This document shows positions 1 to 45,002 of a stretch of 45,002 nucleotides of DNA, piece after piece. Under the pieces are notes generated by a model that searched no databases, was not told the DNA's origin, and worked only from the letters and a program-made list of their open reading frames with translations. The stretch lies in the IMG/VR virus record IMGVR_UViG_3300020442_002957, positions 1-45,002 of that record, one strand, 5' to 3'. Numbering within the stretch: the first letter of the stretch is position 1; every line of letters starts with the position of its first letter. The DNA comes from a virus. Position numbers and translations under genes: made by a program.

Positions 1-1
1 T

Positions 2-751
2 ATGAAATTAGGAATAGCAGGATACGGGTTTGTAGGACAAGCTCATGAATTAATATTTAAAGAATGTCACGATATTATTATAAGTGATCCTTTCAAGCGA
101 GAGTTTGGAAATTTGAAACATGCAGATGCAATTATCGTTTGTGTAAGCACTCCGCAAAAAGAGATGTCAGGACACTGTGATGTTACTAATGTGTGTGATG
201 TAATTGACGAAGCACCAGATGTGCCTATTTTAATCAAAAGCACTATATCTCCAGAAGGTTGGAGACTTATTAAAGATACTTGTAAAAATAAAGATATAAC
301 TTTTTCTCCTGAGTTTCTACGTGCGGCTCACTGGCAAGAAGATGCAAAGAATAAACGTGATTTTTACTTTGGTGGAGAAAGTTGTAACTTTTGGAGTGAC
401 TTATTTGTCAAGGCACTAGGAAAGATTAATGTTGATATTGCATCACCAGAAGAACTTATACTTATGAAACAACTTAGAAATAGTTACCTAGCAACTAAGG
501 TAACTTTCTTTAATCAAGTTTTTGATTATTGTAAAGGTGAAGGTGTAGATTTTGAACGTGTCAGAAAATTAATTACTGCTGATGATCGCATAGGCGAAAG
601 CCATAGCCGTGTTACTAAAGAACGAGGTTTTGGTGGACATTGTTTGCCAAAGGATACACTTGCAACTGTACGCAGTGCATTGATTAGTGCTGATACTAAG
701 ATGACGCTTCTTCAAGAAGCATTGGACTACAACGATAAAATCAAACGCTAG
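2..751 (+). CDS. UDP-glucose/GDP-mannose dehydrogenase-like protein (short form)
   Basis: Probable NAD-dependent nucleotide-sugar 6-dehydrogenase, which oxidises a UDP- or GDP-sugar to the uronic acid for surface polysaccharide. The N-terminus carries a Rossmann GxGxxG (GYGFVG, residues about 8-13). The C-terminal part has GFGGHCLPKDT, the family's catalytic-Cys motif, so the active site looks intact. At 249 residues it lacks the C-terminal UDP-binding domain of the usual 390-450 residue enzymes. The ATG at base 2 is the first possible start, but the window edge hides upstream sequence, so an earlier start cannot be excluded. It ends convergently against a minus-strand gene, overlapping by 4 bases. 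Substrate is unknown; a role in modifying host glycans during infection is inference. Confidence 0.75.
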   Translation: MKLGIAGYGFVGQAHELIFKECHDIIISDPFKREFGNLKHADAIIVCVSTPQKEMSGHCDVTNVCDVIDEAPDVPILIKSTISPEGWRLIKDTCKNKDITFSPEFLRAAHWQEDAKNKRDFYFGGESCNFWSDLFVKALGKINVDIASPEELILMKQLRNSYLATKVTFFNQVFDYCKGEGVDFERVRKLITADDRIGESHSRVTKERGFGGHCLPKDTLATVRSALISADTKMTLLQEALDYNDKIKR

Positions 752-963
752 GTTTCTGTTCCAGGTTGTGTATCAACACAAACACCGTACACCATTCCCG
801 CCATTGGTGATTTGTTAAAATTTTTGTTGATATTAAATTCTGCGACTAGACAACTTTCCATGTCTGGAAAAGGAAGACTGCTCCACCCGTTAGGTGCTAT
901 CATGTCTCCTGGTAACCATGTACCGTCTGTCATCAAAAACATAACAACTAAAAATACTTTCAC
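748..963 (-). CDS. Small exported or membrane-anchored protein
   Basis: A 71-residue product starting at GTG, which overlaps the stop of the lipase gene by one base, so it is probably translationally coupled to it. The first ~11 residues are hydrophobic (MKVFLVVMFLM), like a short signal or anchor. The rest has several Trp/Pro/Gly residues and two Cys (in ESCLVAE and GVCVDT), which could form a disulfide outside the cytoplasm. I recognise no family. Its position behind the lipase suggests co-expression with it. Confidence 0.5.
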   Translation of the reverse strand: MKVFLVVMFLMTDGTWLPGDMIAPNGWSSLPFPDMESCLVAEFNINKNFNKSPMAGMVYGVCVDTQPGTET

Positions 964-1709
964 TACAATGCTTTATCAATATTATCATAGTAGGCTTGGA
1001 TATCATGATCAGCAATTGAATCAAATCTTTTGTTTTTGATTCCTGCCCACATGCCCTTGCACCAGTCTATGAAACTTGGCTTTCCTATTTTGTTATCACT
1101 TGTGATATAATGTAATTCGCCGTCATGTCTGTAACCCATGATCCACAACGGAACTTTAGTAACAATGTCGTTGTTGTTGCGCCAGCGATGATGTATTACA
1201 CCTAAGCTGTTACAGTATTTCTTCCAACCTACTCTAGGTGAACCGTAAGTATACAGTTCAATAGGATCGTTAAGTTCTACATTATGGAAGCATCTGCTTG
1301 CCATTATAGTAGCCATTGCCGCACCTAAACTGTGTCCGCAGAACCAAAGTGTTTTGTTTACATTTGCTTTTCTTATAAGATCTTCTTCAACCATAGGCCA
1401 TAGGTCATCAACTTCTTGTTTAAAGCCTCTGTGTACTCTGCCTACTGTTTCTGCTAGTACAGGCATTGCTTTTAGATCTGCTTTAATATCTTGGAATTCA
1501 CTAGGCTCTGTGCCACGACATGCGATTACAATATCGTCCTTATTCATAAAACGATACGCTTGGGCACCGTCTCTATCATAAAATTCAACGGTAGTAAAGC
1601 CTAACCGTTTTGCTTGACTTGTTGCTCCTTTTTTGTTATTATATGCAATCTTAGATAATTTTGCAAATAACAAGGAGCGTTCTTTGAAATTCATATCACT
1701 TATTGGCAT
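963..1709 (-). CDS. Class 3 lipase-like alpha/beta hydrolase
   Basis: Serine hydrolase of the Lipase_3 type, expected to cleave acyl esters. The nucleophile elbow GHSLGAA is clear, preceded by the oxyanion-region CRGTEP and the HRGF segment. It is followed by YGSPRVG and an H-rich C-terminal stretch (HHRWRNNNDIVTKVP...RHDGELHY) that should hold the catalytic Asp and His. An in-frame ATG lies 15 bases upstream at 1724, but the ATG at 1709 has an ideal site, AGGAGG, five bases before it, so I take 1709. The site belongs to the GGAGGGCAA series seen at other accessory genes here. A TAAATAT late-type box lies upstream on the same strand (1736-1742). No signal peptide is visible, so it acts in the cytoplasm or is released at lysis; attack on host phospholipids is inference. 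Confidence 0.8.
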   Translation of the reverse strand: MPISDMNFKERSLLFAKLSKIAYNNKKGATSQAKRLGFTTVEFYDRDGAQAYRFMNKDDIVIACRGTEPSEFQDIKADLKAMPVLAETVGRVHRGFKQEVDDLWPMVEEDLIRKANVNKTLWFCGHSLGAAMATIMASRCFHNVELNDPIELYTYGSPRVGWKKYCNSLGVIHHRWRNNNDIVTKVPLWIMGYRHDGELHYITSDNKIGKPSFIDWCKGMWAGIKNKRFDSIADHDIQAYYDNIDKAL

Positions 1710-1710
1710 T

Positions 1711-1719
1711 TTGCCCTCC
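1711..1719 (-). promoter_or_regulatory. GGAGGGCAA ribosome-binding site of the lipase gene
   Basis: Reads GGAGGGCAA on the minus strand and ends one base before the ATG at 1709. It decides the start over the ATG at 1724 and matches the site found before csgF, a curlin-like gene, and the 37.2 kb and 40-41 kb genes. Confidence 0.7.
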
Positions 1720-1735
1720 TTCATTGTTACTAAAC

Positions 1736-1742
1736 ATATTTA
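1736..1742 (-). promoter_or_regulatory. T4-like late promoter box (lipase gene)
   Basis: Minus strand reads ATAAATAT upstream of the lipase gene. It lies back to back with the plus-strand TAAATAG at 1752, giving a small divergent late promoter region. Confidence 0.45.
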
Positions 1743-1751
1743 TTCCTACGC

Positions 1752-1758
1752 TAAATAG
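1752..1758 (+). promoter_or_regulatory. T4-like late promoter box
   Basis: CTAAATAG, 18 bases before the ATG at 1777. It is a one-base variant of the TAAATAC word that recurs at gene boundaries in the window. Confidence 0.45.
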
Positions 1759-1776
1759 TAATAGAGGTAGTAAAAG

Positions 1777-2037
1777 ATGAAGAAACGTACACGAAGCATC
1801 CTGCAGGAACTTAATACAGTAGGCCATAATCGCAACAGTGATCACCTAATTGAAACAACTGCAAGCAATATTATCGAAAGCAGTATTAATTTACTGAACA
1901 GAATAGCTGAAACTTATGACGATGCTACTGCTAATGAGCTAGAAAGACGTTTCTTAAACAGTATTAGAACTGGAGATCCTCGCAAGTTTAAACGTGTGAT
2001 GGCTAAGATTATTGAAGGTAAAAAACATGAAGACTAA
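1777..2037 (+). CDS. Conserved-looking phage protein, unknown function
   Basis: An 86-residue hydrophilic, helix-rich protein with no signal peptide, TM or recognisable motif. It opens a plus-strand operon and carries a late-type box 18 bases before the ATG. An AGAGG site sits about ten bases before the start. The next gene begins inside its 3' end (overlap of 11 bases), so the two are probably co-translated. The charged composition and late-promoter context suggest a virion or assembly role, but this is inference. Confidence 0.7.
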   Translation: MKKRTRSILQELNTVGHNRNSDHLIETTASNIIESSINLLNRIAETYDDATANELERRFLNSIRTGDPRKFKRVMAKIIEGKKHED

Positions 2038-3355
2038 TGATATCTTAAATGAAAAGCCTAGTGTTGCAGATGTAAAAAAGCAACAAAATAGATCAATGAC
2101 GCAAAAAGCAGATGATTTTATGCGTAAGAGTTTCCTACAAAAGTCAATTGATACACTTCAGGGTGCAACAGGACGTAGAGGTGTTGCTCCAACAGAACTA
2201 GAACCTAAATATAAAATTGTTAAAAAGAAAAAAGAAAAAGGCGCCGTTAAAGGAGAGCCTCAAGCACAAGCGCCTGCACAAGCACCAAAGCCTAGCAGTG
2301 GATTTCCTGTAAGTAAAACTGGTGTAGAACTAAAGCCAGGAGACAACATCACATATCAAAATGCTAAAGGTCAAATGAAAGATGGTGTTGTAACTGTCAT
2401 GCTTAAGACTAGAGACAGACAAGGCGATTTACAAATACAACTTAAAAAAGGTCCTGCTGTATTTGCAGTTGATAGACAAAACATTAGAACAGCGAACGGC
2501 GAGCCTTGGGAATATGATCCTAAGACACCAGACACAGGTAAAGTAAAAGAAAGCATTCTTAAAGAAGGCGGCAATGTGTTTAAAAGTGAAGAAGGTCCAC
2601 TTACACAACGTATTGCTACTAAAGATGTAAGACCTACTGTAGACTTTATTGAAAAGATCACAGGATTAGAATTCATTGATGATGACTTATTAGGTACCAC
2701 TGGTAAGAAAACAGATCCAGACGGAACATTTGAAAAGAACAGTTCAGGTGATCTTGACCTAAACACTGATGCCAACAAAATTAGCAAAGAGCAATTAATT
2801 GCAAAACTAAAAGCATACCTAGCGAAACAGGGTGTACCTGAAGAAGAAATGATGAATCAAGGACGCAATAAAACTGACGGTTATATCCACAACGCAGGCG
2901 ACCAAGTACATTTCCGCACACCAATTCAAGGTACCAAAGGTTATGTCCAAACAGACTTTATGTTCACAAACGATCCAGACTTTCAGCGTGGAGCCAAGCG
3001 TGGCGGCACAGCACAGTACGGCGGCAAGGACAGAGCAGTTCTGTTGTCTAGTATTGCTAGAGGACGTGGACTAAAATTTAGTCCTAAGTTTGGTGTAGTA
3101 GATCCTAACAATGGTGATAAGGTTGTTGCTAACAAGTGGGAAGACATTGCTAAAGTCCTACTAGGTCCAACAGCAACAGAAGCAGATACACTTACTGTTG
3201 AAAGTATGCTTGCAAAAATTAAAGGCTTACCAGAGTATGAAGATCTTATAGCAGGCTTCAAAGATTCTATGGAAAAGGCTGGCAAACCAATGCCTGAATC
3301 GAATGTTGAAACACTTGGCGACAAACATTTGCGTAGATTGAAAGAGCTTTTATGA
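2027..3355 (+). CDS. Putative Pol-beta-fold nucleotidyltransferase
   Basis: A 442-residue protein. Residues ~40-100 are low-complexity (Lys- and Ala/Pro/Gln-rich), and residues ~100-155 look like a small beta domain. The C-terminal half has SSGDLDLNTD (Asp242, Asp244), which fits the GS...DxD signature of Pol-beta-type nucleotidyltransferases. Then VQTDFMF (Asp310) sits on a predicted strand as the expected third carboxylate. The start is the ATG at 2027, with GAAGG upstream, rather than a TTG at 2012. It overlaps the next gene by four bases, and that gene carries ligase-type motifs, so the pair may act together on nucleic acid ends. Substrate unknown; the fold assignment is motif-based only. 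Confidence 0.55.
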   Translation: MKTNDILNEKPSVADVKKQQNRSMTQKADDFMRKSFLQKSIDTLQGATGRRGVAPTELEPKYKIVKKKKEKGAVKGEPQAQAPAQAPKPSSGFPVSKTGVELKPGDNITYQNAKGQMKDGVVTVMLKTRDRQGDLQIQLKKGPAVFAVDRQNIRTANGEPWEYDPKTPDTGKVKESILKEGGNVFKSEEGPLTQRIATKDVRPTVDFIEKITGLEFIDDDLLGTTGKKTDPDGTFEKNSSGDLDLNTDANKISKEQLIAKLKAYLAKQGVPEEEMMNQGRNKTDGYIHNAGDQVHFRTPIQGTKGYVQTDFMFTNDPDFQRGAKRGGTAQYGGKDRAVLLSSIARGRGLKFSPKFGVVDPNNGDKVVANKWEDIAKVLLGPTATEADTLTVESMLAKIKGLPEYEDLIAGFKDSMEKAGKPMPESNVETLGDKHLRRLKELL

Positions 3356-4596
3356 GATTCGTAGAATTTAGAAAACACAAAACAGGGAAAGCAGGACAAC
3401 TTAAAGGCAAAGACGCCATTAAGAAGAAAAGCAAACCTGGAGGTAATGAGACACCACACCCAGCAAGAGGAAAACTCGTAGGTGAAGACCTTAATGAAGC
3501 AGAAGCAAGAATACAACATTTAGAAGATGTTATTTTTTGGGAAGGTAGTAGAGGTGCTATGAGAGCATTACAAGCACTTCGTAGCATGGACAAGGAGGGT
3601 CATAAAGATGTCACAATCAAATGGGACGGATCTCCCGCACTCATTTTTGGGCGCAATGAGGATGGAGAATTCACACTGTCGGACAAAGGAGGATTCACAA
3701 AAAAGAATCCCGAACGAGCCAAGAGTGCAGATGAAATTAAAGACTTCATGCTCAATCGTGGAGGTGGAGCAAAGAGAGATGATCCGGGCCGTATAGCATT
3801 TGCTAATAATATGGCAAGTATTTTTCCTATGTTTGCAAAAGCAGTTCCAGAAGATTTTAGAGGTTACTTTAAAGGTGACTTGTTATACTATTCAACACCG
3901 CCAGTAAAAGACGGACACTTTGTTTTCAAACCTAATCCAACGGGTGTTGATTACGCTATTGATACAAAAAGTGATCTAGGTAAAAAGATTGCTAAAAGCA
4001 AAACAGGTATTGTAATACACAGGGTGGTTGATGAAAACGGAAATGAAAGCCCACTTAAAGACTTTGATATATTCAAAGGCAATGAAGTTCTTGTTGTACC
4101 GCCAGTTACAGCATTAGGTCCTGTAGAAGTTGATACAAAAGAATTGGATCAATTAGAAGCAGTAATTAAAAAGAATAGTGCAGGCATTGACGAACTATTA
4201 AACAAACAAGAACTAAAAGCAAAACAAATGACAGACTTTCCTAATTTATTATATACGTATATAAATAGTAAGGTTGATACAGGTTTATCAAACTTAGGAG
4301 GCGACTTTGCACAATGGCTACAAACTGCAAAAGTCAGTGATAGGAAAAAAGCAAAAGTATTAGAATATATCAAATTACATATGAACGCATTTAAGGCATT
4401 GTGGAATACAGTTGGAACACTTCAGCGTGTCAAAGACAAAGTAATTTCAAACTTAGATAATCAAGACCAAGGCATCAAACAAAACATCAACGGACAAAAA
4501 GGTGGTGAAGGTTATGTAATGGCACATCCAGGCGGTGACCTAAAACTTGTACCACGTTCAACATTTACAGCGGCATCAAGGGCCGCTAGAAGATAG
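3352..4596 (+). CDS. Putative ligase-superfamily nucleotidyltransferase (KxDG protein)
   Basis: A 414-residue protein with features of covalent nucleotidyltransferases (DNA/RNA ligases, capping enzymes). VTIKWDGSPA places a KxDG motif at Lys90-Gly93, the site that would carry the AMP adduct. FKGDLLYY (residues ~173-180) could be motif III. EGYV (386-389) fits motif IV, and the near-terminal LKLV (397-400) fits motif V. Spacing between motifs I and IV is larger than in minimal ligases, with a helical insert (~225-375). It starts inside the stop of the preceding gene (ATGA). Function may be nucleic-acid joining or an unrelated nucleotidylation; no OB-fold is obvious after motif V. Family members without known function are expected in marine T4-like phages. 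Confidence 0.5.
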   Translation: MRFVEFRKHKTGKAGQLKGKDAIKKKSKPGGNETPHPARGKLVGEDLNEAEARIQHLEDVIFWEGSRGAMRALQALRSMDKEGHKDVTIKWDGSPALIFGRNEDGEFTLSDKGGFTKKNPERAKSADEIKDFMLNRGGGAKRDDPGRIAFANNMASIFPMFAKAVPEDFRGYFKGDLLYYSTPPVKDGHFVFKPNPTGVDYAIDTKSDLGKKIAKSKTGIVIHRVVDENGNESPLKDFDIFKGNEVLVVPPVTALGPVEVDTKELDQLEAVIKKNSAGIDELLNKQELKAKQMTDFPNLLYTYINSKVDTGLSNLGGDFAQWLQTAKVSDRKKAKVLEYIKLHMNAFKALWNTVGTLQRVKDKVISNLDNQDQGIKQNINGQKGGEGYVMAHPGGDLKLVPRSTFTAASRAARR

Positions 4597-4605
4597 GAGA
4601 AAAAA

Positions 4606-4941
4606 ATGAAGATCAAAGATCTAGTTAATGAAAGTGACTTTGCTGACTTAGGCCTAAGAGGCGTAGGTAGCGAATTAGACATAGACGACTTTGGGGGCAA
4701 AGAATTTAAAGCACCTCGCATGTTCGATCAGCTTGCTAAATGTGCAGATAACATCAATGGCCAAGCAGAAGTAAAAACAGATGATGGTAAAACTATCATG
4801 TGCAAAAGCTCTACAGCAAAGAAGATCATGGACATGGAACGCAGTATCACACAACAAGGTGGTAAGAAAGAAAAGTTCATGAATATGATTCAAAAATCAG
4901 ACGGTTTGAACAAAGTAATTGATTATATAGAGAACAAGTAA
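4606..4941 (+). CDS. Hypothetical phage protein
   Basis: A 111-residue hydrophilic protein, preceded by GGAGAAAAAA eight bases from the ATG. The N-terminal third is acidic (NESDFADLG...SELDIDDFGG) and the rest is Lys-rich and helical. It lies ten bases after the ligase-like gene and two bases before the next, so it is in the same operon. No family recognised. Confidence 0.65.
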   Translation: MKIKDLVNESDFADLGLRGVGSELDIDDFGGKEFKAPRMFDQLAKCADNINGQAEVKTDDGKTIMCKSSTAKKIMDMERSITQQGGKKEKFMNMIQKSDGLNKVIDYIENK

Positions 4942-4942
4942 C

Positions 4943-5815
4943 ATGATGGAGTTTGTCAAAGAACTACACGAAGCTCGCCTCACAAGAGGTAATAATGCGT
5001 TAAAACAATTGACGTTTACAGATTGCTGTGAGCGACTGTTCTTGACAATGCTTATATTAGAATTACTAGACAAGTATCCAAGTTTTAGAGGAGCAACCAG
5101 AGAATATGCTAGACGTTCTAGTTTGTATGATACATTTAATTCCTATAGAATGAATGGTACTGACTTGTATAACTTTGCATATTTTATAAGTGGCCCAGAC
5201 GAAGCGCAGGAAAAACTAAAAGATCCAGGTGCGGCAAAAGCATTAAAACAAAGAATAACTTTGCCTAAGATGCAACTTAATGGTTATCTTAGAGCAAGAG
5301 CCAGCGGTTATGCCTATCGATCCGCAGGTGAATTGCTTATGAGACTAGAGTCAGCTTTGGCTATTCGTAATACAGATTACAAAGCTATTAGACGCAATGT
5401 TGTTATGTATGATAGATTAAGCACTTTGGATAAAAAGAAAACTGTTACTAGGTTGTTAATTGCAAGTAGAGCAAAACTTAGAACAGCAGATATTATTGAT
5501 GACTTAGAAAAGTTAGCGGCTGTAAATGATTTAGAAACAGCAAGAGTGCAAGACAACGAGCCTAAAATAAGCGTTCCGGATATTAGTACAGACGCTAGAG
5601 ATATTAGTTTATATAGATATCTTGTAGGTGTTGACAATCTAATGAAAACTAAGAACTTTTTAGAACTTGCAAAACAAGGTAGAAGTGTACCTGGGCAGTT
5701 TGTGCAAGGCTACACTCCGGCTATTAAAATGGTGGATGATATAGTTCAAGCAGGCCCTGCATACATAAATCTACTAAGATCACTGCATCAGAGAGCCAAA
5801 AAAGCCCGTAAATAG
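4943..5815 (+). CDS. Hypothetical helical phage protein
   Basis: A 290-residue mostly helical, basic protein (many Arg/Lys, C-terminus HQRAKKARK), without signal peptide or TM. It begins with ATGATG two bases after the previous stop and closes the operon that starts at 1777. The next gene has its own late box. No family recognised; late-operon placement suggests an assembly or virion role. Confidence 0.65.
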   Translation: MMEFVKELHEARLTRGNNALKQLTFTDCCERLFLTMLILELLDKYPSFRGATREYARRSSLYDTFNSYRMNGTDLYNFAYFISGPDEAQEKLKDPGAAKALKQRITLPKMQLNGYLRARASGYAYRSAGELLMRLESALAIRNTDYKAIRRNVVMYDRLSTLDKKKTVTRLLIASRAKLRTADIIDDLEKLAAVNDLETARVQDNEPKISVPDISTDARDISLYRYLVGVDNLMKTKNFLELAKQGRSVPGQFVQGYTPAIKMVDDIVQAGPAYINLLRSLHQRAKKARK

Positions 5816-5834
5816 GGTATTTTCCTTCAAAAGA

Positions 5835-5842
5835 CTAAATAC
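5835..5842 (+). promoter_or_regulatory. T4-like late promoter box
   Basis: CTAAATAC followed after eight bases by a perfect 7-bp hairpin and then a strong AAGGAG site. It is the only visible promoter for the gene at 5900. Confidence 0.6.
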
Positions 5843-5850
5843 ATATAACA

Positions 5851-5870
5851 ACTTCGCAGAGTAGCGAAGT
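5851..5870 (+). repeat. 5' leader hairpin after late promoter
   Basis: ACTTCGC and GCGAAGT pair perfectly around a six-base loop. The hairpin would sit at or very near the 5' end of the late transcript. A similar arrangement occurs at 33254-33275, after the late box of the curli operon. Confidence 0.6.
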
Positions 5871-5899
5871 GAAGTCATTACGAGAACAAGGAGAAAACA

Positions 5900-6232
5900 A
5901 TGGCGGCAGTAACAAGAGTAAATGGTATCGGTCACACACACGGTACACAAAACAGCACAGCAAATCTAAAAGGTATGGAAGTTGACGCATTGGTTGACAT
6001 CAGCGGCAAAGGCGGCTTAGGTTCAACTATCGAAGCTATCCTACAAGAAATGCAACCACTTATGTCTGTATCAACAGGCACAGCTGGTAAGATCTTCATG
6101 ATCGTAGATGGACACTCAGTAACAGCGGCATCACTACAAGTGAGGCTACGTAACTTAGGAACAGTTGATTCAATCGACCTATCTTCAGCTACAGTAACTG
6201 AGCGTGATCTAGACGGATTTGTTGCTACATAA
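5900..6232 (+). CDS. Small probably abundant late protein, unknown
   Basis: A 110-residue protein with no TM or signal peptide. It is a monocistronic unit: dedicated late promoter, structured leader, strong AAGGAG site, then a strong terminator (6273-6303). This design is typical of an abundant late product, so a virion or head-decoration role is plausible. The sequence is Gly/Thr/Ser-rich at the N-terminus and beta-rich later (IFMIVDGHSVTAASLQVRLRN). No family recognised. Confidence 0.65.
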   Translation: MAAVTRVNGIGHTHGTQNSTANLKGMEVDALVDISGKGGLGSTIEAILQEMQPLMSVSTGTAGKIFMIVDGHSVTAASLQVRLRNLGTVDSIDLSSATVTERDLDGFVAT

Positions 6233-6272
6233 TAGTAGACAATAAGTTTCCTAGCTACCTTAGGGACACAAG

Positions 6273-6303
6273 AAAGCGCCACTTTTATAGTGGCGCTTTT
6301 TTT
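6273..6303 (+). terminator. Rho-independent terminator
   Basis: An 11-bp perfect stem (AAAGCGCCACT / AGTGGCGCTTT), a five-base loop and a T run. It ends the single-gene unit at 5900-6232, and the next late box begins eight bases later. Confidence 0.9.
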
Positions 6304-6310
6304 ATGACTG

Positions 6311-6317
6311 TAAATAC
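6311..6317 (+). promoter_or_regulatory. Late promoter box abutting a start codon
   Basis: TAAATAC-AGC-ATG: the box ends three bases before the ATG at 6321. It stands just after a strong terminator, so transcripts for the next gene should start here and have almost no leader. There is no Shine-Dalgarno sequence. Confidence 0.55.
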
Positions 6318-6320
6318 AGC

Positions 6321-6710
6321 ATGAGATTCATTATCAAAACCCTTGTGGATATTACAGAAACACGGGCTCGCAAAGGTGAGGACAAAGTTCTGTACGGACA
6401 ACAACAGAACTATATGACGTTTCTTAACACACTAGGGTTGAGATGTAATATTAATCCAATAGGCTCTCCAAAGGCAGACTTTACTACAACAAATGACTTT
6501 GGAAGTTCATACAAAGGTGAACACAAAGTATGGACACAAATCATTGAAATAGATTATGAAGATGCAACTAATACAGATTTTATGCGTGACGATTTTGATA
6601 TAGTACCAGTTATTACAGGACTAAGTGAAACAGTTGAATTAGATCTTCCTGTATTCAAAACAAATGATAAAAAACTTACAAATATAGTGTTTAATTCTGT
6701 AGCAGATTGA
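6321..6710 (+). CDS. Hypothetical late phage protein
   Basis: A 129-residue soluble protein with mixed alpha/beta character and an acidic C-terminal half. It has no Shine-Dalgarno; its ATG sits three bases after TAAATAC and just downstream of a strong terminator, so a leaderless or near-leaderless late mRNA is likely. The segment TQIIEIDYEDATNTDFMRDDFDIVPVITG looks like a small globular domain, but I recognise no family. Confidence 0.65.
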   Translation: MRFIIKTLVDITETRARKGEDKVLYGQQQNYMTFLNTLGLRCNINPIGSPKADFTTTNDFGSSYKGEHKVWTQIIEIDYEDATNTDFMRDDFDIVPVITGLSETVELDLPVFKTNDKKLTNIVFNSVAD

Positions 6711-6717
6711 TAAATAC
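6711..6717 (+). promoter_or_regulatory. T4-like late promoter box
   Basis: ATAAATAC-type word right after the stop of the preceding gene and 85 bases before the ATG at 6803. Near the start, TGCCCT and AGGGTA can pair and would hide the AAGGG site. Confidence 0.5.
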
Positions 6718-6802
6718 ATTGAGAGGCACACAAGAGGGACAACAAGGCATCCATTCATTAGGCTAACTAAGAGTTTACTAATTGCCCTAGAGTAAGGGTA
6801 CA

Positions 6803-7042
6803 ATGGAGAATACAGTGTCAACAACGTCACTAGAAAAAGAAAATTTAGAAGCACACGTAGACTTATGCGCTCAGCGTTATGAGGTACTAGAGGGTCGCTT
6901 AACAAAAATTGAAGAAAAGGTCGAAAATATCCATACAGATATGATTAGAGGCCAAAGTTCAATGACTAAAGTATTAATTGGCACAGCCGGCACAGTCGTT
7001 GCTGGACTACTTTCAACTATCATTGTTGTAATCAATAACTAA
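6803..7042 (+). CDS. Small coiled-coil protein with C-terminal TM (XhlA/holin-accessory-like)
   Basis: A 79-residue protein: N-terminal heptad-like helix (residues ~10-50: RYEVLEGRLTKIEEKVENIHTD), then one C-terminal TM (~57-77) ending VVINN. This architecture matches haemolysin XhlA-type proteins found with holins, but the sequence evidence is architectural only. A lysis or membrane-anchoring role is inference. An AAGGG lies six bases before the ATG, partly inside a possible hairpin. Confidence 0.55.
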   Translation: MENTVSTTSLEKENLEAHVDLCAQRYEVLEGRLTKIEEKVENIHTDMIRGQSSMTKVLIGTAGTVVAGLLSTIIVVINN

Positions 7043-7052
7043 TCTTAAGAAC

Positions 7053-7059
7053 TAAATAC
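7053..7059 (+). promoter_or_regulatory. Late promoter box abutting a start codon
   Basis: CTAAATAC-ATT-ATG with the ATG at 7063. It is one of six boundaries in the window where the box ends three bases from the start codon. Confidence 0.5.
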
Positions 7060-7062
7060 ATT

Positions 7063-7344
7063 ATGTTGTTAAGAGAGCTTACTTCTGATCTAATCGTCGA
7101 GAAACAAATTTGGGCACGTTCTGGTAAGAAGGTGGTACGCAAATATCGATGTGCTGGCGGACAGCGTCATGGACGTATTGTTGCTACACCTGCACAATGT
7201 TTCAAGCCTAAGGATATGAAGAAACGCTTCAACGCTAAACGCACCCAAGCAAGGCTTGGTAAAAGGATTGCACGTAAGGCTAGACGTACTAAACGTCATA
7301 ATGCTGTGAGTAAACGTGTAGCAATGATGAACAAGAGACGTTAA
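7063..7344 (+). CDS. Basic protein, tandem paralogue A
   Basis: A 93-residue, very Arg/Lys-rich protein. Its N-terminal ~50 residues match the next gene product: MLLRELT, an IW(A/S)RSG segment, then VRKYRCxxGQRxGRIVA and a second Cys. The C-terminal half is a nucleic-acid-binding-like basic tail. The two conserved Cys suggest a small fold or metal site. It overlaps the next gene by one base. A DNA- or RNA-binding structural role is inference. Confidence 0.65.
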   Translation: MLLRELTSDLIVEKQIWARSGKKVVRKYRCAGGQRHGRIVATPAQCFKPKDMKKRFNAKRTQARLGKRIARKARRTKRHNAVSKRVAMMNKRR

Positions 7345-7667
7345 TGTTATTAAGAGAATTAACATATCGTGATAATGTAGAAGAAGCCGTAGATACTATT
7401 TGGTCTAGATCAGGCGGTAAACAAGTGCGTAAGTATAGATGTACAAGCGGACAACGTAAAGGTCGTATTGTTGCTAAAGCGGCTACGTGTAATGCTCCTT
7501 TAAATCAAAAGGCAAAAGTTACACTAGCAAAGACCAAACGCAAAAAAGGCAGTGTACTAAGTTGGAAAACTAAAAAGACTAAGAGAAGTAATCCAGCTAG
7601 TAAACGACTAAAGAGAATTAACAAACCAAGTAAGGTGAGATTTAGTAACCGTAGGAGGATCAAATGA
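7344..7667 (+). CDS. Basic protein, tandem paralogue B
   Basis: A 107-residue paralogue of the preceding gene, with the same MLLRELT start and VRKYRCTSGQRKGRIVA core, then a Lys/Arg-rich tail ending NRRRIK. The tails have diverged while the core is kept, as expected for an older tandem duplication. Coupled at both ends by overlaps of one and four bases. Function unknown; nucleic-acid binding is likely from composition. Confidence 0.65.
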   Translation: MLLRELTYRDNVEEAVDTIWSRSGGKQVRKYRCTSGQRKGRIVAKAATCNAPLNQKAKVTLAKTKRKKGSVLSWKTKKTKRSNPASKRLKRINKPSKVRFSNRRRIK

Positions 7668-8131
7668 GATTTAAAGAGTTTCAAGTAGATGAAAATCCTT
7701 TGGCTATGCTGAAAGGTTTGAAAGACCTTAAAGGTCTAAAGGGTATGGGTAACAATTTAGGCAATGCACAAAAAGTTGCAAAGGGTATTGGAGGCATGTT
7801 AGGAGGTCAAGGCAACAAGTCCAGAGGGCCTAGCAGTATCCAAATGCCAAATCCAGATGTTCCTCGAAATCCAACAGCAGGTGTAAAGAATCCAAATGCA
7901 GGTCCATTACCGACTGCAACGGGTGCTCCACCACCGCCATCAGGTACAGCGCCACAGAAGGCAACTGCTCCTGCACAACAAATGGCTGAGCCTAATCCAC
8001 AGGATATGGCAAAAGCACAAAAGGCGGCTGATGCACAAATGAAAGCAAGTAAAAAGAACTTGCAACAACAAATCAAAGTTACTAAGCAACAACTACAGTT
8101 GATGCAGAAGCAACTACAAAGTATAAAATGA
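7664..8131 (+). CDS. Pro/Gln/Ala-rich phage protein
   Basis: A 155-residue protein. Residues 10-55 are Gly/Lys/Leu-rich (LKGLKDLKGLKGMG), the middle is Pro/Ala-rich and disordered, and residues ~115-155 form a Gln-rich helix with heptads (LQQQIKVTKQQLQLMQKQLQSIK). Such an architecture suits a structural linker or scaffold component. Preceded by GTAGGAGG six bases before the ATG. No family recognised. Confidence 0.6.
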   Translation: MRFKEFQVDENPLAMLKGLKDLKGLKGMGNNLGNAQKVAKGIGGMLGGQGNKSRGPSSIQMPNPDVPRNPTAGVKNPNAGPLPTATGAPPPPSGTAPQKATAPAQQMAEPNPQDMAKAQKAADAQMKASKKNLQQQIKVTKQQLQLMQKQLQSIK

Positions 8132-8343
8132 AACTGAACGAGCTTATAAAAAAGTTTACTATTGCTATGAGCAATGAAGAAAAAGATGTACTTGAAAGTA
8201 TCAAGGGAGCTATCCCTATTAGTTCTTTTGACGAACGAGAACAGTTCGTAATCGAGAACCTGATACGCAAGAGTTTAGTAAGTAAAGTGAAGCAAAACGG
8301 ATATACTATGGTGGTTGCAAATGAATTCCCAAAAACTAGCTAA
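8128..8343 (+). CDS. Hypothetical small phage protein
   Basis: A 71-residue soluble protein overlapping the previous stop by four bases (ATGA), and overlapped at its end by the next start. Helical N-terminus, then an extended C-terminus (VSKVKQNGYTMVVANEF) compatible with a small winged-helix fold; that fold guess is weak. Confidence 0.6.
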   Translation: MKLNELIKKFTIAMSNEEKDVLESIKGAIPISSFDEREQFVIENLIRKSLVSKVKQNGYTMVVANEFPKTS

Positions 8344-8737
8344 AGATCTGAAAGATCTTATAGAAAAAGGACTTGAACATTACCCTTTGCCTGTGGCCAA
8401 AGGCAATAGTGTCCGTATAGGTGCTATGGTGGTAAGAAGCAGTAAACACGGTCATTTAGTATATGATACAAGCACAAATAAGAAAGTAGCTCATACTTTC
8501 AGCAAAACTGCCGCAATAGCTATTGCCAAAAACTATAAACAAACACAAAATATTGTGTCAAAATGCCTCTCAATTGACGATATTTTAAGTAAACATTTCA
8601 ATGATGCACTATTTTACAAGCATGGAATGCGAAATGCAAGCCCAGAAAGGTATGATGTGCTGGAGACTAGACTAGATATAAGCCTAAACAAAGCCCATCA
8701 AGCTCGTAGTCAATTGGAACAATTTATATTTGAATAG
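8321..8737 (+). CDS. Hypothetical phage protein
   Basis: A 138-residue soluble protein. The ATG at 8321 follows a GGTGG site, better than the in-frame TTG at 8315. Its beta segment RIGAMVVRSSKHGHLVYDT leads into an all-helical C-terminal half. It overlaps the upstream gene by 23 bases. No family recognised. Confidence 0.6.
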   Translation: MNSQKLAKDLKDLIEKGLEHYPLPVAKGNSVRIGAMVVRSSKHGHLVYDTSTNKKVAHTFSKTAAIAIAKNYKQTQNIVSKCLSIDDILSKHFNDALFYKHGMRNASPERYDVLETRLDISLNKAHQARSQLEQFIFE

Positions 8738-8740
8738 AGA

Positions 8741-8747
8741 TAAATAA
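8741..8747 (+). promoter_or_regulatory. T4-like late promoter box
   Basis: GATAAATAA, 29 bases before the ATG at 8777, which also has a TTAGGAAGAG site. Confidence 0.5.
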
Positions 8748-8776
8748 CTATAACAAATTCTATTAGGAAGAGTAAT

Positions 8777-9775
8777 ATGAACATTAGAGAAATCAAAAGA
8801 CCAATTACAGCGGCACAGCTAAATGAAAGCCTTGCACAAAAGTACGGCACAAAAATTAGTATCGACAAGTTTACACTTGAACAACTTGAAGATGCAAGAA
8901 ACAAATTAAGAACACAATTACGTGACATTGAAACTAATGAAAGTTTTGATGCAGTACACAGTGAAGCATATCAAAAAAGCAAACTCTTCCTTGATGTTTT
9001 GACAACTGCTATCGCTGAAGCTGAAAAGAAAGCCGCAAAAGATTACGATAAAGATGGCAAAATTGAAACACCTTCACAAGAATACAAAGGTTCAAGAGAC
9101 AAAGCAATTAAAAAGGCTATGGGCAAAAAAGTTAAAGAAGCAGAAGATAAAATGCCTTCAAAAGCACACATTATGAAAATGTGCAAAGACGGAAAAACTA
9201 AAGCAGAAATTTGTAAAATGCATCCAGACTGCGATCAAGGTAAATTAAAAGATATGATCGACGATTGCATGAAAGAAATGAAAGAATCTATAATTAGAGA
9301 AGGTGAAGAAGATAAAGCAGAACTTGTAATGGCGGCTAAAGACATGGTTGACAGAGTTACAGGTTGGATGGAAGACACAGCAGAAATGCAGTCAGAATCT
9401 ATGCTAGAACTAGCAGATGCAATCCGTGATGAAATGGGTGCAGAAGCAAGTGAAACATTTACTTCAACAATTAAACCTGCTCTTGAGTCAATGTACACTG
9501 CAATGGAAGCAACAAGAATAAGTTTAACACAAGGTGTTGGACAATTAACAGGTGAAGGCGAACCTATGCCAGACATGGGTGCTGAAGAAGATCCAGCAAT
9601 GGAACCAACAGTAGATGCTGACGCTGAAGCAGACGTAGACATGGGTGATGAACCTGCAGACGACACAGCAGTTGATGCGGCGACAGCAGGCGGCGAAGAA
9701 GAAGCAGGCCGCGAAACACGTGAAAGCGTAGAGAGAAGCAGAAAATTAGGTACTATTCTTTCAAAAAAAAAATAA
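8777..9775 (+). CDS. Acidic, Ala/Met-rich phage protein with possible -1 frameshift extension
   Basis: A 332-residue protein. A helical N-terminal domain (~1-85) is followed by a DxDxDG loop (DYDKDGKIE, ~94-102) resembling a Ca-binding EF-hand or dockerin loop. Next come a Cys/Lys-rich stretch (~130-165), a helical region, and a strongly acidic low-complexity tail (~255-320). This resembles a scaffold or prohead-core type composition, but no family is assigned. The frame ends on TCA followed by ten A and TAA. The -1 frame runs on without a stop to 10080 and looks coding, so a longer ~434-residue form is likely. Confidence 0.65.
   Translation: MNIREIKRPITAAQLNESLAQKYGTKISIDKFTLEQLEDARNKLRTQLRDIETNESFDAVHSEAYQKSKLFLDVLTTAIAEAEKKAAKDYDKDGKIETPSQEYKGSRDKAIKKAMGKKVKEAEDKMPSKAHIMKMCKDGKTKAEICKMHPDCDQGKLKDMIDDCMKEMKESIIREGEEDKAELVMAAKDMVDRVTGWMEDTAEMQSESMLELADAIRDEMGAEASETFTSTIKPALESMYTAMEATRISLTQGVGQLTGEGEPMPDMGAEEDPAMEPTVDADAEADVDMGDEPADDTAVDAATAGGEEEAGRETRESVERSRKLGTILSKKK
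9763..9772 (+). promoter_or_regulatory. A10 slippery run, candidate -1 frameshift or transcript slippage site
   Basis: Ten A directly before the zero-frame TAA (9773-9775). It contains the A-AAA-AAA heptamer. A -1 slip joins the 332-residue frame to an open frame that continues to 10080. An assembly indel in a homopolymer would look the same. Confidence 0.5.
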
Positions 9776-10080
9776 GTGAGGCCGTAGATACTAGACCACT
9801 ACGTGCAGTCCTAGCAGTCCTTTCCAAGAAAGAAAAAACTACTTACACAATGGATGAACTTGACAAGCTAATGGTTAACATTGGTAACGTTCAGTTCTCT
9901 TATGATATTCTAAAGCAAGCATATGATACTGATCCTGCAATTAAAAAACTTATAAAAGACTTTAATCAAGATTCAGTAACACTATCATCAGGCAAAGCAA
10001 TAGATGATCTTCCTGCTACTGAACCATCAAATGATCAAACTGTAAATCAAATGGCCAAAAGAGCCACAGATTTAGGTTGA
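9772..10080 (+). CDS. -1 frame extension of the acidic protein (or separate gene from ATG 9850)
   Basis: About 102 codons are open from the slippery run. The first 26 codons before the ATG at 9850 read like protein (SEAVDTRPLRAVLAVLSKKEK) yet contain no ATG, GTG or TTG. The ATG at 9850 has no good Shine-Dalgarno and would give a 76-residue soluble acidic protein starting MDELDKLMVN. I favour expression as a C-terminal extension of the upstream gene by -1 slippage, with an independent small gene as the alternative. Function unknown. Confidence 0.5.
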   Translation: MSEAVDTRPLRAVLAVLSKKEKTTYTMDELDKLMVNIGNVQFSYDILKQAYDTDPAIKKLIKDFNQDSVTLSSGKAIDDLPATEPSNDQTVNQMAKRATDLG

Positions 10081-10105
10081 CATTTTCATCCTAACCTACT
10101 ATAAT
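10077..10105 (+). promoter_or_regulatory. Sigma-70-type promoter
   Basis: TTGACA, 17-base spacer, TATAAT: both hexamers match the bacterial consensus. It precedes the NfuA-like gene by 21 bases, with AGGAG before its ATG. Probably early or middle transcription by host polymerase. Confidence 0.8.
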
Positions 10106-10126
10106 GTTTAGACAATAGGAGAAATT

Positions 10127-10474
10127 ATGTCCACACGATCTGATGAAGACATCATTATAGAAATTAAAAAACTAATTGAATCGCACGTCAAACCTGGAGT
10201 CGCATCTCATGGCGGCGTAATTGAGTTTGATTCTTACAAAGACGGAGTGTTAAGAGTTATGCTTGGTGGCGCTTGTTCAGGATGTGCAGGTAGTACAATG
10301 ACTTTGAAGATGGGTGTAGAAAATATGGTAAAACATTATATACCCGAAGTACATGAAGTTGTTGCATTTGACGATCCCCATTCAAACGTGGACCCGTTTT
10401 ACACTGACCCTCATATGTTTGAAGACTGGGATCAGAAAGAAAAAGTAGAGGGTCACGATGAGTCTAATAATTAA
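10127..10474 (+). CDS. NfuA/NifU C-terminal domain Fe-S cluster carrier
   Basis: A 115-residue NifU-like domain protein that should hold or transfer a [4Fe-4S] cluster between subunits. The family pattern is clear: PGVASHGGVIEF near the N-terminus, then GACSGCAGSTMTLK with the CxxC cluster ligands, then a final helix. The last ~35 residues form an acidic extension not seen in minimal domains. It has its own consensus promoter and overlaps the next gene, a RecB-type nuclease; some nucleases of that class carry Fe-S clusters, but this one shows no obvious Cys set. Supplying Fe-S clusters to host or phage enzymes during infection is inference. Confidence 0.85.
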   Translation: MSTRSDEDIIIEIKKLIESHVKPGVASHGGVIEFDSYKDGVLRVMLGGACSGCAGSTMTLKMGVENMVKHYIPEVHEVVAFDDPHSNVDPFYTDPHMFEDWDQKEKVEGHDESNN

Positions 10475-11138
10475 TCGCTATAATTATAAACCCATAACTA
10501 GAAAACAGGTAGACGGTAAGAGATTATACGCTACCCCAGACGGAAATGCTGTGGCCTCTGTCACAACTATTCTTGACGCTACTAAAGATAAAAGCCATTT
10601 GATAGCGTGGAAGAAGAGGGTAGGTGAAGCTAAAGCACAAGAAATTGTAACAGAAGCATCGGGTGTTGGTACACGTATGCACAAGTATCTAGAAGATTAT
10701 GTTGAAAAAGGAGAATGGCCTACCCCGGGTAGCAACCCTTATGCACAACAAGCACACATGATGGCAACACAGATAAAAGAAAAAGCACTAGAAGATGTAG
10801 ATGAAATTTGGGGAAGTGAAGTTAATCTTTATATGCCACAGATGTATGCAGGAACAACAGACTTGGTAGGACAATATAAAGGACAACCAAGTATAATGGA
10901 TTTCAAACAAACTAACAAGCCAAAGAAAGTTGAGTGGGTAGTAGATTACTTCTTGCAACTTGTGGCATATGCAGAAGCACATAATGAAATATATGGAACT
11001 AACATACGTGAAGGCCATGTGTTTATGTGTAGTCGTGCTGGAGAATACCAACAGTTTGATATTTGGCCAGATGAATATGACGATTGGCGCAAAGAATGGT
11101 ACGAACGTGTTTACAAATATTACGAGAGCTACGCATAA
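10458..11138 (+). CDS. PD-(D/E)XK nuclease (RecB/Cas4-like exonuclease)
   Basis: A 226-residue nuclease-like protein. The N-terminus has VASVTTILDATKDKSHLIAWKKRVG, usual for phage exonucleases of this superfamily, then GTRMHKYLE with the conserved His. The catalytic core is GTTDLVGQYKG (Asp) followed by SIMDFKQTNK (D-x-K), then a helix with QLVAYA (motif QxxxY). It overlaps nfuA-like by 17 bases. Likely role: end resection in recombination or host DNA degradation. The exact polarity cannot be told. Confidence 0.8.
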   Translation: MSLIINRYNYKPITRKQVDGKRLYATPDGNAVASVTTILDATKDKSHLIAWKKRVGEAKAQEIVTEASGVGTRMHKYLEDYVEKGEWPTPGSNPYAQQAHMMATQIKEKALEDVDEIWGSEVNLYMPQMYAGTTDLVGQYKGQPSIMDFKQTNKPKKVEWVVDYFLQLVAYAEAHNEIYGTNIREGHVFMCSRAGEYQQFDIWPDEYDDWRKEWYERVYKYYESYA

Positions 11139-11142
11139 ATAC
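11136..11142 (+). promoter_or_regulatory. T4-like late promoter box
   Basis: ATAAATAC, sharing its TAA with the stop codon of the nuclease gene. It lies 18 bases before the fibre-like gene, with CAGGAG between. Confidence 0.6.
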
Positions 11143-11160
11143 AGTAACAGGAGATAAAGC

Positions 11161-12774
11161 ATGGCCGTAGTTCAAATATCAAGAATTCAAGTACGCAGAG
11201 GCAAAAAAGGCACTGATAATGTGCCACAACTTGCTTCAGGCGAACTAGGCTGGGCTATTGATACACAAGAGTTTTACATAGGTAACGGCAGTGTATCAGA
11301 AGGAGCACCAGCAGTAGGAAACACAAAAATTTTAACAGAGCATGATAATATTATTGCTCTTGCAGGAACATATACTTACAAAGAAAACATTGGTGTAAGC
11401 ACAGGCACAAATCCTACTATTCCTACAAAAAGAAGTTTACAAAACAAACTAGATGACTTTATCAATGGCGCAGATTTTGGTATCAAAGGTGACGGAGTAA
11501 CTGATGACACTGTTGCTATCCAAAGAGCATTAGATCAATTATATTTGAATACGAACAAAGAAAGTAATACTTCAAGGGTAAAACTTATTCTTGGCCCAGG
11601 AACATATAAAGTAACAGCAAAAATCTTTATTCCACCTTTTGCAAGCATCTTAGGTGCAGGTGCAGACAAAACACATTTTGAAGTCAGTGCCGCAACAGGT
11701 TTTACATTTGTAAACACATCTAGTTCTAAAGGTGGTCCTTACAATCAAAACTTAAACATTAGTTACAACAACCAAGCTAGACAAGTGAGAATAGAAGGTT
11801 GTTCTTTTAACCATACAGCCAATGGTAGTTTGTTTGAAATGGATAGTGTTAGAGACAGTGAATTTGTAAATCTAAAACTAACAGGTCCATGGACTTCAGG
11901 AGCGGCACTAGTTGATGCACAAAAAGCATTTGAACTTAAAGGTTACAGTCAAGCAGTAATGTCAAACAACAATACATTTGACAATGTAGAAGTAAAGAAC
12001 TACACTTATGCATGGTACAGTGATTATGATATTAAGAATACAATGATCAACAACTCAAGTGCAGAAACTTGTGCATATGGTGTTGTGTTAGGTGAAAATA
12101 CAAACCTAGGAGCACTTGGACAAGAGTTTGGTCCACGTTTTATGAGAATTGAAAATTCTACATTTGATGAAATTGCTAGACATGCAATTTGGGCTAATCT
12201 AGGAACAGACATACAAAGTAACAACAACACTTTTTACAGTGTTGGTAATAATAACGGAACAGAAGCCAACAGTACCTACAGTGTAATTAATTTTGTAAAA
12301 TCAGGAAACAATAGTACAAATGATCATTTCCAACGTTTTGACTTGTTGAGTTTTGATCAACAATATATTACAAATCAAAAATTTGCGCCTATTGTAGAAG
12401 GTCCTGGTATTGCAAATTTAAATCATAGCAGTCAAATTGACGTTGTATATCAAGCAGTAGCAAACAGATTTTTTAGATTACCTGGTGATGCAAATACAAC
12501 TTATGAAATTAGTTACTCTTATGATAGCTCAGCATTTGAAATACAAAGAAGTGGTACACTTTATATAACTTTAGATGCATCAAACGAAAATATTCAAGTC
12601 AAAGATGAATTTAACTTTGCAGGTAATTCAACTATGACAACCAACTTAACTTTCAACGCTAACTTTGTAGATGAAAATAGTGACACCACTAAAGACACAG
12701 TAGAAGTTACTATTCAAAATACAACAGTTTCAGACACAGGGAAATTCACATTTAGTGTTTTATCAAAACGGTAG
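11161..12774 (+). CDS. Tail fibre/baseplate-like protein with pectate-lyase fold
   Basis: A 537-residue protein. The first ~60 residues (QISRIQVRRGKKG...LASGELGWAIDTQEFYIGNG) match the N-terminal domain of phage receptor-binding proteins of the major-tropism-determinant type. Residues ~100-135 contain FGIKGDGVTDDTVAIQRAL, the start of a pectate-lyase_3 right-handed beta-helix, which continues with Asn-rich coils to ~430. A beta-rich C-terminal domain follows. Probably a virion adhesin or depolymerase touching host surface glycans. Late promoter and good AGGAG site. Catalytic residues of the lyase fold cannot be identified with confidence. Confidence 0.75.
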   Translation: MAVVQISRIQVRRGKKGTDNVPQLASGELGWAIDTQEFYIGNGSVSEGAPAVGNTKILTEHDNIIALAGTYTYKENIGVSTGTNPTIPTKRSLQNKLDDFINGADFGIKGDGVTDDTVAIQRALDQLYLNTNKESNTSRVKLILGPGTYKVTAKIFIPPFASILGAGADKTHFEVSAATGFTFVNTSSSKGGPYNQNLNISYNNQARQVRIEGCSFNHTANGSLFEMDSVRDSEFVNLKLTGPWTSGAALVDAQKAFELKGYSQAVMSNNNTFDNVEVKNYTYAWYSDYDIKNTMINNSSAETCAYGVVLGENTNLGALGQEFGPRFMRIENSTFDEIARHAIWANLGTDIQSNNNTFYSVGNNNGTEANSTYSVINFVKSGNNSTNDHFQRFDLLSFDQQYITNQKFAPIVEGPGIANLNHSSQIDVVYQAVANRFFRLPGDANTTYEISYSYDSSAFEIQRSGTLYITLDASNENIQVKDEFNFAGNSTMTTNLTFNANFVDENSDTTKDTVEVTIQNTTVSDTGKFTFSVLSKR

Positions 12775-12777
12775 TTA

Positions 12778-13203
12778 ATGTTTTCATTAAATTACGAACA
12801 ACGTCTAGCAACTTGGAGTAATTTTCGAGAACAGCTAGAAACATCACAGGACCCATTGCAAGATGTAATTGACTTTTACAAGCATTGCCCTCTGGTGAGT
12901 AGGCATACAGACCCATATGATCGTAAAGTTTGGCCAGATCCCTGGGAACTTATCCACGAAAATGAGTATTGTGACTATTGCATTTTGCTAGGAATGTGTT
13001 ATACTCTACAATTAACTGAACGTTTTTCAGGTGACACCTTTGAGATACATATAGGTATAGATAAGGGAAATACAAGGCATATCTATTTGCTAGTGGTAGG
13101 CGATAGAGTGCTTGGTTATGATCCTGAAACACATGTTCATAAAGACAAAGCCTTTGCGGAAACGCAATCACAAGTAACTCACCAGATGAGATCTGGTCAA
13201 TAA
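12778..13203 (+). CDS. Hypothetical phage protein
   Basis: A 141-residue soluble protein, three bases after the fibre gene and without a clear Shine-Dalgarno, so it is probably translated by coupling. It has His/Cys/Tyr clusters (YKHCPLVSRHTDPYD, NEYCDYCILLGMCY) followed by IYLLVVGDRVLGYDPETH. The order Cys-helix, then H and D strands, faintly recalls transglutaminase-like folds; I do not assign it. Alternatively a fibre accessory protein. Confidence 0.6.
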   Translation: MFSLNYEQRLATWSNFREQLETSQDPLQDVIDFYKHCPLVSRHTDPYDRKVWPDPWELIHENEYCDYCILLGMCYTLQLTERFSGDTFEIHIGIDKGNTRHIYLLVVGDRVLGYDPETHVHKDKAFAETQSQVTHQMRSGQ

Positions 13204-13207
13204 ATAC
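13201..13207 (+). promoter_or_regulatory. T4-like late promoter box
   Basis: ATAAATAC overlapping the stop of the preceding gene, 22 bases before nrdA; an AATAGGAGAG site follows. Confidence 0.5.
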
Positions 13208-13229
13208 CACTAACGAATAGGAGAGAAGA

Positions 13230-15575
13230 ATGACAAACGGAACGATGATCGTAAAACGAGATGGCAGAAGTGAACCATTGAACATAGATAAAATACACAA
13301 AGTGGTATTAGAAGCATGTAAAGGATTAGCAGGAGTAAGTGCTAGTCAAATTGAAATGAACGCTAACCTACAGTTTTATGATGGAATGACTACAGGTGAA
13401 ATCCAAGACATTCTTATTCGTTCTGCAAATGATCTAATCAGTTTAGAAAATCCAAACTATCAATATGCCGCGGCACGTTTGCTAAGTTACGGTGTAAACA
13501 AACAGGTGTTTGGTGAGTACCAACCTATTGCGTTAAAAGAAATGATTGTAAAAAATATTGAACGCGGTGTTTACGATCCACAGGTTCTTGAATTATACAC
13601 AGACGAAGAAATTACAAAATTAGATAGTTACATTCATCACAAGCGTGATGAGAATTTTACCTACGCAGGTCTGCGTCAGGTTGTCGACAAGTACCTTTGT
13701 CAGGATAGATCATCAGGAGAAATTTTTGAGACTCCTCAGTTTATGTATATGATGATTGCGGCAACTCTATTTGCGAATTATCCGAAAGAGGAACGTATGT
13801 ATTATGTAAGGAGATATTATGACTCGACCTCGCTTTTTAAAATCAACATTCCAACGCCGGTCATGGCAGGAGTGCGAACGCCGGTCAGGCAGTTTGCAAG
13901 TTGCGTCCTTGTTGATTCGGACGACACCCTTGATTCCATTTTTGCCAGTGATATGTCTATTGGACGCTACACAGCGCAGAGAGCTGGCATCGGCATTAAC
14001 GCAGGGCGCATCAGAGGAGTTAATTCAAAAATTAGAGGCGGTGAAGTCGCACACACAGGAATCATCCCGTTCCTAAAAAAGTTTGAAGCAACTGTACGTT
14101 GCTGTACACAAAATGGAGTACGTGGTGGTAGTGCTACTACACACTTCCCGTTTTGGCATCAAGAGATTGAAGATATCCTTGTGTTAAAAAACAACAAAGG
14201 AACAGAAGATAATCGTGTACGTAAATTAGATTACTCTATTCAATTAAACAAAACTATGTATGAAAGACTATTGTCTGGTGGAGAAATTACTCTTTTCTCA
14301 CCACACGATGTACCAGGTTTGTATGAAGCATACTTTGGCGATGCAGATAAGTTTAAAGAAATGTATGAAATGTATGAACGTAAAACTAGTGTCAAGAAAA
14401 AGAAAATTGATGCAATGGAACTGTTTAGTGCATTAATCAAAGAACGTGCTGAAACAGGACGTATCTATATTATGAATGTTGATCATGCTAATACACACAG
14501 CTCGTTCAAAGACACAGTTTACATGAGTAATCTTTGCCAAGAGATTACACTTCCTACAAAACCATTACAGCATATTGATGATGAAGAAGGTGAAATTGCA
14601 TTGTGTATTTTAAGTGCTATTAATGTAGGCACAATCAAATCACTAGACGACTTAGAAGAACTATGTGATCTTGCTGTTAGAGCATTAGAAGAAATTATTG
14701 AATACCAACGTTATCCAATCCTAGCGGCTGAGAAAAGTACAAAAGCAAGACGTTCACTAGGCGTTGGATATATCGGACTTGCACACTATCTTGCAAAGAA
14801 TAAAGTTAAGTACGGACATAAGACTGCATGGAAACTTGTACACCAATTGACAGAAGCATTCCAGTACTACTTACTGAAAGCGTCAAACAACTTGGCAAAA
14901 GAGCGTGGTGCTTGTGAATACTTTAATCGCACTAAATACTCGGACGGTATCATGCCTATTGATACTTACAAAAAAGATTTAGATGATATTATTGATGTAA
15001 AGTTAAAGTATGATTGGGATAGCTTACGTAATAGCATTAGAGAGCACGGGTTACGGCACAGCACATTGTCCGCACAGATGCCATCGGAGAGCAGTTCCGT
15101 TGTGTCGAACGCAACAAACGGAATCGAACCACCACGTGGATACCTGTCCATTAAGAAGTCCAAAAAAGGGCCTCTTAAGCAGATTGTTCCACAGTATCAA
15201 ACGCTGAAAAATCATTATACGCTACTTTGGGATATGCCTAGTAACGAAGGGTATATCAATATTGTAGCAGTTATGCAAAAGTTTTTCGACCAAGCAATTA
15301 GCGGAAATTGGTCTTACAATCCAACACATTACGAAAATAATGAAGTTCCTATGAGTGTTATGCTACAGGATCTGCTGAATACGTATAAATATGGATGGAA
15401 GACCTCTTACTATCAGAACACTTATGATTATAAGACAGATCCAAGTGAGACTGTAGATGAACCTGCTCACTCTTTAGGATGGCATGATAATGTCAAAGAG
15501 AAGCCGGTTGAAAGAGAAGACTTCAAAGGCACTGACGAAGAATATGAAGAATATTGTGAAGCATGTGCAATTTAA
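13230..15575 (+). CDS. nrdA: Ribonucleoside-diphosphate reductase class Ia, alpha subunit
   Basis: Large subunit of aerobic ribonucleotide reductase, which converts NDPs to dNDPs for phage DNA synthesis. An ATP-cone lies at the N-terminus (MIVKRDGRSEPLNIDKIHKVV). The active-site Cys in FASCVLVD, the NLCQE loop (Asn434, Cys436, Glu438) and the second redox Cys (ALCILSAINVG) are present. The C-terminal tail ends in CEACAI, the CxxC pair that passes electrons from glutaredoxin. Length 781 is normal for the family. nrdB follows after 58 bases with its own promoter, and a glutaredoxin after that. No intron or intein seen. The segment 13810-14060 is visibly richer in G+C than its surroundings, perhaps a recombination patch. 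Confidence 0.95.
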   Translation: MTNGTMIVKRDGRSEPLNIDKIHKVVLEACKGLAGVSASQIEMNANLQFYDGMTTGEIQDILIRSANDLISLENPNYQYAAARLLSYGVNKQVFGEYQPIALKEMIVKNIERGVYDPQVLELYTDEEITKLDSYIHHKRDENFTYAGLRQVVDKYLCQDRSSGEIFETPQFMYMMIAATLFANYPKEERMYYVRRYYDSTSLFKINIPTPVMAGVRTPVRQFASCVLVDSDDTLDSIFASDMSIGRYTAQRAGIGINAGRIRGVNSKIRGGEVAHTGIIPFLKKFEATVRCCTQNGVRGGSATTHFPFWHQEIEDILVLKNNKGTEDNRVRKLDYSIQLNKTMYERLLSGGEITLFSPHDVPGLYEAYFGDADKFKEMYEMYERKTSVKKKKIDAMELFSALIKERAETGRIYIMNVDHANTHSSFKDTVYMSNLCQEITLPTKPLQHIDDEEGEIALCILSAINVGTIKSLDDLEELCDLAVRALEEIIEYQRYPILAAEKSTKARRSLGVGYIGLAHYLAKNKVKYGHKTAWKLVHQLTEAFQYYLLKASNNLAKERGACEYFNRTKYSDGIMPIDTYKKDLDDIIDVKLKYDWDSLRNSIREHGLRHSTLSAQMPSESSSVVSNATNGIEPPRGYLSIKKSKKGPLKQIVPQYQTLKNHYTLLWDMPSNEGYINIVAVMQKFFDQAISGNWSYNPTHYENNEVPMSVMLQDLLNTYKYGWKTSYYQNTYDYKTDPSETVDEPAHSLGWHDNVKEKPVEREDFKGTDEEYEEYCEACAI

Positions 15576-15578
15576 TGG

Positions 15579-15607
15579 TTGACTAAGAGGGTAGACCGTA
15601 GTATACT
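15579..15607 (+). promoter_or_regulatory. Sigma-70-type promoter of nrdB
   Basis: TTGACT, 17-base spacer, TATACT; the AGAAGAGAGA site precedes the ATG at 15634. Confidence 0.75.
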
Positions 15608-15633
15608 AAGCAAATATTAGAAGAGAGACAGAA

Positions 15634-16737
15634 ATGGCAAAGACAGTTTTTAACAAAGAAAAAGTTGACTTCACCAAACAGAATATGTTCTTTGGTGCAG
15701 ATCAGAATACACAACGTTACGATACGTTTAAATTCCCTGTGTTTGATAAACTTAATCAAACAATGCTTGGATATTTTTGGAGACCTGAAGAAGTTAGTCT
15801 ACAAAAAGATAGAGCAGACTATGCAGAATTTCGTCCAGAGCAAAAACATATCTTTACTGCTAACTTGAAGTACCAAACACTTCTTGATAGTGTACAAGGA
15901 CGTGGTCCTTGTTTAGCATTCTTACCACACGTAAGTTTACCAGAGCTAGAAGGCTGTATTGTTACTTGGGATTTCTTTGAAACTATCCACAGTCGCTCTT
16001 ATACACATATTATGAAAAATGTGTATCCAGATCCAAGTGAAGTTTTTGATACTATTCTTGATGATGAAAAAATTCTTGAACGTGCCGTTTCTGTAACTAA
16101 ACATTATGATGCGTTCAATGAAGCCGCAGATGCATTTATGCATCGTGGTGAAGGCTCAATGTATGAAGTCAAAAAGAAATTGTATCTTGCAATGATGACT
16201 GTAAACATTCTTGAAGGTTTACGTTTTTATGTTTCGTTCGCATGTACATTTGGTTTTGGCGAGTTGAAACTTATGGAAGGCAGTGCTAAAATTATTTCTC
16301 TTATTGCAAGAGACGAAGCACAACATCTAGCACTTAGCACACACGTATTGAAACTGTGGGCACAAGGCAAAGATGATCCAGAAATGAAAAAGATTGCTAA
16401 AGAGTGTGAAAAAGAAGTTTACGAACTTTGGCGAGAATGTGTTGCAGAAGAAAAGGCTTGGGCAGAATACTTGTTCAAGGACGGTTCTATGATTGGTTTG
16501 AATACTACACTTCTTAATCAATATGTAGAGTACATTGCAAACAGACGCTTGAAAGCACTTGGCTTAGATGCAATCTTTGATCAACCAGTTAACACAAATC
16601 CACTTCCGTGGACACAACACTGGTTGAGTAGCTCAGGACTACAGGTTGCTCCACAAGAGACAGAAGTTGAATCCTATATCATTGGCGGCATCAAACAAGA
16701 TGTAGACAAAAATAAACTGAAAGGATTTAGTCTATGA
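15634..16737 (+). CDS. nrdB: Ribonucleoside-diphosphate reductase class Ia, beta subunit
   Basis: Radical-generating small subunit (367 residues). Di-iron ligands and the radical site are visible: FRPEQKHIF near the first ligand, then FETIHSRSYTH with Glu116, His119 and the radical Tyr123, NILEGLRFYVSF (Glu), and IARDEAQHL (Glu and His). The tyrosine is kept, so this is a normal class Ia subunit and not an Fe/Mn Tyr-less variant. The C-terminal tail (KLKGFSL) should dock on NrdA. It overlaps the glutaredoxin start by four bases. Confidence 0.95.
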   Translation: MAKTVFNKEKVDFTKQNMFFGADQNTQRYDTFKFPVFDKLNQTMLGYFWRPEEVSLQKDRADYAEFRPEQKHIFTANLKYQTLLDSVQGRGPCLAFLPHVSLPELEGCIVTWDFFETIHSRSYTHIMKNVYPDPSEVFDTILDDEKILERAVSVTKHYDAFNEAADAFMHRGEGSMYEVKKKLYLAMMTVNILEGLRFYVSFACTFGFGELKLMEGSAKIISLIARDEAQHLALSTHVLKLWAQGKDDPEMKKIAKECEKEVYELWRECVAEEKAWAEYLFKDGSMIGLNTTLLNQYVEYIANRRLKALGLDAIFDQPVNTNPLPWTQHWLSSSGLQVAPQETEVESYIIGGIKQDVDKNKLKGFSL

Positions 16738-16985
16738 TAGAAATATGGGGTAAGCCTGCATGTCCAAGTTGCATGAAAGCAAAACAACTTTGCGAAATGC
16801 GTCAATTTAAATATACCTACAAAGAGCTTGGTAAAGACTTTGATCGTGAAGAAGTATTTGAAGAATTTCCTACAGCAAGAACATTTCCACAAATTAAAGT
16901 GAATGGTAAAGCAGTAGGAGGTTACGAACAATTTGCTTCACACATTGAAGAAACTAATTATACAGGTACAGGATTTACGTTATAA
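16734..16985 (+). CDS. Glutaredoxin
   Basis: An 83-residue thioredoxin-fold reductant, active site CPSC (residues ~10-13), followed by the cis-Pro loop TFPQIKVNGKAVGGYEQF typical of glutaredoxins that bind glutathione. It starts inside the nrdB stop (ATGATAG), so it is co-translated with nrdB and most likely reduces the NrdA C-terminal cysteines. Confidence 0.9.
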   Translation: MIEIWGKPACPSCMKAKQLCEMRQFKYTYKELGKDFDREEVFEEFPTARTFPQIKVNGKAVGGYEQFASHIEETNYTGTGFTL

Positions 16986-16986
16986 T

Positions 16987-17277
16987 ATGTTATTAGAAAA
17001 ACCAACACAGACAGGAGATATCTTGTCATTCAAAATCGCTTCGGGTGAAGAAATTGTAGCTCGACTTGATGAAGAAACAGAAACAGAATTTGTTTTGCTT
17101 AAACCGATGATGCTGGTAATTAGTCCAGAGTCAGTAGGTTTAGGACCTTTTATGTTCAGCTTGGATCCCGCAGGTAAGTTCCATCTGCAAAAGACAGCAG
17201 TCGTCTGCAAAGGGAAAACTGAAGATAATATAGGGAAACAATATGTGTCCACCACAACAGGTGTAGCATTACAATAG
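16987..17277 (+). CDS. Small beta-rich phage protein (Sm-like?)
   Basis: A 96-residue protein, one base after the glutaredoxin stop; the ATG at 16987 is preferred to a TTG at 16933 inside the glutaredoxin gene. GDILSFKIASGEEIVARLDEETETEFVLLKPMML has the strand-turn-strand pattern of Sm-like or Hfq-like barrels. No further support for that fold. Likely part of the nrdB-grx operon. Confidence 0.6.
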   Translation: MLLEKPTQTGDILSFKIASGEEIVARLDEETETEFVLLKPMMLVISPESVGLGPFMFSLDPAGKFHLQKTAVVCKGKTEDNIGKQYVSTTTGVALQ

Positions 17278-17287
17278 GAGAAGGCAA

Positions 17288-17467
17288 ATGACAACTATAC
17301 ATGAACAGATTGTACAAGCGTACAATAACTACGTTGCAGAAGCAGAAACATTTGAAGATAAAAGTGTTAAAGCGGCGGCGGCTAGAGCACGTAAGGCTTT
17401 AGGTGATCTTGGTAAACTTACTAAAGAGCGTAGAAAAGAAATCCAAGAAAAGAAAAACTCAATGTAA
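17288..17467 (+). CDS. Small helical basic protein
   Basis: A 59-residue protein with a GGAGAAGGCAA site just before the ATG. The sequence is alternating Ala/Arg/Lys/Glu helices (SVKAAAARARKALGDLGKL), ending in a Lys/Arg/Glu-rich tail. This histone-H1-like composition occurs in small phage DNA-associated proteins; function unproven. The stop overlaps the next ATG (TAATG). Confidence 0.6.
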   Translation: MTTIHEQIVQAYNNYVAEAETFEDKSVKAAAARARKALGDLGKLTKERRKEIQEKKNSM

Positions 17468-17676
17468 TGAGTGGTCAACGGCGCTGGTTAAAATTATGGG
17501 CCAGGACTGTTGGTATGCCTATCGGCATAAACGATGACGACAAGCCAGAGTTCCTTCCAATTCCTCAAGAGGATGTAAAAAGGGCACTGGCTTTTCGTAC
17601 TTTTTGGATAGTCCTTCATGTGATCACATGTTGCATGATTATAGCAGGAAATGGAAGGACCTTAGGATTATGGTAA
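17467..17676 (+). CDS. Small single-pass membrane protein
   Basis: A 69-residue protein. The N-terminal half is soluble (RRWLKLWARTVGMP...PIPQEDVKRAL) and one TM lies at ~44-62 (FWIVLHVITCCMIIAG). TAATG coupling to the upstream gene and overlap with the next start (ATGGTAA). Function unknown. Confidence 0.55.
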   Translation: MSGQRRWLKLWARTVGMPIGINDDDKPEFLPIPQEDVKRALAFRTFWIVLHVITCCMIIAGNGRTLGLW

Positions 17677-17900
17677 AACCTAATACAAAATTTGATCTGT
17701 CTATTCGTGACATTGAAATAATAGAAATTGCACTTAGAGCAAAAGCAGGACGCAGAGGAATAGCGATTGCACAAGGTGAAACATCTCCGCAACTTAAACA
17801 AGAAATGCAAGAGATACAAGAATTACTTGGTAAAATACATCATCAGAAAAATTTTTATGCGTCATTCAAAAATAAAAATACCCCCTACGTAAGCGGATAA
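17670..17900 (+). CDS. Hypothetical phage protein
   Basis: A 76-residue helical protein starting at the ATG that overlaps the previous stop, with AAGGACC upstream. Helices LSIRDIEIIEIALRAKAG and PQLKQEMQEIQELLGKIHHQKNFY are clear. Last gene of the nrdB operon; the strand switches after it. No family recognised. Confidence 0.6.
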   Translation: MVKPNTKFDLSIRDIEIIEIALRAKAGRRGIAIAQGETSPQLKQEMQEIQELLGKIHHQKNFYASFKNKNTPYVSG

Positions 17901-17926
17901 AAAAAAGGGTAGCGTTTCCACTACCC
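17899..17926 (-). terminator. Rho-independent terminator of the minus-strand barrel gene
   Basis: On the minus strand, GGGTAG, an eight-base loop, CTACCC and eight T. The T run is present only in this orientation, so it serves the gene at 17952-18362. Confidence 0.8.
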
Positions 17927-17951
17927 AATTACAACTATATTGTATTAACAA

Positions 17952-18362
17952 TTAGAAGTTAAAAGAAACACCTACGTTAATTTCTTTACGCTCACTGTTA
18001 TCAATATCCCATTTAGTATTAGCAAACAGTTCTCCACCATTGCCTAGCATATAAGTTGCTTCTAGGTCAAGGTCAGGACGTTGTCCTTCGTCTAACATAT
18101 TAATAATAGCAAAGTCATCTCCACTTGCATGGTCTGTTTCATATGCTGTAATTACAGTACCTAGTGATAGAGTCAATGCTCCATCTGGTGCTGGTTGCCA
18201 ATTCATTTCTGGATTGATTGTGATATGGTTTGTTTCTGCATCAACCATATGCCAAGCCTTTACTTCTGTGTCTAGTGAAAGCCCTGGTAGTGCTAAATCA
18301 ACAGCGCCTGCAGATGTCGCAAGAGCCGCCATAAGCGATGTTGTGGCAATTATCTTCTTCAT
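17952..18362 (-). CDS. Outer-membrane beta-barrel-like exported protein
   Basis: A 136-residue protein from the ATG at 18362, which follows AAGGA. A further in-frame ATG at 18425 is too far upstream of any site. The signal peptide is clear (MKKIIATTSLMAALATSAGA, cut after AGA). The mature part is alternating amphipathic strands with aromatic girdles and ends in the C-terminal Phe (GVSFNF) typical of barrels handled by the BAM machine. At ~115 mature residues it could form an 8-strand barrel. It has its own promoter and terminator, and is transcribed against its neighbours. Envelope change or receptor masking is inference. Confidence 0.7.
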   Translation of the reverse strand: MKKIIATTSLMAALATSAGAVDLALPGLSLDTEVKAWHMVDAETNHITINPEMNWQPAPDGALTLSLGTVITAYETDHASGDDFAIINMLDEGQRPDLDLEATYMLGNGGELFANTKWDIDNSERKEINVGVSFNF

Positions 18363-18434
18363 TGCTTGTATTCCTTGTATTTTATTATTGTTGGTGTATG
18401 CGGGGGTGGGAGTGTTTTTGCACACACAATAGTA

Positions 18435-18464
18435 ATTATCTTTTTTGCGCGGAAAAGTTGTAAA
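18435..18464 (-). promoter_or_regulatory. Sigma-70-type promoter of the barrel gene
   Basis: Minus strand: TTTACA, 18-base spacer, GATAAT, about 70 bases before the ATG at 18362. The first hexamer is imperfect. Confidence 0.5.
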
Positions 18465-18476
18465 ACTGAATCCAAT

Positions 18477-18504
18477 AAAAAAGAGTGTTGCCCGAAAGCA
18501 ACAC
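18477..18504 (-). terminator. Terminator of the tmRNA transcript
   Basis: Minus strand: GTGTTGC, a six-base loop, GCAACAC, then CT and six T. It ends the tmRNA coding piece. Confidence 0.8.
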
Positions 18505-18548
18505 CCTTAATCGTTCTGTTGCTAGGTGATCAACCCCGGAAGCCTATA

Positions 18549-18590
18549 CTAGGCCGCCATTGCCATTTCTGGCGCATAATTGTCGTTTGC
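18549..18590 (-). other. tmRNA tag reading frame
   Basis: GCA resume codon to TAG, encoding ANDNYAPEMAMAA. The ANDN start and AA end match alphaproteobacterial tags recognised by ClpXP. Confidence 0.9.
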
Positions 18591-18660
18591 AATTATAAGT
18601 TTTGCTGATTTACGGTCTCGCCTACCGGTAACTCCACGTTCTCTCTTACACCTGTCGATC

Positions 18661-18828
18661 CTAGTTCAGGCCCATCATAAACACACTAGGATCAACATAG
18701 CCTAGTGCATATGCTATTCCCATTTCTATACCTAGTAAAACTACAAGTCCTAAGACTGCAATACTTACTGCCATAGGTAGAAACATAAAGTCTTTCCAAG
18801 TTCTTTTTCTTGTGCAACAACTACTCAT
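18661..18828 (-). CDS. Small membrane protein encoded inside the tmRNA intervening loop
   Basis: A 55-residue ORF with GGAG five bases before its ATG. A Cys/Lys/Arg-rich N-terminus (MSSCCTRKRTWKDF) is followed by one TM (~residues 18-42) and a short tail. It begins 20 bases after the CCA end of the acceptor piece. Its stop lies 13 bases inside the coding piece, so the last codons overlap the tmRNA acceptor stem. In permuted tmRNAs this loop is normally cut out and discarded. If real, the precursor doubles as an mRNA. A chance ORF is possible, but the site and the hydrophobic segment argue for a gene. Confidence 0.6.
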   Translation of the reverse strand: MSSCCTRKRTWKDFMFLPMAVSIAVLGLVVLLGIEMGIAYALGYVDPSVFMMGLN

Positions 18829-18915
18829 GTTATCTCCAATGTGTTTATGGTGGACCTGCGCGGTACTGCCCCGCGGTCCAGTTTGTCGTTGATTGGCTTC
18901 AACGTTACAATACTA

Positions 18916-18944
18916 TTTATACTGTCTGTTTATAATAAAGTCAA
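18916..18944 (-). promoter_or_regulatory. Sigma-70-type promoter of the tmRNA
   Basis: Minus strand: TTGACT, 17-base spacer, TATAAA. The -10 region also reads TATAAATA, the T4 late consensus, so the tmRNA might be made both early and late. Confidence 0.75.
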
Positions 18945-19031
18945 GTAAAAAATAAAAATTAGCGTAAAAATATCCGCCATCTAAGGTACCGTAAACCATT
19001 TATGGTAGTTTTACTTTATTTTTTACACTTC

Positions 19032-19038
19032 TAAATAC
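19032..19038 (+). promoter_or_regulatory. T4-like late promoter box
   Basis: CTAAATAC, 43 bases before the ATG at 19082. The stretch 18945-19031 between the tmRNA promoter and this box is AT-rich, and I see no gene in it. Confidence 0.55.
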
Positions 19039-19081
19039 TATGTTGGCTTAGGTCAACCAATAAGCAAAAAGGAGATCCACA

Positions 19082-19315
19082 ATGGAAATCTTAAATAAAG
19101 TAAAAGGCTGGGCATCAGCAATCACTGAAGTAGGTGTATCGTTGATCGCTTTAGGAATTGTCCTTGAAATACTTTTCAATGGACAAAATATTCCGTTCTG
19201 GCCTGACATCAGCATTGTAAGCAACATAACTGGAATGATAACAGCATTATCAGCACAGGGACTTGTTGGCTTAGTAGCTGTATGGGTGTTATATCATATC
19301 TACAATCGTAAGTAA
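19082..19315 (+). CDS. Small two-TM membrane protein
   Basis: A 77-residue protein with two hydrophobic segments (~15-32 and ~48-72) separated by NGQNIPFWPDISIVSN. An AAAGGAGATCC site lies before the ATG. It is a single-gene late unit with its own promoter and terminator. Size and topology suit a holin (class II-like), but many small phage membrane proteins look like this, so lysis function is only a guess. Confidence 0.6.
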   Translation: MEILNKVKGWASAITEVGVSLIALGIVLEILFNGQNIPFWPDISIVSNITGMITALSAQGLVGLVAVWVLYHIYNRK

Positions 19316-19322
19316 TTTTATA

Positions 19323-19382
19323 ACTACCTAAACTTTGAGGTAGTGGGTTTATCCTTGTGGCTATCCTGCTACCTCTTTTTCT
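19323..19382 (+). terminator. Terminator with competing hairpin
   Basis: GAGGTAG (19337-19343) pairs with CTACCTC (19369-19375), followed by a T-rich end, giving a terminator. The same AGGTAG also pairs with upstream ACTACCT (19323-19329). The two stems are mutually exclusive, as in an attenuator. Confidence 0.6.
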
Positions 19383-19394
19383 TTAAAATTATAA

Positions 19395-19401
19395 TAAATA
19401 C
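19395..19401 (+). promoter_or_regulatory. T4-like late promoter box
   Basis: ATAAATAC right after the terminator and 24 bases before the ATG at 19426. Confidence 0.6.
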
Positions 19402-19425
19402 GTGCATAACGATTGGGAGGTCGAT

Positions 19426-19572
19426 ATGGCACGATTGCACAAAACTTTTGTTCCGCATGAAACAATTCCTAAATGTACAAGCATAGGTAATAATCATAGC
19501 AGGATCAAAACGAGTAGCATGAATAAGCACAAAAGACGGTCATATAAAAGATATCGCGGTCAAGGAAAATAA
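19426..19572 (+). CDS. Small basic protein
   Basis: A 48-residue Lys/Arg/His/Ser-rich protein (ending KHKRRSYKRYRGQGK) with a strong GGGAGG site and its own late box. Likely nucleic-acid or virion-bound by composition; no family recognised. Confidence 0.6.
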   Translation: MARLHKTFVPHETIPKCTSIGNNHSRIKTSSMNKHKRRSYKRYRGQGK

Positions 19573-19587
19573 GGATCGGGATGACTG

Positions 19588-19980
19588 ATGATATACGACG
19601 AAGAGTGGGAACGTAAACGCAAAGAACGTGTTAGACGACTTCGCGAACGTCTTCGGAATTGGTGCAATATTGATAATATTGTAGATGCATCAGTTGACCT
19701 GTTTTTAATACTGTTTGACGTTCTTAGTTCGCCAATACTAATTGTAATGCGACTAGTACGTTTTGTAATAGGAAACTATTTACTAGGCGGTGTTAAAAAC
19801 AAAATTAAGAAAGTAGGACATTGGGTAGAAGACAAACACATAGTAATTAAAATTGTAGTATGGATGCTAATTATATGTGTGGCTATTATTATTCTTACCT
19901 TGATGTGGCTATTTGGAACAGCCTTCGGTGAGTGGATAATGGACGAATGGGGGCACCAAGCACTAAACTTGGATGAATAA
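19588..19980 (+). CDS. Membrane protein with basic cytoplasmic N-terminus
   Basis: A 130-residue protein. The N-terminus is a highly charged Arg/Lys/Glu helix (~residues 3-24). Hydrophobic segments lie at ~35-65 and ~88-112, and the C-terminal tail is acidic. A GGATCGGG sequence lies upstream. Topology and place between a basic protein and a nuclease do not reveal its role. Confidence 0.6.
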   Translation: MIYDEEWERKRKERVRRLRERLRNWCNIDNIVDASVDLFLILFDVLSSPILIVMRLVRFVIGNYLLGGVKNKIKKVGHWVEDKHIVIKIVVWMLIICVAIIILTLMWLFGTAFGEWIMDEWGHQALNLDE

Positions 19981-19991
19981 AAGGAGAACGT

Positions 19992-20429
19992 ATGTACGAA
20001 TATAAATGTAAAATACTTAGAGTCGTTGACGGTGATACTGTTGATGTAGATATTGATCTAGGGTTTGGTATGTGGATGCACAAAGAACGTGTTCGAATGA
20101 TGGGAATTGACACACCAGAATCTAGAACACGAGATAAAGTGGAGAAAGCATTTGGACTTGCAAGCAAAGCCAAGCTCAAAGAACTGTTGCCAATCGGATC
20201 AATGCAAGTGCTCAAGACAGAAATCGACAAGAGCGGAGAAGATAAAAAAGGCAAGTTCGGACGAATTTTGGGAGATTTCCTCATCAACGATAAAAGAGCC
20301 ACTGAAATTCTTATTGAAACGGGACATGCTGTAGCATATTTTGGCGGGTCAAAAGAGGAAATTCAGCTAAAACATATGGCAAATCGCGAGAAATTACTAC
20401 GTGAAGGCACAGTAACTTTACCAAAATAG
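19992..20429 (+). CDS. Staphylococcal-nuclease-like (thermonuclease) protein
   Basis: A 145-residue SNase-fold nuclease. VVDGDTVDVDIDLG gives the family's DGDT calcium/catalytic region, ERVRMMGIDTPESR contains the first catalytic Arg and the conserved IDTPE, and FGRILGDFLI holds the second Arg region. No signal peptide, so it is expected in the cytoplasm or virion. Possible roles: breakdown of host DNA or RNA for nucleotide recycling. AAAGGAGAACGT site before the ATG. Confidence 0.85.
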   Translation: MYEYKCKILRVVDGDTVDVDIDLGFGMWMHKERVRMMGIDTPESRTRDKVEKAFGLASKAKLKELLPIGSMQVLKTEIDKSGEDKKGKFGRILGDFLINDKRATEILIETGHAVAYFGGSKEEIQLKHMANREKLLREGTVTLPK

Positions 20430-20440
20430 TAAAAAAACAC

Positions 20441-20469
20441 TTGACTTTATAATAATATTGCGCTATAAT
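20441..20469 (+). promoter_or_regulatory. Sigma-70-type promoter
   Basis: TTGACT, 17-base spacer, TATAAT. Transcription would start near 20476, giving a leader of about 43 bases for the winged-helix gene. Confidence 0.8.
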
Positions 20470-20518
20470 GTAGGCTATGTTAAACTTTATAACAAAAATA
20501 ATAAAAAGGAGTATAACA

Positions 20519-20785
20519 ATGGCTAGAGTAAAAAGCGCAGTAGGAACTTCGTTCTACAGAGAAGGTTCACAGAACCAACAAATCCTAGAAAACTTTTGGG
20601 GAAATGGTAAAACATTTACTACAGAAGATCTAACAGCAGACTTGGATATTTTATCTCCAGGTGCTAGATTAACAGAGCTAAGAGAAAATGGCTTTGATGT
20701 TAGAGTAGTAGACACTAACAACGAAGGTGTACAAGGTAGACCTTCAGCTGTTTACAAAATTATGAAGAAAAGAATTTACGCATAA
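20519..20785 (+). CDS. Winged-helix DNA-binding protein
   Basis: An 88-residue protein from the ATG at 20519, seven bases after AGGAG. An in-frame ATG at 20477 would fall at the transcription start and is unlikely. FTTEDLTADLDILSPGARLTELRENGFDVRVVDTNNEGVQGRPSAVYKIM has the helix-turn-helix-wing order of small phage regulators. It has a strong early-type promoter and lies directly upstream of a gene whose promoter overlaps a 13-bp inverted repeat, which could be its operator (inference). Confidence 0.65.
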   Translation: MARVKSAVGTSFYREGSQNQQILENFWGNGKTFTTEDLTADLDILSPGARLTELRENGFDVRVVDTNNEGVQGRPSAVYKIMKKRIYA

Positions 20786-20800
20786 TTTTACCAAAACAGA

Positions 20801-20829
20801 TTGACTTTTATACCTGCCTTTGCTATATT
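20801..20829 (+). promoter_or_regulatory. Sigma-70-type promoter inside an inverted repeat
   Basis: TTGACT, 17-base spacer, TATATT. The spacer carries the left arm of the 20810-20858 inverted repeat. Confidence 0.75.
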
Positions 20830-20858
20830 AATACTATAGGCAACACAAAGGCAGGTAT
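20810..20858 (+). repeat. Perfect 13-bp inverted repeat: operator or RBS-masking hairpin
   Basis: ATACCTGCCTTTG (20810-20822) and CAAAGGCAGGTAT (20846-20858), 23 bases apart. The left arm lies in the promoter spacer and the right arm holds the AAGGCAGG ribosome site. Read-through transcripts would fold and hide the site; transcripts from the local promoter lack the left arm. Confidence 0.65.
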
Positions 20859-20862
20859 TTTT

Positions 20863-21318
20863 ATGACTATGAGTTTAGTACGTGGAATGACCACACTCAA
20901 CACTAAGAAGCGCAAGGCTTCTAAGTTAACAGCAGGCAAACTTGAACGCCTAAGAAAAGAACATAAAGCACACAACAAACATATGAAACAACTAAACTGT
21001 CATAATAATATTATGACTTTCGAAGAATATGTTGACTATGTTCACGGCAATTACAAGGCCAAGTCAAAACCTAGTGTAACAAAAGCACCTTGGCAACAAG
21101 AAGGTTATACTCGTAAGACTGAGCATGTACCAAGCCACAACAGCGAATATAGTTTCGCTCCAGCAACAAAAAAAGAAGCAATGCAATATACAGGTGAACG
21201 TAAACTTGTAGGTATTGCTATGATGCACAAGTCAAATCTTGTGCCTGTGTTTGCTGACGATGACGATAAGACAGGACAGAAACAAGCGACTGAGATCGCA
21301 CAAATGCGTAGAAACTAA
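20863..21318 (+). CDS. Hypothetical basic phage protein
   Basis: A 151-residue Lys/His-rich protein. The N-terminal ~50 residues are strongly basic (TKKRKASKLTAGKLERLRKEHKAHNKHMK), and the rest is soluble with an acidic DDDDK patch near the end. Its expression appears controlled by the inverted repeat in front of it. Family unknown; an early-expressed regulatory or nucleic-acid-binding role is possible. Confidence 0.65.
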   Translation: MTMSLVRGMTTLNTKKRKASKLTAGKLERLRKEHKAHNKHMKQLNCHNNIMTFEEYVDYVHGNYKAKSKPSVTKAPWQQEGYTRKTEHVPSHNSEYSFAPATKKEAMQYTGERKLVGIAMMHKSNLVPVFADDDDKTGQKQATEIAQMRRN

Positions 21319-21348
21319 TGTACGTGTTTTTCTGTGTATACAACAACT

Positions 21349-21355
21349 TAAATAA
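21349..21355 (+). promoter_or_regulatory. Late promoter-like box abutting a start codon
   Basis: TAAATAA-AAC-ATG with the ATG at 21359, a one-base variant of the TAAATAC-N3-ATG pattern. Confidence 0.4.
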
Positions 21356-21358
21356 AAC

Positions 21359-21979
21359 ATGAGAGGCGTTATGAGACTTTTATCATTTTGGACAGTACTT
21401 TGGTTTTCATTATCAACTGCACTGGCCGATGCTAGTACTATCCGTGTAGATTACAAAGACGGTACTACAGAATTTTTAACTGAAGACGGAATCGTCCAAG
21501 AGGAATACTTCACCCGCGAACAAGATCCTCAAGCATACTGTCTTGCAGAAAACATCTACTTTGAGGCACGTTCGGACAGTGTCGCAGGTCAAGCCGCAGT
21601 GGCAGATGTTGTAATTAATAGAATGTTTGACAGTCGTTATCCTAATACAATTTGTAAGGTTGTGACTGAAGGACCAATTAGAGAATCTTGGAAAACAAGA
21701 CAAAATCCAGATCTAGATGATAGCGAACGTGTTTATTATCCTGTAAGACATCGTTGTCAATTCAGTTGGTACTGTGATGGTAAAGCTGAAACAATCAACG
21801 ATAAGAAGGCATGGATTAAAGCACAGTACATTGCATATCAAATGTTGTATGCAGATCGTTACAGAGGTATTACTGAAGGTGCTACACACTATCATGCACA
21901 CTACGTAAATCCAAACTGGGCAAACAAAATCCAATTTATAGATGATATTGGTAGCCACAAATTTTATCGTTGGCCGTAA
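21359..21979 (+). CDS. SleB-type cell wall hydrolase, exported
   Basis: Putative peptidoglycan hydrolase, likely the endolysin or an accessory lysin. A signal peptide (RLLSFWTVLWFSLSTALA) is followed by the Hydrolase_2 domain (~residues 55-205): CLAENIYFEARSDSVAGQAAVADVVINRM, with the conserved Glu in YFEAR, and CQFSWYCDGK. Alternative start: ATG at 21371, which has GAGAGG upstream, while 21359 has the TAAATAA-N3-ATG arrangement. The signal sequence indicates Sec export, so access to the wall would not need a large holin hole. The 53 bases upstream contain no other gene. Confidence 0.8.
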   Translation: MRGVMRLLSFWTVLWFSLSTALADASTIRVDYKDGTTEFLTEDGIVQEEYFTREQDPQAYCLAENIYFEARSDSVAGQAAVADVVINRMFDSRYPNTICKVVTEGPIRESWKTRQNPDLDDSERVYYPVRHRCQFSWYCDGKAETINDKKAWIKAQYIAYQMLYADRYRGITEGATHYHAHYVNPNWANKIQFIDDIGSHKFYRWP

Positions 21980-22009
21980 AAAGCAATACATATATAAAAG
22001 GACACAATA

Positions 22010-22651
22010 ATGGATTACCTTGTACTAGACGACTTCACTCCACTTAGTTTGCAAAACCAATTAGAAACTATGATCATGTATAATGATCAAGTGACTTGGG
22101 GTTACAGAGAGCAGACAGCAGGTGTTGATGGAGTTGACTGGAGCAAGGTTGATCCCAACATAAGAGAAACATGGATGTTACAACATGACATGTTTGGACA
22201 TGATGTAGGAGTAAGATCACAATTCTCTTTTGATCTTGCTAAAACTAATATATTCTTTCTAGAACATTATCTTGGCAAACCTATCAAAATGCTACAACGT
22301 ATCAAAGCAAACATGACTATGAAAGATGTTGAAGCAAAAGGTTGCCATCATCCACCTCATGTAGATATCGCTAACCCAGATAGTTTCAGTATGGTATATT
22401 ACCTGCACGACAACACAGAAGGCGATACTATTATATTTGATAAAAAATATAATGCAAACAACCCTAGTGACAGGCAACACGAAGGACTAAAAGAACTTAC
22501 TCGTGTATCGCCCAAAAAAGGTCGTGCGGTTGTATTCAATAGCAATAGATTCCATGCTAGTTCAATTCCGTGGAAAAGTGAACGTAGATGCATAATAAAT
22601 TATGTATTTTTTGCAGAACCAAACTTCTTAACCAAAACTGTTGACAAATAG
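22010..22651 (+). CDS. 2-oxoglutarate/Fe(II)-dependent oxygenase
   Basis: A 213-residue double-stranded beta-helix dioxygenase. HPPHVDIA contains the HxD iron ligands (His117, Asp119), NRFHASS supplies the distal His, and ERRCIINYVF the Arg that binds 2-oxoglutarate. A typical hydroxylase reaction is expected; the substrate (protein, nucleic acid or small molecule) is unknown. AAAAGGACAC site before the ATG. It is one of four such enzymes in the window. Confidence 0.75.
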   Translation: MDYLVLDDFTPLSLQNQLETMIMYNDQVTWGYREQTAGVDGVDWSKVDPNIRETWMLQHDMFGHDVGVRSQFSFDLAKTNIFFLEHYLGKPIKMLQRIKANMTMKDVEAKGCHHPPHVDIANPDSFSMVYYLHDNTEGDTIIFDKKYNANNPSDRQHEGLKELTRVSPKKGRAVVFNSNRFHASSIPWKSERRCIINYVFFAEPNFLTKTVDK

Positions 22652-22669
22652 GCTATACGATAGTATAGT
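22641..22669 (+). promoter_or_regulatory. Sigma-70-type promoter
   Basis: TTGACA, 17-base spacer, TATAGT; the -35 lies in the last codons of the oxygenase gene. It drives the 22692-24059 genes. Confidence 0.75.
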
Positions 22670-22691
22670 AATAACAATAAAGGAGGTTTGT

Positions 22692-22853
22692 ATGGAACAA
22701 ACATTTACTACAGTGAAGGATTTTCTTGTTGCTGAAAAGGACAAGATCGTAGAGTATCAAACCCAATCATGGGCTGATGCTAAAATTCAACTTGCTAACA
22801 ATCAAGAACAGATCACAGAACTGTTTTCGAAGGTTGCATCAATTTTCAATTAA
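22692..22853 (+). CDS. Small helical protein
   Basis: A 53-residue soluble amphipathic helical protein with a strong AAAGGAGG site before the ATG and a consensus promoter. It leads an operon of three lipoproteins. An upstream in-frame ATG at 22641 lies in the promoter and is not used. Function unknown. Confidence 0.65.
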   Translation: MEQTFTTVKDFLVAEKDKIVEYQTQSWADAKIQLANNQEQITELFSKVASIFN

Positions 22854-22862
22854 GAGGCAAAA

Positions 22863-23348
22863 ATGAAAGGCTTATTAAAAACATTTGCAATGGTAGGACT
22901 ACTTGCTGGTTTAGGCGCATGTTCGTCATATACTACTATTGCTGAACGAGATACGTATGCTCAACCAAAGTGGTATGCAAAGTGTGCCCAAGCAGGTAGC
23001 GAAGGTTGGCTTTGGTGGAAGAAAGATTACGTTTATGCTTGTGGATCAGGACAAAGCGTATATCAGCAAGCCGCTGAAGAACAGATGTATGCTATTGCAA
23101 TGAACAACTTTGCAAAACGTATCAACGGTAGAGTGAATAGTGAAACAACACTAGAGTTTAATAACGATTCTAGAGAAACTAACACTTTCATTTCCTACAA
23201 AGTAAATGATACGAGAGTGAGTCAACATCTTGAAGAAGAACGTGGTACTTACATCTACGCAGGCAACACTTACACATTTGTAAAACTTAGAATGCCTAAG
23301 GAAGTGTTTGATAGTTTGGTTGCTAGTCCTAATTCAGGATCAAACTAA
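22863..23348 (+). CDS. LPP20-like lipoprotein
   Basis: A 161-residue lipoprotein: signal peptide and lipobox LGAC with Cys20, then a mature domain rich in Tyr/Trp. The segment EEQMYAIAMNNFAKRINGRVNSETTLEF...RETNTFISYKVNDTRVSQH resembles LPP20/FlgP-type envelope lipoproteins. Residue +2 is Ser, which in enterobacterial rules favours the outer membrane. AAGAGGCAAAA before the ATG. It overlaps the next gene by one base. A role in envelope change or superinfection exclusion is inference. Confidence 0.7.
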   Translation: MKGLLKTFAMVGLLAGLGACSSYTTIAERDTYAQPKWYAKCAQAGSEGWLWWKKDYVYACGSGQSVYQQAAEEQMYAIAMNNFAKRINGRVNSETTLEFNNDSRETNTFISYKVNDTRVSQHLEEERGTYIYAGNTYTFVKLRMPKEVFDSLVASPNSGSN

Positions 23349-23677
23349 TGGTTAGAGCAGGATTAGGCTTATTTGTCCTAGTCCTGTTAACTGCTTGTTC
23401 TTCAGGTAAAGACATTGTGTATCAGCCACCTTATTGCTACACAGATCAATCTATTACTTTACAAGACGGAGAAAATGTAAGCAGTGAAACTACACTTGAG
23501 TGTAGTGACAGGCCAGGTCAACAAACAATGATACAACGTGCAGGAATAGATGCAGGTTGTGAAGAGTTTCAATACACAGAAATTATTAAAGGTCGCAGAG
23601 TTCTTGCGAGAGGAGTGAGATGTGAAAAACTTGACGGTAGTTGGGAAGTTCTTGATCTTAATGGCATTGTTAGGTAG
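23348..23677 (+). CDS. Lipoprotein with surface-antigen-like C-terminus
   Basis: A 109-residue lipoprotein with lipobox LTAC (Cys17). The C-terminal part (CEEFQYTEIIKGRRVLARGVRCEKLDGSWEVLD) has the Cys-strand-strand-Cys-DGSW pattern found at the end of alphaproteobacterial 17-kDa surface antigens. This suggests derivation from a host envelope protein. Start overlaps the previous stop (TAATG). Function unknown. Confidence 0.65.
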   Translation: MVRAGLGLFVLVLLTACSSGKDIVYQPPYCYTDQSITLQDGENVSSETTLECSDRPGQQTMIQRAGIDAGCEEFQYTEIIKGRRVLARGVRCEKLDGSWEVLDLNGIVR

Positions 23678-24059
23678 TCTAACTGCCTGTGCTTCAAACT
23701 CCCCTTATCAAAGTAATAGTGTACAAAACACAGTAGTTGGCCCATGGGGACACAGCCAAAGTGCTGTATACTATGGTTGGAAACTTTGGCAGGAAAAAGA
23801 ATACAGACTTTCAGAATCACAAAAAACTAAACAGACAGCATCTGTCTATAGTGCATTAGAAGGCCAATATGGTGTAGCATATAAATGGTACGAAAAGGAT
23901 GCATGGGGAGCCGCAAAAGCAGTTCACGGTTATCCACAAGGTAGTGGTTTTTGCAGAGTAATTTATACCATGCTAGTGGTAAGAGACAAGCAAAAAACAT
24001 TCGAAGAAACAGCATGTAAAGAAGAAGGCCATAAAGGTTGGCGTTTTATAGTTAAGTAA
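23622..24059 (+). CDS. Lipoprotein with surface-antigen-like C-terminus
   Basis: A 145-residue lipoprotein starting at GTG (GAGGAG upstream) inside the previous gene, overlapping by 56 bases. Lipobox LTAC with Cys23. The end (FCRVIYTMLVVRDKQKTFEETACKEEGHKGWRFI) repeats the Cys-strands-Cys-W pattern of its neighbour, so the two may be distant relatives. Last of three lipoproteins in one operon. Confidence 0.65.
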   Translation: MKNLTVVGKFLILMALLGSLTACASNSPYQSNSVQNTVVGPWGHSQSAVYYGWKLWQEKEYRLSESQKTKQTASVYSALEGQYGVAYKWYEKDAWGAAKAVHGYPQGSGFCRVIYTMLVVRDKQKTFEETACKEEGHKGWRFIVK

Positions 24060-24086
24060 TACTATATCTGATAACTAGTTTTGGAT

Positions 24087-24093
24087 TAAATAC
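24087..24093 (+). promoter_or_regulatory. Late promoter box abutting a start codon
   Basis: TTAAATAC-AAT-ATG with the ATG at 24097; no convincing Shine-Dalgarno. Confidence 0.5.
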
Positions 24094-24096
24094 AAT

Positions 24097-26226
24097 ATGG
24101 CATTAGGAATTTTAGTTTTAATAACCGCCTTAACAATAAGCGGTGTAGCAATTTATTACTCTATAGCAGGTCTTGTGGCTATTTTTGCCGCGGCGGCTAT
24201 ACCTATTATTATAATGGGTACTGCATTAGAAGTAGGTAAACTTGTAACAGCAGTATGGCTACACAGATATTGGTCACAGGCAAAATGGTGGTTAAAAACC
24301 TATCTAACTACTGCGGTTGTTGTACTCATGTTTATTACAAGCATGGGTATTTTTGGTTTCTTATCAAAAGCACATATTGAACAAACTAGTGCAAGCGAAG
24401 AAAGTGTTGCACAGGTACAGCGTATAGATACTGAGATAGGCAGGCTTACTGCTATTATTGATCGTGCAGAAGAAAAGATCAAGAAACTAGAAAACAGTGG
24501 CACAGGTGCTGATGCAAACATCCAAGCACAAATAGATAAAGAGCAGGAACGTATAGACAAAGCATTTGAACGTATTGAACCTGCAATACAACAACAAAAC
24601 AAAATTATAGAAGATGCTAGGGCAACAGACAACAATAGAACTAAGCCTTATGAAGATCAACTTACAAATATACAAAACGAAATTACACGTTTAGAAAACA
24701 CTGCAAGAGAGTATGAAGATAAAATTGCAGGACTAGGCGCAGATACTAGTGCAGTTCAACCATTACTTGAACAAATTAAAAAAATTGAAGAAGAAATTAT
24801 TCGTGTAACTAATCAATTACAAAGCACAGAACGTTCGCAGATTAGAGCAGGACAAGCAATCATTGGAGTCACAAGTGATGGCTTGTTTGGTAACAACACA
24901 AGAGAAGCTCTTGCTAAGTGGGTTTCAGCACAACAAGATCGCATTAGTCAAATACAAGGTGACATAAGCAAACTACGAGCAGACGCCACAACTACAGTAG
25001 ACAATGAGAGAGTAAGACTTGCTAATATTGTAAAAGATATTAGAACAAATCAAATACCTGCTCTTAAAGATCGCGAACTAAAAATGCTAGAAAAGATTGA
25101 CGAAGTTCGTGCTACAGAGTCACCAGTTATTGCAACTGCTAGAGACGAAATACAAAGATTACGTAAGAGTGCAGAAGACCAGGTTGCAAACAGTCAAGCA
25201 CTTATTGAACGTCTTAGATCACAATTAGCACAAACAGATAAAGCAGAAGAAATTGATGCGGCCGTTGATGAACAAAATGTACGTATCAAAAATGCTAGTG
25301 CTGAAATAGACACACTAACAGAACAAAAATATGCTCTTGAGGCAGAGTATAGAAAACTAGAAGCAGAAGTAGGGCCAATTAAGTATATTGCAGAATTTGT
25401 ATATGGTGAACAAGCAGATAAAAATATTTTAGAAGAAGCAGTTCGCTGGGTTATACTAGTCATTATATTTGTGTTTGACCCACTTGCTGTATTATTACTA
25501 ATCGCAAGCCAATATACCTTTGAGTACTACAGACGCAAAGATGACGGCGGTGAGCGTCTTCGGCGAGAACGTGCCGAATACGAAAGACTAAGAGCAGAAA
25601 AGATTGCTAACAATCCTGGCTTTACTGTTGACTCACCTACGCCGCCGGAAGAGGAGGAAGTAGATGAACGAGTGGATCAATCTACAGACAGCAATATACA
25701 AGATGATGATGTGGAATCTAATGAACGAGATAGAGAAACCGATAATGAGGAAGATCTATCAGGACGGAGCGAAGTGGAACCAGTTGAAGAACAAGTTCCT
25801 GACAGTCCACAAGTACAAGAATTGCCTAGTACCGTACAGGACACCGGAGCAGATCCTGAGCCAGTACAAGAAGAAGTAAAAAGCAAAAAAGACTATCCTG
25901 ACACACGTAACAAAATGTTCTATGCAGAAGAAATAGAACAGCAAGAAAAAGAGCGAGAAGAAAAATATAACGAACTAGATGCATCTGATGCATGGAAAGA
26001 TGCAAAGTCTAGATGGAAAGCTGATCATCCAGACGAGACTCTTAAGGAACATAAGATACACTATATAAAAGGTGTAATAGAAGAACTTCCTTGGGAGAAA
26101 TATGTTGAAAACAAGAACTACATTAAACAAGATCCTGAGGGCCAACACACTGTAAAATATGAGCAAAATGCAGAACAAGACAAAAACAGTATTTGGAAAC
26201 GTATAAGGGACGATGAAAGCAATTAA
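24097..26226 (+). CDS. Large membrane-anchored coiled-coil protein
   Basis: A 709-residue protein. Three or four TM helices lie in the first ~95 residues, then a long coiled-coil region (~100-455). Within it, IGVTSDGLFGNNTREALAKW (~270-289) looks like a peptidoglycan-binding_1 repeat (DGxFGxxT). One or two TMs follow (~463-485), then a charged, acidic, disordered cytoplasmic tail. The layout suggests a periplasmic coiled coil tethered at both ends, with a cytoplasmic tail. Possible roles: wall contact, lysis timing or injection blocking. It overlaps the next gene by 14 bases. Confidence 0.65.
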   Translation: MALGILVLITALTISGVAIYYSIAGLVAIFAAAAIPIIIMGTALEVGKLVTAVWLHRYWSQAKWWLKTYLTTAVVVLMFITSMGIFGFLSKAHIEQTSASEESVAQVQRIDTEIGRLTAIIDRAEEKIKKLENSGTGADANIQAQIDKEQERIDKAFERIEPAIQQQNKIIEDARATDNNRTKPYEDQLTNIQNEITRLENTAREYEDKIAGLGADTSAVQPLLEQIKKIEEEIIRVTNQLQSTERSQIRAGQAIIGVTSDGLFGNNTREALAKWVSAQQDRISQIQGDISKLRADATTTVDNERVRLANIVKDIRTNQIPALKDRELKMLEKIDEVRATESPVIATARDEIQRLRKSAEDQVANSQALIERLRSQLAQTDKAEEIDAAVDEQNVRIKNASAEIDTLTEQKYALEAEYRKLEAEVGPIKYIAEFVYGEQADKNILEEAVRWVILVIIFVFDPLAVLLLIASQYTFEYYRRKDDGGERLRRERAEYERLRAEKIANNPGFTVDSPTPPEEEEVDERVDQSTDSNIQDDDVESNERDRETDNEEDLSGRSEVEPVEEQVPDSPQVQELPSTVQDTGADPEPVQEEVKSKKDYPDTRNKMFYAEEIEQQEKEREEKYNELDASDAWKDAKSRWKADHPDETLKEHKIHYIKGVIEELPWEKYVENKNYIKQDPEGQHTVKYEQNAEQDKNSIWKRIRDDESN

Positions 26227-26599
26227 TGTAATTACTGCTCCTGATAAAATTAGACAGCGTTCTTATAAAATACTTCTAATTTATCCAGACAATAATATCC
26301 AACAACAACTGCAAGAACAAATACATGATTGGGATCATGCTATTGATATCTATATGTATACAGGGGAATCTATAGATTGGTTACTAGATGTTTTTGGTAT
26401 GTGTGATTTATGTATAATGAATTTGGATGAATGCGACAAAGAAATAAGGAATTTAGGCAGTTATTTGGTAAGTTTCCCCAAGACTTACTGGTTGACAAAA
26501 GCAGAGAATATAGTGTATAATAAACTCAGTTTGAATCAAGTATATAACTTAGATTTTATTAAACAACTCATAGGAGGTATTAGTGAGAAGAAACAATAA
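26213..26599 (+). CDS. Hypothetical phage protein
   Basis: A 128-residue alpha/beta protein with alternating strands and helices ([36 protein letters not shown]) reminiscent of a receiver- or Rossmann-like fold but without catalytic signatures. It overlaps both neighbours (14 and 17 bases). The bS21 gene starts within its end. Confidence 0.6.
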
Positions 26600-26849
26600 C
26601 TTTAATAGAAACCGTGACAGAGATCCTAACTGGGGTAAAAACGGTTTAACAGTAGAAGTCAGAAATGGTGACTTTAACTTTGCACTACGAAAATTCAAAA
26701 AGAAGGTGCAAGAAGCAGGTATTATTCAAGAGCTGAGAGAACGTCAGCACTTTGTAAAGCCTAGTGAAAAACGTAAAAAAGCAAAAGCCGCTGGCAGAGC
26801 TAGATGGCTTAAGAAACAAGCAAAACAAAAAGCAGACTGGGGTAACTAA
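26583..26849 (+). CDS. rpsU: Ribosomal protein bS21 homologue
   Basis: An 88-residue bS21, the small-subunit protein near the mRNA exit and anti-Shine-Dalgarno region. [52 protein letters not shown] follows the family pattern through the KPSxKRKxKxxxA block. The N-terminal ~20 residues are an extra Asn/Arg-rich extension. Start is GTG with ATAGGAGG seven bases ahead. Phage bS21 genes are known in marine phages and may replace the host protein in ribosomes during infection. Its presence with IF-1 and tmRNA points to control of translation. Confidence 0.9.
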
Positions 26850-27412
26850 TGGAACCCCGGGCAGAACTGCTCTTTCCTACTATAATTTGGAAGCATGAGA
26901 TTAAACAAGATCTTAATGCTCTACGTCAACACATCTATAAAGTAAAAGAAAACACTGACGGTGTTAGTGTAAGCAATGTTGGCGGTTGGCAAAGTGACAA
27001 CCAAGACATGAGTAGAGACTTTATAGATTGGTCAATTGAATTAGATAAAGCAGTAAAAAGTTGTTGCACACAATCTGGATTACCACCTCTGAAGTTATAT
27101 AACTTATGGTTCAACGTAAACGGTAAAGCAGACTACAATTCAATACACAATCATCATGGTTCAATTATAAGTGGTGTTTACTATGTTGATGTTCCTTCTG
27201 ATTGTGGGAATATAGAATTTTATAGAGATGACGACAGCGAATATTATTTGCCTTTGTTAGAAAAATACAACGCATTTACAAAACAAAAACATGTGATTGA
27301 ACCAACACCTGGTATGCTTGTACTATTTCCAGGTTGGGTAAAACACAGTGTACAACCAAACAAAAGTCCGTCGGACAGAGTTTCAATTAGTTTCAACTAC
27401 GGAGTAAGATAA
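26849..27412 (+). CDS. 2OG-Fe(II) oxygenase-like protein
   Basis: A 187-residue cupin-type dioxygenase of the family with [13 protein letters not shown] at the N-terminus. Key parts: [20 protein letters not shown] (iron-binding His region), GNIEFY, then [35 protein letters not shown] with the distal His and the 2OG-binding Arg. The first ligand motif is HNHH rather than HxD, as in some members. Starts on the stop of rpsU (TAATGG). Substrate unknown. Confidence 0.65.
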
Positions 27413-28596
27413 TGAGACTAGAAGAAGATATGAAGTTAGACTACAAGGACGTTTTAATTCGTCCTAAGCGGAGTGTATTAGGAAGTCGTAAAGAAGTAGA
27501 TCTTGAAAGAGGCTTTACTTGGCGTAACTGGAAGCCTGAAGAAATGAGTATGGAAAATTTACGTCCGGAACGTAGACACTGGCGAGGTATTCCTATCATG
27601 GCAAGTAATATGGACGGTGTTGGTACATTTGAAATGGCAGACACACTTGCTAGACAACATATTTTTACTTGTTTGGTTAAGACATATAGTATACAAGAAC
27701 TTGTAGATTTCTTTGATGATCCCGACAAGCCACAACGCAAAGACTACGTTGCATATAGCATGGGCATTACTGATGAAGATCATAAAAAATTTAGAACCGT
27801 ATACGAACAAGCGTCTGGAATTAGATATGTTTGTATTGATGTTGCAAACGGTTATTCAGAACGTTTTGCAAACTTTGTCAAAGAATTTAGAAAACTTTAT
27901 CCGCATATAGTCATCATAGCAGGTAATGTAGTAACTGGAGAGATGACAGAAGAGTTGATCCTAAGTGGCGCAGATATTGTTAAAGTTGGTATTGGGCCTG
28001 GTAGTGTTTGTACTACTCGGCTTGTTACTGGTGTTGGCTTCCCTCAACTATCAGCTGTTATTGAATGTGCCGACGCCGCACACGGACTTGGAGGACACAT
28101 TATCGCAGATGGAGGATGTACAACGCCAGGAGACGTTGCAAAAGCATTCGCAGGAGGTGCCGATTACGTTATGCTTGGGGGAATGCTCGCAGGCCACGAT
28201 GAAGGTGGAGGTGATGTTATCACAAGGTACTATCAAACTAATGAAGTTCAACCCAAACATGATGATGGGATGGGAGGAGAAATAGCCAGTAAGGACTATT
28301 TTGAACCTGTTGTTGAAGAAAAGAAATTTGTGCAGTTCTATGGAATGAGCAGTTCTAGTGCTAATAAGAAACACTTTGGTGGCTTGAAAAACTATCGTAG
28401 TTCAGAAGGCAGAACTGTTATGGTGCCATATAGAGGCAGTGTAGAGGATACTGTACAGAATATTTTAGGTGGAGTGCGGTCTGCTTGCACATATGCAGGA
28501 GCAGTAAGGCTAAAACACTTGAACAAGTGTACCACATTCGTTCGTTGCACTCAAACACATAATTCTGTTTACGAACAATCTACAATAGGTAATTAA
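27412..28596 (+). CDS. guaC: GMP reductase
   Basis: A TIM-barrel enzyme of the IMPDH/GMPR family that converts GMP to IMP with NADPH, moving guanine into the adenine pathway. [13 protein letters not shown] at the N-terminus and [26 protein letters not shown] with the catalytic Cys200 are diagnostic. [33 protein letters not shown] follows. No CBS domains, as in GuaC rather than IMPDH. Length 394 exceeds the ~347 of typical bacterial GuaC, with an insert near residues 35-50. Starts on the previous stop (TAATG). May shift purine balance toward the phage's AT-rich genome (inference). Confidence 0.85.
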
Positions 28597-29318
28597 TGAT
28601 TTATCTTTTTGGAGACAGTTATGTAGACAGGAAGTATTGTTCCGATAAATGGGCATGGCCACGTAGGCTAGAGAAAGCATATCATTGTAAAAATTATGGA
28701 AGAGTAGGAACTGGTCCTTCTTACGCACTACAAAAATTAGGTAGTATGATAGAAAGTGATGCAATACAAAAAGATGATATTCTAATTTTTTTTGTTCCAG
28801 AATTTTTTAGAACGAACTTTTATTTTTGTAAACCTGAACAACAAGTTATGAGTTATTATGCTTGTGACTCTGACAGAAAGAAAATCGCTATAGATACATT
28901 AGGTGATAAGACTGTCCGATGGTTAGCAAAATGGTGGAAGTTTTATCAGTATTATGGATATAATGACACTATTGATGTTGCAAAAATCTTTAGTCTCCTA
29001 AATTCTTATTCACAATATTTCAAAAAAGTATTAATTATTAATACTGATAGAGATTTTGTAGACTACGAAAAAACGGTTGAAACAGTGTTGAATGCATCTA
29101 ATATTACTTTTCCTTGTGATATTATTTTAGACGAGGTAAGTCGCAGTGAACCAGAATTTACACATGCTATGGCTAAACATGGTAATGATAAAAGATCAAA
29201 TCATATGAACAAATTTAATCATGATATTATGTATGCAATGCTTGTACAATGGATTGAATCAGGAGTCAAACCTACAAACCAGTTTCAAACCAAAGGTAAA
29301 GTAAAACCACATAATTAA
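28596..29318 (+). CDS. SGNH/GDSL hydrolase-like protein
   Basis: A 240-residue protein starting IYLFGDSYVD, the GDS block with nucleophile Ser. NYGRVGTGPSYALQKLG gives the Gly-block. RSNHMNKFNHDIMYAML near the end could supply the catalytic His (block V). No signal peptide. Such enzymes cleave esters on sugars or lipids; here it sits between guaC and groEL with no telling partner. Starts on the guaC stop. Confidence 0.6.
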   Translation: MIYLFGDSYVDRKYCSDKWAWPRRLEKAYHCKNYGRVGTGPSYALQKLGSMIESDAIQKDDILIFFVPEFFRTNFYFCKPEQQVMSYYACDSDRKKIAIDTLGDKTVRWLAKWWKFYQYYGYNDTIDVAKIFSLLNSYSQYFKKVLIINTDRDFVDYEKTVETVLNASNITFPCDIILDEVSRSEPEFTHAMAKHGNDKRSNHMNKFNHDIMYAMLVQWIESGVKPTNQFQTKGKVKPHN

Positions 29319-29340
29319 TAGTAAAACATAGAGGATAACA

Positions 29341-30939
29341 ATGGCAAAAGATGTACAATTTGGTGACGTAAGTCGCTCAAAAATTATTAAAGGTGTAGAC
29401 GTGCTGGCAAACGCAGTTCGTGTTACACTAGGTCCAAAAGGACGAAACGTAATTTTACAACAACCATTTAAGCCGCCACACGTTACTAAAGACGGTGTGA
29501 CAGTAGCCCGTGAGATCTTCTTAAAAGATCCAATTGAAGATATGGGTGCTCAGATGGTTAAGGAGGTAGCAAGTCTTACAGCAGTAGATGCTGGTGACGG
29601 AACTACTACTGCAAGTGTTCTAGCACAGAGCATTGTAAAAGAAGGATACAAGTATGTAACTTCTGGAATGAATCCAATGGATCTAAAGCGTGGTATGGAT
29701 ATTGCTACAGATGCTATCGTAGAACAATTAGATAGTATTAGTAAGCCTTGCAACAGCAACAGTGAAATTGAACAGGTCGGTTCTATTAGTGCTAACTCAG
29801 ATGAGAGCATTGGTAAACTTATTGCAGAAGCAATGGACCGTGTAGGACAAGACGGAGTTATCACTGTTGAAGAAGGACAAAGTCTTAAGAACGACTTAGA
29901 AGTTGTTGATGGTATGCAGTTTGATCGAGGTTATCTATCTCCATACTTTATGAACAATCAAGAAAAATTGAATTGTGTACTCGAAGAACCTTACATCTTA
30001 CTAACTGATGAAAGCATTACTAATATTCAAAATCTTGTACCATTACTTGAAAAGGTAATTCAACAAGGTAAACCATTGTTAGTAATTGCAGAAGATGTTG
30101 AAGGCGAAGCACTAGGTACTCTTGTAATGAACACTGCAAGAGGTATTGTTAAGGCTTGTGCAGTTAAAGCACCAGGCTTTGGCGAGCGTAGACGTGAAAT
30201 GCTACAAGACATGGCGGTGCTTACAAAAGGTACAGTGATTTCAGAAGATGTAGGATTATCATTAGATAAGGTTACACTAGATCATTTAGGAACTGCACAG
30301 AGAGTTGAGATCAATAAAGAAACAACTACTATTGTAGATGGTGCAGGTACTAAGGAAGATATCCAACAACGTATTGACTACATTAAGAAGTTACTTGATG
30401 ACACAGAATCTAGTTACGACAAGGAAAAAGCAATGGAGCGTCTAGCAAAACTAGCAGGCGGTGTTGCTGTAATTAAAGTTGGAGCGGCTACAGAAGTAGA
30501 AGCCAAAGAAAAGAAGGATCGTATTGACGATGCTTTACATGCAACTAGAGCCGCAGTAGAAGATGGCATTGTTGCAGGCGGAGGTATTGCACTACTTAGA
30601 GCCAAACAACAACTAGCAGATTTGACAGGCAAAAATGCTGACCAAGATGCTGGTATTAAGATCGTGCTAGATGCGATTGAATCACCATTACGCCAAATTG
30701 TAGCTAATGCAGGTGTAAGTGCTGATGTTGTGATTGCTAATGTACTCAAAGGAGAAGGTACATATGGCTATGATGCGGCAGAAGATACATATGGTGATAT
30801 GATTGAAAAAGGTATTATTGACCCAACTAAAGTAACCAAAACTGCACTATTAAATGCAAGCAGTATCGCTGGTATGATTATTACTTCAGAATGTTCTATT
30901 GTGGATATTGAAGAAAAAAACAAGCCAGAAGATGAATAA
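29341..30939 (+). CDS. groEL: GroEL-type chaperonin
   Basis: A 532-residue Hsp60. Signature segments are present: [42 protein letters not shown] (catalytic Asp of the ATP site), the apical domain with [19 protein letters not shown], and [18 protein letters not shown]. The C-terminus ends KNKPEDE and lacks the GGM tail, so cavity properties may differ. No groES-like gene is in the window; it could use host GroES. A GAGGATAAC site precedes the ATG. Probably folds phage structural proteins. Confidence 0.95.
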
Positions 30940-30964
30940 TTGGTAAAATAATTGATAAATAATA

Positions 30965-30993
30965 TTGACATTGTAGTAGTAAGATGCTATTAT
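30965..30993 (+). promoter_or_regulatory. Sigma-70-type promoter of the Hsp20 gene
   Basis: TTGACA, 17-base spacer, TATTAT; an overlapping TATAAT lies three bases later. An upstream GATAAATAA (late-like word) is close by. Confidence 0.7.
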
Positions 30994-30997
30994 AATG

Positions 30998-31020
30998 TTG
31001 TAGCGCCGGAAGGGCTACAA
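30998..31020 (+). repeat. 5' leader hairpin of the Hsp20 transcript
   Basis: TTGTAGC pairs with GCTACAA around a nine-base loop, right at the expected transcript start. May stabilise the mRNA or act as a thermosensor (speculative). Confidence 0.5.
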
Positions 31021-31052
31021 AGTTAAATCTTGCTTAATAAAGGAGAAAAAAC

Positions 31053-31517
31053 ATGACAAGACTAACAACTCTAGACTTACCCTCAATACATAGACACTTT
31101 GTAGGATTCGACAGAATGTTCGATGAAATGGACAGAATCTTCGAAAACTCTACTAAAGGACAAGGGTATCCACCATACAATATTGCACAACTAAATGAGA
31201 ACGAATACATGATCTCAATTGCTGTAGCAGGATTTGGTATGGACAACCTTTCAATTGAAAAGGACAAAGATACACTTAAAATTGAAGGAACTGCTCCAAA
31301 AGGAGACGAGGATGTAAATTATCTACACAGAGGAATTGGTGGAAGATCATTCCGTAGAGAGTTTACACTAGCAGATCACGTTGAAGTCCACAATGCTGAA
31401 CTTAAAAATGGTATGCTAAACATTCACCTAAAACGTGAAGTTCCAGAAGAAATGAAGCCTAAGAAGATTGAAATCAACGCAGGCCAAACTATCGAAGGAA
31501 CTGTTTCCGAGAAGTAA
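31053..31517 (+). CDS. Small heat-shock protein Hsp20 (IbpA-like)
   Basis: A 154-residue alpha-crystallin-domain holdase. FDEMDRIFE near the N-terminus, then YPPYNIAQLNENEYMISIAVAGFGMDNLSIEKDKDTLKIEG and YLHRGIGGRSFRREFTLADHVEVHNAELKNGMLNIHLKREVPEE follow the IbpA pattern. The last segment, EINAG, takes the place of the usual I-x-I tail. Hsp20 is a frequent gene of marine T4-like phages. Own promoter, 36 bases of AGGAG-containing leader after the hairpin. Confidence 0.9.
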   Translation: MTRLTTLDLPSIHRHFVGFDRMFDEMDRIFENSTKGQGYPPYNIAQLNENEYMISIAVAGFGMDNLSIEKDKDTLKIEGTAPKGDEDVNYLHRGIGGRSFRREFTLADHVEVHNAELKNGMLNIHLKREVPEEMKPKKIEINAGQTIEGTVSEK

Positions 31518-31524
31518 TAAGTCT

Positions 31525-31546
31525 GGGGGAGTGAAATACCTCCCCC
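31525..31546 (+). repeat. Intercistronic hairpin between hsp20 and clpS
   Basis: GGGGGAG and CTCCCCC pair around an eight-base loop without a T run. More likely an mRNA stabiliser or partial stop than a full terminator. Confidence 0.55.
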
Positions 31547-31562
31547 TAAACAAGGAGTAATT

Positions 31563-31871
31563 ATGACTGACATTCTTGAAGATATTAAACTAGATGAAAA
31601 GCTCAAAGAAGATATCGAAGAGCCTAAAAAATATAAAGTAGTCATGCTAAATGATGACAAAACTCCTATGGAATGGGTCATCGGCATACTTATAGAAATT
31701 TTCAAACACGATAACAACACAGCTCAACAACTCACTCTAACCATTCATAACGAGGGATCTGGTATTGCTGGCATATATAGTTATGAGGTTGCTGAAACAA
31801 AAATGCAAGAAGCAACTCAACTTAGCCGGAATAATGGATTTCCGCTTGTGATTAAATTAGAGAAAGAGTAA
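31563..31871 (+). CDS. clpS: ClpS-type N-degron adaptor
   Basis: A 102-residue adaptor that delivers N-end-rule substrates to ClpAP and can block other ClpA substrates. After a disordered acidic N-terminus (~1-22), YKVVMLNDDKTPMEWVIGIL gives the NDxxTPM pocket. The core then continues through HNEGSGIAGIYSYEVAETKMQEA and GFPLVIKLEKE. The pocket residues are intact, so it should bind N-degrons. CAAGGAG precedes the ATG; it overlaps the next gene by one base. Confidence 0.9.
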   Translation: MTDILEDIKLDEKLKEDIEEPKKYKVVMLNDDKTPMEWVIGILIEIFKHDNNTAQQLTLTIHNEGSGIAGIYSYEVAETKMQEATQLSRNNGFPLVIKLEKE

Positions 31872-32419
31872 TGTCAAATTTAAAAGAGCTAACTTGGGAA
31901 CATCATAAAAACGCAGAACGACAAGCATTTGTAAAAGAGCTAATGGGTGGCAAAATTACAAATGAACGTTATGCAACCTATCTTTATAACCAACATCCGC
32001 AATATGATATATTAGAAGCAATGGCTATGATCCATGGTATATTTGACGGTGCTCCTGCACTTCGTAGAGCTCCAAGTATTATGGCAGACTTTGAAGAATT
32101 ATGGGCTGGAGGAGATAAAACTCGTCCAAAAATATGTCCTGTTGTAGGCGAATATGTAGAATATCTAAAACCTTTAGCACAAGATCGAGATAGACTAATG
32201 GCGCATGTTTATGTAAGACACATGGGCGATCTAAGTGGTGGTCAAATGATTAGTAAGCGTGTACCTGGTAGAGGAAGATTCTATAAATTTAAACAAGATC
32301 ACGATTTCTTAAAACAACATATTAGAGGACAACTTGACGATAGTATGGCAGAAGAAGCAAAGGTATGTTTTGACTTTGCTACTAAATTATTTAAACAAAT
32401 GATGGAGATGAATAAGTGA
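31871..32419 (+). CDS. Heme oxygenase (HO-1 type)
   Basis: A 182-residue enzyme that opens heme to biliverdin IX-alpha, CO and Fe2+ using reductant. LTWEHHKNAER places the proximal His at residue 12, and HVYVRHMGDLSGGQMISKRVPG is the distal helix with the Gly-rich kink. Somewhat shorter than cyanobacterial HO1 (~240). Start overlaps the clpS stop by one base. Directly followed and overlapped by a bilin reductase, so biliverdin is passed on. Confidence 0.9.
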   Translation: MSNLKELTWEHHKNAERQAFVKELMGGKITNERYATYLYNQHPQYDILEAMAMIHGIFDGAPALRRAPSIMADFEELWAGGDKTRPKICPVVGEYVEYLKPLAQDRDRLMAHVYVRHMGDLSGGQMISKRVPGRGRFYKFKQDHDFLKQHIRGQLDDSMAEEAKVCFDFATKLFKQMMEMNK

Positions 32420-33102
32420 TCTGGGAAAAACTTATAAATTGTAAAGATGAAATTATTAAAGTATTCGATAGCAAAGCAACAGAAATAGCAGAAGATGGAT
32501 TGGATTATTTTAACAGACCAGAATCTGGTTGGATCAACAGAGTATGGGCAAACGATAATATTAGACGAGCTCATATTGATGTAGTAGATGCAAGAGACAG
32601 CAAAGGTCTTTGGATGATGCATGTATGTATTTTTCCTACACTAGATAATCCTGCTCCTATATATGGCTTTGATGTTATTGCAGGTAAGAATAAAATGACT
32701 GGAGCCTTTCATGATTTTTCACCTAGTTCAGATCCAGATCATCCTATGATACAAGGATACTTTGAAAGTGTAGAACATTTTGTTCCTGAAAAACAACGCG
32801 AACTACCTGAATGGGCTAGAAATATTTTTACAGGCAAAATGCTTGCCGCAGGTAATGTAAAAACAGATGAAGAAGCATCTGAAATAATCCGCATTGCACT
32901 AGACAACTTACATGCTTATTTTGACGAAGTGGGTGCTACAAAAGGTGAAGGCGATCAGTCACTTGTTGCCGCTTCACAAGACTATTATTGTCACAATCAG
33001 CAACAGAATCCACACACAGCAAATGTTATGAAAAGTCTCGGACTGCCAGAAGAGGACGTAGACAAATTCTGTACTGACATGCTGTTTCCTAAATTAAACT
33101 AA
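32416..33102 (+). CDS. Ferredoxin-dependent bilin reductase (PcyX/PcyA-like)
   Basis: A 228-residue FDBR-family enzyme reducing biliverdin with electrons from ferredoxin. The core WMMHVCIFPTLDNPAPIYGFDVIAG contains the conserved Asp region, followed by GAFHDFSP, and the C-terminal SLVAASQDYYCHNQQQNPHT is typical. By context with heme oxygenase in a phage of a non-phototroph it fits PcyX, described from marine phage metagenomes as making phycoerythrobilin. I cannot separate it from PcyA or PebS by motif alone. GTG start, four-base overlap with the heme oxygenase gene. Confidence 0.85.
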   Translation: MIWEKLINCKDEIIKVFDSKATEIAEDGLDYFNRPESGWINRVWANDNIRRAHIDVVDARDSKGLWMMHVCIFPTLDNPAPIYGFDVIAGKNKMTGAFHDFSPSSDPDHPMIQGYFESVEHFVPEKQRELPEWARNIFTGKMLAAGNVKTDEEASEIIRIALDNLHAYFDEVGATKGEGDQSLVAASQDYYCHNQQQNPHTANVMKSLGLPEEDVDKFCTDMLFPKLN

Positions 33103-33120
33103 TACTTTACCAAAATAGTC

Positions 33121-33144
33121 TACATTAACAGATTACTTAATGTA
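33121..33144 (+). repeat. 8-bp inverted repeat
   Basis: TACATTAA (33121-33128) and TTAATGTA (33137-33144), eight bases apart, without a T run. Could be an operator or the 3' end of the bilin operon. Confidence 0.4.
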
Positions 33145-33208
33145 ACGGTTGAACCTCATAAATATGATTGTAGAGCGTGAGGGACAATCTATATTATATA
33201 CATTAAAG

Positions 33209-33235
33209 GACGAGCTTTACCGCTCGTCTTTTTTT
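33209..33235 (+). terminator. Rho-independent terminator
   Basis: GACGAGC, a six-base loop, GCTCGTC and seven T. It separates the GroEL-to-bilin block from the curli-type operon. In the preceding 33103-33208 I see a CATAAATA late-like word near 33157 but no gene or tRNA. Confidence 0.9.
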
Positions 33236-33244
33236 GTGAAAAGA

Positions 33245-33251
33245 TAAATAC
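33245..33251 (+). promoter_or_regulatory. T4-like late promoter of the curli-type operon
   Basis: GATAAATAC ten bases after the terminator, followed by a 7-bp hairpin and the GGAGGGCAA site. The only visible promoter before csgF. Confidence 0.6.
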
Positions 33252-33253
33252 TT

Positions 33254-33275
33254 ACGAGACAGAGGGCGGTCTCGT
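33254..33275 (+). repeat. 5' leader hairpin of the curli-type operon
   Basis: ACGAGAC and GTCTCGT pair around eight bases, two bases before the ribosome site. Same layout as at 5851-5870. Confidence 0.6.
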
Positions 33276-33276
33276 T

Positions 33277-33285
33277 GGAGGGCAA
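33277..33285 (+). promoter_or_regulatory. GGAGGGCAA ribosome-binding site of csgF
   Basis: Followed by A-ATC-TTG. At the lipase gene the same site runs straight into A-ATG, so ATC stands where an ATG is expected; the TTG three bases later (33290) is the likely start. Confidence 0.6.
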
Positions 33286-33289
33286 AATC

Positions 33290-33751
33290 TTGAAAACACT
33301 TATTTTTATTATCACAACTCTCATGGTCGCTCAAGCCGCGGCTAGTGAAATGAACTGGGGATTTAAATCACCATCATTCCATTACGGTAATGGATATTCA
33401 ACTCATGTACTTACTGTTGAACAATTACAGTTCAATAGGAAAAAAGAACGTGATGATGAAGCACGGGCTGAAGCAGAGCGAATTGAGCGTGAACTAGAAA
33501 ATACAACTCTATCTAAATTTGTTAAAAACGTAGAATCAAGAATTTATGCAACTCTATCAAAGCAGATGGTTGATGCGATGTTCGCAGAATGTAGTACAGG
33601 TTGTGCTACAACTGGTACAGCTGAAATTGAAGGTTCTACTATCACTTGGACCAAAGACACTACTACAGGCGAAATTAGTCTAGAAGTAATAGAAGCTGAT
33701 GGCTCGACAACAACTGTCACAATACCAGGTTCAGGGGAGTTTAACTTTTAG
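33290..33751 (+). CDS. csgF: CsgF-like curli assembly factor
   Basis: A 153-residue exported protein. The signal peptide KTLIFIITTLMVAQAAA is cut before SEMNW. MNWGFKSPSFHYGNGY corresponds to the N-terminal CsgF segment (F..P.F) that inserts into the CsgG pore. TLSKFVKNVESRIYATLSKQMVDAMF matches the CsgF helix. GSTITWTKDTTTGEISLEVIEADGSTTTVTIPG is the terminal beta-sheet with the T.G......D. pattern. An extra charged helix (~45-70) is not in E. coli CsgF. The start is TTG (or ATC) set by the GGAGGGCAA site. First gene of the cassette, abutting csgG. Role: couples subunit nucleation to the channel at the outer membrane. Confidence 0.8.
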   Translation: MKTLIFIITTLMVAQAAASEMNWGFKSPSFHYGNGYSTHVLTVEQLQFNRKKERDDEARAEAERIERELENTTLSKFVKNVESRIYATLSKQMVDAMFAECSTGCATTGTAEIEGSTITWTKDTTTGEISLEVIEADGSTTTVTIPGSGEFNF

Positions 33752-34558
33752 ATGAAGATAATATTATTACCTATAATTTTATGTGCATTATTAGGCGGCT
33801 GTGCGGCACCAGGAAGTCTTAAAGGACTTAGCAATGCTGATCCTATGCCTAGTATACAAAAGTCACCTATACCAGAGATGTTGGCCGCAGTGCCACCAAT
33901 TGAAGGTAAAAAGATTACTGTTGCTGTCTATAGTTTTAGTGATAAGACAGGACAACGTAAACCATCAGACACAGTATCAAACCTAAGTTCAGCAGTTACA
34001 CAAGGTGCAGAAGTTTGGGTTATCAAAGCATTACAAGAGGTAGGTAATGGTAGCTGGTTTGAAGTTGTTGAAAGAATTGGCATGGATCATTTGATTAAAG
34101 AACGTCAATTGATTCGTAACACAAGAGATGTGTATGAAAAAGAATTAAAGAGTGGACCTACACCCCTTAAGCCTATGTTGTTTGCAGGACTACTATTAGA
34201 GGGCGGAATAGTTGGTTATGATGCAAACACGGCTCAAGGCGGTGTAGGTGCTAGATATTTAGGAATTGGTACTCAAACAGAATACCGTGTTGATACTGTC
34301 ACTGTAGTGATGAGGCTTGTAAGTGTTAGCACAGGTAGAGTACTTATGAGTGTAGCAACTCAAAAAACAATAGCAAGCCATAGATCCGGAGCGGATATAT
34401 TTAAGTTCTTTGATATGGGAACTAGACTGGTAGAGTCGGAGACAGGCTTTTCAGTCAATGAACCGGTTAACTATGCTGTTAGGGCGGCCATTGAGGCAGG
34501 CATAGTTGAACTGATTTATGAAGGAGAAAGAAAAGAACTATGGAAGTTCAGAAAGTGA
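33752..34558 (+). CDS. csgG: CsgG-like curli secretion channel lipoprotein
   Basis: A 268-residue outer-membrane lipoprotein forming the type VIII secretion pore. Lipobox LGGC, Cys17. The family order is complete: ITVAVYSFSDKTGQRKPSD, SSAVTQGAEVWVIKAL, WFEVVERIGMDHLIKERQLIR, then LLEGGIVGYDANTAQGGVGARYLGIG (transmembrane hairpin 1 region), TQTEYRVDTVTVVMRLVSVSTGRVLMSVATQKTI, and FKFFDMGTRLVESETGFSVNEPVNYAVRAAIEAGI. Full length versus E. coli (277). No gap after csgF. Virtually certain family assignment; cargo is probably the two curlin-like proteins next door. Confidence 0.93.
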   Translation: MKIILLPIILCALLGGCAAPGSLKGLSNADPMPSIQKSPIPEMLAAVPPIEGKKITVAVYSFSDKTGQRKPSDTVSNLSSAVTQGAEVWVIKALQEVGNGSWFEVVERIGMDHLIKERQLIRNTRDVYEKELKSGPTPLKPMLFAGLLLEGGIVGYDANTAQGGVGARYLGIGTQTEYRVDTVTVVMRLVSVSTGRVLMSVATQKTIASHRSGADIFKFFDMGTRLVESETGFSVNEPVNYAVRAAIEAGIVELIYEGERKELWKFRK

Positions 34559-34564
34559 GGGCAA
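34556..34564 (+). promoter_or_regulatory. TGAGGGCAA ribosome site of the first curlin-like gene
   Basis: Overlaps the csgG stop and ends two bases before the ATG at 34567, deciding this start over one at 34540. Confidence 0.55.
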
Positions 34565-34566
34565 AT

Positions 34567-35274
34567 ATGCTTAAAATACTAACCGTTCTCCTGATGCTTT
34601 TTGGGTCTACGGCATTCGCAAATGAGATTTATATTGATCAAGTTGGCGATAACCTAGACTTAGACATTACACAGGATGGACAAAACAACAAAGTTGGTAC
34701 AGACCAAGCTGACATGACGTTGAGTGGCGATGATATGACTTTTGCTATTACACAAACAGGTAATACAAACACTATCGTTGCAACCATCAAAGGCACAGAC
34801 TATACAGGTTCATGGACATTTACAGGTAATTCAAACGCTGTAGATTTACAATGTTCTAGTGCATCAACAGGAAAATGTGACACTGTAACACTTAATATTA
34901 CAACAACTGGTGACGACAACACATTTGATTTTGATATAGGTGAATCGACTGACGCAGATTCAGCTACTGTAAGTTTTACAGTTGATGGTGATAACAACAT
35001 CAGTAACACTGATATTGACGGAACAAGCGTAGCATTAACAGTTATAATGGACAACTCAGCTTCATTAGCAACTACTAGTGCAAATTCCGATGAAGGAAAC
35101 GTATTGGACATTGATATTGATGGCAATGGTGATGTAAACGGTCATACAGTAACACTAGACATTACTGGTGGTGGTAGTACCTACGATATTAATCAAAGTG
35201 GAATCTACGACAACACTGTGAATGCTACATTCGATGGTGATAGCCAAGATGTTGACATAACACAGAGCGACTAG
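34567..35274 (+). CDS. Curlin-like exported repeat protein 1
   Basis: A 235-residue exported protein. Signal peptide MLKILTVLLMLFGSTAFA, then NEIYIDQVGDNLDLDITQDGQNN, shared with the second curlin-like protein. The mature chain is Asn/Asp/Thr/Gly-rich with about ten short strand-turn units of the form I-x-Q-x-G-x-x-N (ITQDGQNN, ITQTGNTN, INQSGIYDN, ITQSD). This matches the Q..G..N logic of CsgA/CsgB repeats, though many units have Asp or Thr in place of Gln. It is acidic, unlike typical CsgA. Probably an amyloid-like fibre subunit or nucleator exported through CsgG. Confidence 0.75.
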   Translation: MLKILTVLLMLFGSTAFANEIYIDQVGDNLDLDITQDGQNNKVGTDQADMTLSGDDMTFAITQTGNTNTIVATIKGTDYTGSWTFTGNSNAVDLQCSSASTGKCDTVTLNITTTGDDNTFDFDIGESTDADSATVSFTVDGDNNISNTDIDGTSVALTVIMDNSASLATTSANSDEGNVLDIDIDGNGDVNGHTVTLDITGGGSTYDINQSGIYDNTVNATFDGDSQDVDITQSD

Positions 35275-36438
35275 ATGAAACTTTTATTAGTGATCGCAAC
35301 CATTCTCTTATTCTCAAATCCAGCCCATGCGGCTTTGGAGGACGCAGGCTCTATTGGGTCCATCAAAGGCAGTGGTGTACTTGAGCGTGGAAATGATGTG
35401 ATCACAGGTGATAAGGGTGTTACTGTACAAATGCAGGACACTGCTGTCACAGCCAACGGAACTATGCGTATCGATTTCTTCGATGAAACAAGAGTTGATC
35501 TTACAGAACATGCAAGATTGACTATTGATGAATTCGTATACGATCCAGCAAATGATGTTGGTAGTCTTTCGATCAAAGCGGGTCTTGGCGGTGTACGCTA
35601 TGCATCAGGCCAGATAGCAAAAAAATATCGTCAAAACGTAAAGATCAAAACACCTTCTGCTACTATCGGGGTTAGGGGAACCGATTTTTCAATGGTAGTA
35701 GATGAGATGGGTGGTAGCATGATAACTCTGTTACCTTCATGTGACACAAATGGTATGTGTTATGTTGGAGAGATAGAAGTTAGCACCGACGTGGGGACTG
35801 TTGTCATGAATCAAGCCTTCCAATCAACCATGACATCCACAAGGATGCAACCCCCATCTCCCCCTTTACTTATTGAAGCTGACGAGTCTATGCTCAACAG
35901 TTTGATAATACTTCGCAAGCGTACACCTTATGACGAAGCTGAAGATGTTTATTATAGGCATGCTAAACGTGCAGATTTTTTAGGATTAGATTGGTTAGAT
36001 GTTGACTTACTTGATTCGTCGAGTTGGCTTGATACTGAAAGTTTGTGGGTTACAGCATTGGATGAAAGTGATTGGCGTCTGGGAGATATGCTTTATGATA
36101 TCCTGGATCAATTAAACGAGGCACTAAGGGCATTATTTGAAGATGAACTAATAAGGCAAAACGCTCTATTAATGAGACCAGATACAACTACATACGGCTT
36201 TGATGCCACAACGGGTATACGTTTGACAAAAGAAGGCGATAAGTGGATATGGGAGAGAGAAGATAGAGCAGGAGAAAACTACATAAGGATCAAATTAGAT
36301 CAAAACTATGGATACGATATAAATGTTAAACAAAGTGATTTTGAAATATACGGATACAAGTTGGGTGTTTCAACTAACAACAGCATTAATATTAAGCAGT
36401 GCGATAATGGTTGTTCCAACGATAGCTTATTCGAATGA
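35275..36438 (+). CDS. FecR-domain exported protein with curlin-like C-terminus
   Basis: A 387-residue exported protein. Signal peptide MKLLLVIATILLFSNPAHA, then a FecR domain (~25-170): GSIGSIKGSGVLERGNDVITGDKGVTVQMQDTAV, RIDFFDETRVDLTEHARLTIDEF, KIKTPSATIGVRGTDFSM. A helical middle with repeated LLDSSSWLDTESLW-type acidic segments follows. The end (YIRIKLDQNYGYDINVKQSD...NSINIKQCDNG) resembles curlin units. FecR domains are periplasmic sensor or ligand modules, and in bacteria such proteins often neighbour CHASE2 cyclases. No base lies between it and the upstream stop; it overlaps the next gene by 116 bases. May be a fibre-linked sensor. Confidence 0.8.
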   Translation: MKLLLVIATILLFSNPAHAALEDAGSIGSIKGSGVLERGNDVITGDKGVTVQMQDTAVTANGTMRIDFFDETRVDLTEHARLTIDEFVYDPANDVGSLSIKAGLGGVRYASGQIAKKYRQNVKIKTPSATIGVRGTDFSMVVDEMGGSMITLLPSCDTNGMCYVGEIEVSTDVGTVVMNQAFQSTMTSTRMQPPSPPLLIEADESMLNSLIILRKRTPYDEAEDVYYRHAKRADFLGLDWLDVDLLDSSSWLDTESLWVTALDESDWRLGDMLYDILDQLNEALRALFEDELIRQNALLMRPDTTTYGFDATTGIRLTKEGDKWIWEREDRAGENYIRIKLDQNYGYDINVKQSDFEIYGYKLGVSTNNSINIKQCDNGCSNDSLFE

Positions 36439-37138
36439 TCTCTACATTAACCAAGTAGGAGATGATCTCACTCTGTCTATAACACAAGACGGAGAAGACA
36501 ACACTATTGGCACAAGCTCTGTCCCTATAGATTTGGACGGTGATGATATTGATGTAACACTAGTTCAAGAAACAGATGGAGCATCAATTGTTCTATCTAT
36601 AGATGGCAATAACAATACACTTGTTGCAAAACAAAAGTGTTCAGAAAGTACTTGTAATGCAGACTCAATGGATTTTAACATTGTTGGTAATAACAATAAT
36701 GTAAAAGCGGGCCAAGGCTACAAGATTCGAAGTAATGGTGATTATGACTACGACTATCAAGAACATGGAGGGCATGACATGAATGTTGATATATCAGGAC
36801 ATTATAATACACTTAAACTTAGTCAGCGTAGCAACAATAGTATTAGCAATCATAATATGGACGTAGATATAAATTGGGATAGTAATAATGTACATGTAAT
36901 TCAAGAACACAATGCTGATAAAAGTTTAGACCTTACAATTAACAACAGATACAATGATGTTACTATACATCAGCGTAAAGCACACGGACACACAGCAACA
37001 ATAACAATAGATGGCACATATAACACACAATTAGATTTACAACAAGGCACAAACAGTACAACACAAGGTTTATCATATACTTTAAATCAATATTGTACTA
37101 CACCAGGCGGGTGCGCGGTTACCGTTACTCAAGAATAA
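36323..37138 (+). CDS. Curlin-like exported repeat protein 2
   Basis: A 271-residue exported protein with a hydrophobic signal (LTTALILSSAIMVVPTIAYS), then NDLYINQVGDDLTLSITQDGEDN, closely matching curlin-like protein 1. It has at least eight repeat units of ~22 residues (LTLSITQDGEDN, VNVDISGHYNTLKLSQRSNN, VDINWDSNNVHVIQE, ITIDGTYNTQLDLQQG, YTLNQY) and is His-rich in the middle. The N-terminal ~38 codons overlap the FecR gene in another frame. The ATG at 36323 lacks a site; a GTG near 36365 would still keep the signal peptide, so the true start is uncertain. Likely co-fibre or minor subunit. Confidence 0.75.
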   Translation: MLNKVILKYTDTSWVFQLTTALILSSAIMVVPTIAYSNDLYINQVGDDLTLSITQDGEDNTIGTSSVPIDLDGDDIDVTLVQETDGASIVLSIDGNNNTLVAKQKCSESTCNADSMDFNIVGNNNNVKAGQGYKIRSNGDYDYDYQEHGGHDMNVDISGHYNTLKLSQRSNNSISNHNMDVDINWDSNNVHVIQEHNADKSLDLTINNRYNDVTIHQRKAHGHTATITIDGTYNTQLDLQQGTNSTTQGLSYTLNQYCTTPGGCAVTVTQE

Positions 37139-37155
37139 TCGCAAAATATATTTTT

Positions 37156-37164
37156 GGAGGGCAA
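37156..37164 (+). promoter_or_regulatory. GGAGGGCAA ribosome site
   Basis: Four bases before the ATG at 37169; same word as at csgF and the lipase gene. Confidence 0.6.
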
Positions 37165-37168
37165 AAAA

Positions 37169-37570
37169 ATGAAATATATTTTAACTATCATAGCTCTGAC
37201 TGTGGCAAGCACAGCATGGGCAAATCCAAGCAACGAAGCAATGAAGGCATGCTTGGCAAAATTTAATTACACACCAGACCAGTTTGATACATTTGATTGG
37301 AGCAAAGCCGCGGCTTGCCATTCAGACTATCGTGTTGGTGTTATGCAAGCAGAGTACGCAGAAATGCGTGACTTCCTAAAACACAATCCACGTTATCGTG
37401 TACCAGGACAAAGCCAAAACAAGTGTTGGGGTAAGCCACGTGAAATGCCGTTTGAAAGTGCATACATCAAGCAAACTGCAATGGGCTTTGAAGCAGGAGT
37501 AAGTTACAAAGATACTCTACCAGCAGGCTGTTATGAAAACGGTCCTTGGGATAATAGAGATGAAAACTAG
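37169..37570 (+). CDS. Exported protein of the curli-type cassette, unknown
   Basis: A 133-residue exported protein. Signal peptide KYILTIIALTVASTAWA, mature chain ~115 residues with four Cys (ACLAKF, AACHSD, NKCWG, AGCYEN) likely in two disulfides, and many aromatic residues. No recognised family, but it sits in the cassette and uses the cassette's GGAGGGCAA site. Could play the CsgE or CsgC chaperone role by position; sequence does not show that. Confidence 0.65.
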   Translation: MKYILTIIALTVASTAWANPSNEAMKACLAKFNYTPDQFDTFDWSKAAACHSDYRVGVMQAEYAEMRDFLKHNPRYRVPGQSQNKCWGKPREMPFESAYIKQTAMGFEAGVSYKDTLPAGCYENGPWDNRDEN

Positions 37571-37697
37571 TATAGCAATAGCAGTAGTATTTCTAGCATT
37601 TGCAAGTTTATGCTACTATGATCCAGGTCGTGAATACTGGGAAGCAGTAGGTCCACGCTGGAATAAAATGTTTAACCCGGATACTTACAATGATTGA
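37560..37697 (+). CDS. Tiny membrane/exported protein
   Basis: A 45-residue ORF starting inside the end of the previous gene (11-base overlap) and ending eight bases inside the next. The N-terminus is hydrophobic (KTSIAIAVVFLAFASLC), with a possible lipobox-like FASLC, then an aromatic-rich tail. Overlaps on both sides are typical of real genes here. Confidence 0.55.
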   Translation: MKTSIAIAVVFLAFASLCYYDPGREYWEAVGPRWNKMFNPDTYND

Positions 37698-38004
37698 ATT
37701 AGCATTAGGACTTTCACTTCATTTAGGCTTGGCTGACAGCTACAATGAAGTTCACCCACATATTAGATATATTGAAAACGGCTATATGGCTGGAGCATAC
37801 TATAACAGCGTAGAAAATATAAGCACTTACGCAGGTTATAGATGGGAATATGAAGACTTTGGTTTAGAAGCGGCAGTAGTTACTGGATATCCAGAAGCAG
37901 ATATTGTTCCATATGTACGTGGAACTTACAAAGATTTCTTTGTAGCACCTGCAATGGAGAGAGGAACTGTTGGTGCAGTTATAGGATACGAGTTCAAGTT
38001 CTAA
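37690..38004 (+). CDS. Small beta-strand-rich protein with barrel-like C-terminus
   Basis: A 104-residue protein built of alternating strands with aromatic girdles (YMAGAYYNSVENISTYAGYRWEY, FGLEAAVVTGYPEADIVPYVRGTYKDFFVAPAME), ending YEFKF, a BAM-type terminal signature. There is no classical signal peptide; the N-terminus (IELALGLSLHLGLADS) is weakly signal-like. It may be an outer-membrane barrel or a tail-tube-like beta protein. Last gene before the cyclase, two bases from the late box. Confidence 0.55.
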   Translation: MIELALGLSLHLGLADSYNEVHPHIRYIENGYMAGAYYNSVENISTYAGYRWEYEDFGLEAAVVTGYPEADIVPYVRGTYKDFFVAPAMERGTVGAVIGYEFKF

Positions 38005-38011
38005 TAAATAC
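38005..38011 (+). promoter_or_regulatory. Late promoter box abutting a start codon
   Basis: ATAAATAC-TGT-ATG at the cyclase start (38015); no Shine-Dalgarno. Confidence 0.5.
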
Positions 38012-38014
38012 TGT

Positions 38015-40069
38015 ATGACTAAGTGGATCACACATTGGACAATAGCCTTTATCACGGCTGTAGTGATGATATTAATTCATTACGGGGATGGTACCATTGT
38101 TCAAACGGCTCGGCTCAAGCAATTTGATCTACTCCAAACTTCAAGTGAGCCTATATTGTCCCAGGATATTGCAGTAGTCACCATCGACGAGACAGCTATT
38201 GAAAAGTACGGTCAATGGCCCTGGAAGCGTGATGTTCTTGCAGATGTAATCTGGAGACTTCGTGAAGCAGGTGCTGGTATCATTGTGATGCCTATGCTAT
38301 TCTCAGAACCAGATAGACTTGGTGGAGATTTAGCACTAGCCGAAGCACTTGTAGAGAACGGTGTAGTGATTGCCCAAACAGGAACTACGTCCGGTGTAAG
38401 CCGTAACTCTGTACCGCGTGGAGTTGCGAAGATAGGTGATCCTTTACCATTCTTGTTTGAATGGCCAGGGATGCTGGGGCCTATTCCAATGCTAGGAGAA
38501 AATGCCGACGGTGTAGGTGTATTAAACACTTTTCCAGAAATCGATGGCGTGGTACGTAGAGTGCCTCTTCTTATGCGTATTGGGGACAATACGTATCCGG
38601 CTATGGCAGTGGAAGTTATACGAGTTGCTACTGGCGCTCCTTCCTATCAGGTTAAGGCTAACCAAGGAGGCATAGAAGCTATAAGAGTACCAGGTTATCC
38701 AGTTATTAGAACGGATCCGAATGGACAAATTTGGTTGCGTTGGAATAAAGAGTTTGAAACTGTTTCAGTTGCGGAGGATGATTTTAGCATCGTAGAAGGC
38801 AAAACAGTAATAGTAGGCGTAACAGCAGAAGGCTTAGGTGGCATCATTGCTACACCACAAGGCCCACAGTACAATTACTTGCCAGCGGCAATAACACTAC
38901 AAACTGTAATAGATGGTGACCAAATCGAAAGGCCCTATTGGGCTTTCCTTGCAGAATTGTTAGCGACGGGAATCTTAGGCATAGCCCTTGTGCTGTTAGC
39001 TCGTTTTGCACCTTACTGGTTAGTTGGTATTAAGATTGTAGCGTTTAGTGGTTTGCTTGTGTATGGTGCTCACTATGCATGGACAAATTATTTGTATCTA
39101 TTAGATATCACTATGCCGTTGGTTACTGTACTGTTAGTAGGATTACATGCTGTATTCAATAGATTTGTAAGCGAATATTTTCAGAAACAAGCAATTAAGA
39201 AACAGTTTGCTGGTTATGCTTCACCCACTGTTGTTAGATTGCTTCAAGAAAATCCTGCACTTATTAAAGAAGGCATGAAAAAAGAAGTGAGTATTTTATT
39301 TTCAGACTTGCGTGGATTTACTCCTTTAGGCGAATCATTCGGTGATGATGTTAAAGGCTTAACAAAAATTATGAACGGCTACATGGACGCAATTACACAA
39401 CCTATATTAGATTCAGATGGTATGGTTATAAAATATATTGGTGATGCAAGTATGCACATACATAACGCACCTATTGATGATCCAGAACATCCTAAAACAG
39501 CAGTACAGTGTGGTTTGAATATGTTAAATGCAGTGGAGAAATTTAATGAAAAAATTACCGCAGAAGGTAGACCTCCGGTGGGTATGGGTGCCGGTATTAA
39601 TACTGGGCTTGGCTATCTTGGCGAAATGGGATCAACAGCCAGACATAGTTATGATGTTCTCGGGGATGCTGTAAGCACAGCGGCTAGGATAGAATCTAAA
39701 TGTAAAGAGTACGGTTGTTTATTGTTAGTAGGCGAAAGCACTTATAATGCAACAAAAGATGATTTCTTTTATCTTAAAGTAGATGATTTACAAGTTAAAG
39801 GTAAAAGTGTTGGGTTATCTATCTATACAGTTTTAGACGGAATGAATAACAAATCAGATTTAAAAAGCCAAAAGTTTCATAATGAAATGCATGAAGCATA
39901 TCAAGCACAAAAGTTTGATGAAGCAATTTACATATGTGAAAAACTAAAAAGACATTTCGATGCCAAAATGGTTGGATATTATAACATGTGGATTGAACGC
40001 TGTGAATACATGAAAACACAGGATTTACCTGCTGATTGGAATGGCGTGTTTATAGCGGCTACAAAATAA
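38015..40069 (+). CDS. CHASE2-domain class III adenylate cyclase
   Basis: A 684-residue membrane receptor cyclase. TM1 lies at ~6-23. A periplasmic CHASE2 domain (~35-300) contains DIAVVTIDETAIEKYGQWPWKRDVLADVI and RVPLLMRIGDNTYPAMAVEVIR. Three TMs (~308-392) follow, then a cyclase domain (~425-605). Catalytic elements: metal Asp431 (FSDLRGFT) and Asp477 (IKYIGDAS); Lys473 and Asp547 (YDVLGD) specify ATP; Arg558 is the transition-state Arg. Ser554 replaces the usual transition-state Asn (DAVSTAAR). Expected to make cAMP in response to an envelope signal, perhaps from the FecR-domain protein upstream. Highly unusual for a phage. Confidence 0.9.
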   Translation: MTKWITHWTIAFITAVVMILIHYGDGTIVQTARLKQFDLLQTSSEPILSQDIAVVTIDETAIEKYGQWPWKRDVLADVIWRLREAGAGIIVMPMLFSEPDRLGGDLALAEALVENGVVIAQTGTTSGVSRNSVPRGVAKIGDPLPFLFEWPGMLGPIPMLGENADGVGVLNTFPEIDGVVRRVPLLMRIGDNTYPAMAVEVIRVATGAPSYQVKANQGGIEAIRVPGYPVIRTDPNGQIWLRWNKEFETVSVAEDDFSIVEGKTVIVGVTAEGLGGIIATPQGPQYNYLPAAITLQTVIDGDQIERPYWAFLAELLATGILGIALVLLARFAPYWLVGIKIVAFSGLLVYGAHYAWTNYLYLLDITMPLVTVLLVGLHAVFNRFVSEYFQKQAIKKQFAGYASPTVVRLLQENPALIKEGMKKEVSILFSDLRGFTPLGESFGDDVKGLTKIMNGYMDAITQPILDSDGMVIKYIGDASMHIHNAPIDDPEHPKTAVQCGLNMLNAVEKFNEKITAEGRPPVGMGAGINTGLGYLGEMGSTARHSYDVLGDAVSTAARIESKCKEYGCLLLVGESTYNATKDDFFYLKVDDLQVKGKSVGLSIYTVLDGMNNKSDLKSQKFHNEMHEAYQAQKFDEAIYICEKLKRHFDAKMVGYYNMWIERCEYMKTQDLPADWNGVFIAATK

Positions 40070-40222
40070 TTACTCAGACTTTTCTAAATCTTCGTGATAC
40101 TTTTTCCAGTAAGCCATTCTTTCGTTAAAACTCAATCTTTGAGCTTCATGTTCCTTTAGCTTCTGTACGTAGTGTTTTATGTCGTGAATCACTCTCGCAG
40201 TCGCATCTGGTACATACGTCAT
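40070..40222 (-). CDS. Small charged helical protein
   Basis: A 50-residue minus-strand ORF (GAGGAATGTATAA before the ATG), rich in Lys/His/Glu/Tyr: VIHDIKHYVQKLKEHEAQRLSF, then NERMAYWKKYHEDLEKSE. It abuts the cyclase stop tail to tail and shares 77 bases with the Cys-rich ORF upstream, in another frame. Composition is protein-like; function unknown. Confidence 0.5.
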   Translation of the reverse strand: MTYVPDATARVIHDIKHYVQKLKEHEAQRLSFNERMAYWKKYHEDLEKSE

Positions 40223-40301
40223 TTATACATTCCTCGCAGTCTGGTTGGTAGCAGTGGCAACGATGTCCACATTTTTTACAGTATCTTTCAGGACCTTGCA
40301 C
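40146..40301 (-). CDS. Small Cys-rich (zinc-binding-like) protein
   Basis: A 51-residue product from a GTG at 40301, six bases after AAGGAG; the longer reading from 40376 overlaps the previous gene and has no site. YCKKCGHRCHCYQPDCEECINDVCTRCDC contains nine Cys and two His, suiting one or two zinc sites. The C-terminal 25 codons overlap the 50-residue ORF. Confidence 0.5.
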   Translation of the reverse strand: MQGPERYCKKCGHRCHCYQPDCEECINDVCTRCDCESDSRHKTLRTEAKGT

Positions 40302-40311
40302 ATAACTCTCC

Positions 40312-40650
40312 TTACTTTTTACCGGTACTATTAAACGCATCATTCTGAACGTCACTGTATTTAACAATGATTTCATCCAGTTGATCTTTTTGTTCCTTTG
40401 TAAGTGTTTTTGTTATTACGCCTTTGTGTTCCAATACCATGCTCAACTTCATACTCATACGAATCATGTCGTTGTCTAACATACGCACACGGTCAACTAG
40501 TTTGATAAGCGTTCCCATTGTTTCACCAATGACAGGATCAATAACTTCTGTTACCCATTTCCAGATAAAGAAAATAAAGTATCCCATACCGCAAGCGGCA
40601 ATAATAGGAAACCCATAATCACTAATCGCTTGAGCTAGATCTATCTCCAT
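40312..40650 (-). CDS. One-TM protein, paralogue of the 40901-41179 product
   Basis: A 112-residue protein. An N-terminal TM (YGFPIIAACGMGYFIFFIWKWV, ~12-33) is followed by an amphipathic helical region (ETMGTLIKLVDRVRMLDNDMIRMSMKLSMVLEHKG). The order EI/DFL-xxxI-x-(D/E)-x-GFPI, TM and LD(N)RV.xxNDxx.xxx.LS is shared with the product at 40901-41179. AGAGGGCAA eight bases before the ATG. Holin-like or fibre-anchor roles are guesses. Confidence 0.65.
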   Translation of the reverse strand: MEIDLAQAISDYGFPIIAACGMGYFIFFIWKWVTEVIDPVIGETMGTLIKLVDRVRMLDNDMIRMSMKLSMVLEHKGVITKTLTKEQKDQLDEIIVKYSDVQNDAFNSTGKK

Positions 40651-40879
40651 TTTGTTTTTTGCCCTCTTCGTATTTCCTTAGCAATGTAGTCAGTTCATCA
40701 GTTTTTCTTAACCAACCATGTTCATTTACAATAAACACATCGCCTGGTTTGTATAGCCAGTGATCTTTGGGAGTGCCATCTTGTGCATAACCCATAACTT
40801 CACCGTCCCAATCGCCTTTAACACGGAATGCTTGTCCCTTGGCGCCAGCACTTTCTACAACATAATCTATCCACATCAT
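40622..40879 (-). CDS. Small soluble protein between the TM paralogues
   Basis: An 85-residue protein starting ATGATG, with GGAGGGCAA four bases ahead. A beta-rich core (YVVESAGAKGQAFRVKGDWDGEVMGYAQDG...LYKPGDVFIVNEHGWLRK) has the 'KPGDVF' turn of SH3-like folds; the tail is charged and its 3' end overlaps the next gene's ribosome site and start by 29 bases. Function unknown. Confidence 0.65.
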   Translation of the reverse strand: MMWIDYVVESAGAKGQAFRVKGDWDGEVMGYAQDGTPKDHWLYKPGDVFIVNEHGWLRKTDELTTLLRKYEEGKKQNGDRSSSSD

Positions 40880-40883
40880 TTTT

Positions 40884-40892
40884 TTGCCCTCC
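40884..40892 (-). promoter_or_regulatory. GGAGGGCAA ribosome site
   Basis: Minus strand, four bases before the ATG at 40879. Confidence 0.6.
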
Positions 40893-40900
40893 AGTTGTGG

Positions 40901-41179
40901 TTAGTCTCGTCTAGCGTCTTCTTTACCTTCGTTGGCCGCTATACGATCTACATTAGGTTTTACACCTAGTGCATAACTTAGGAGTGCATCAATTTTAACA
41001 AGATCGTTATTCATAGTCTGTACACGATTGTCTAATTGACCAATGATGTTTTTGAGAGTTGTAACCGAATCCGTTACTCCTGCAAGAATAAACTTTAGCG
41101 TAACGAATACAAATACACCTGCCGCAAGCGCACCTGCGATAGGAAATCCTACTTCTGAGATTAATGTTAAAAAATCCAT
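40901..41179 (-). CDS. One-TM protein, first gene of the minus-strand module
   Basis: A 92-residue protein. The N-terminal TM (VGFPIAGALAAGVFVFVTLKFI, ~10-31) is followed by TTLKNIIGQLDNRVQTMNNDLVKIDALLSYALG, and then a charged tail. Paralogue of the 40312-40650 product. The ATG at 41179 follows GGAGGGCAACAAT; an ATG at 41194 overlaps that site and is rejected. A late box lies just upstream (41197-41203). Confidence 0.65.
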   Translation of the reverse strand: MDFLTLISEVGFPIAGALAAGVFVFVTLKFILAGVTDSVTTLKNIIGQLDNRVQTMNNDLVKIDALLSYALGVKPNVDRIAANEGKEDARRD

Positions 41180-41183
41180 ATTG

Positions 41184-41192
41184 TTGCCCTCC
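41184..41192 (-). promoter_or_regulatory. GGAGGGCAA ribosome site
   Basis: Minus strand, four bases before the ATG at 41179; it decides this start. Confidence 0.6.
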
Positions 41193-41196
41193 ATAA

Positions 41197-41203
41197 GTAT
41201 TTA
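41197..41203 (-). promoter_or_regulatory. T4-like late promoter box (minus strand)
   Basis: Minus strand reads GATAAATAC just before the ribosome site of the five-gene minus module. On the plus strand a TAAATAA at 41208-41214 faces the FmdB-like gene, so the region is divergent. Confidence 0.55.
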
Positions 41204-41233
41204 TCTGTAAATAACATATTATAGGAGTACTAG

Positions 41234-41569
41234 ATGCCGGTTTATGTTTATCAATGTGAAAAATGTAAAGAAATTTATGACGACATGCACAAGTGGGGAG
41301 AAGATCCAAGTCCCTGTCCGGAGTGCGGAGAATCAGAAGAGCTAAAAAAGATTCCAACTAAACCACAGTCACCTAAAATCCAATCAGGTAAACCAGCAGA
41401 TCGTTGGGGTTACAATAAAACAACCACAGACTATTGGTTTGATGGAGAAGGTCGTAGAGATGCATACCAGTACGACGAGAACAAACGTAAATCACAAGTT
41501 AAGGAAATGGCTGAAAAACACTCAAGAAAAGGTGCAACAGTTTCTATCAAAAAGCCAAAAAAAACTTGA
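41234..41569 (+). CDS. FmdB-type zinc-ribbon protein
   Basis: A 111-residue protein. MPVYVYQCEKCKEIYDDMHKWGEDPSPCPECGESEELKKI is the FmdB/CxxC_CxxC_SSSS zinc ribbon with two CxxC pairs. The rest is Lys-rich and disordered. Regulatory function is assumed for the family but unproven. ATAGGAG before the ATG. Confidence 0.8.
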   Translation: MPVYVYQCEKCKEIYDDMHKWGEDPSPCPECGESEELKKIPTKPQSPKIQSGKPADRWGYNKTTTDYWFDGEGRRDAYQYDENKRKSQVKEMAEKHSRKGATVSIKKPKKT

Positions 41570-41594
41570 CTTTCACAGTAACATAGTATATTAT
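41566..41594 (+). promoter_or_regulatory. Sigma-70-type promoter
   Basis: TTGACT, 17-base spacer, TATTAT, ahead of the peroxiredoxin gene; the -35 overlaps the FmdB-like stop. Confidence 0.75.
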
Positions 41595-41619
41595 ATAAGC
41601 ACAATGAGGAGACATATAT

Positions 41620-42153
41620 ATGATCGAAGGGTATAGACCACCTTGTGTGGTTTTTAGAACCAGAGTCCGAGATGAAAGTATCGAAGGCTCAAATCCATAC
41701 CGTTGGGAAGACGTAACCAGCGACAGTCTTTTCAAAGGCAAAAGAGTTGTACTGTTTAGTTTGCCAGGTGCGTTTACACCTACTTGCTCAACATATCAAC
41801 TTCCGGGCTTTGAAGAGAATTACGACCGAATCCGTAACACAGACATTGACGAAGTTTACTGTATTAGTGTTAATGATGCGTTCGTAATGAATGCTTGGGC
41901 AAAACACTCAGGCATAAAAAATGTTAAAGTTATTCCAGACGGCTCTGGAAACTTCACACGTTACATGGGTATGCTTATTGGCAAAAACCATTTAGGTTTC
42001 GGTAACCGCTCATGGCGTTATATGGCAATCTTAAATGATGGTGTAGTTGAAAAATGGTGGCAGGAACCTGGCATTAATAATGATGGTGATGACAATGATC
42101 CATACGAACAAACTACTCCAGAAAATTGTTGCACATATTTGGAGAGCAAGTAA
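41620..42153 (+). CDS. Peroxiredoxin (Prx5-like)
   Basis: A 177-residue thiol peroxidase. VVLFSLPGAFTPTCSTYQLPGFEEN carries the peroxidatic Cys56 in the PGAFTPTCS motif of Prx5/AhpC-TSA members. SVNDAFVMNAWAKHSG and the Arg-containing SWRYMAILNDG are also family-like. A CC pair near the end (ENCCTYLE) could provide a resolving Cys. GAGGAG site before the ATG. Would detoxify peroxide during infection, using glutaredoxin or another thiol (inference). Confidence 0.85.
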   Translation: MIEGYRPPCVVFRTRVRDESIEGSNPYRWEDVTSDSLFKGKRVVLFSLPGAFTPTCSTYQLPGFEENYDRIRNTDIDEVYCISVNDAFVMNAWAKHSGIKNVKVIPDGSGNFTRYMGMLIGKNHLGFGNRSWRYMAILNDGVVEKWWQEPGINNDGDDNDPYEQTTPENCCTYLESK

Positions 42154-42690
42154 TTGAGCCTACACGAATATTATGATTGGAATGCTCTTATCAGCGAAGA
42201 TGCGAGCAGGAGCATGGTTAATGATATTGACCTTACTATTAAACAAGGAAGGTTTTGGCATAACAGTCCACCTTATCAAACCAACATTAATATATTCGGC
42301 TTGAATACACAACATTGGATAAATCTCAAGATGAGTTTTATCTGGTCGTGTTTTGCATTTATGAAACGAGAAGCTCAGATCAAAAGTGTCAAGAGCTGGG
42401 GATACAAAACAAATGTAGAAACACAAGAAGATAGAGACACTTACTGGCATCAACATCTTCGTGATGGCTCCCTTGTTGTTAGTGGTGTATACTATCTATC
42501 AATTCCGGAAGGTTGCGATCTTAGTACTAGTGGTACAGAGTTTGCACCTGACGGACCTGATAGACCAACTTATCATGCAGAAGCAAGGCCTGGTAATTGG
42601 ATTATTTTTCCTGGCAAAACTTGGCATCGTCCAGGAATACTTACTAAAAAAGATTGGCGTTTTATTGTTGCGGCCGACATGGAGGTATAA
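42154..42690 (+). CDS. 2OG-Fe(II) oxygenase-like protein
   Basis: A 178-residue protein starting at TTG right after the previous stop, with GGAGAGC upstream. DTYWHQHLRDGSLVVSGVYYLSIPEG gives the first iron-ligand region (HxH/D type), and PGNWIIFPGKTWHRPGILTKKDWRFIVAADM the distal His and Arg. The overall layout is like the 26849 gene product. Substrate unknown. Confidence 0.65.
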   Translation: MSLHEYYDWNALISEDASRSMVNDIDLTIKQGRFWHNSPPYQTNINIFGLNTQHWINLKMSFIWSCFAFMKREAQIKSVKSWGYKTNVETQEDRDTYWHQHLRDGSLVVSGVYYLSIPEGCDLSTSGTEFAPDGPDRPTYHAEARPGNWIIFPGKTWHRPGILTKKDWRFIVAADMEV

Positions 42691-43410
42691 ATGGCAACCA
42701 CAGAAGAAAAAAAAGAATTAGTAGAACACATCAAAGGTCCACGTTTCTATAGAATACTGTTAAATGGTTACGGTGGTGAAGCAAGTTATATGTCTTTGAC
42801 TGAGGATCAATTTAATTTTTGGAGTGCAAACATTGAAGAAAATGGTGACTGTGATGCAGTCAATTATTGTGTCAATGCAGAAGATGAAGATTTTGATTTT
42901 GAAAATATTGAAGAACTTGCAGATGATATGAAGTTCCTAAGTGATGAAGATGGTCCGCGACCTTGGTATGAAGCACCCACACAATTTGATCATCAATGGG
43001 GAATTGATATTCACAATGCTAATATAGAAGTTGATGAAGTTTCTAGCAAAGAATATGATGCAAGTTACATTGACAACGTAGTTGAGTCACAGGATCTTGC
43101 TGAATGGATGGACGAAGTGGATAAAGAACGTGACTATTCTACAACAATAAATGAATCTAATGAAAGTGACGGATATTCACAAGAACCAAAATATGTAGCA
43201 CAATTTTACAGTGCTGAAAAAGGTAGTTTTTATGATGGTATCATAGAAACAGTTGGCGAGTTTGATCCTAAAAAGTTAAAAATTTATTCTTCTGAATTTC
43301 TAAACGGAGATGACACAGTATATTCGATTGAATACGATGGTGTTGAAGTTGACAATAATGGCGGCGACACAAATGGTAAAGGATATTCTGTGCATGTTTG
43401 GAAAAACTAA
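42691..43410 (+). CDS. Acidic protein, unknown
   Basis: A 239-residue, strongly acidic protein with GGAGGT before the ATG. The N-terminal half has FYRILLNGYGGEASYMSLTEDQFNFW, and the C-terminal half a beta-rich segment (VAQFYSAEKGSFYDGIIET...VYSIEYDGVEVD). No family recognised. It shares one base with the next gene (TAATG) and lies between two oxygenases. Confidence 0.65.
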   Translation: MATTEEKKELVEHIKGPRFYRILLNGYGGEASYMSLTEDQFNFWSANIEENGDCDAVNYCVNAEDEDFDFENIEELADDMKFLSDEDGPRPWYEAPTQFDHQWGIDIHNANIEVDEVSSKEYDASYIDNVVESQDLAEWMDEVDKERDYSTTINESNESDGYSQEPKYVAQFYSAEKGSFYDGIIETVGEFDPKKLKIYSSEFLNGDDTVYSIEYDGVEVDNNGGDTNGKGYSVHVWKN

Positions 43411-43970
43411 TGATACGTAAGCAAGCATTTATACATTTTAACGAACAACCTTTTAAAAATCTTATTGATAGAATCTATGAAGTTGCTCCAGAAGTAGATA
43501 CTGCAACATCAAGTGAAAAGGATCCCGACAATCAAAGACACAGTGATGTAAGTTGGATCGATCCAAAAGACGAACACAAAGATATATTTGAATTTATCAA
43601 TGAAGCAATGAACAATGCAAATCAACAAAGTGAATGGCATTTTGATGTTCCTATAATAGAACCTTTACAATTTACTGAATACAAAGTTGGACAAAGATAC
43701 GATTGGCATGTGGATCAATTTATGGGGTATGAAGATACTATTAGAAAAATTAGTTTTAGCATTTTGTTGAATGATGACTTTGAAGGTGGAGAATTTGAAA
43801 TAGAGGCAGGAAGTCCTGCTAAGTCAGCAGAAGACCGTATTCATAAAATTAATTTGAAAAAAGGTGACGGTCTATTTTTTCCTAGCTACACGTGGCACAG
43901 AGTTAGACCTGTAACCAAAGGCACACGACACAGCCTTGTTGGTTGGTGTAGAGGACCGCAATGGAGGTAA
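43410..43970 (+). CDS. 2OG-Fe(II) oxygenase (prolyl-4-hydroxylase-like)
   Basis: A 186-residue dioxygenase of the P4H/PKHD class. YDWHVDQF holds His100 and Asp102, YTWHRVRPV the distal His163, and GTRHSLVGWCRG Arg173 for 2-oxoglutarate. Strands YKVGQRYDWHVD and ISFSILLNDDFEGGEFEI are typical. The ATG at 43410 overlaps the upstream stop; a TTG at 43398 is less likely. Probable protein or small-molecule hydroxylase. Confidence 0.8.
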   Translation: MIRKQAFIHFNEQPFKNLIDRIYEVAPEVDTATSSEKDPDNQRHSDVSWIDPKDEHKDIFEFINEAMNNANQQSEWHFDVPIIEPLQFTEYKVGQRYDWHVDQFMGYEDTIRKISFSILLNDDFEGGEFEIEAGSPAKSAEDRIHKINLKKGDGLFFPSYTWHRVRPVTKGTRHSLVGWCRGPQWR

Positions 43971-43974
43971 ATAC
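43968..43974 (+). promoter_or_regulatory. Late promoter-like box abutting a start codon
   Basis: GTAAATAC-AAC-ATG at 43978; here a GGAGGT site overlaps the box, so both read-through and near-leaderless translation are possible. Confidence 0.4.
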
Positions 43975-43977
43975 AAC

Positions 43978-44214
43978 ATGCCCACAAATGTAAAAGAATA
44001 TAAAGCAGAAGATATTTTCGTTAAACAAGACGGTGAATATAAAATGATTATTCCACCTGAAATCTTAGAACAACAAGGTTGGAAGGTAGGAGATACTCTT
44101 AAATTTGATATTGGTGATAAAGGTACTATTATTATAACCAAACCAGATGATCCAGACAAAGAAAACCCTAACGTAGTAGTTATTGAGAGCGTTCCAGAAG
44201 ATGCCAAAAAATAG
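43978..44214 (+). CDS. AbrB/SpoVT-like DNA-binding protein
   Basis: A 78-residue protein. [35 protein letters not shown] is the swapped-hairpin AbrB pattern (IPxEI...GWKxGDxL.....GxIII), as in antitoxins and transition regulators. An acidic tail follows. The ATG at 43978 after GGAGGT is preferred over 43936. It overlaps the IF-1 gene by 14 bases, so both are made together; it may autoregulate that pair. Confidence 0.75.
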
Positions 44215-44422
44215 CGATATCCTCGAATATGAGGGTAGCATCGTTGAAGTTCTTCCTAATCAAACTTTTAAAGTAAAACTTAAAGAAAGTGAACATATTA
44301 TTACTGCATATACTGGCGGGAAAATGCGCCAAAATCGCATTAGATTAGTAGCAGGTGATATAGTCAAAATAGAAATGAGTCCTTATGATCTACAAAAAGG
44401 ACGCATTACATATCGTTTGTAA
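44201..44422 (+). CDS. infA: Translation initiation factor IF-1
   Basis: A 73-residue OB-fold factor that binds the 30S A site during initiation. [64 protein letters not shown] follows the bacterial IF-1 pattern end to end (E-G-x-V-x-E-x-L-P-N; GKMRxNxIR; GDxVxxExSPYDLxKGRIxYR). The ATG at 44201 lies inside the AbrB-like gene. Length equals host IF-1 (71-73). Phage copies are rare. With bS21 and tmRNA it suggests re-tuned start-site selection. Confidence 0.93.
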
Positions 44423-44431
44423 CCAAAAGAG

Positions 44432-44460
44432 TTGACATTTACCATATAATAAAGTATACT
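44432..44460 (+). promoter_or_regulatory. Sigma-70-type promoter
   Basis: TTGACA, 17-base spacer, TATACT, ten bases after the IF-1 stop; drives the metalloprotease-like gene. Confidence 0.8.
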
Positions 44461-44484
44461 ATATAGATAATAAGGGAGTATAGT

Positions 44485-44919
44485 ATGATTGTAGAAGTTG
44501 TCGGCGGTTCAAAATCACAAAAAACACACGTATACAAAATGGTAGAATTTTGTGTATCTAAATTGATGCCTAAGATGAAGTATCTAGACATTACAGTAAA
44601 CCTTACAAAGCCACAAGGTGCAATGGGGTATTGTTGTGAAACAGACAACAATAGAACATTTGAAATTGAAGTAGATAAGTCACAGTCTTTACGTGACCTA
44701 TTAGAAACAGTGGCACATGAAATGGTGCATGTCAAACAGTATGCAAGACGTGAACTTCATCCTGACAAGCATACTTGGATGGGCAGAACTGTAAACCCTG
44801 ATGATATTAATTATTGGGATCAACCATGGGAAATTGAAGCTCACGGAAGGCAACTTGGCTTGTTTATTCGTTATTGTGAAGAAAATAATCTAAGCAAGTA
44901 TAAATGGACACAAAATTAA
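44485..44919 (+). CDS. SprT-like zinc metalloprotease
   Basis: A 144-residue protein with DLLETVAHEMVHVKQYARREL, an HExxH zinc site (His78, Glu79, His82), and a likely third ligand in PWEIEAHGRQLG. It fits SprT/WSS1-type minimal proteases, which in other systems cut DNA-bound proteins. AAGGGAG site before the ATG and its own promoter. Substrate unknown. Confidence 0.75.
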   Translation: MIVEVVGGSKSQKTHVYKMVEFCVSKLMPKMKYLDITVNLTKPQGAMGYCCETDNNRTFEIEVDKSQSLRDLLETVAHEMVHVKQYARRELHPDKHTWMGRTVNPDDINYWDQPWEIEAHGRQLGLFIRYCEENNLSKYKWTQN

Positions 44920-44926
44920 TAAATAC
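44920..44926 (+). promoter_or_regulatory. T4-like late promoter box
   Basis: ATAAATAC right after the protease stop and 14 bases before the ATG at 44941. Confidence 0.5.
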
Positions 44927-44940
44927 GTATATAATAAATT

Positions 44941-45002
44941 ATGCCTAAATATGAAAATTGGACTAGTGTAGAAGCAGTAGACAGAAGTCTACTAGATGCT
45001 GA
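44941..45002 (+). CDS. Start of a gene cut by the window edge
   Basis: Twenty codons from an ATG with no clear Shine-Dalgarno (PKYENWTSVEAVDRSLLDA). It has a late box upstream. Too short to assign. Confidence 0.5.
   Translation, partial: MPKYENWTSVEAVDRSLLDA

Follow-up and report, generated by a model that had tools for sequence, protein, structure and literature searches.

Two-piece tmRNAs are already known from phages. Melnitz, a phage of the gammaproteobacterial OM43, carries an alpha-type two-piece tmRNA, and the same report, in its available text, counts 133 unique tmRNAs in phage genomes, of which 53 are two-piece forms, 50 of these coming from marine or aquatic samples (PMC9004378). 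The tmRNA class itself is therefore not new; what is new is a protein gene nested in its excised spacer, the IVS. No report of protein genes in a tmRNA IVS was found in the literature searched, including the available parts of PMC9004378, PMC11915505, PMC10117765, PMC4131195 and PMC7335160.

The locus considered here lies in a 45,002-nucleotide stretch of viral DNA (the window) and can be set beside several described systems. With the alphaproteobacterial two-piece tmRNAs (RF01849, RF04321) it shares gene order, a G-U at acceptor pair 3, T-loop type, D-loop motif, tag frame and the presence of a spacer; unlike them, its spacer is 174 nt long and holds a protein gene, the 18 parsed bacterial spacers having 10-61 nt. 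Group I intron tmRNA genes, some with homing endonuclease genes, likewise have a removable spacer able to hold a protein gene, as described in the accessible part of PMC11915505; however, no Rfam intron family matches the window, its T-loop is unbroken and its spacer lies between permuted halves, and a group I intron form of this tmRNA is thereby ruled out. The same source, in the same part, describes a permuted tmRNA whose IVS contains a tRNA-Ala, again a gene within an IVS, but an RNA gene and a single case from a nominally archaeal bin, with no series of protein genes (PMC11915505). The 23-aa tmRNA sORF of S. meliloti, as far as the accessible text goes, ends in the tag frame and is no IVS gene (PMC10117765). 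The arfA nonstop mRNA, a message without stop codon whose expression is tied to trans-translation, would resemble the present case if the precursor is cut; the window protein (P0001) has no Pfam match, and the link to cutting is one that we infer here.

We propose, at a probability of roughly 0.8, that the window carries an alpha-type permuted tmRNA gene whose spacer has become a slot for small protein genes, the precursor acting first as a message and then as pre-tmRNA. Annotation treats tmRNA genes as noncoding, so that a protein gene inside one readily escapes notice, and the 52 distinct embedded genes in 17 clusters seen among the matches listed amount to a concealed repertoire of small phage proteins, of which several have a strongly hydrophobic segment. 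If one RNA is both message and pre-tmRNA, translation and maturation must be reconciled; the arrangement would offer a way into the questions of why phages carry tmRNA at all and how a single transcript is shared between ribosomes and tRNA-processing enzymes, and it is testable in a cultured isolate (Melnitz).

The tmRNA gene of the window

Positions 18505-18961 of the window, on the minus strand, are a complete alpha-type permuted tmRNA (Table 1). The original prediction had described a complete two-piece tmRNA of alphaproteobacterial type on this strand of a phage genome and had proposed a covariance search as the check; two Rfam families now match over their full length and above gathering, RF04321 (tmRNA_permuted) at 18908-18549 with 109.6 bits (gathering 47, model 1-213 of 213) and RF01849 (alpha_tmRNA) at 18961-18505 with 103.1 bits (gathering 50, model 1-355 of 355), RF01849 scoring the 3' region of the tmRNA without pairs. 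ARAGORN reported no tmRNA on the window. The acceptor is formed, as predicted, from separated pieces: GGGCCTG and CAGGTCC (18858-18852) pair at 7/7 positions with G-U as pair 3, the CCA is encoded at 18850-18848, and the T-stem is paired 5/5. The predicted tag, ANDNYAPEMAMAA followed by TAG, was located as well, and its end reads AMAA; an MAA ending is found in 12 of 155 parsed tags of phage relatives (among the matches listed, 22 further tags being unparsed). Whole-model match, two-piece 7-bp acceptor, CCA, T-stem and hydrophobic-Ala-Ala tag together place the locus among the alphaproteobacterial permuted tmRNAs.

Table 1. Elements of the permuted tmRNA locus and its embedded gene, in window coordinates.
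Feature	Position	Strand	Basis
-35-like TTGACT, 17 nt ahead of TATAAATA	18939..18944	-	by eye
T4-type late promoter box TATAAATA, also usable as -10	18914..18921	-	by eye; relatives
T-arm, acceptor 3' strand, discriminator and CCA (3' end of acceptor piece)	18848..18875	-	Rfam, pairing
Spacer (IVS), 174 nt, presumably missing from mature tmRNA	18674..18847	-	analogy
IVS-closing helix, 5' arm TAAACACA	18840..18847	-	folds, covariation
Shine-Dalgarno-like TTGGAGA of embedded gene	18833..18839	-	sequence; mostly paired in predicted precursor fold
Embedded gene P0001, 55 codons and TAG (MSSCCTRKR...), probable membrane protein	18661..18828	-	ORF, homology, selection
IVS-closing helix, 3' arm TGTGTTTA	18678..18685	-	folds, covariation
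Acceptor 5' strand GGGCCTG, start of coding piece	18667..18673	-	Rfam, pairing, covariation
Tag frame ANDNYAPEMAMAA and TAG	18549..18590	-	sequence reading, Rfam
Intrinsic terminator-like hairpin and T-run	18477..18508	-	by eye

Covariation of the acceptor halves in related phages, named beforehand as a decisive point, is also found. In loci L003-L188 there are 133 occurrences of the D-loop word GAACTAGG(A/T)TCGACAGG, 126 of them with a T-loop and CCA within 400 nt upstream; when the nearest T-loop and CCA are taken, with pairing as no criterion, 13 distinct acceptor helices result, of which 13/13 pair 7/7 against a mean of 5.48 for reshuffled partners, the G of pair 7 being fixed by the searched word. 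G-U stands at pair 3 in all 13. The T-loop GGCAGTA, on the other hand, had been called non-canonical, and this is mistaken: RF01849 has GGCgGUA as its consensus, and no loop is more frequent than GGCAGTA among the tmRNAs compared.

DNA relatives of the window tmRNA are found in 13 phage records, with E < 0.01 only for the four Melnitz records. The ssrA of this Methylophilales phage is similarly a phage-borne alpha-type two-piece gene with a TTGACA-17-TATAAATA promoter and an embedded ORF; it differs in that the embedded protein is another one and that a glutamine riboswitch lies downstream, none being found over cut-off in the window. The Melnitz ORF (MFKWLSKTRL...; L002, 4057-4221, plus strand) lies within the ssrA feature, and all four Melnitz records carry it; ssrA is listed in the record without a CDS inside, and the available text of the Melnitz report has no mention of an embedded ORF (PMC9004378). 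The window phage is itself marine and probably T4-like, the latter to judge by its nrdA-nrdB region, for which the matches listed are the Pelagibacter phages HTVC008M and Mosig and cyanophages, and by the late box. A host lineage with permuted tmRNA, which had also been suggested, is plausible, but the argument is insecure, since Melnitz has an alpha-type tmRNA and yet its OM43 host is gammaproteobacterial.

Promoter and predicted precursor fold

The predicted promoter and terminator were both recognized again by eye, as TTGACT, 17 nt and TATAAATA upstream and as a hairpin with T-run downstream, and the T4 late word said to lie within the promoter is the TATAAATA box itself. Among the matches listed, TATAAATA occurs within 130 nt upstream of 55 of 66 tmRNAs with an IVS of at least 110 nt and of 94 of 127 with a shorter one, against a background of 148 in 9600 random 130-nt stretches of the same contigs (1.5%). 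The box stands 38-52 nt before the T-stem in the relatives that have it, with one at 91, and the fuller arrangement TTGACN, 15-19 nt, TATAAATA precedes 45/66 and 81/127 of the same two classes (again among the matches listed). Late expression of the tmRNA gains support from TATAAATA, and the -35-like TTGAC fits early use too. The authors of the Melnitz report took its ssrA promoter to indicate early expression, as the available text has it (PMC9004378); the late box is contained in that same promoter, so that early and late expression are both possible. Of the earlier suggestion that the phage must rescue or tag stalled products late in infection, late expression is thus backed by the enrichment of TATAAATA, whereas a need for late rescue or tagging is hypothetical.

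The two ends of the spacer pair with each other and extend the acceptor stem, the fold of the window precursor having a z of -4.1. Scored as an 8-pair closing helix, in a register picked to maximise pairing and used in the same way for the shuffles, long spacers average 7.50 pairs over 26 distinct end pairs (reshuffled 5.38, sd 0.22) and short spacers 7.28 over 69 distinct end pairs (reshuffled 5.22), with compensatory types at several pairs. The ribosome site of the embedded gene starts immediately after the 5' arm of this helix. In the predicted fold of the full window precursor the pair probability is 0.53-0.96 at the ribosome site and 0.83-0.98 at the AUG; an accessible ribosome site in the folded precursor thus finds no support in the model, and initiation would have to precede complete folding.

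It might be asked whether the tmRNA part is a decoy or scaffold, non-functional in rescue, at a locus retained for its protein gene. This is very improbable, for the tag frames are intact, with 59/59 parsed tags of long-IVS tmRNAs ending in Ala-Ala and 50 of these in LAA (among the matches listed, 4 further tags being unparsed), the acceptor covaries with G-U at pair 3, and promoter and closing helix are conserved.

A protein gene within the spacer

The window spacer contains, on the evidence of its reading frame and homologues, a 55-codon protein gene under selection, an ORF that is absent from the original prediction. Its ATG at 18828 lies inside the 174-nt spacer downstream of TTGGAGA, and its stop TAG (18663-18661) falls 10 nt into the mature coding piece, within the latter's D-loop word AACTAGGATCGAC. 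The product, P0001, has a basic N-terminus and a single strongly hydrophobic segment (best 19-residue mean hydropathy of its cluster 2.78) and is most likely, to judge by its sequence, an accessory membrane protein. A known family was considered for it and rejected, there being no Pfam match at E<=0.01 and weak PHROG matches (best E 0.018). No relatives were found in phage records by tblastn at E<=1, and none of ten embedded proteins scanned matched an endonuclease family.

A protein-led scan finds 20 relatives of the window protein, 7 in tmRNA IVSs and 13 as free-standing 45-aa genes, and the MSSCCTRKR family shows homology over its length together with purifying selection. Outside tmRNAs these genes occupy several differing contexts; in L207, for example, the neighbours encode a virion structural protein and a tail sheath protein, and in L202 a lysozyme-like gene is nearby. 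Within tmRNAs they have lost their own stop and the frame continues into the spacer end, 6 of the 7 stopping within the coding piece and the other (L197) at -4.

Embedded reading frames across phage tmRNAs

The sample combines three DNA-pattern scans of viral contigs with Melnitz, the protein-led loci and the window, and comprises at least 241 permuted tmRNAs in 240 of 304 loci, at least 188 of them distinct and with at least 177 distinct spacers. The other 64 viral loci are unparsed (contig ends, free-standing genes, variant motifs) and stand outside all IVS counts, although at least three of them (L263, L274, L320) do hold an IVS gene. The contigs are mostly metagenomic and come from motif scans, and the counts describe the matches listed and are not population estimates. 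An ORF was scored as embedded when it starts within 45 nt after CCA, has a Shine-Dalgarno match of at least 4 nt and takes up at least 60% of the spacer, a definition fixed after a first look at the ORFs; 100 dinucleotide shuffles per spacer served as control.

Such an ORF is found in 52 of 67 distinct spacers of 110-300 nt, against 2.3 expected from the shuffles, and in 4 of 107 distinct spacers of 20-109 nt, against 6.4 expected (among the matches listed, three shorter spacers being left out); with Melnitz, the window and the loci found via the window protein removed, 45 of 59 long spacers have it (same scope). Fifteen long spacers fail the definition. In 12 of these an ORF can still be read by eye that has a homologue, a weaker ribosome site, an extremely short leader or what looks like an ATA start; 3 of the 67 (L096, L130, L166; among the matches listed) appear noncoding. 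The spacers of L351 and L347 have long open frames, alike in protein sequence, with no ATG, GTG or TTG near the ribosome site and possibly an ATA start. Among the matches listed, the embedded ORFs start 18-20 nt past CCA in 33/52 and stop between -18 and +39 relative to the coding piece in 52/52. For the 36 pairs from nine groups put together by hand, dN/dS over spacer-internal codons only is 0.03-0.35 throughout, a tenth group having a single member and no pair; the window family lies at 0.11-0.22.

The view that this is an ordinary phage tmRNA with a noncoding spacer and a chance ORF can draw on the fact that most sampled phage spacers are short and lack such an ORF, 107 of 169 distinct ones from the DNA-pattern scans having 20-109 nt (among the matches listed). 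It is contradicted by the shuffle control, by dN/dS and by the free-standing homologues, and is almost certainly wrong; the shuffles and dN/dS lead us to reject it.

An exchangeable site for small genes

In related phages, as their sequences read, the same slot holds many unrelated small genes or none. Backbones were compared for 176 tmRNAs with enough flank. The tmRNA backbone of L041, whose 205-nt spacer bears a gene, is 98.5% that of L053, with an empty 29-nt IVS, over 328 nt, and L190, with a window-family gene, agrees at 95.4% over 306 nt with L348, whose IVS has 53 nt. L288 and L318 share 99.4% over 328 nt and differ in their ORFs, both of which miss the ribosome-site criterion; the window and L038 share 91.4% over 301 nt and again differ in their ORFs. 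L192 and L194, with 311/318 identical backbone positions, hold genes 79% and 94% identical to the window protein. Downstream of the L194 tmRNA lie putative ABC transporter genes (3303-5758, plus strand; by eye).

The 52 embedded proteins fall into 17 single-linkage clusters (among the matches listed). When families put together by hand are compared with the viral loci by local tblastn, with the upstream T-arm and CCA checked, copies of 12 of the 17 are placed outside tmRNAs, and F16 brings the number to 13 (same scope). The outside matches are weak for F4, F8 and F10 (best E 1.6e-4 to 7.4e-4) and concern the C-terminal part only in the largest cluster; for 4/17 clusters and for the N-terminal part of F2 this search of the viral loci finds none. 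Family F5 is within the spacer in L009, L041, L281 and L301, and its outside hits lie 71-75 nt upstream of the tmRNA in 16 of 22, Melnitz included, four others being 478-559 nt upstream and two without a parsed tmRNA (one an unparsed tmRNA). Two protein-led scans made without reference to tmRNA agree with this: F2, the Melnitz type, is in the spacer at 18/18 loci (13 contigs already in the set), and F16 is inside it at 38 of 57 loci as parsed. Read by eye, the remaining 19 F16 loci comprise 14 with a tmRNA piece on at least one side, of which L469 has a broken coding side and L444 and L486 are cut at contig ends, and 5 free-standing copies (L449, L458, L465, L471, L497). In L449 and L465 a spacer end and the acceptor strand persist as a C-terminal tail, and in L458 both spacer ends remain; by these remnants the three resemble genes that left a tmRNA. 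The L458 copy (around 1201) is flanked by near-repeats (gatggaaaccta...), possibly a recombination trace from its move.

Such a distribution invites the reading that the small genes are selfish or moron-like mobile elements for which the tmRNA spacer is a harmless landing place, the pairing with tmRNA being unused. Copies occur in the slot, beside the tmRNA (as with F5) and far away, most clusters have outside copies, the window family stands free in several contexts, and free-standing F16 copies such as L449 and L458 retain spacer or coding-piece remnants; yet four clusters and the F2 N-terminal part have no outside copy, F2 is found nowhere but in the IVS in its scan, and the cassettes, all below 80 codons, contain no apparent recombinase or endonuclease. 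We hold this reading to be somewhat unlikely. It is compatible with a spacer turned into a gene slot and a precursor of two uses, as it concerns why the genes are there and not what the locus is.

Comparison with bacterial tmRNAs

Of 36 bacterial loci 19 could be parsed and 17 could not; 18 of the former have the short spacers noted above, and the other, L362, belongs to a phage contig within a bin. In the class-wide bacterial set 266 of 289 genomes were matched, and 30 loci were taken from the matches listed. In the order of G007 (labelled Rickettsiales), where 24 of 32 genomes matched, 21 full-length matches span 286-302 nt, against 457 in the window; longer spans are found in G301 (354 and 349 nt) and G007 (547 nt), and the rest are partial or weak. 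The G007 contig (L362/L423) has 29,883 bases and carries the only matched tmRNA of its bin; since contig size and 266-nt IVS gene are the same as those of the viral contig L032, this tmRNA is probably viral. The embedded gene as a feature of bacterial tmRNAs was considered and set aside, none being seen within this partial bacterial comparison.

A proposed path from message to rescue RNA

On the reading that we favour, the early/late promoter would yield one precursor transcript, which would serve first as an mRNA: a 30S subunit would load on TTGGAGA just past the 5' arm of the closing helix, probably during transcription, and the ribosome would translate the small membrane protein. Host tRNA-processing enzymes would then cut the precursor into the two tmRNA pieces, the spacer being discarded, and the phage tmRNA would rely on host SmpB and tag stalled chains with ...AMAA. 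Because tmRNAs of related viruses hold protein genes of many kinds in their spacers, one transcript seems to be both messenger and precursor of a rescue RNA. The window ORF has its stop inside the coding piece, and a cut precursor would therefore be a nonstop message, full-length protein coming from the uncut precursor only.

Whether the two uses are coupled is a separate matter. A switch in which translation of the embedded gene and maturation of the tmRNA compete, this being the explanation of the gene's presence, would work as follows: ribosomes on the ORF would melt the closing helix and acceptor stem, holding maturation back; with few free ribosomes at hand the precursor would mature into rescue RNA; and with the stop in the coding piece, the cut precursor would be nonstop and its product would be tagged by the same tmRNA. 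We regard this as unlikely. The closing helix and acceptor do sit in the ribosome's path, the predicted precursor fold hides the ribosome site and so makes folding and translation mutually exclusive on paper, and 24 of 52 long-IVS ORFs, that of the window included, end within the coding piece, or 17 of 45 if only scan-derived loci are taken (both among the matches listed). However, the ORFs without their own stop use all three frames (-4 in 8, +10 in 12, +39 in 12) and 20/52 stop at -18 to -10 (among the matches listed), as is expected where genes merely fill a slot; with all frames in use, selection for stops inside the coding piece is unsupported. The genes moreover belong to 17 clusters, and each of the groups compared is under purifying selection, which argues that the protein product itself matters. 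Distinctly unlikely is the idea of a self-regulating dual-output RNA in an exchangeable slot, which when translated would give protein and withhold the tmRNA, and when cut would give a rescue RNA that tags the product of its own nonstop ORF; were it true, the locus would, late in infection, trade protein output off against capacity for ribosome rescue.

Other genes of the window

A proteostasis set at 29341-32419 (plus strand) comprises a GroEL-like protein (by eye), HSP20, a ClpS adaptor and a heme oxygenase. ClpS steers a protease able to degrade tagged proteins. A curli-like cluster at 33752-37138 (plus strand) encodes CsgG (PF03783, E 4e-49), a curlin-repeat protein (PF07012), a FecR-domain protein (PF04773) and a further secreted-looking protein with no match over cut-off. 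It is followed at 38015-40069 (plus strand) by a gene for a protein with CHASE2 and adenylate/guanylate cyclase catalytic domains (PF05226, PF00211).

Follow-up and report, generated by a model that had tools for sequence, protein, structure and literature searches.

A late-expressed cassette of curli (type VIII) genes, lying at positions 33245-40069 of the 45,002 nucleotides analysed here (IMG/VR virus record IMGVR_UViG_3300020442_002957, hereafter the window), is interpreted, at about even confidence, as a phage-borne exporter with a built-in FecR-CHASE2 sensor of export or fibre state. The cassette comprises CsgF, CsgG, a curlin-repeat protein (c1), an exported FecR protein, a second curlin-repeat protein (c2), three small proteins and a CHASE2 adenylate cyclase (Table 1). 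As a gene set it is no new kind, since it is an already published pelagiphage module (PMC9599517; earlier PMC7029224 and PMC9004378), and many marine phages carry curli modules (PMC9599517). A preliminary description of the window, made from its letters alone, had credited only curli-related genes as previously reported and missed that the FecR and cyclase genes are already part of the module in PMC9599517. What is new is fresh sequence evidence supporting a probable coupling between FecR and CHASE2; in the pelagiphage-module literature, FecR-CHASE2 co-divergence, the FecR tail and a bacterial copy were not found reported, and the main text of PMC9599517 does not mention CHASE2 or PA14. If FecR and CHASE2 do read curli export, the module is a concrete, testable device, which would provide a ligand class for CHASE2, a domain for which few signals are known, and the bacterial copy on a chromosome would allow such a reader to be studied.

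Gene complement and late promoters

The open reading frames and gene order of the preliminary description agree with the ORF list and a Pfam search, in which CsgF, CsgG, Curlin_rpt (c1), FecR, CHASE2 and Guanylate_cyc all exceed the curated cut-offs. The late promoter that it had proposed was also recovered: an ATAAATA core lies upstream of CsgF, directly following an intrinsic terminator (a terminator scan picked up the reverse-strand version of this hairpin), and the same heptamer is enriched in relatives upstream of CsgF (48/97, about 10 expected) and of the cyclase (32/69, about 6 expected). No such enrichment was seen in relatives upstream of CsgG, c1 or FecR. CsgF, CsgG, c1 and FecR form an uninterrupted run in almost all intact viral loci, and a CHASE2-cyclase was found at all 74 testable FecR loci, including those with the cyclase inverted. 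FecR and the cyclase are thus part of the curli module, and the outcome that would have spoken against the original proposal, namely csgFG never lying beside the FecR and cyclase genes, is contradicted throughout the viral loci. All six main genes are under purifying selection (dN/dS 0.06-0.29).

Table 1. Positions of the cassette, its regulatory signals and its flanking genes in the window
Feature	Position	Strand	Basis
Intrinsic terminator GACGAGC-tttacc-GCTCGTC-T7, closes upstream genes	33209..33235	+	Read from sequence
T4-type late promoter core GATAAATA before CsgF; ATAAATA at 33244-33250	33243..33250	+	Sequence
CsgF	33290..33751	+	Pfam CsgF E=2.2e-12, model positions 4-132 of 132
CsgG outer-membrane secretion pore, lipoprotein signal (GGC)	33752..34558	+	Pfam E=4e-49
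c1, conserved curlin-repeat subunit with signal peptide	34567..35274	+	Curlin_rpt E=4.4e-7
Exported FecR protein	35275..36438	+	Pfam FecR E=1.5e-7
c2, hypervariable curlin-repeat subunit, C-terminal Cys pair	36323..37138	+	Alignment of 64 sequences
Small exported protein, recurrent cargo	37169..37570	+	Signal peptide read from sequence
Small protein, one hydrophobic segment, recurrent cargo	37560..37697	+	Hydropathy; ORF from 37533
Small protein, recurrent cargo, matches C-terminal part of PagP-annotated family	37690..38004	+	phrog_3600 E=6.7e-10
Second ATAAATA late-promoter-like core, before cyclase	38004..38010	+	Sequence
CHASE2 adenylate cyclase: periplasmic CHASE2, C-terminal TM segments, class III cyclase	38015..40069	+	Pfam
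hol1, small one-TM holin-like protein	40312..40650	-	phrog_18771 E=9.5e-27
hol2, hol1 paralogue	40901..41194	-	phrog_18771 E=4.1e-31; holin family phrog_4898 E=0.0017

The CsgF frame opens at 33275, and the TTG at 33290 is the likelier start because the ribosome-binding site GGAGG precedes it; a single-sequence PDB search with this protein gave only chance coiled-coil matches and no CsgF. For CsgG, a PDB search matched E. coli CsgG structures over residues 8-266 (E=2e-48). An unusual CsgG constriction was considered and rejected, as its S/T..L pattern also occurs in other alphaproteobacterial curli pores. CsgE belongs to the E. coli curli type. Its absence, noted in the preliminary description, was confirmed in the window and eight other phage records, and no CsgE was found in any of 16 records, which comprise these and seven bacterial genomes with curli, among them five other curli-bearing alphaproteobacterial genomes. 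CsgE is therefore not a defining component of the alphaproteobacterial curli type, and the view that the phage export set is complete in the alphaproteobacterial manner is supported.

The two curlin-repeat proteins differ in their degree of conservation, with a median identity of 49% for c1 and 32% for c2, against 62% for CsgG. The start of c1 was corrected to the ATG at 34567, and the corrected start of c2 overlaps the FecR gene by 116 nt. The N-terminal motif that they had been said to share was found in both (YIDQVGDNLDLDITQDG in c1, YINQVGDDLTLSITQDG in c2) and resembles an initial curlin repeat. Although the window c2 alone falls below the Curlin_rpt cut-off (E=0.056), 42 of the 64 aligned c2 proteins match this family; four carry a PA14 domain, and the alignment shows conserved caps with a hypervariable region between them. 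The earlier statement that no classical CsgA is evident was accordingly too strong, because c1 and most relatives of c2 carry curlin repeats. The AF2 model of c1 (pLDDT 86, pTM 0.80) predicts serial short beta strands, so that the other outcome that would have spoken against the original proposal, repeat proteins that are not strand-turn solenoids, is not borne out for c1. Foldseek returned weak beta-helix-like matches for this model, none at E<=0.001, which supports the repeat fold and leaves the family unnamed. No clear pattern emerged by inspection when c2 type was compared with CHASE2 class.

The proposed FecR-CHASE2 pair and its output

The FecR protein is composed of a FecR domain (about residues 25-200), a helix (266-300) and a C-terminal curlin-like beta unit (308-375), and its AF2 model likewise shows a FecR/PupR domain, a helix and a separate beta unit; the alignments used for structure prediction left out both rows from the annotated phage collection. 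Its best PDB match is the PupR cell-surface signalling domain (E=8.6e-6). The curlin-like C-terminus, proposed earlier from the letters, is real and conserved: the tail profile scores 18-19 against c1 and c2, 30 column shuffles reach at most 14.1, and Q375 is invariant in 57/57 homologues, bacterial ones included. With regard to FecI-FecR signalling, the FecR/PupR domain is present, no cytoplasmic anti-sigma part was found in FecR (the FecR domain directly follows the signal peptide), and no sigma factor gene was found among the cassette proteins.

Evidence for a sensor pair comes from co-divergence, assessed by partial Mantel tests, which can overstate significance. Distances between FecR domains follow those between CHASE2 domains when CsgG, CsgF and c1 are controlled (partial r=0.41, p=0.0005). 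Dereplication leaves a value of 0.39; by CHASE2 class it is 0.18 in class 1, 0.35 in the largest cyclase subtype of that class and 0.39 in class 2. Once FecR is controlled, CHASE2 shows no dependence on CsgG across all loci (-0.10) and little even on its own fused cyclase domain (0.11, p=0.07). Thus, FecR-domain divergence tracks CHASE2 and hardly the cyclase domain fused to it, which supports a FecR-CHASE2 sensor pair, although a link through a third partner only could give the same result. No such tracking of CHASE2 was seen for the FecR tail, and no single FecR site, even among those with the strongest association to CHASE2 class, is diagnostic.

The receptor cyclase matches CHASE2 (E=3.1e-40) and Guanylate_cyc (E=3.1e-17), and its assignment to class III is based on domain and fold, catalytic activity being predicted. 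The metal-binding Asp pair (D431/D477), the substrate Lys (K473) and R558 are kept in all homologues complete at these positions. The usual transition-state Asn is replaced by Ser554 in the window and by Ser in 50 of the 63 fully readable cyclases, and cyclase activity may therefore be altered. No cNMP-binding domain was found in 16 phage records; such domains occur in 5 of 118 genomes of the Pelagibacteraceae, which may not be the window's host family, and class III cyclases in 3 of 118 SAR11 genomes. Of the earlier proposal that the pair reports to cAMP, the pair is supported by co-divergence, whereas a cAMP read-out in the host finds no support: with receptors absent from these phages and rare in SAR11, the signal would have no known receiver, at least in SAR11. 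This near absence makes the output a sharp question.

Known systems and bacterial copies

The window shares with the T8SS (curli) module of pelagiphage myo- and podophages (PMC9599517) the identical order of CsgF, CsgG, CsgA/B-like protein, FecR, second CsgA/B-like protein and adenylate cyclase; unlike that module, it has three additional small genes separating c2 from the cyclase, and no histidine kinase just upstream. HTVC008M (KC465899) and Melnitz (MZ577095) have the window's gene set and order, at identities of 43-44% for FecR, 49-52% for CsgG and 49-69% for the cyclase, but have no small cargo genes ahead of the cyclase. In HTVC008M, c2 begins with a PA14 domain at its N-terminus, and the cyclase is of the Ser/Asn type. 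E. coli curli (csgBAC/csgDEFG) has CsgG, CsgF and curlin repeats in common with the window, in which CsgE was not found, a Pfam search of the cassette proteins found neither CsgD nor CsgC, and FecR and the cyclase are additional.

FecR lies beside CHASE2 proteins at 33 of 54 bacterial FecR loci, and FecR together with CHASE2 was found at none of 20 extended loci of ordinary curli operons. A biofilm operon with FecR, a CHASE2 kinase and a regulator (BiofilmReg, PMC5192318) and Campylobacterota clusters of FecR with CHASE2 cyclases (PMC9239204) resemble the window in placing an exported FecR beside a CHASE2 receptor, whereas the window's pair is viral and joined to a curli exporter. A chromosomal copy was found in two Caulobacteraceae MAGs (L160, L161), where CsgF, CsgG, two curlins, FecR and a CHASE2-cyclase form one run; this contradicts the literature, which states that the gene set is missing from bacterial curli operons. 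Unlike in the window, the order is curlin-curlin-FecR and the cyclase has the canonical Asn. Their CsgG is sister to all phage CsgG (SH-aLRT 93), and each genome has 6-7 cNMP-binding domain matches. No further copies were found among 299 Caulobacteraceae, and L157, L158, L159 and L179, labelled as bacterial contigs, were left out of the count because their copies are phage-like.

Readings of the cassette

In the sensor-exporter reading, CsgG and CsgF would form an outer-membrane pore, c1 would be the conserved subunit of the fibre, and c2, which diversifies rapidly, an adhesive or tip subunit, as what is known of the families and the pattern of conservation suggest. FecR would remain periplasmic, with its curlin-like end touching curlin subunits or the fibre base at the pore and its FecR domain binding directly to the CHASE2 domain of the inner-membrane cyclase; export or fibre state would then set the synthesis of a cyclic nucleotide, probably cAMP. 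The benefit would most likely lie in a host-cell surface altered during late infection, serving adhesion, capture of neighbours or the blocking of other phages. Cultured cells infected with the relative Melnitz showed no clumping (PMC9004378), which counts against this reading. More tentatively, the cassette could be a fibre-assembly checkpoint, in which FecR senses curlin at the pore by its curlin-like end and drives the cyclase; since a streamlined host neither makes nor reads the messenger by known means, the signal would belong to the infection alone and would depend on a receiver not yet described.

FecR domains are signalling modules, and the pair might instead sense an outside signal (iron, another phage or a host protein), with curli as one output among several. 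Sinorhizobium CHASE2 cyclases do answer a plant protein ligand, through an outer-membrane barrel (PMC13001267), which is also a precedent for the sensor-exporter reading. We regard sensing of an outside signal as doubtful in view of the conserved curlin-like end of FecR, the position of its gene between two curlin genes and the lack of any cAMP-responsive regulator in the 16 phage records.

CsgG and CsgF have also been proposed as a lysis-timing pore in Melnitz (PMC9004378) or an import pore (PMC7029224, PMC9599517), the fibre genes being secondary. A holin-like gene pair does flank the module: hol1 adjoins it in relatives too, the module is present at 27 of 28 hol2 loci having 8 kb on both sides, and we infer that both genes belong to the curli system. 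Such a pore is nonetheless unlikely, as one or two exported curlin-repeat proteins accompany it (at variance with the claim that csgA/B are missing from Melnitz), the alphaproteobacterial curli constriction is kept in CsgG, CsgF covers almost the whole Pfam model and the window carries a separate endolysin-like gene.

It is rather improbable that FecR acts mainly as a periplasmic adaptor or gate in place of CsgE, with a vestigial cyclase link: CsgE is absent from these phages and FecR always adjoins c1, but ordinary alphaproteobacterial curli without CsgE also lack FecR, the metal, Lys and Arg residues of the cyclase are kept, and CHASE2 co-diverges with FecR. Decoration of the virion by unexported repeat proteins, for which the late promoter, the location near structural genes and a weak match of c1 to one structural PHROG (E=0.0016) could be cited, is very hard to reconcile with the signal peptides of c1, c2 and FecR and with the linked export pore.

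The three small genes preceding the cyclase recur elsewhere, the first having homologues in 18 other loci, the second belonging to a cluster that spans nine loci and the third having homologues in 20 other loci.

Layout and predicted timing of the curli module

The virus record (45,002 bases) carries, at 33245–40069, open reading frames for CsgF, CsgG, a conserved curlin-repeat protein (c1), an exported FecR protein, a variable curlin-repeat protein (c2), three small proteins and a CHASE2 adenylate cyclase, which confirms the gene set and order of the preliminary description. The late promoter proposed there is likewise borne out by a T4-type core, and in relatives this core is enriched upstream of CsgF and of the cyclase, with no enrichment upstream of CsgG, c1 or FecR; these promoter motifs make late expression of the module probable. 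The upstream genes ended by the terminator encode chaperonin and small heat-shock-like proteins, ClpS, heme oxygenase and bilin reductase. GroEL occurs in only three other loci, and heme oxygenase and bilin reductase are each present in 35 of the 80 loci that extend 3 kb or more upstream.

Features of the window and of collected loci (Lnnn)
Feature	Locus	Position	Remark
GroEL, Hsp20-like protein, ClpS	window	29341–31871	ahead of bilin genes
Heme oxygenase, bilin reductase	window	31871–33102	upstream of CsgF
Intrinsic terminator	window	33209–33235	ends upstream gene block
T4-type late-promoter core	window	33244	directly after terminator
Two paralogous one-TM holin-like proteins (phrog_18771)	window	40312–41194	
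c2 with N-terminal PA14 before curlin repeats	L002	8967–10292	
c2 with N-terminal PA14 before curlin repeats	L130	10613–11917	
Caulobacteraceae operon, full curli + FecR + CHASE2-cyclase set	L160	5056–11076	
Caulobacteraceae operon, full curli + FecR + CHASE2-cyclase set	L161	5019–11076	
SAR11 CHASE2-SpoIIE phosphatase, exported repeat/barrel-like protein, 191-residue FecR protein	L170	4623–8555	adjoin PBP2- and RodA-like genes

In pelagiphages of two families, a cluster of CsgF, CsgG, CsgA/B, FecR, CsgA/B and adenylate cyclase has been described, with superinfection defence, sibling capture and import offered as hypotheses (PMC9599517), and the CsgF/CsgG cluster had already been reported earlier (PMC7029224). 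The phages HTVC008M and Melnitz both bear the module. The module in the window belongs to this published kind, and the new part is the evidence for FecR-CHASE2 coupling.

In the collected viral loci, the CsgF-CsgG-c1-FecR run is retained almost without exception where the contig is intact, and is followed in most by c2 (not recognised in, for example, L053, L056, L057 and L120), then by variable cargo and the cyclase. Synteny of the FecR and cyclase genes with the curli genes holds throughout, since the CHASE2-cyclase is present in all 74 distinct testable FecR loci, in some of them on the opposite strand (L053, L066, L071, L130).

Proposed coupling between FecR and CHASE2

Across 57 loci, pairwise distances between FecR domains predict those between CHASE2 domains (r = 0.41, p = 0.0005, with CsgG, CsgF and c1 controlled). 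Once FecR is controlled, CHASE2 distances in these loci have no link to CsgG, CsgF or c1, and a weak one to their own cyclase domain (0.11, p = 0.07). The FecR-CHASE2 link persists on dereplication and within each of two CHASE2 classes; in class 1, CsgG, CsgF, c1 and the cyclase domain correlate with CHASE2 too, as shared ancestry would give. The link is specific to the FecR domain: with that domain controlled for, the middle part of the protein contributes no further signal, and for the tail there is no significant link. Because the FecR and cyclase genes are mostly non-adjacent, simple linkage is an unlikely cause of the co-divergence. These correlations lend statistical support to FecR and CHASE2 as a putative sensor pair, although contact itself is not proven.

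In the predicted FecR structure, a confident FecR domain (residues 25–200) is followed by a long helix and, set apart at the C-terminus, a beta unit; among solved structures, the PupR cell-surface signalling domain matches it best (E = 8.6e-6). The tail carries the curlin-repeat-like pattern Y.IN..QG....YDY.LG...N.I.I.Q and scores 18.3 against the c1 profile and 19.0 against that of c2; shuffled columns do not exceed 14.1, and other parts of FecR reach at most 13.1, except a signal-peptide slice (23.1) and a tail-overlapping slice (17.1). The curlin-like C-terminus described earlier is thus retained, but as a modest and short likeness, and the tail may bind curlin.

It had also been proposed that the pair reports fibre state or an outside signal to cAMP. 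This reading is partly supported: co-divergence favours its sensing part, but 16 phage records showed no cNMP-binding domain. Such a domain occurs in only 5 of 118 Pelagibacteraceae genomes, and a class III cyclase match in 3 of the 118. The catalytic Asp, Asp, Lys and Arg of the predicted cyclase are retained in all homologues complete at those positions, and Ser replaces the usual transition-state Asn in 50 of 63; the output of this cyclase is unexplained. SAR11 itself encodes a FecR protein, close to the gene for a CHASE2 protein whose output is a SpoIIE phosphatase, and CHASE2 and FecR genes of this type recur in other Pelagibacteraceae loci.

The variable curlin and a possible link to lysis

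Median identity is 32% for c2, 49% for c1 and 62% for CsgG, and dN/dS between the window and three relatives ranges from 0.06 to 0.29, with c2 highest in every comparison. The first repeat of c2 is conserved, as is a C-terminal cysteine pair (104/106), while an extra N-terminal region exceeds 200 residues in 10 of 73 proteins and PA14 is matched by 4 of 64; HTVC008M and L130 have such a c2. This combination fits a fast-diversifying subunit, which may be adhesive or located at the tip.

A role in lysis has been proposed for the module, and csgA and csgB were stated to be absent from Melnitz (PMC9004378). The stated absence is not supported, as the Melnitz record itself annotates two curlin-repeat proteins and the Pfam curlin repeat is matched by 42 of 64 aligned c2 proteins. 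The link to lysis, which stays a rival reading, gains some weight from a holin-like pair (hol1, hol2) that flanks the module in nearly all relatives, on the minus strand after the cyclase or on the plus strand before CsgF. The pair adjoins the module in 40 of 42 loci containing the CHASE2 gene and more than 3 kb downstream. Conversely, the module is found in 27 of 28 hol2-anchored loci (8 kb on both sides), which derive from the 80 closest hol2 matches, so this association may partly reflect one phage lineage. Among 50,697 phage records, hol2 matches only Melnitz and HTVC008M, both curli-bearing.

Bacterial counterparts

Bacterial curli operons have been stated in print to be without FecR and cyclase. 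This is contradicted by two Caulobacteraceae MAGs (L160, L161), in which CsgF, CsgG, two curlins, FecR and a CHASE2-cyclase form a single run; the L160 operon, whose flanks were examined, sits amid chromosomal metabolic genes. Such operons are rare, though: the FecR and cyclase set was found in none of 20 extended curli loci of alphaproteobacterial genomes, and a search for further Caulobacteraceae carriers returned 2 of 299, both being these same MAGs. In a quick tree search, phage CsgG formed a single clade (support 98), with CsgG of L160 and L161 as sister to all of it (SH-aLRT 93). Four other loci filed as bacterial genomes (L157, L158, L159, L179) bear phage-type copies of the module and are probably mis-binned. 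Distant CsgG homologues (24–31% identity) are also present in large phages, namely the Brevundimonas phages ON529851–ON529860 and Caulobacter phage CcrPW.
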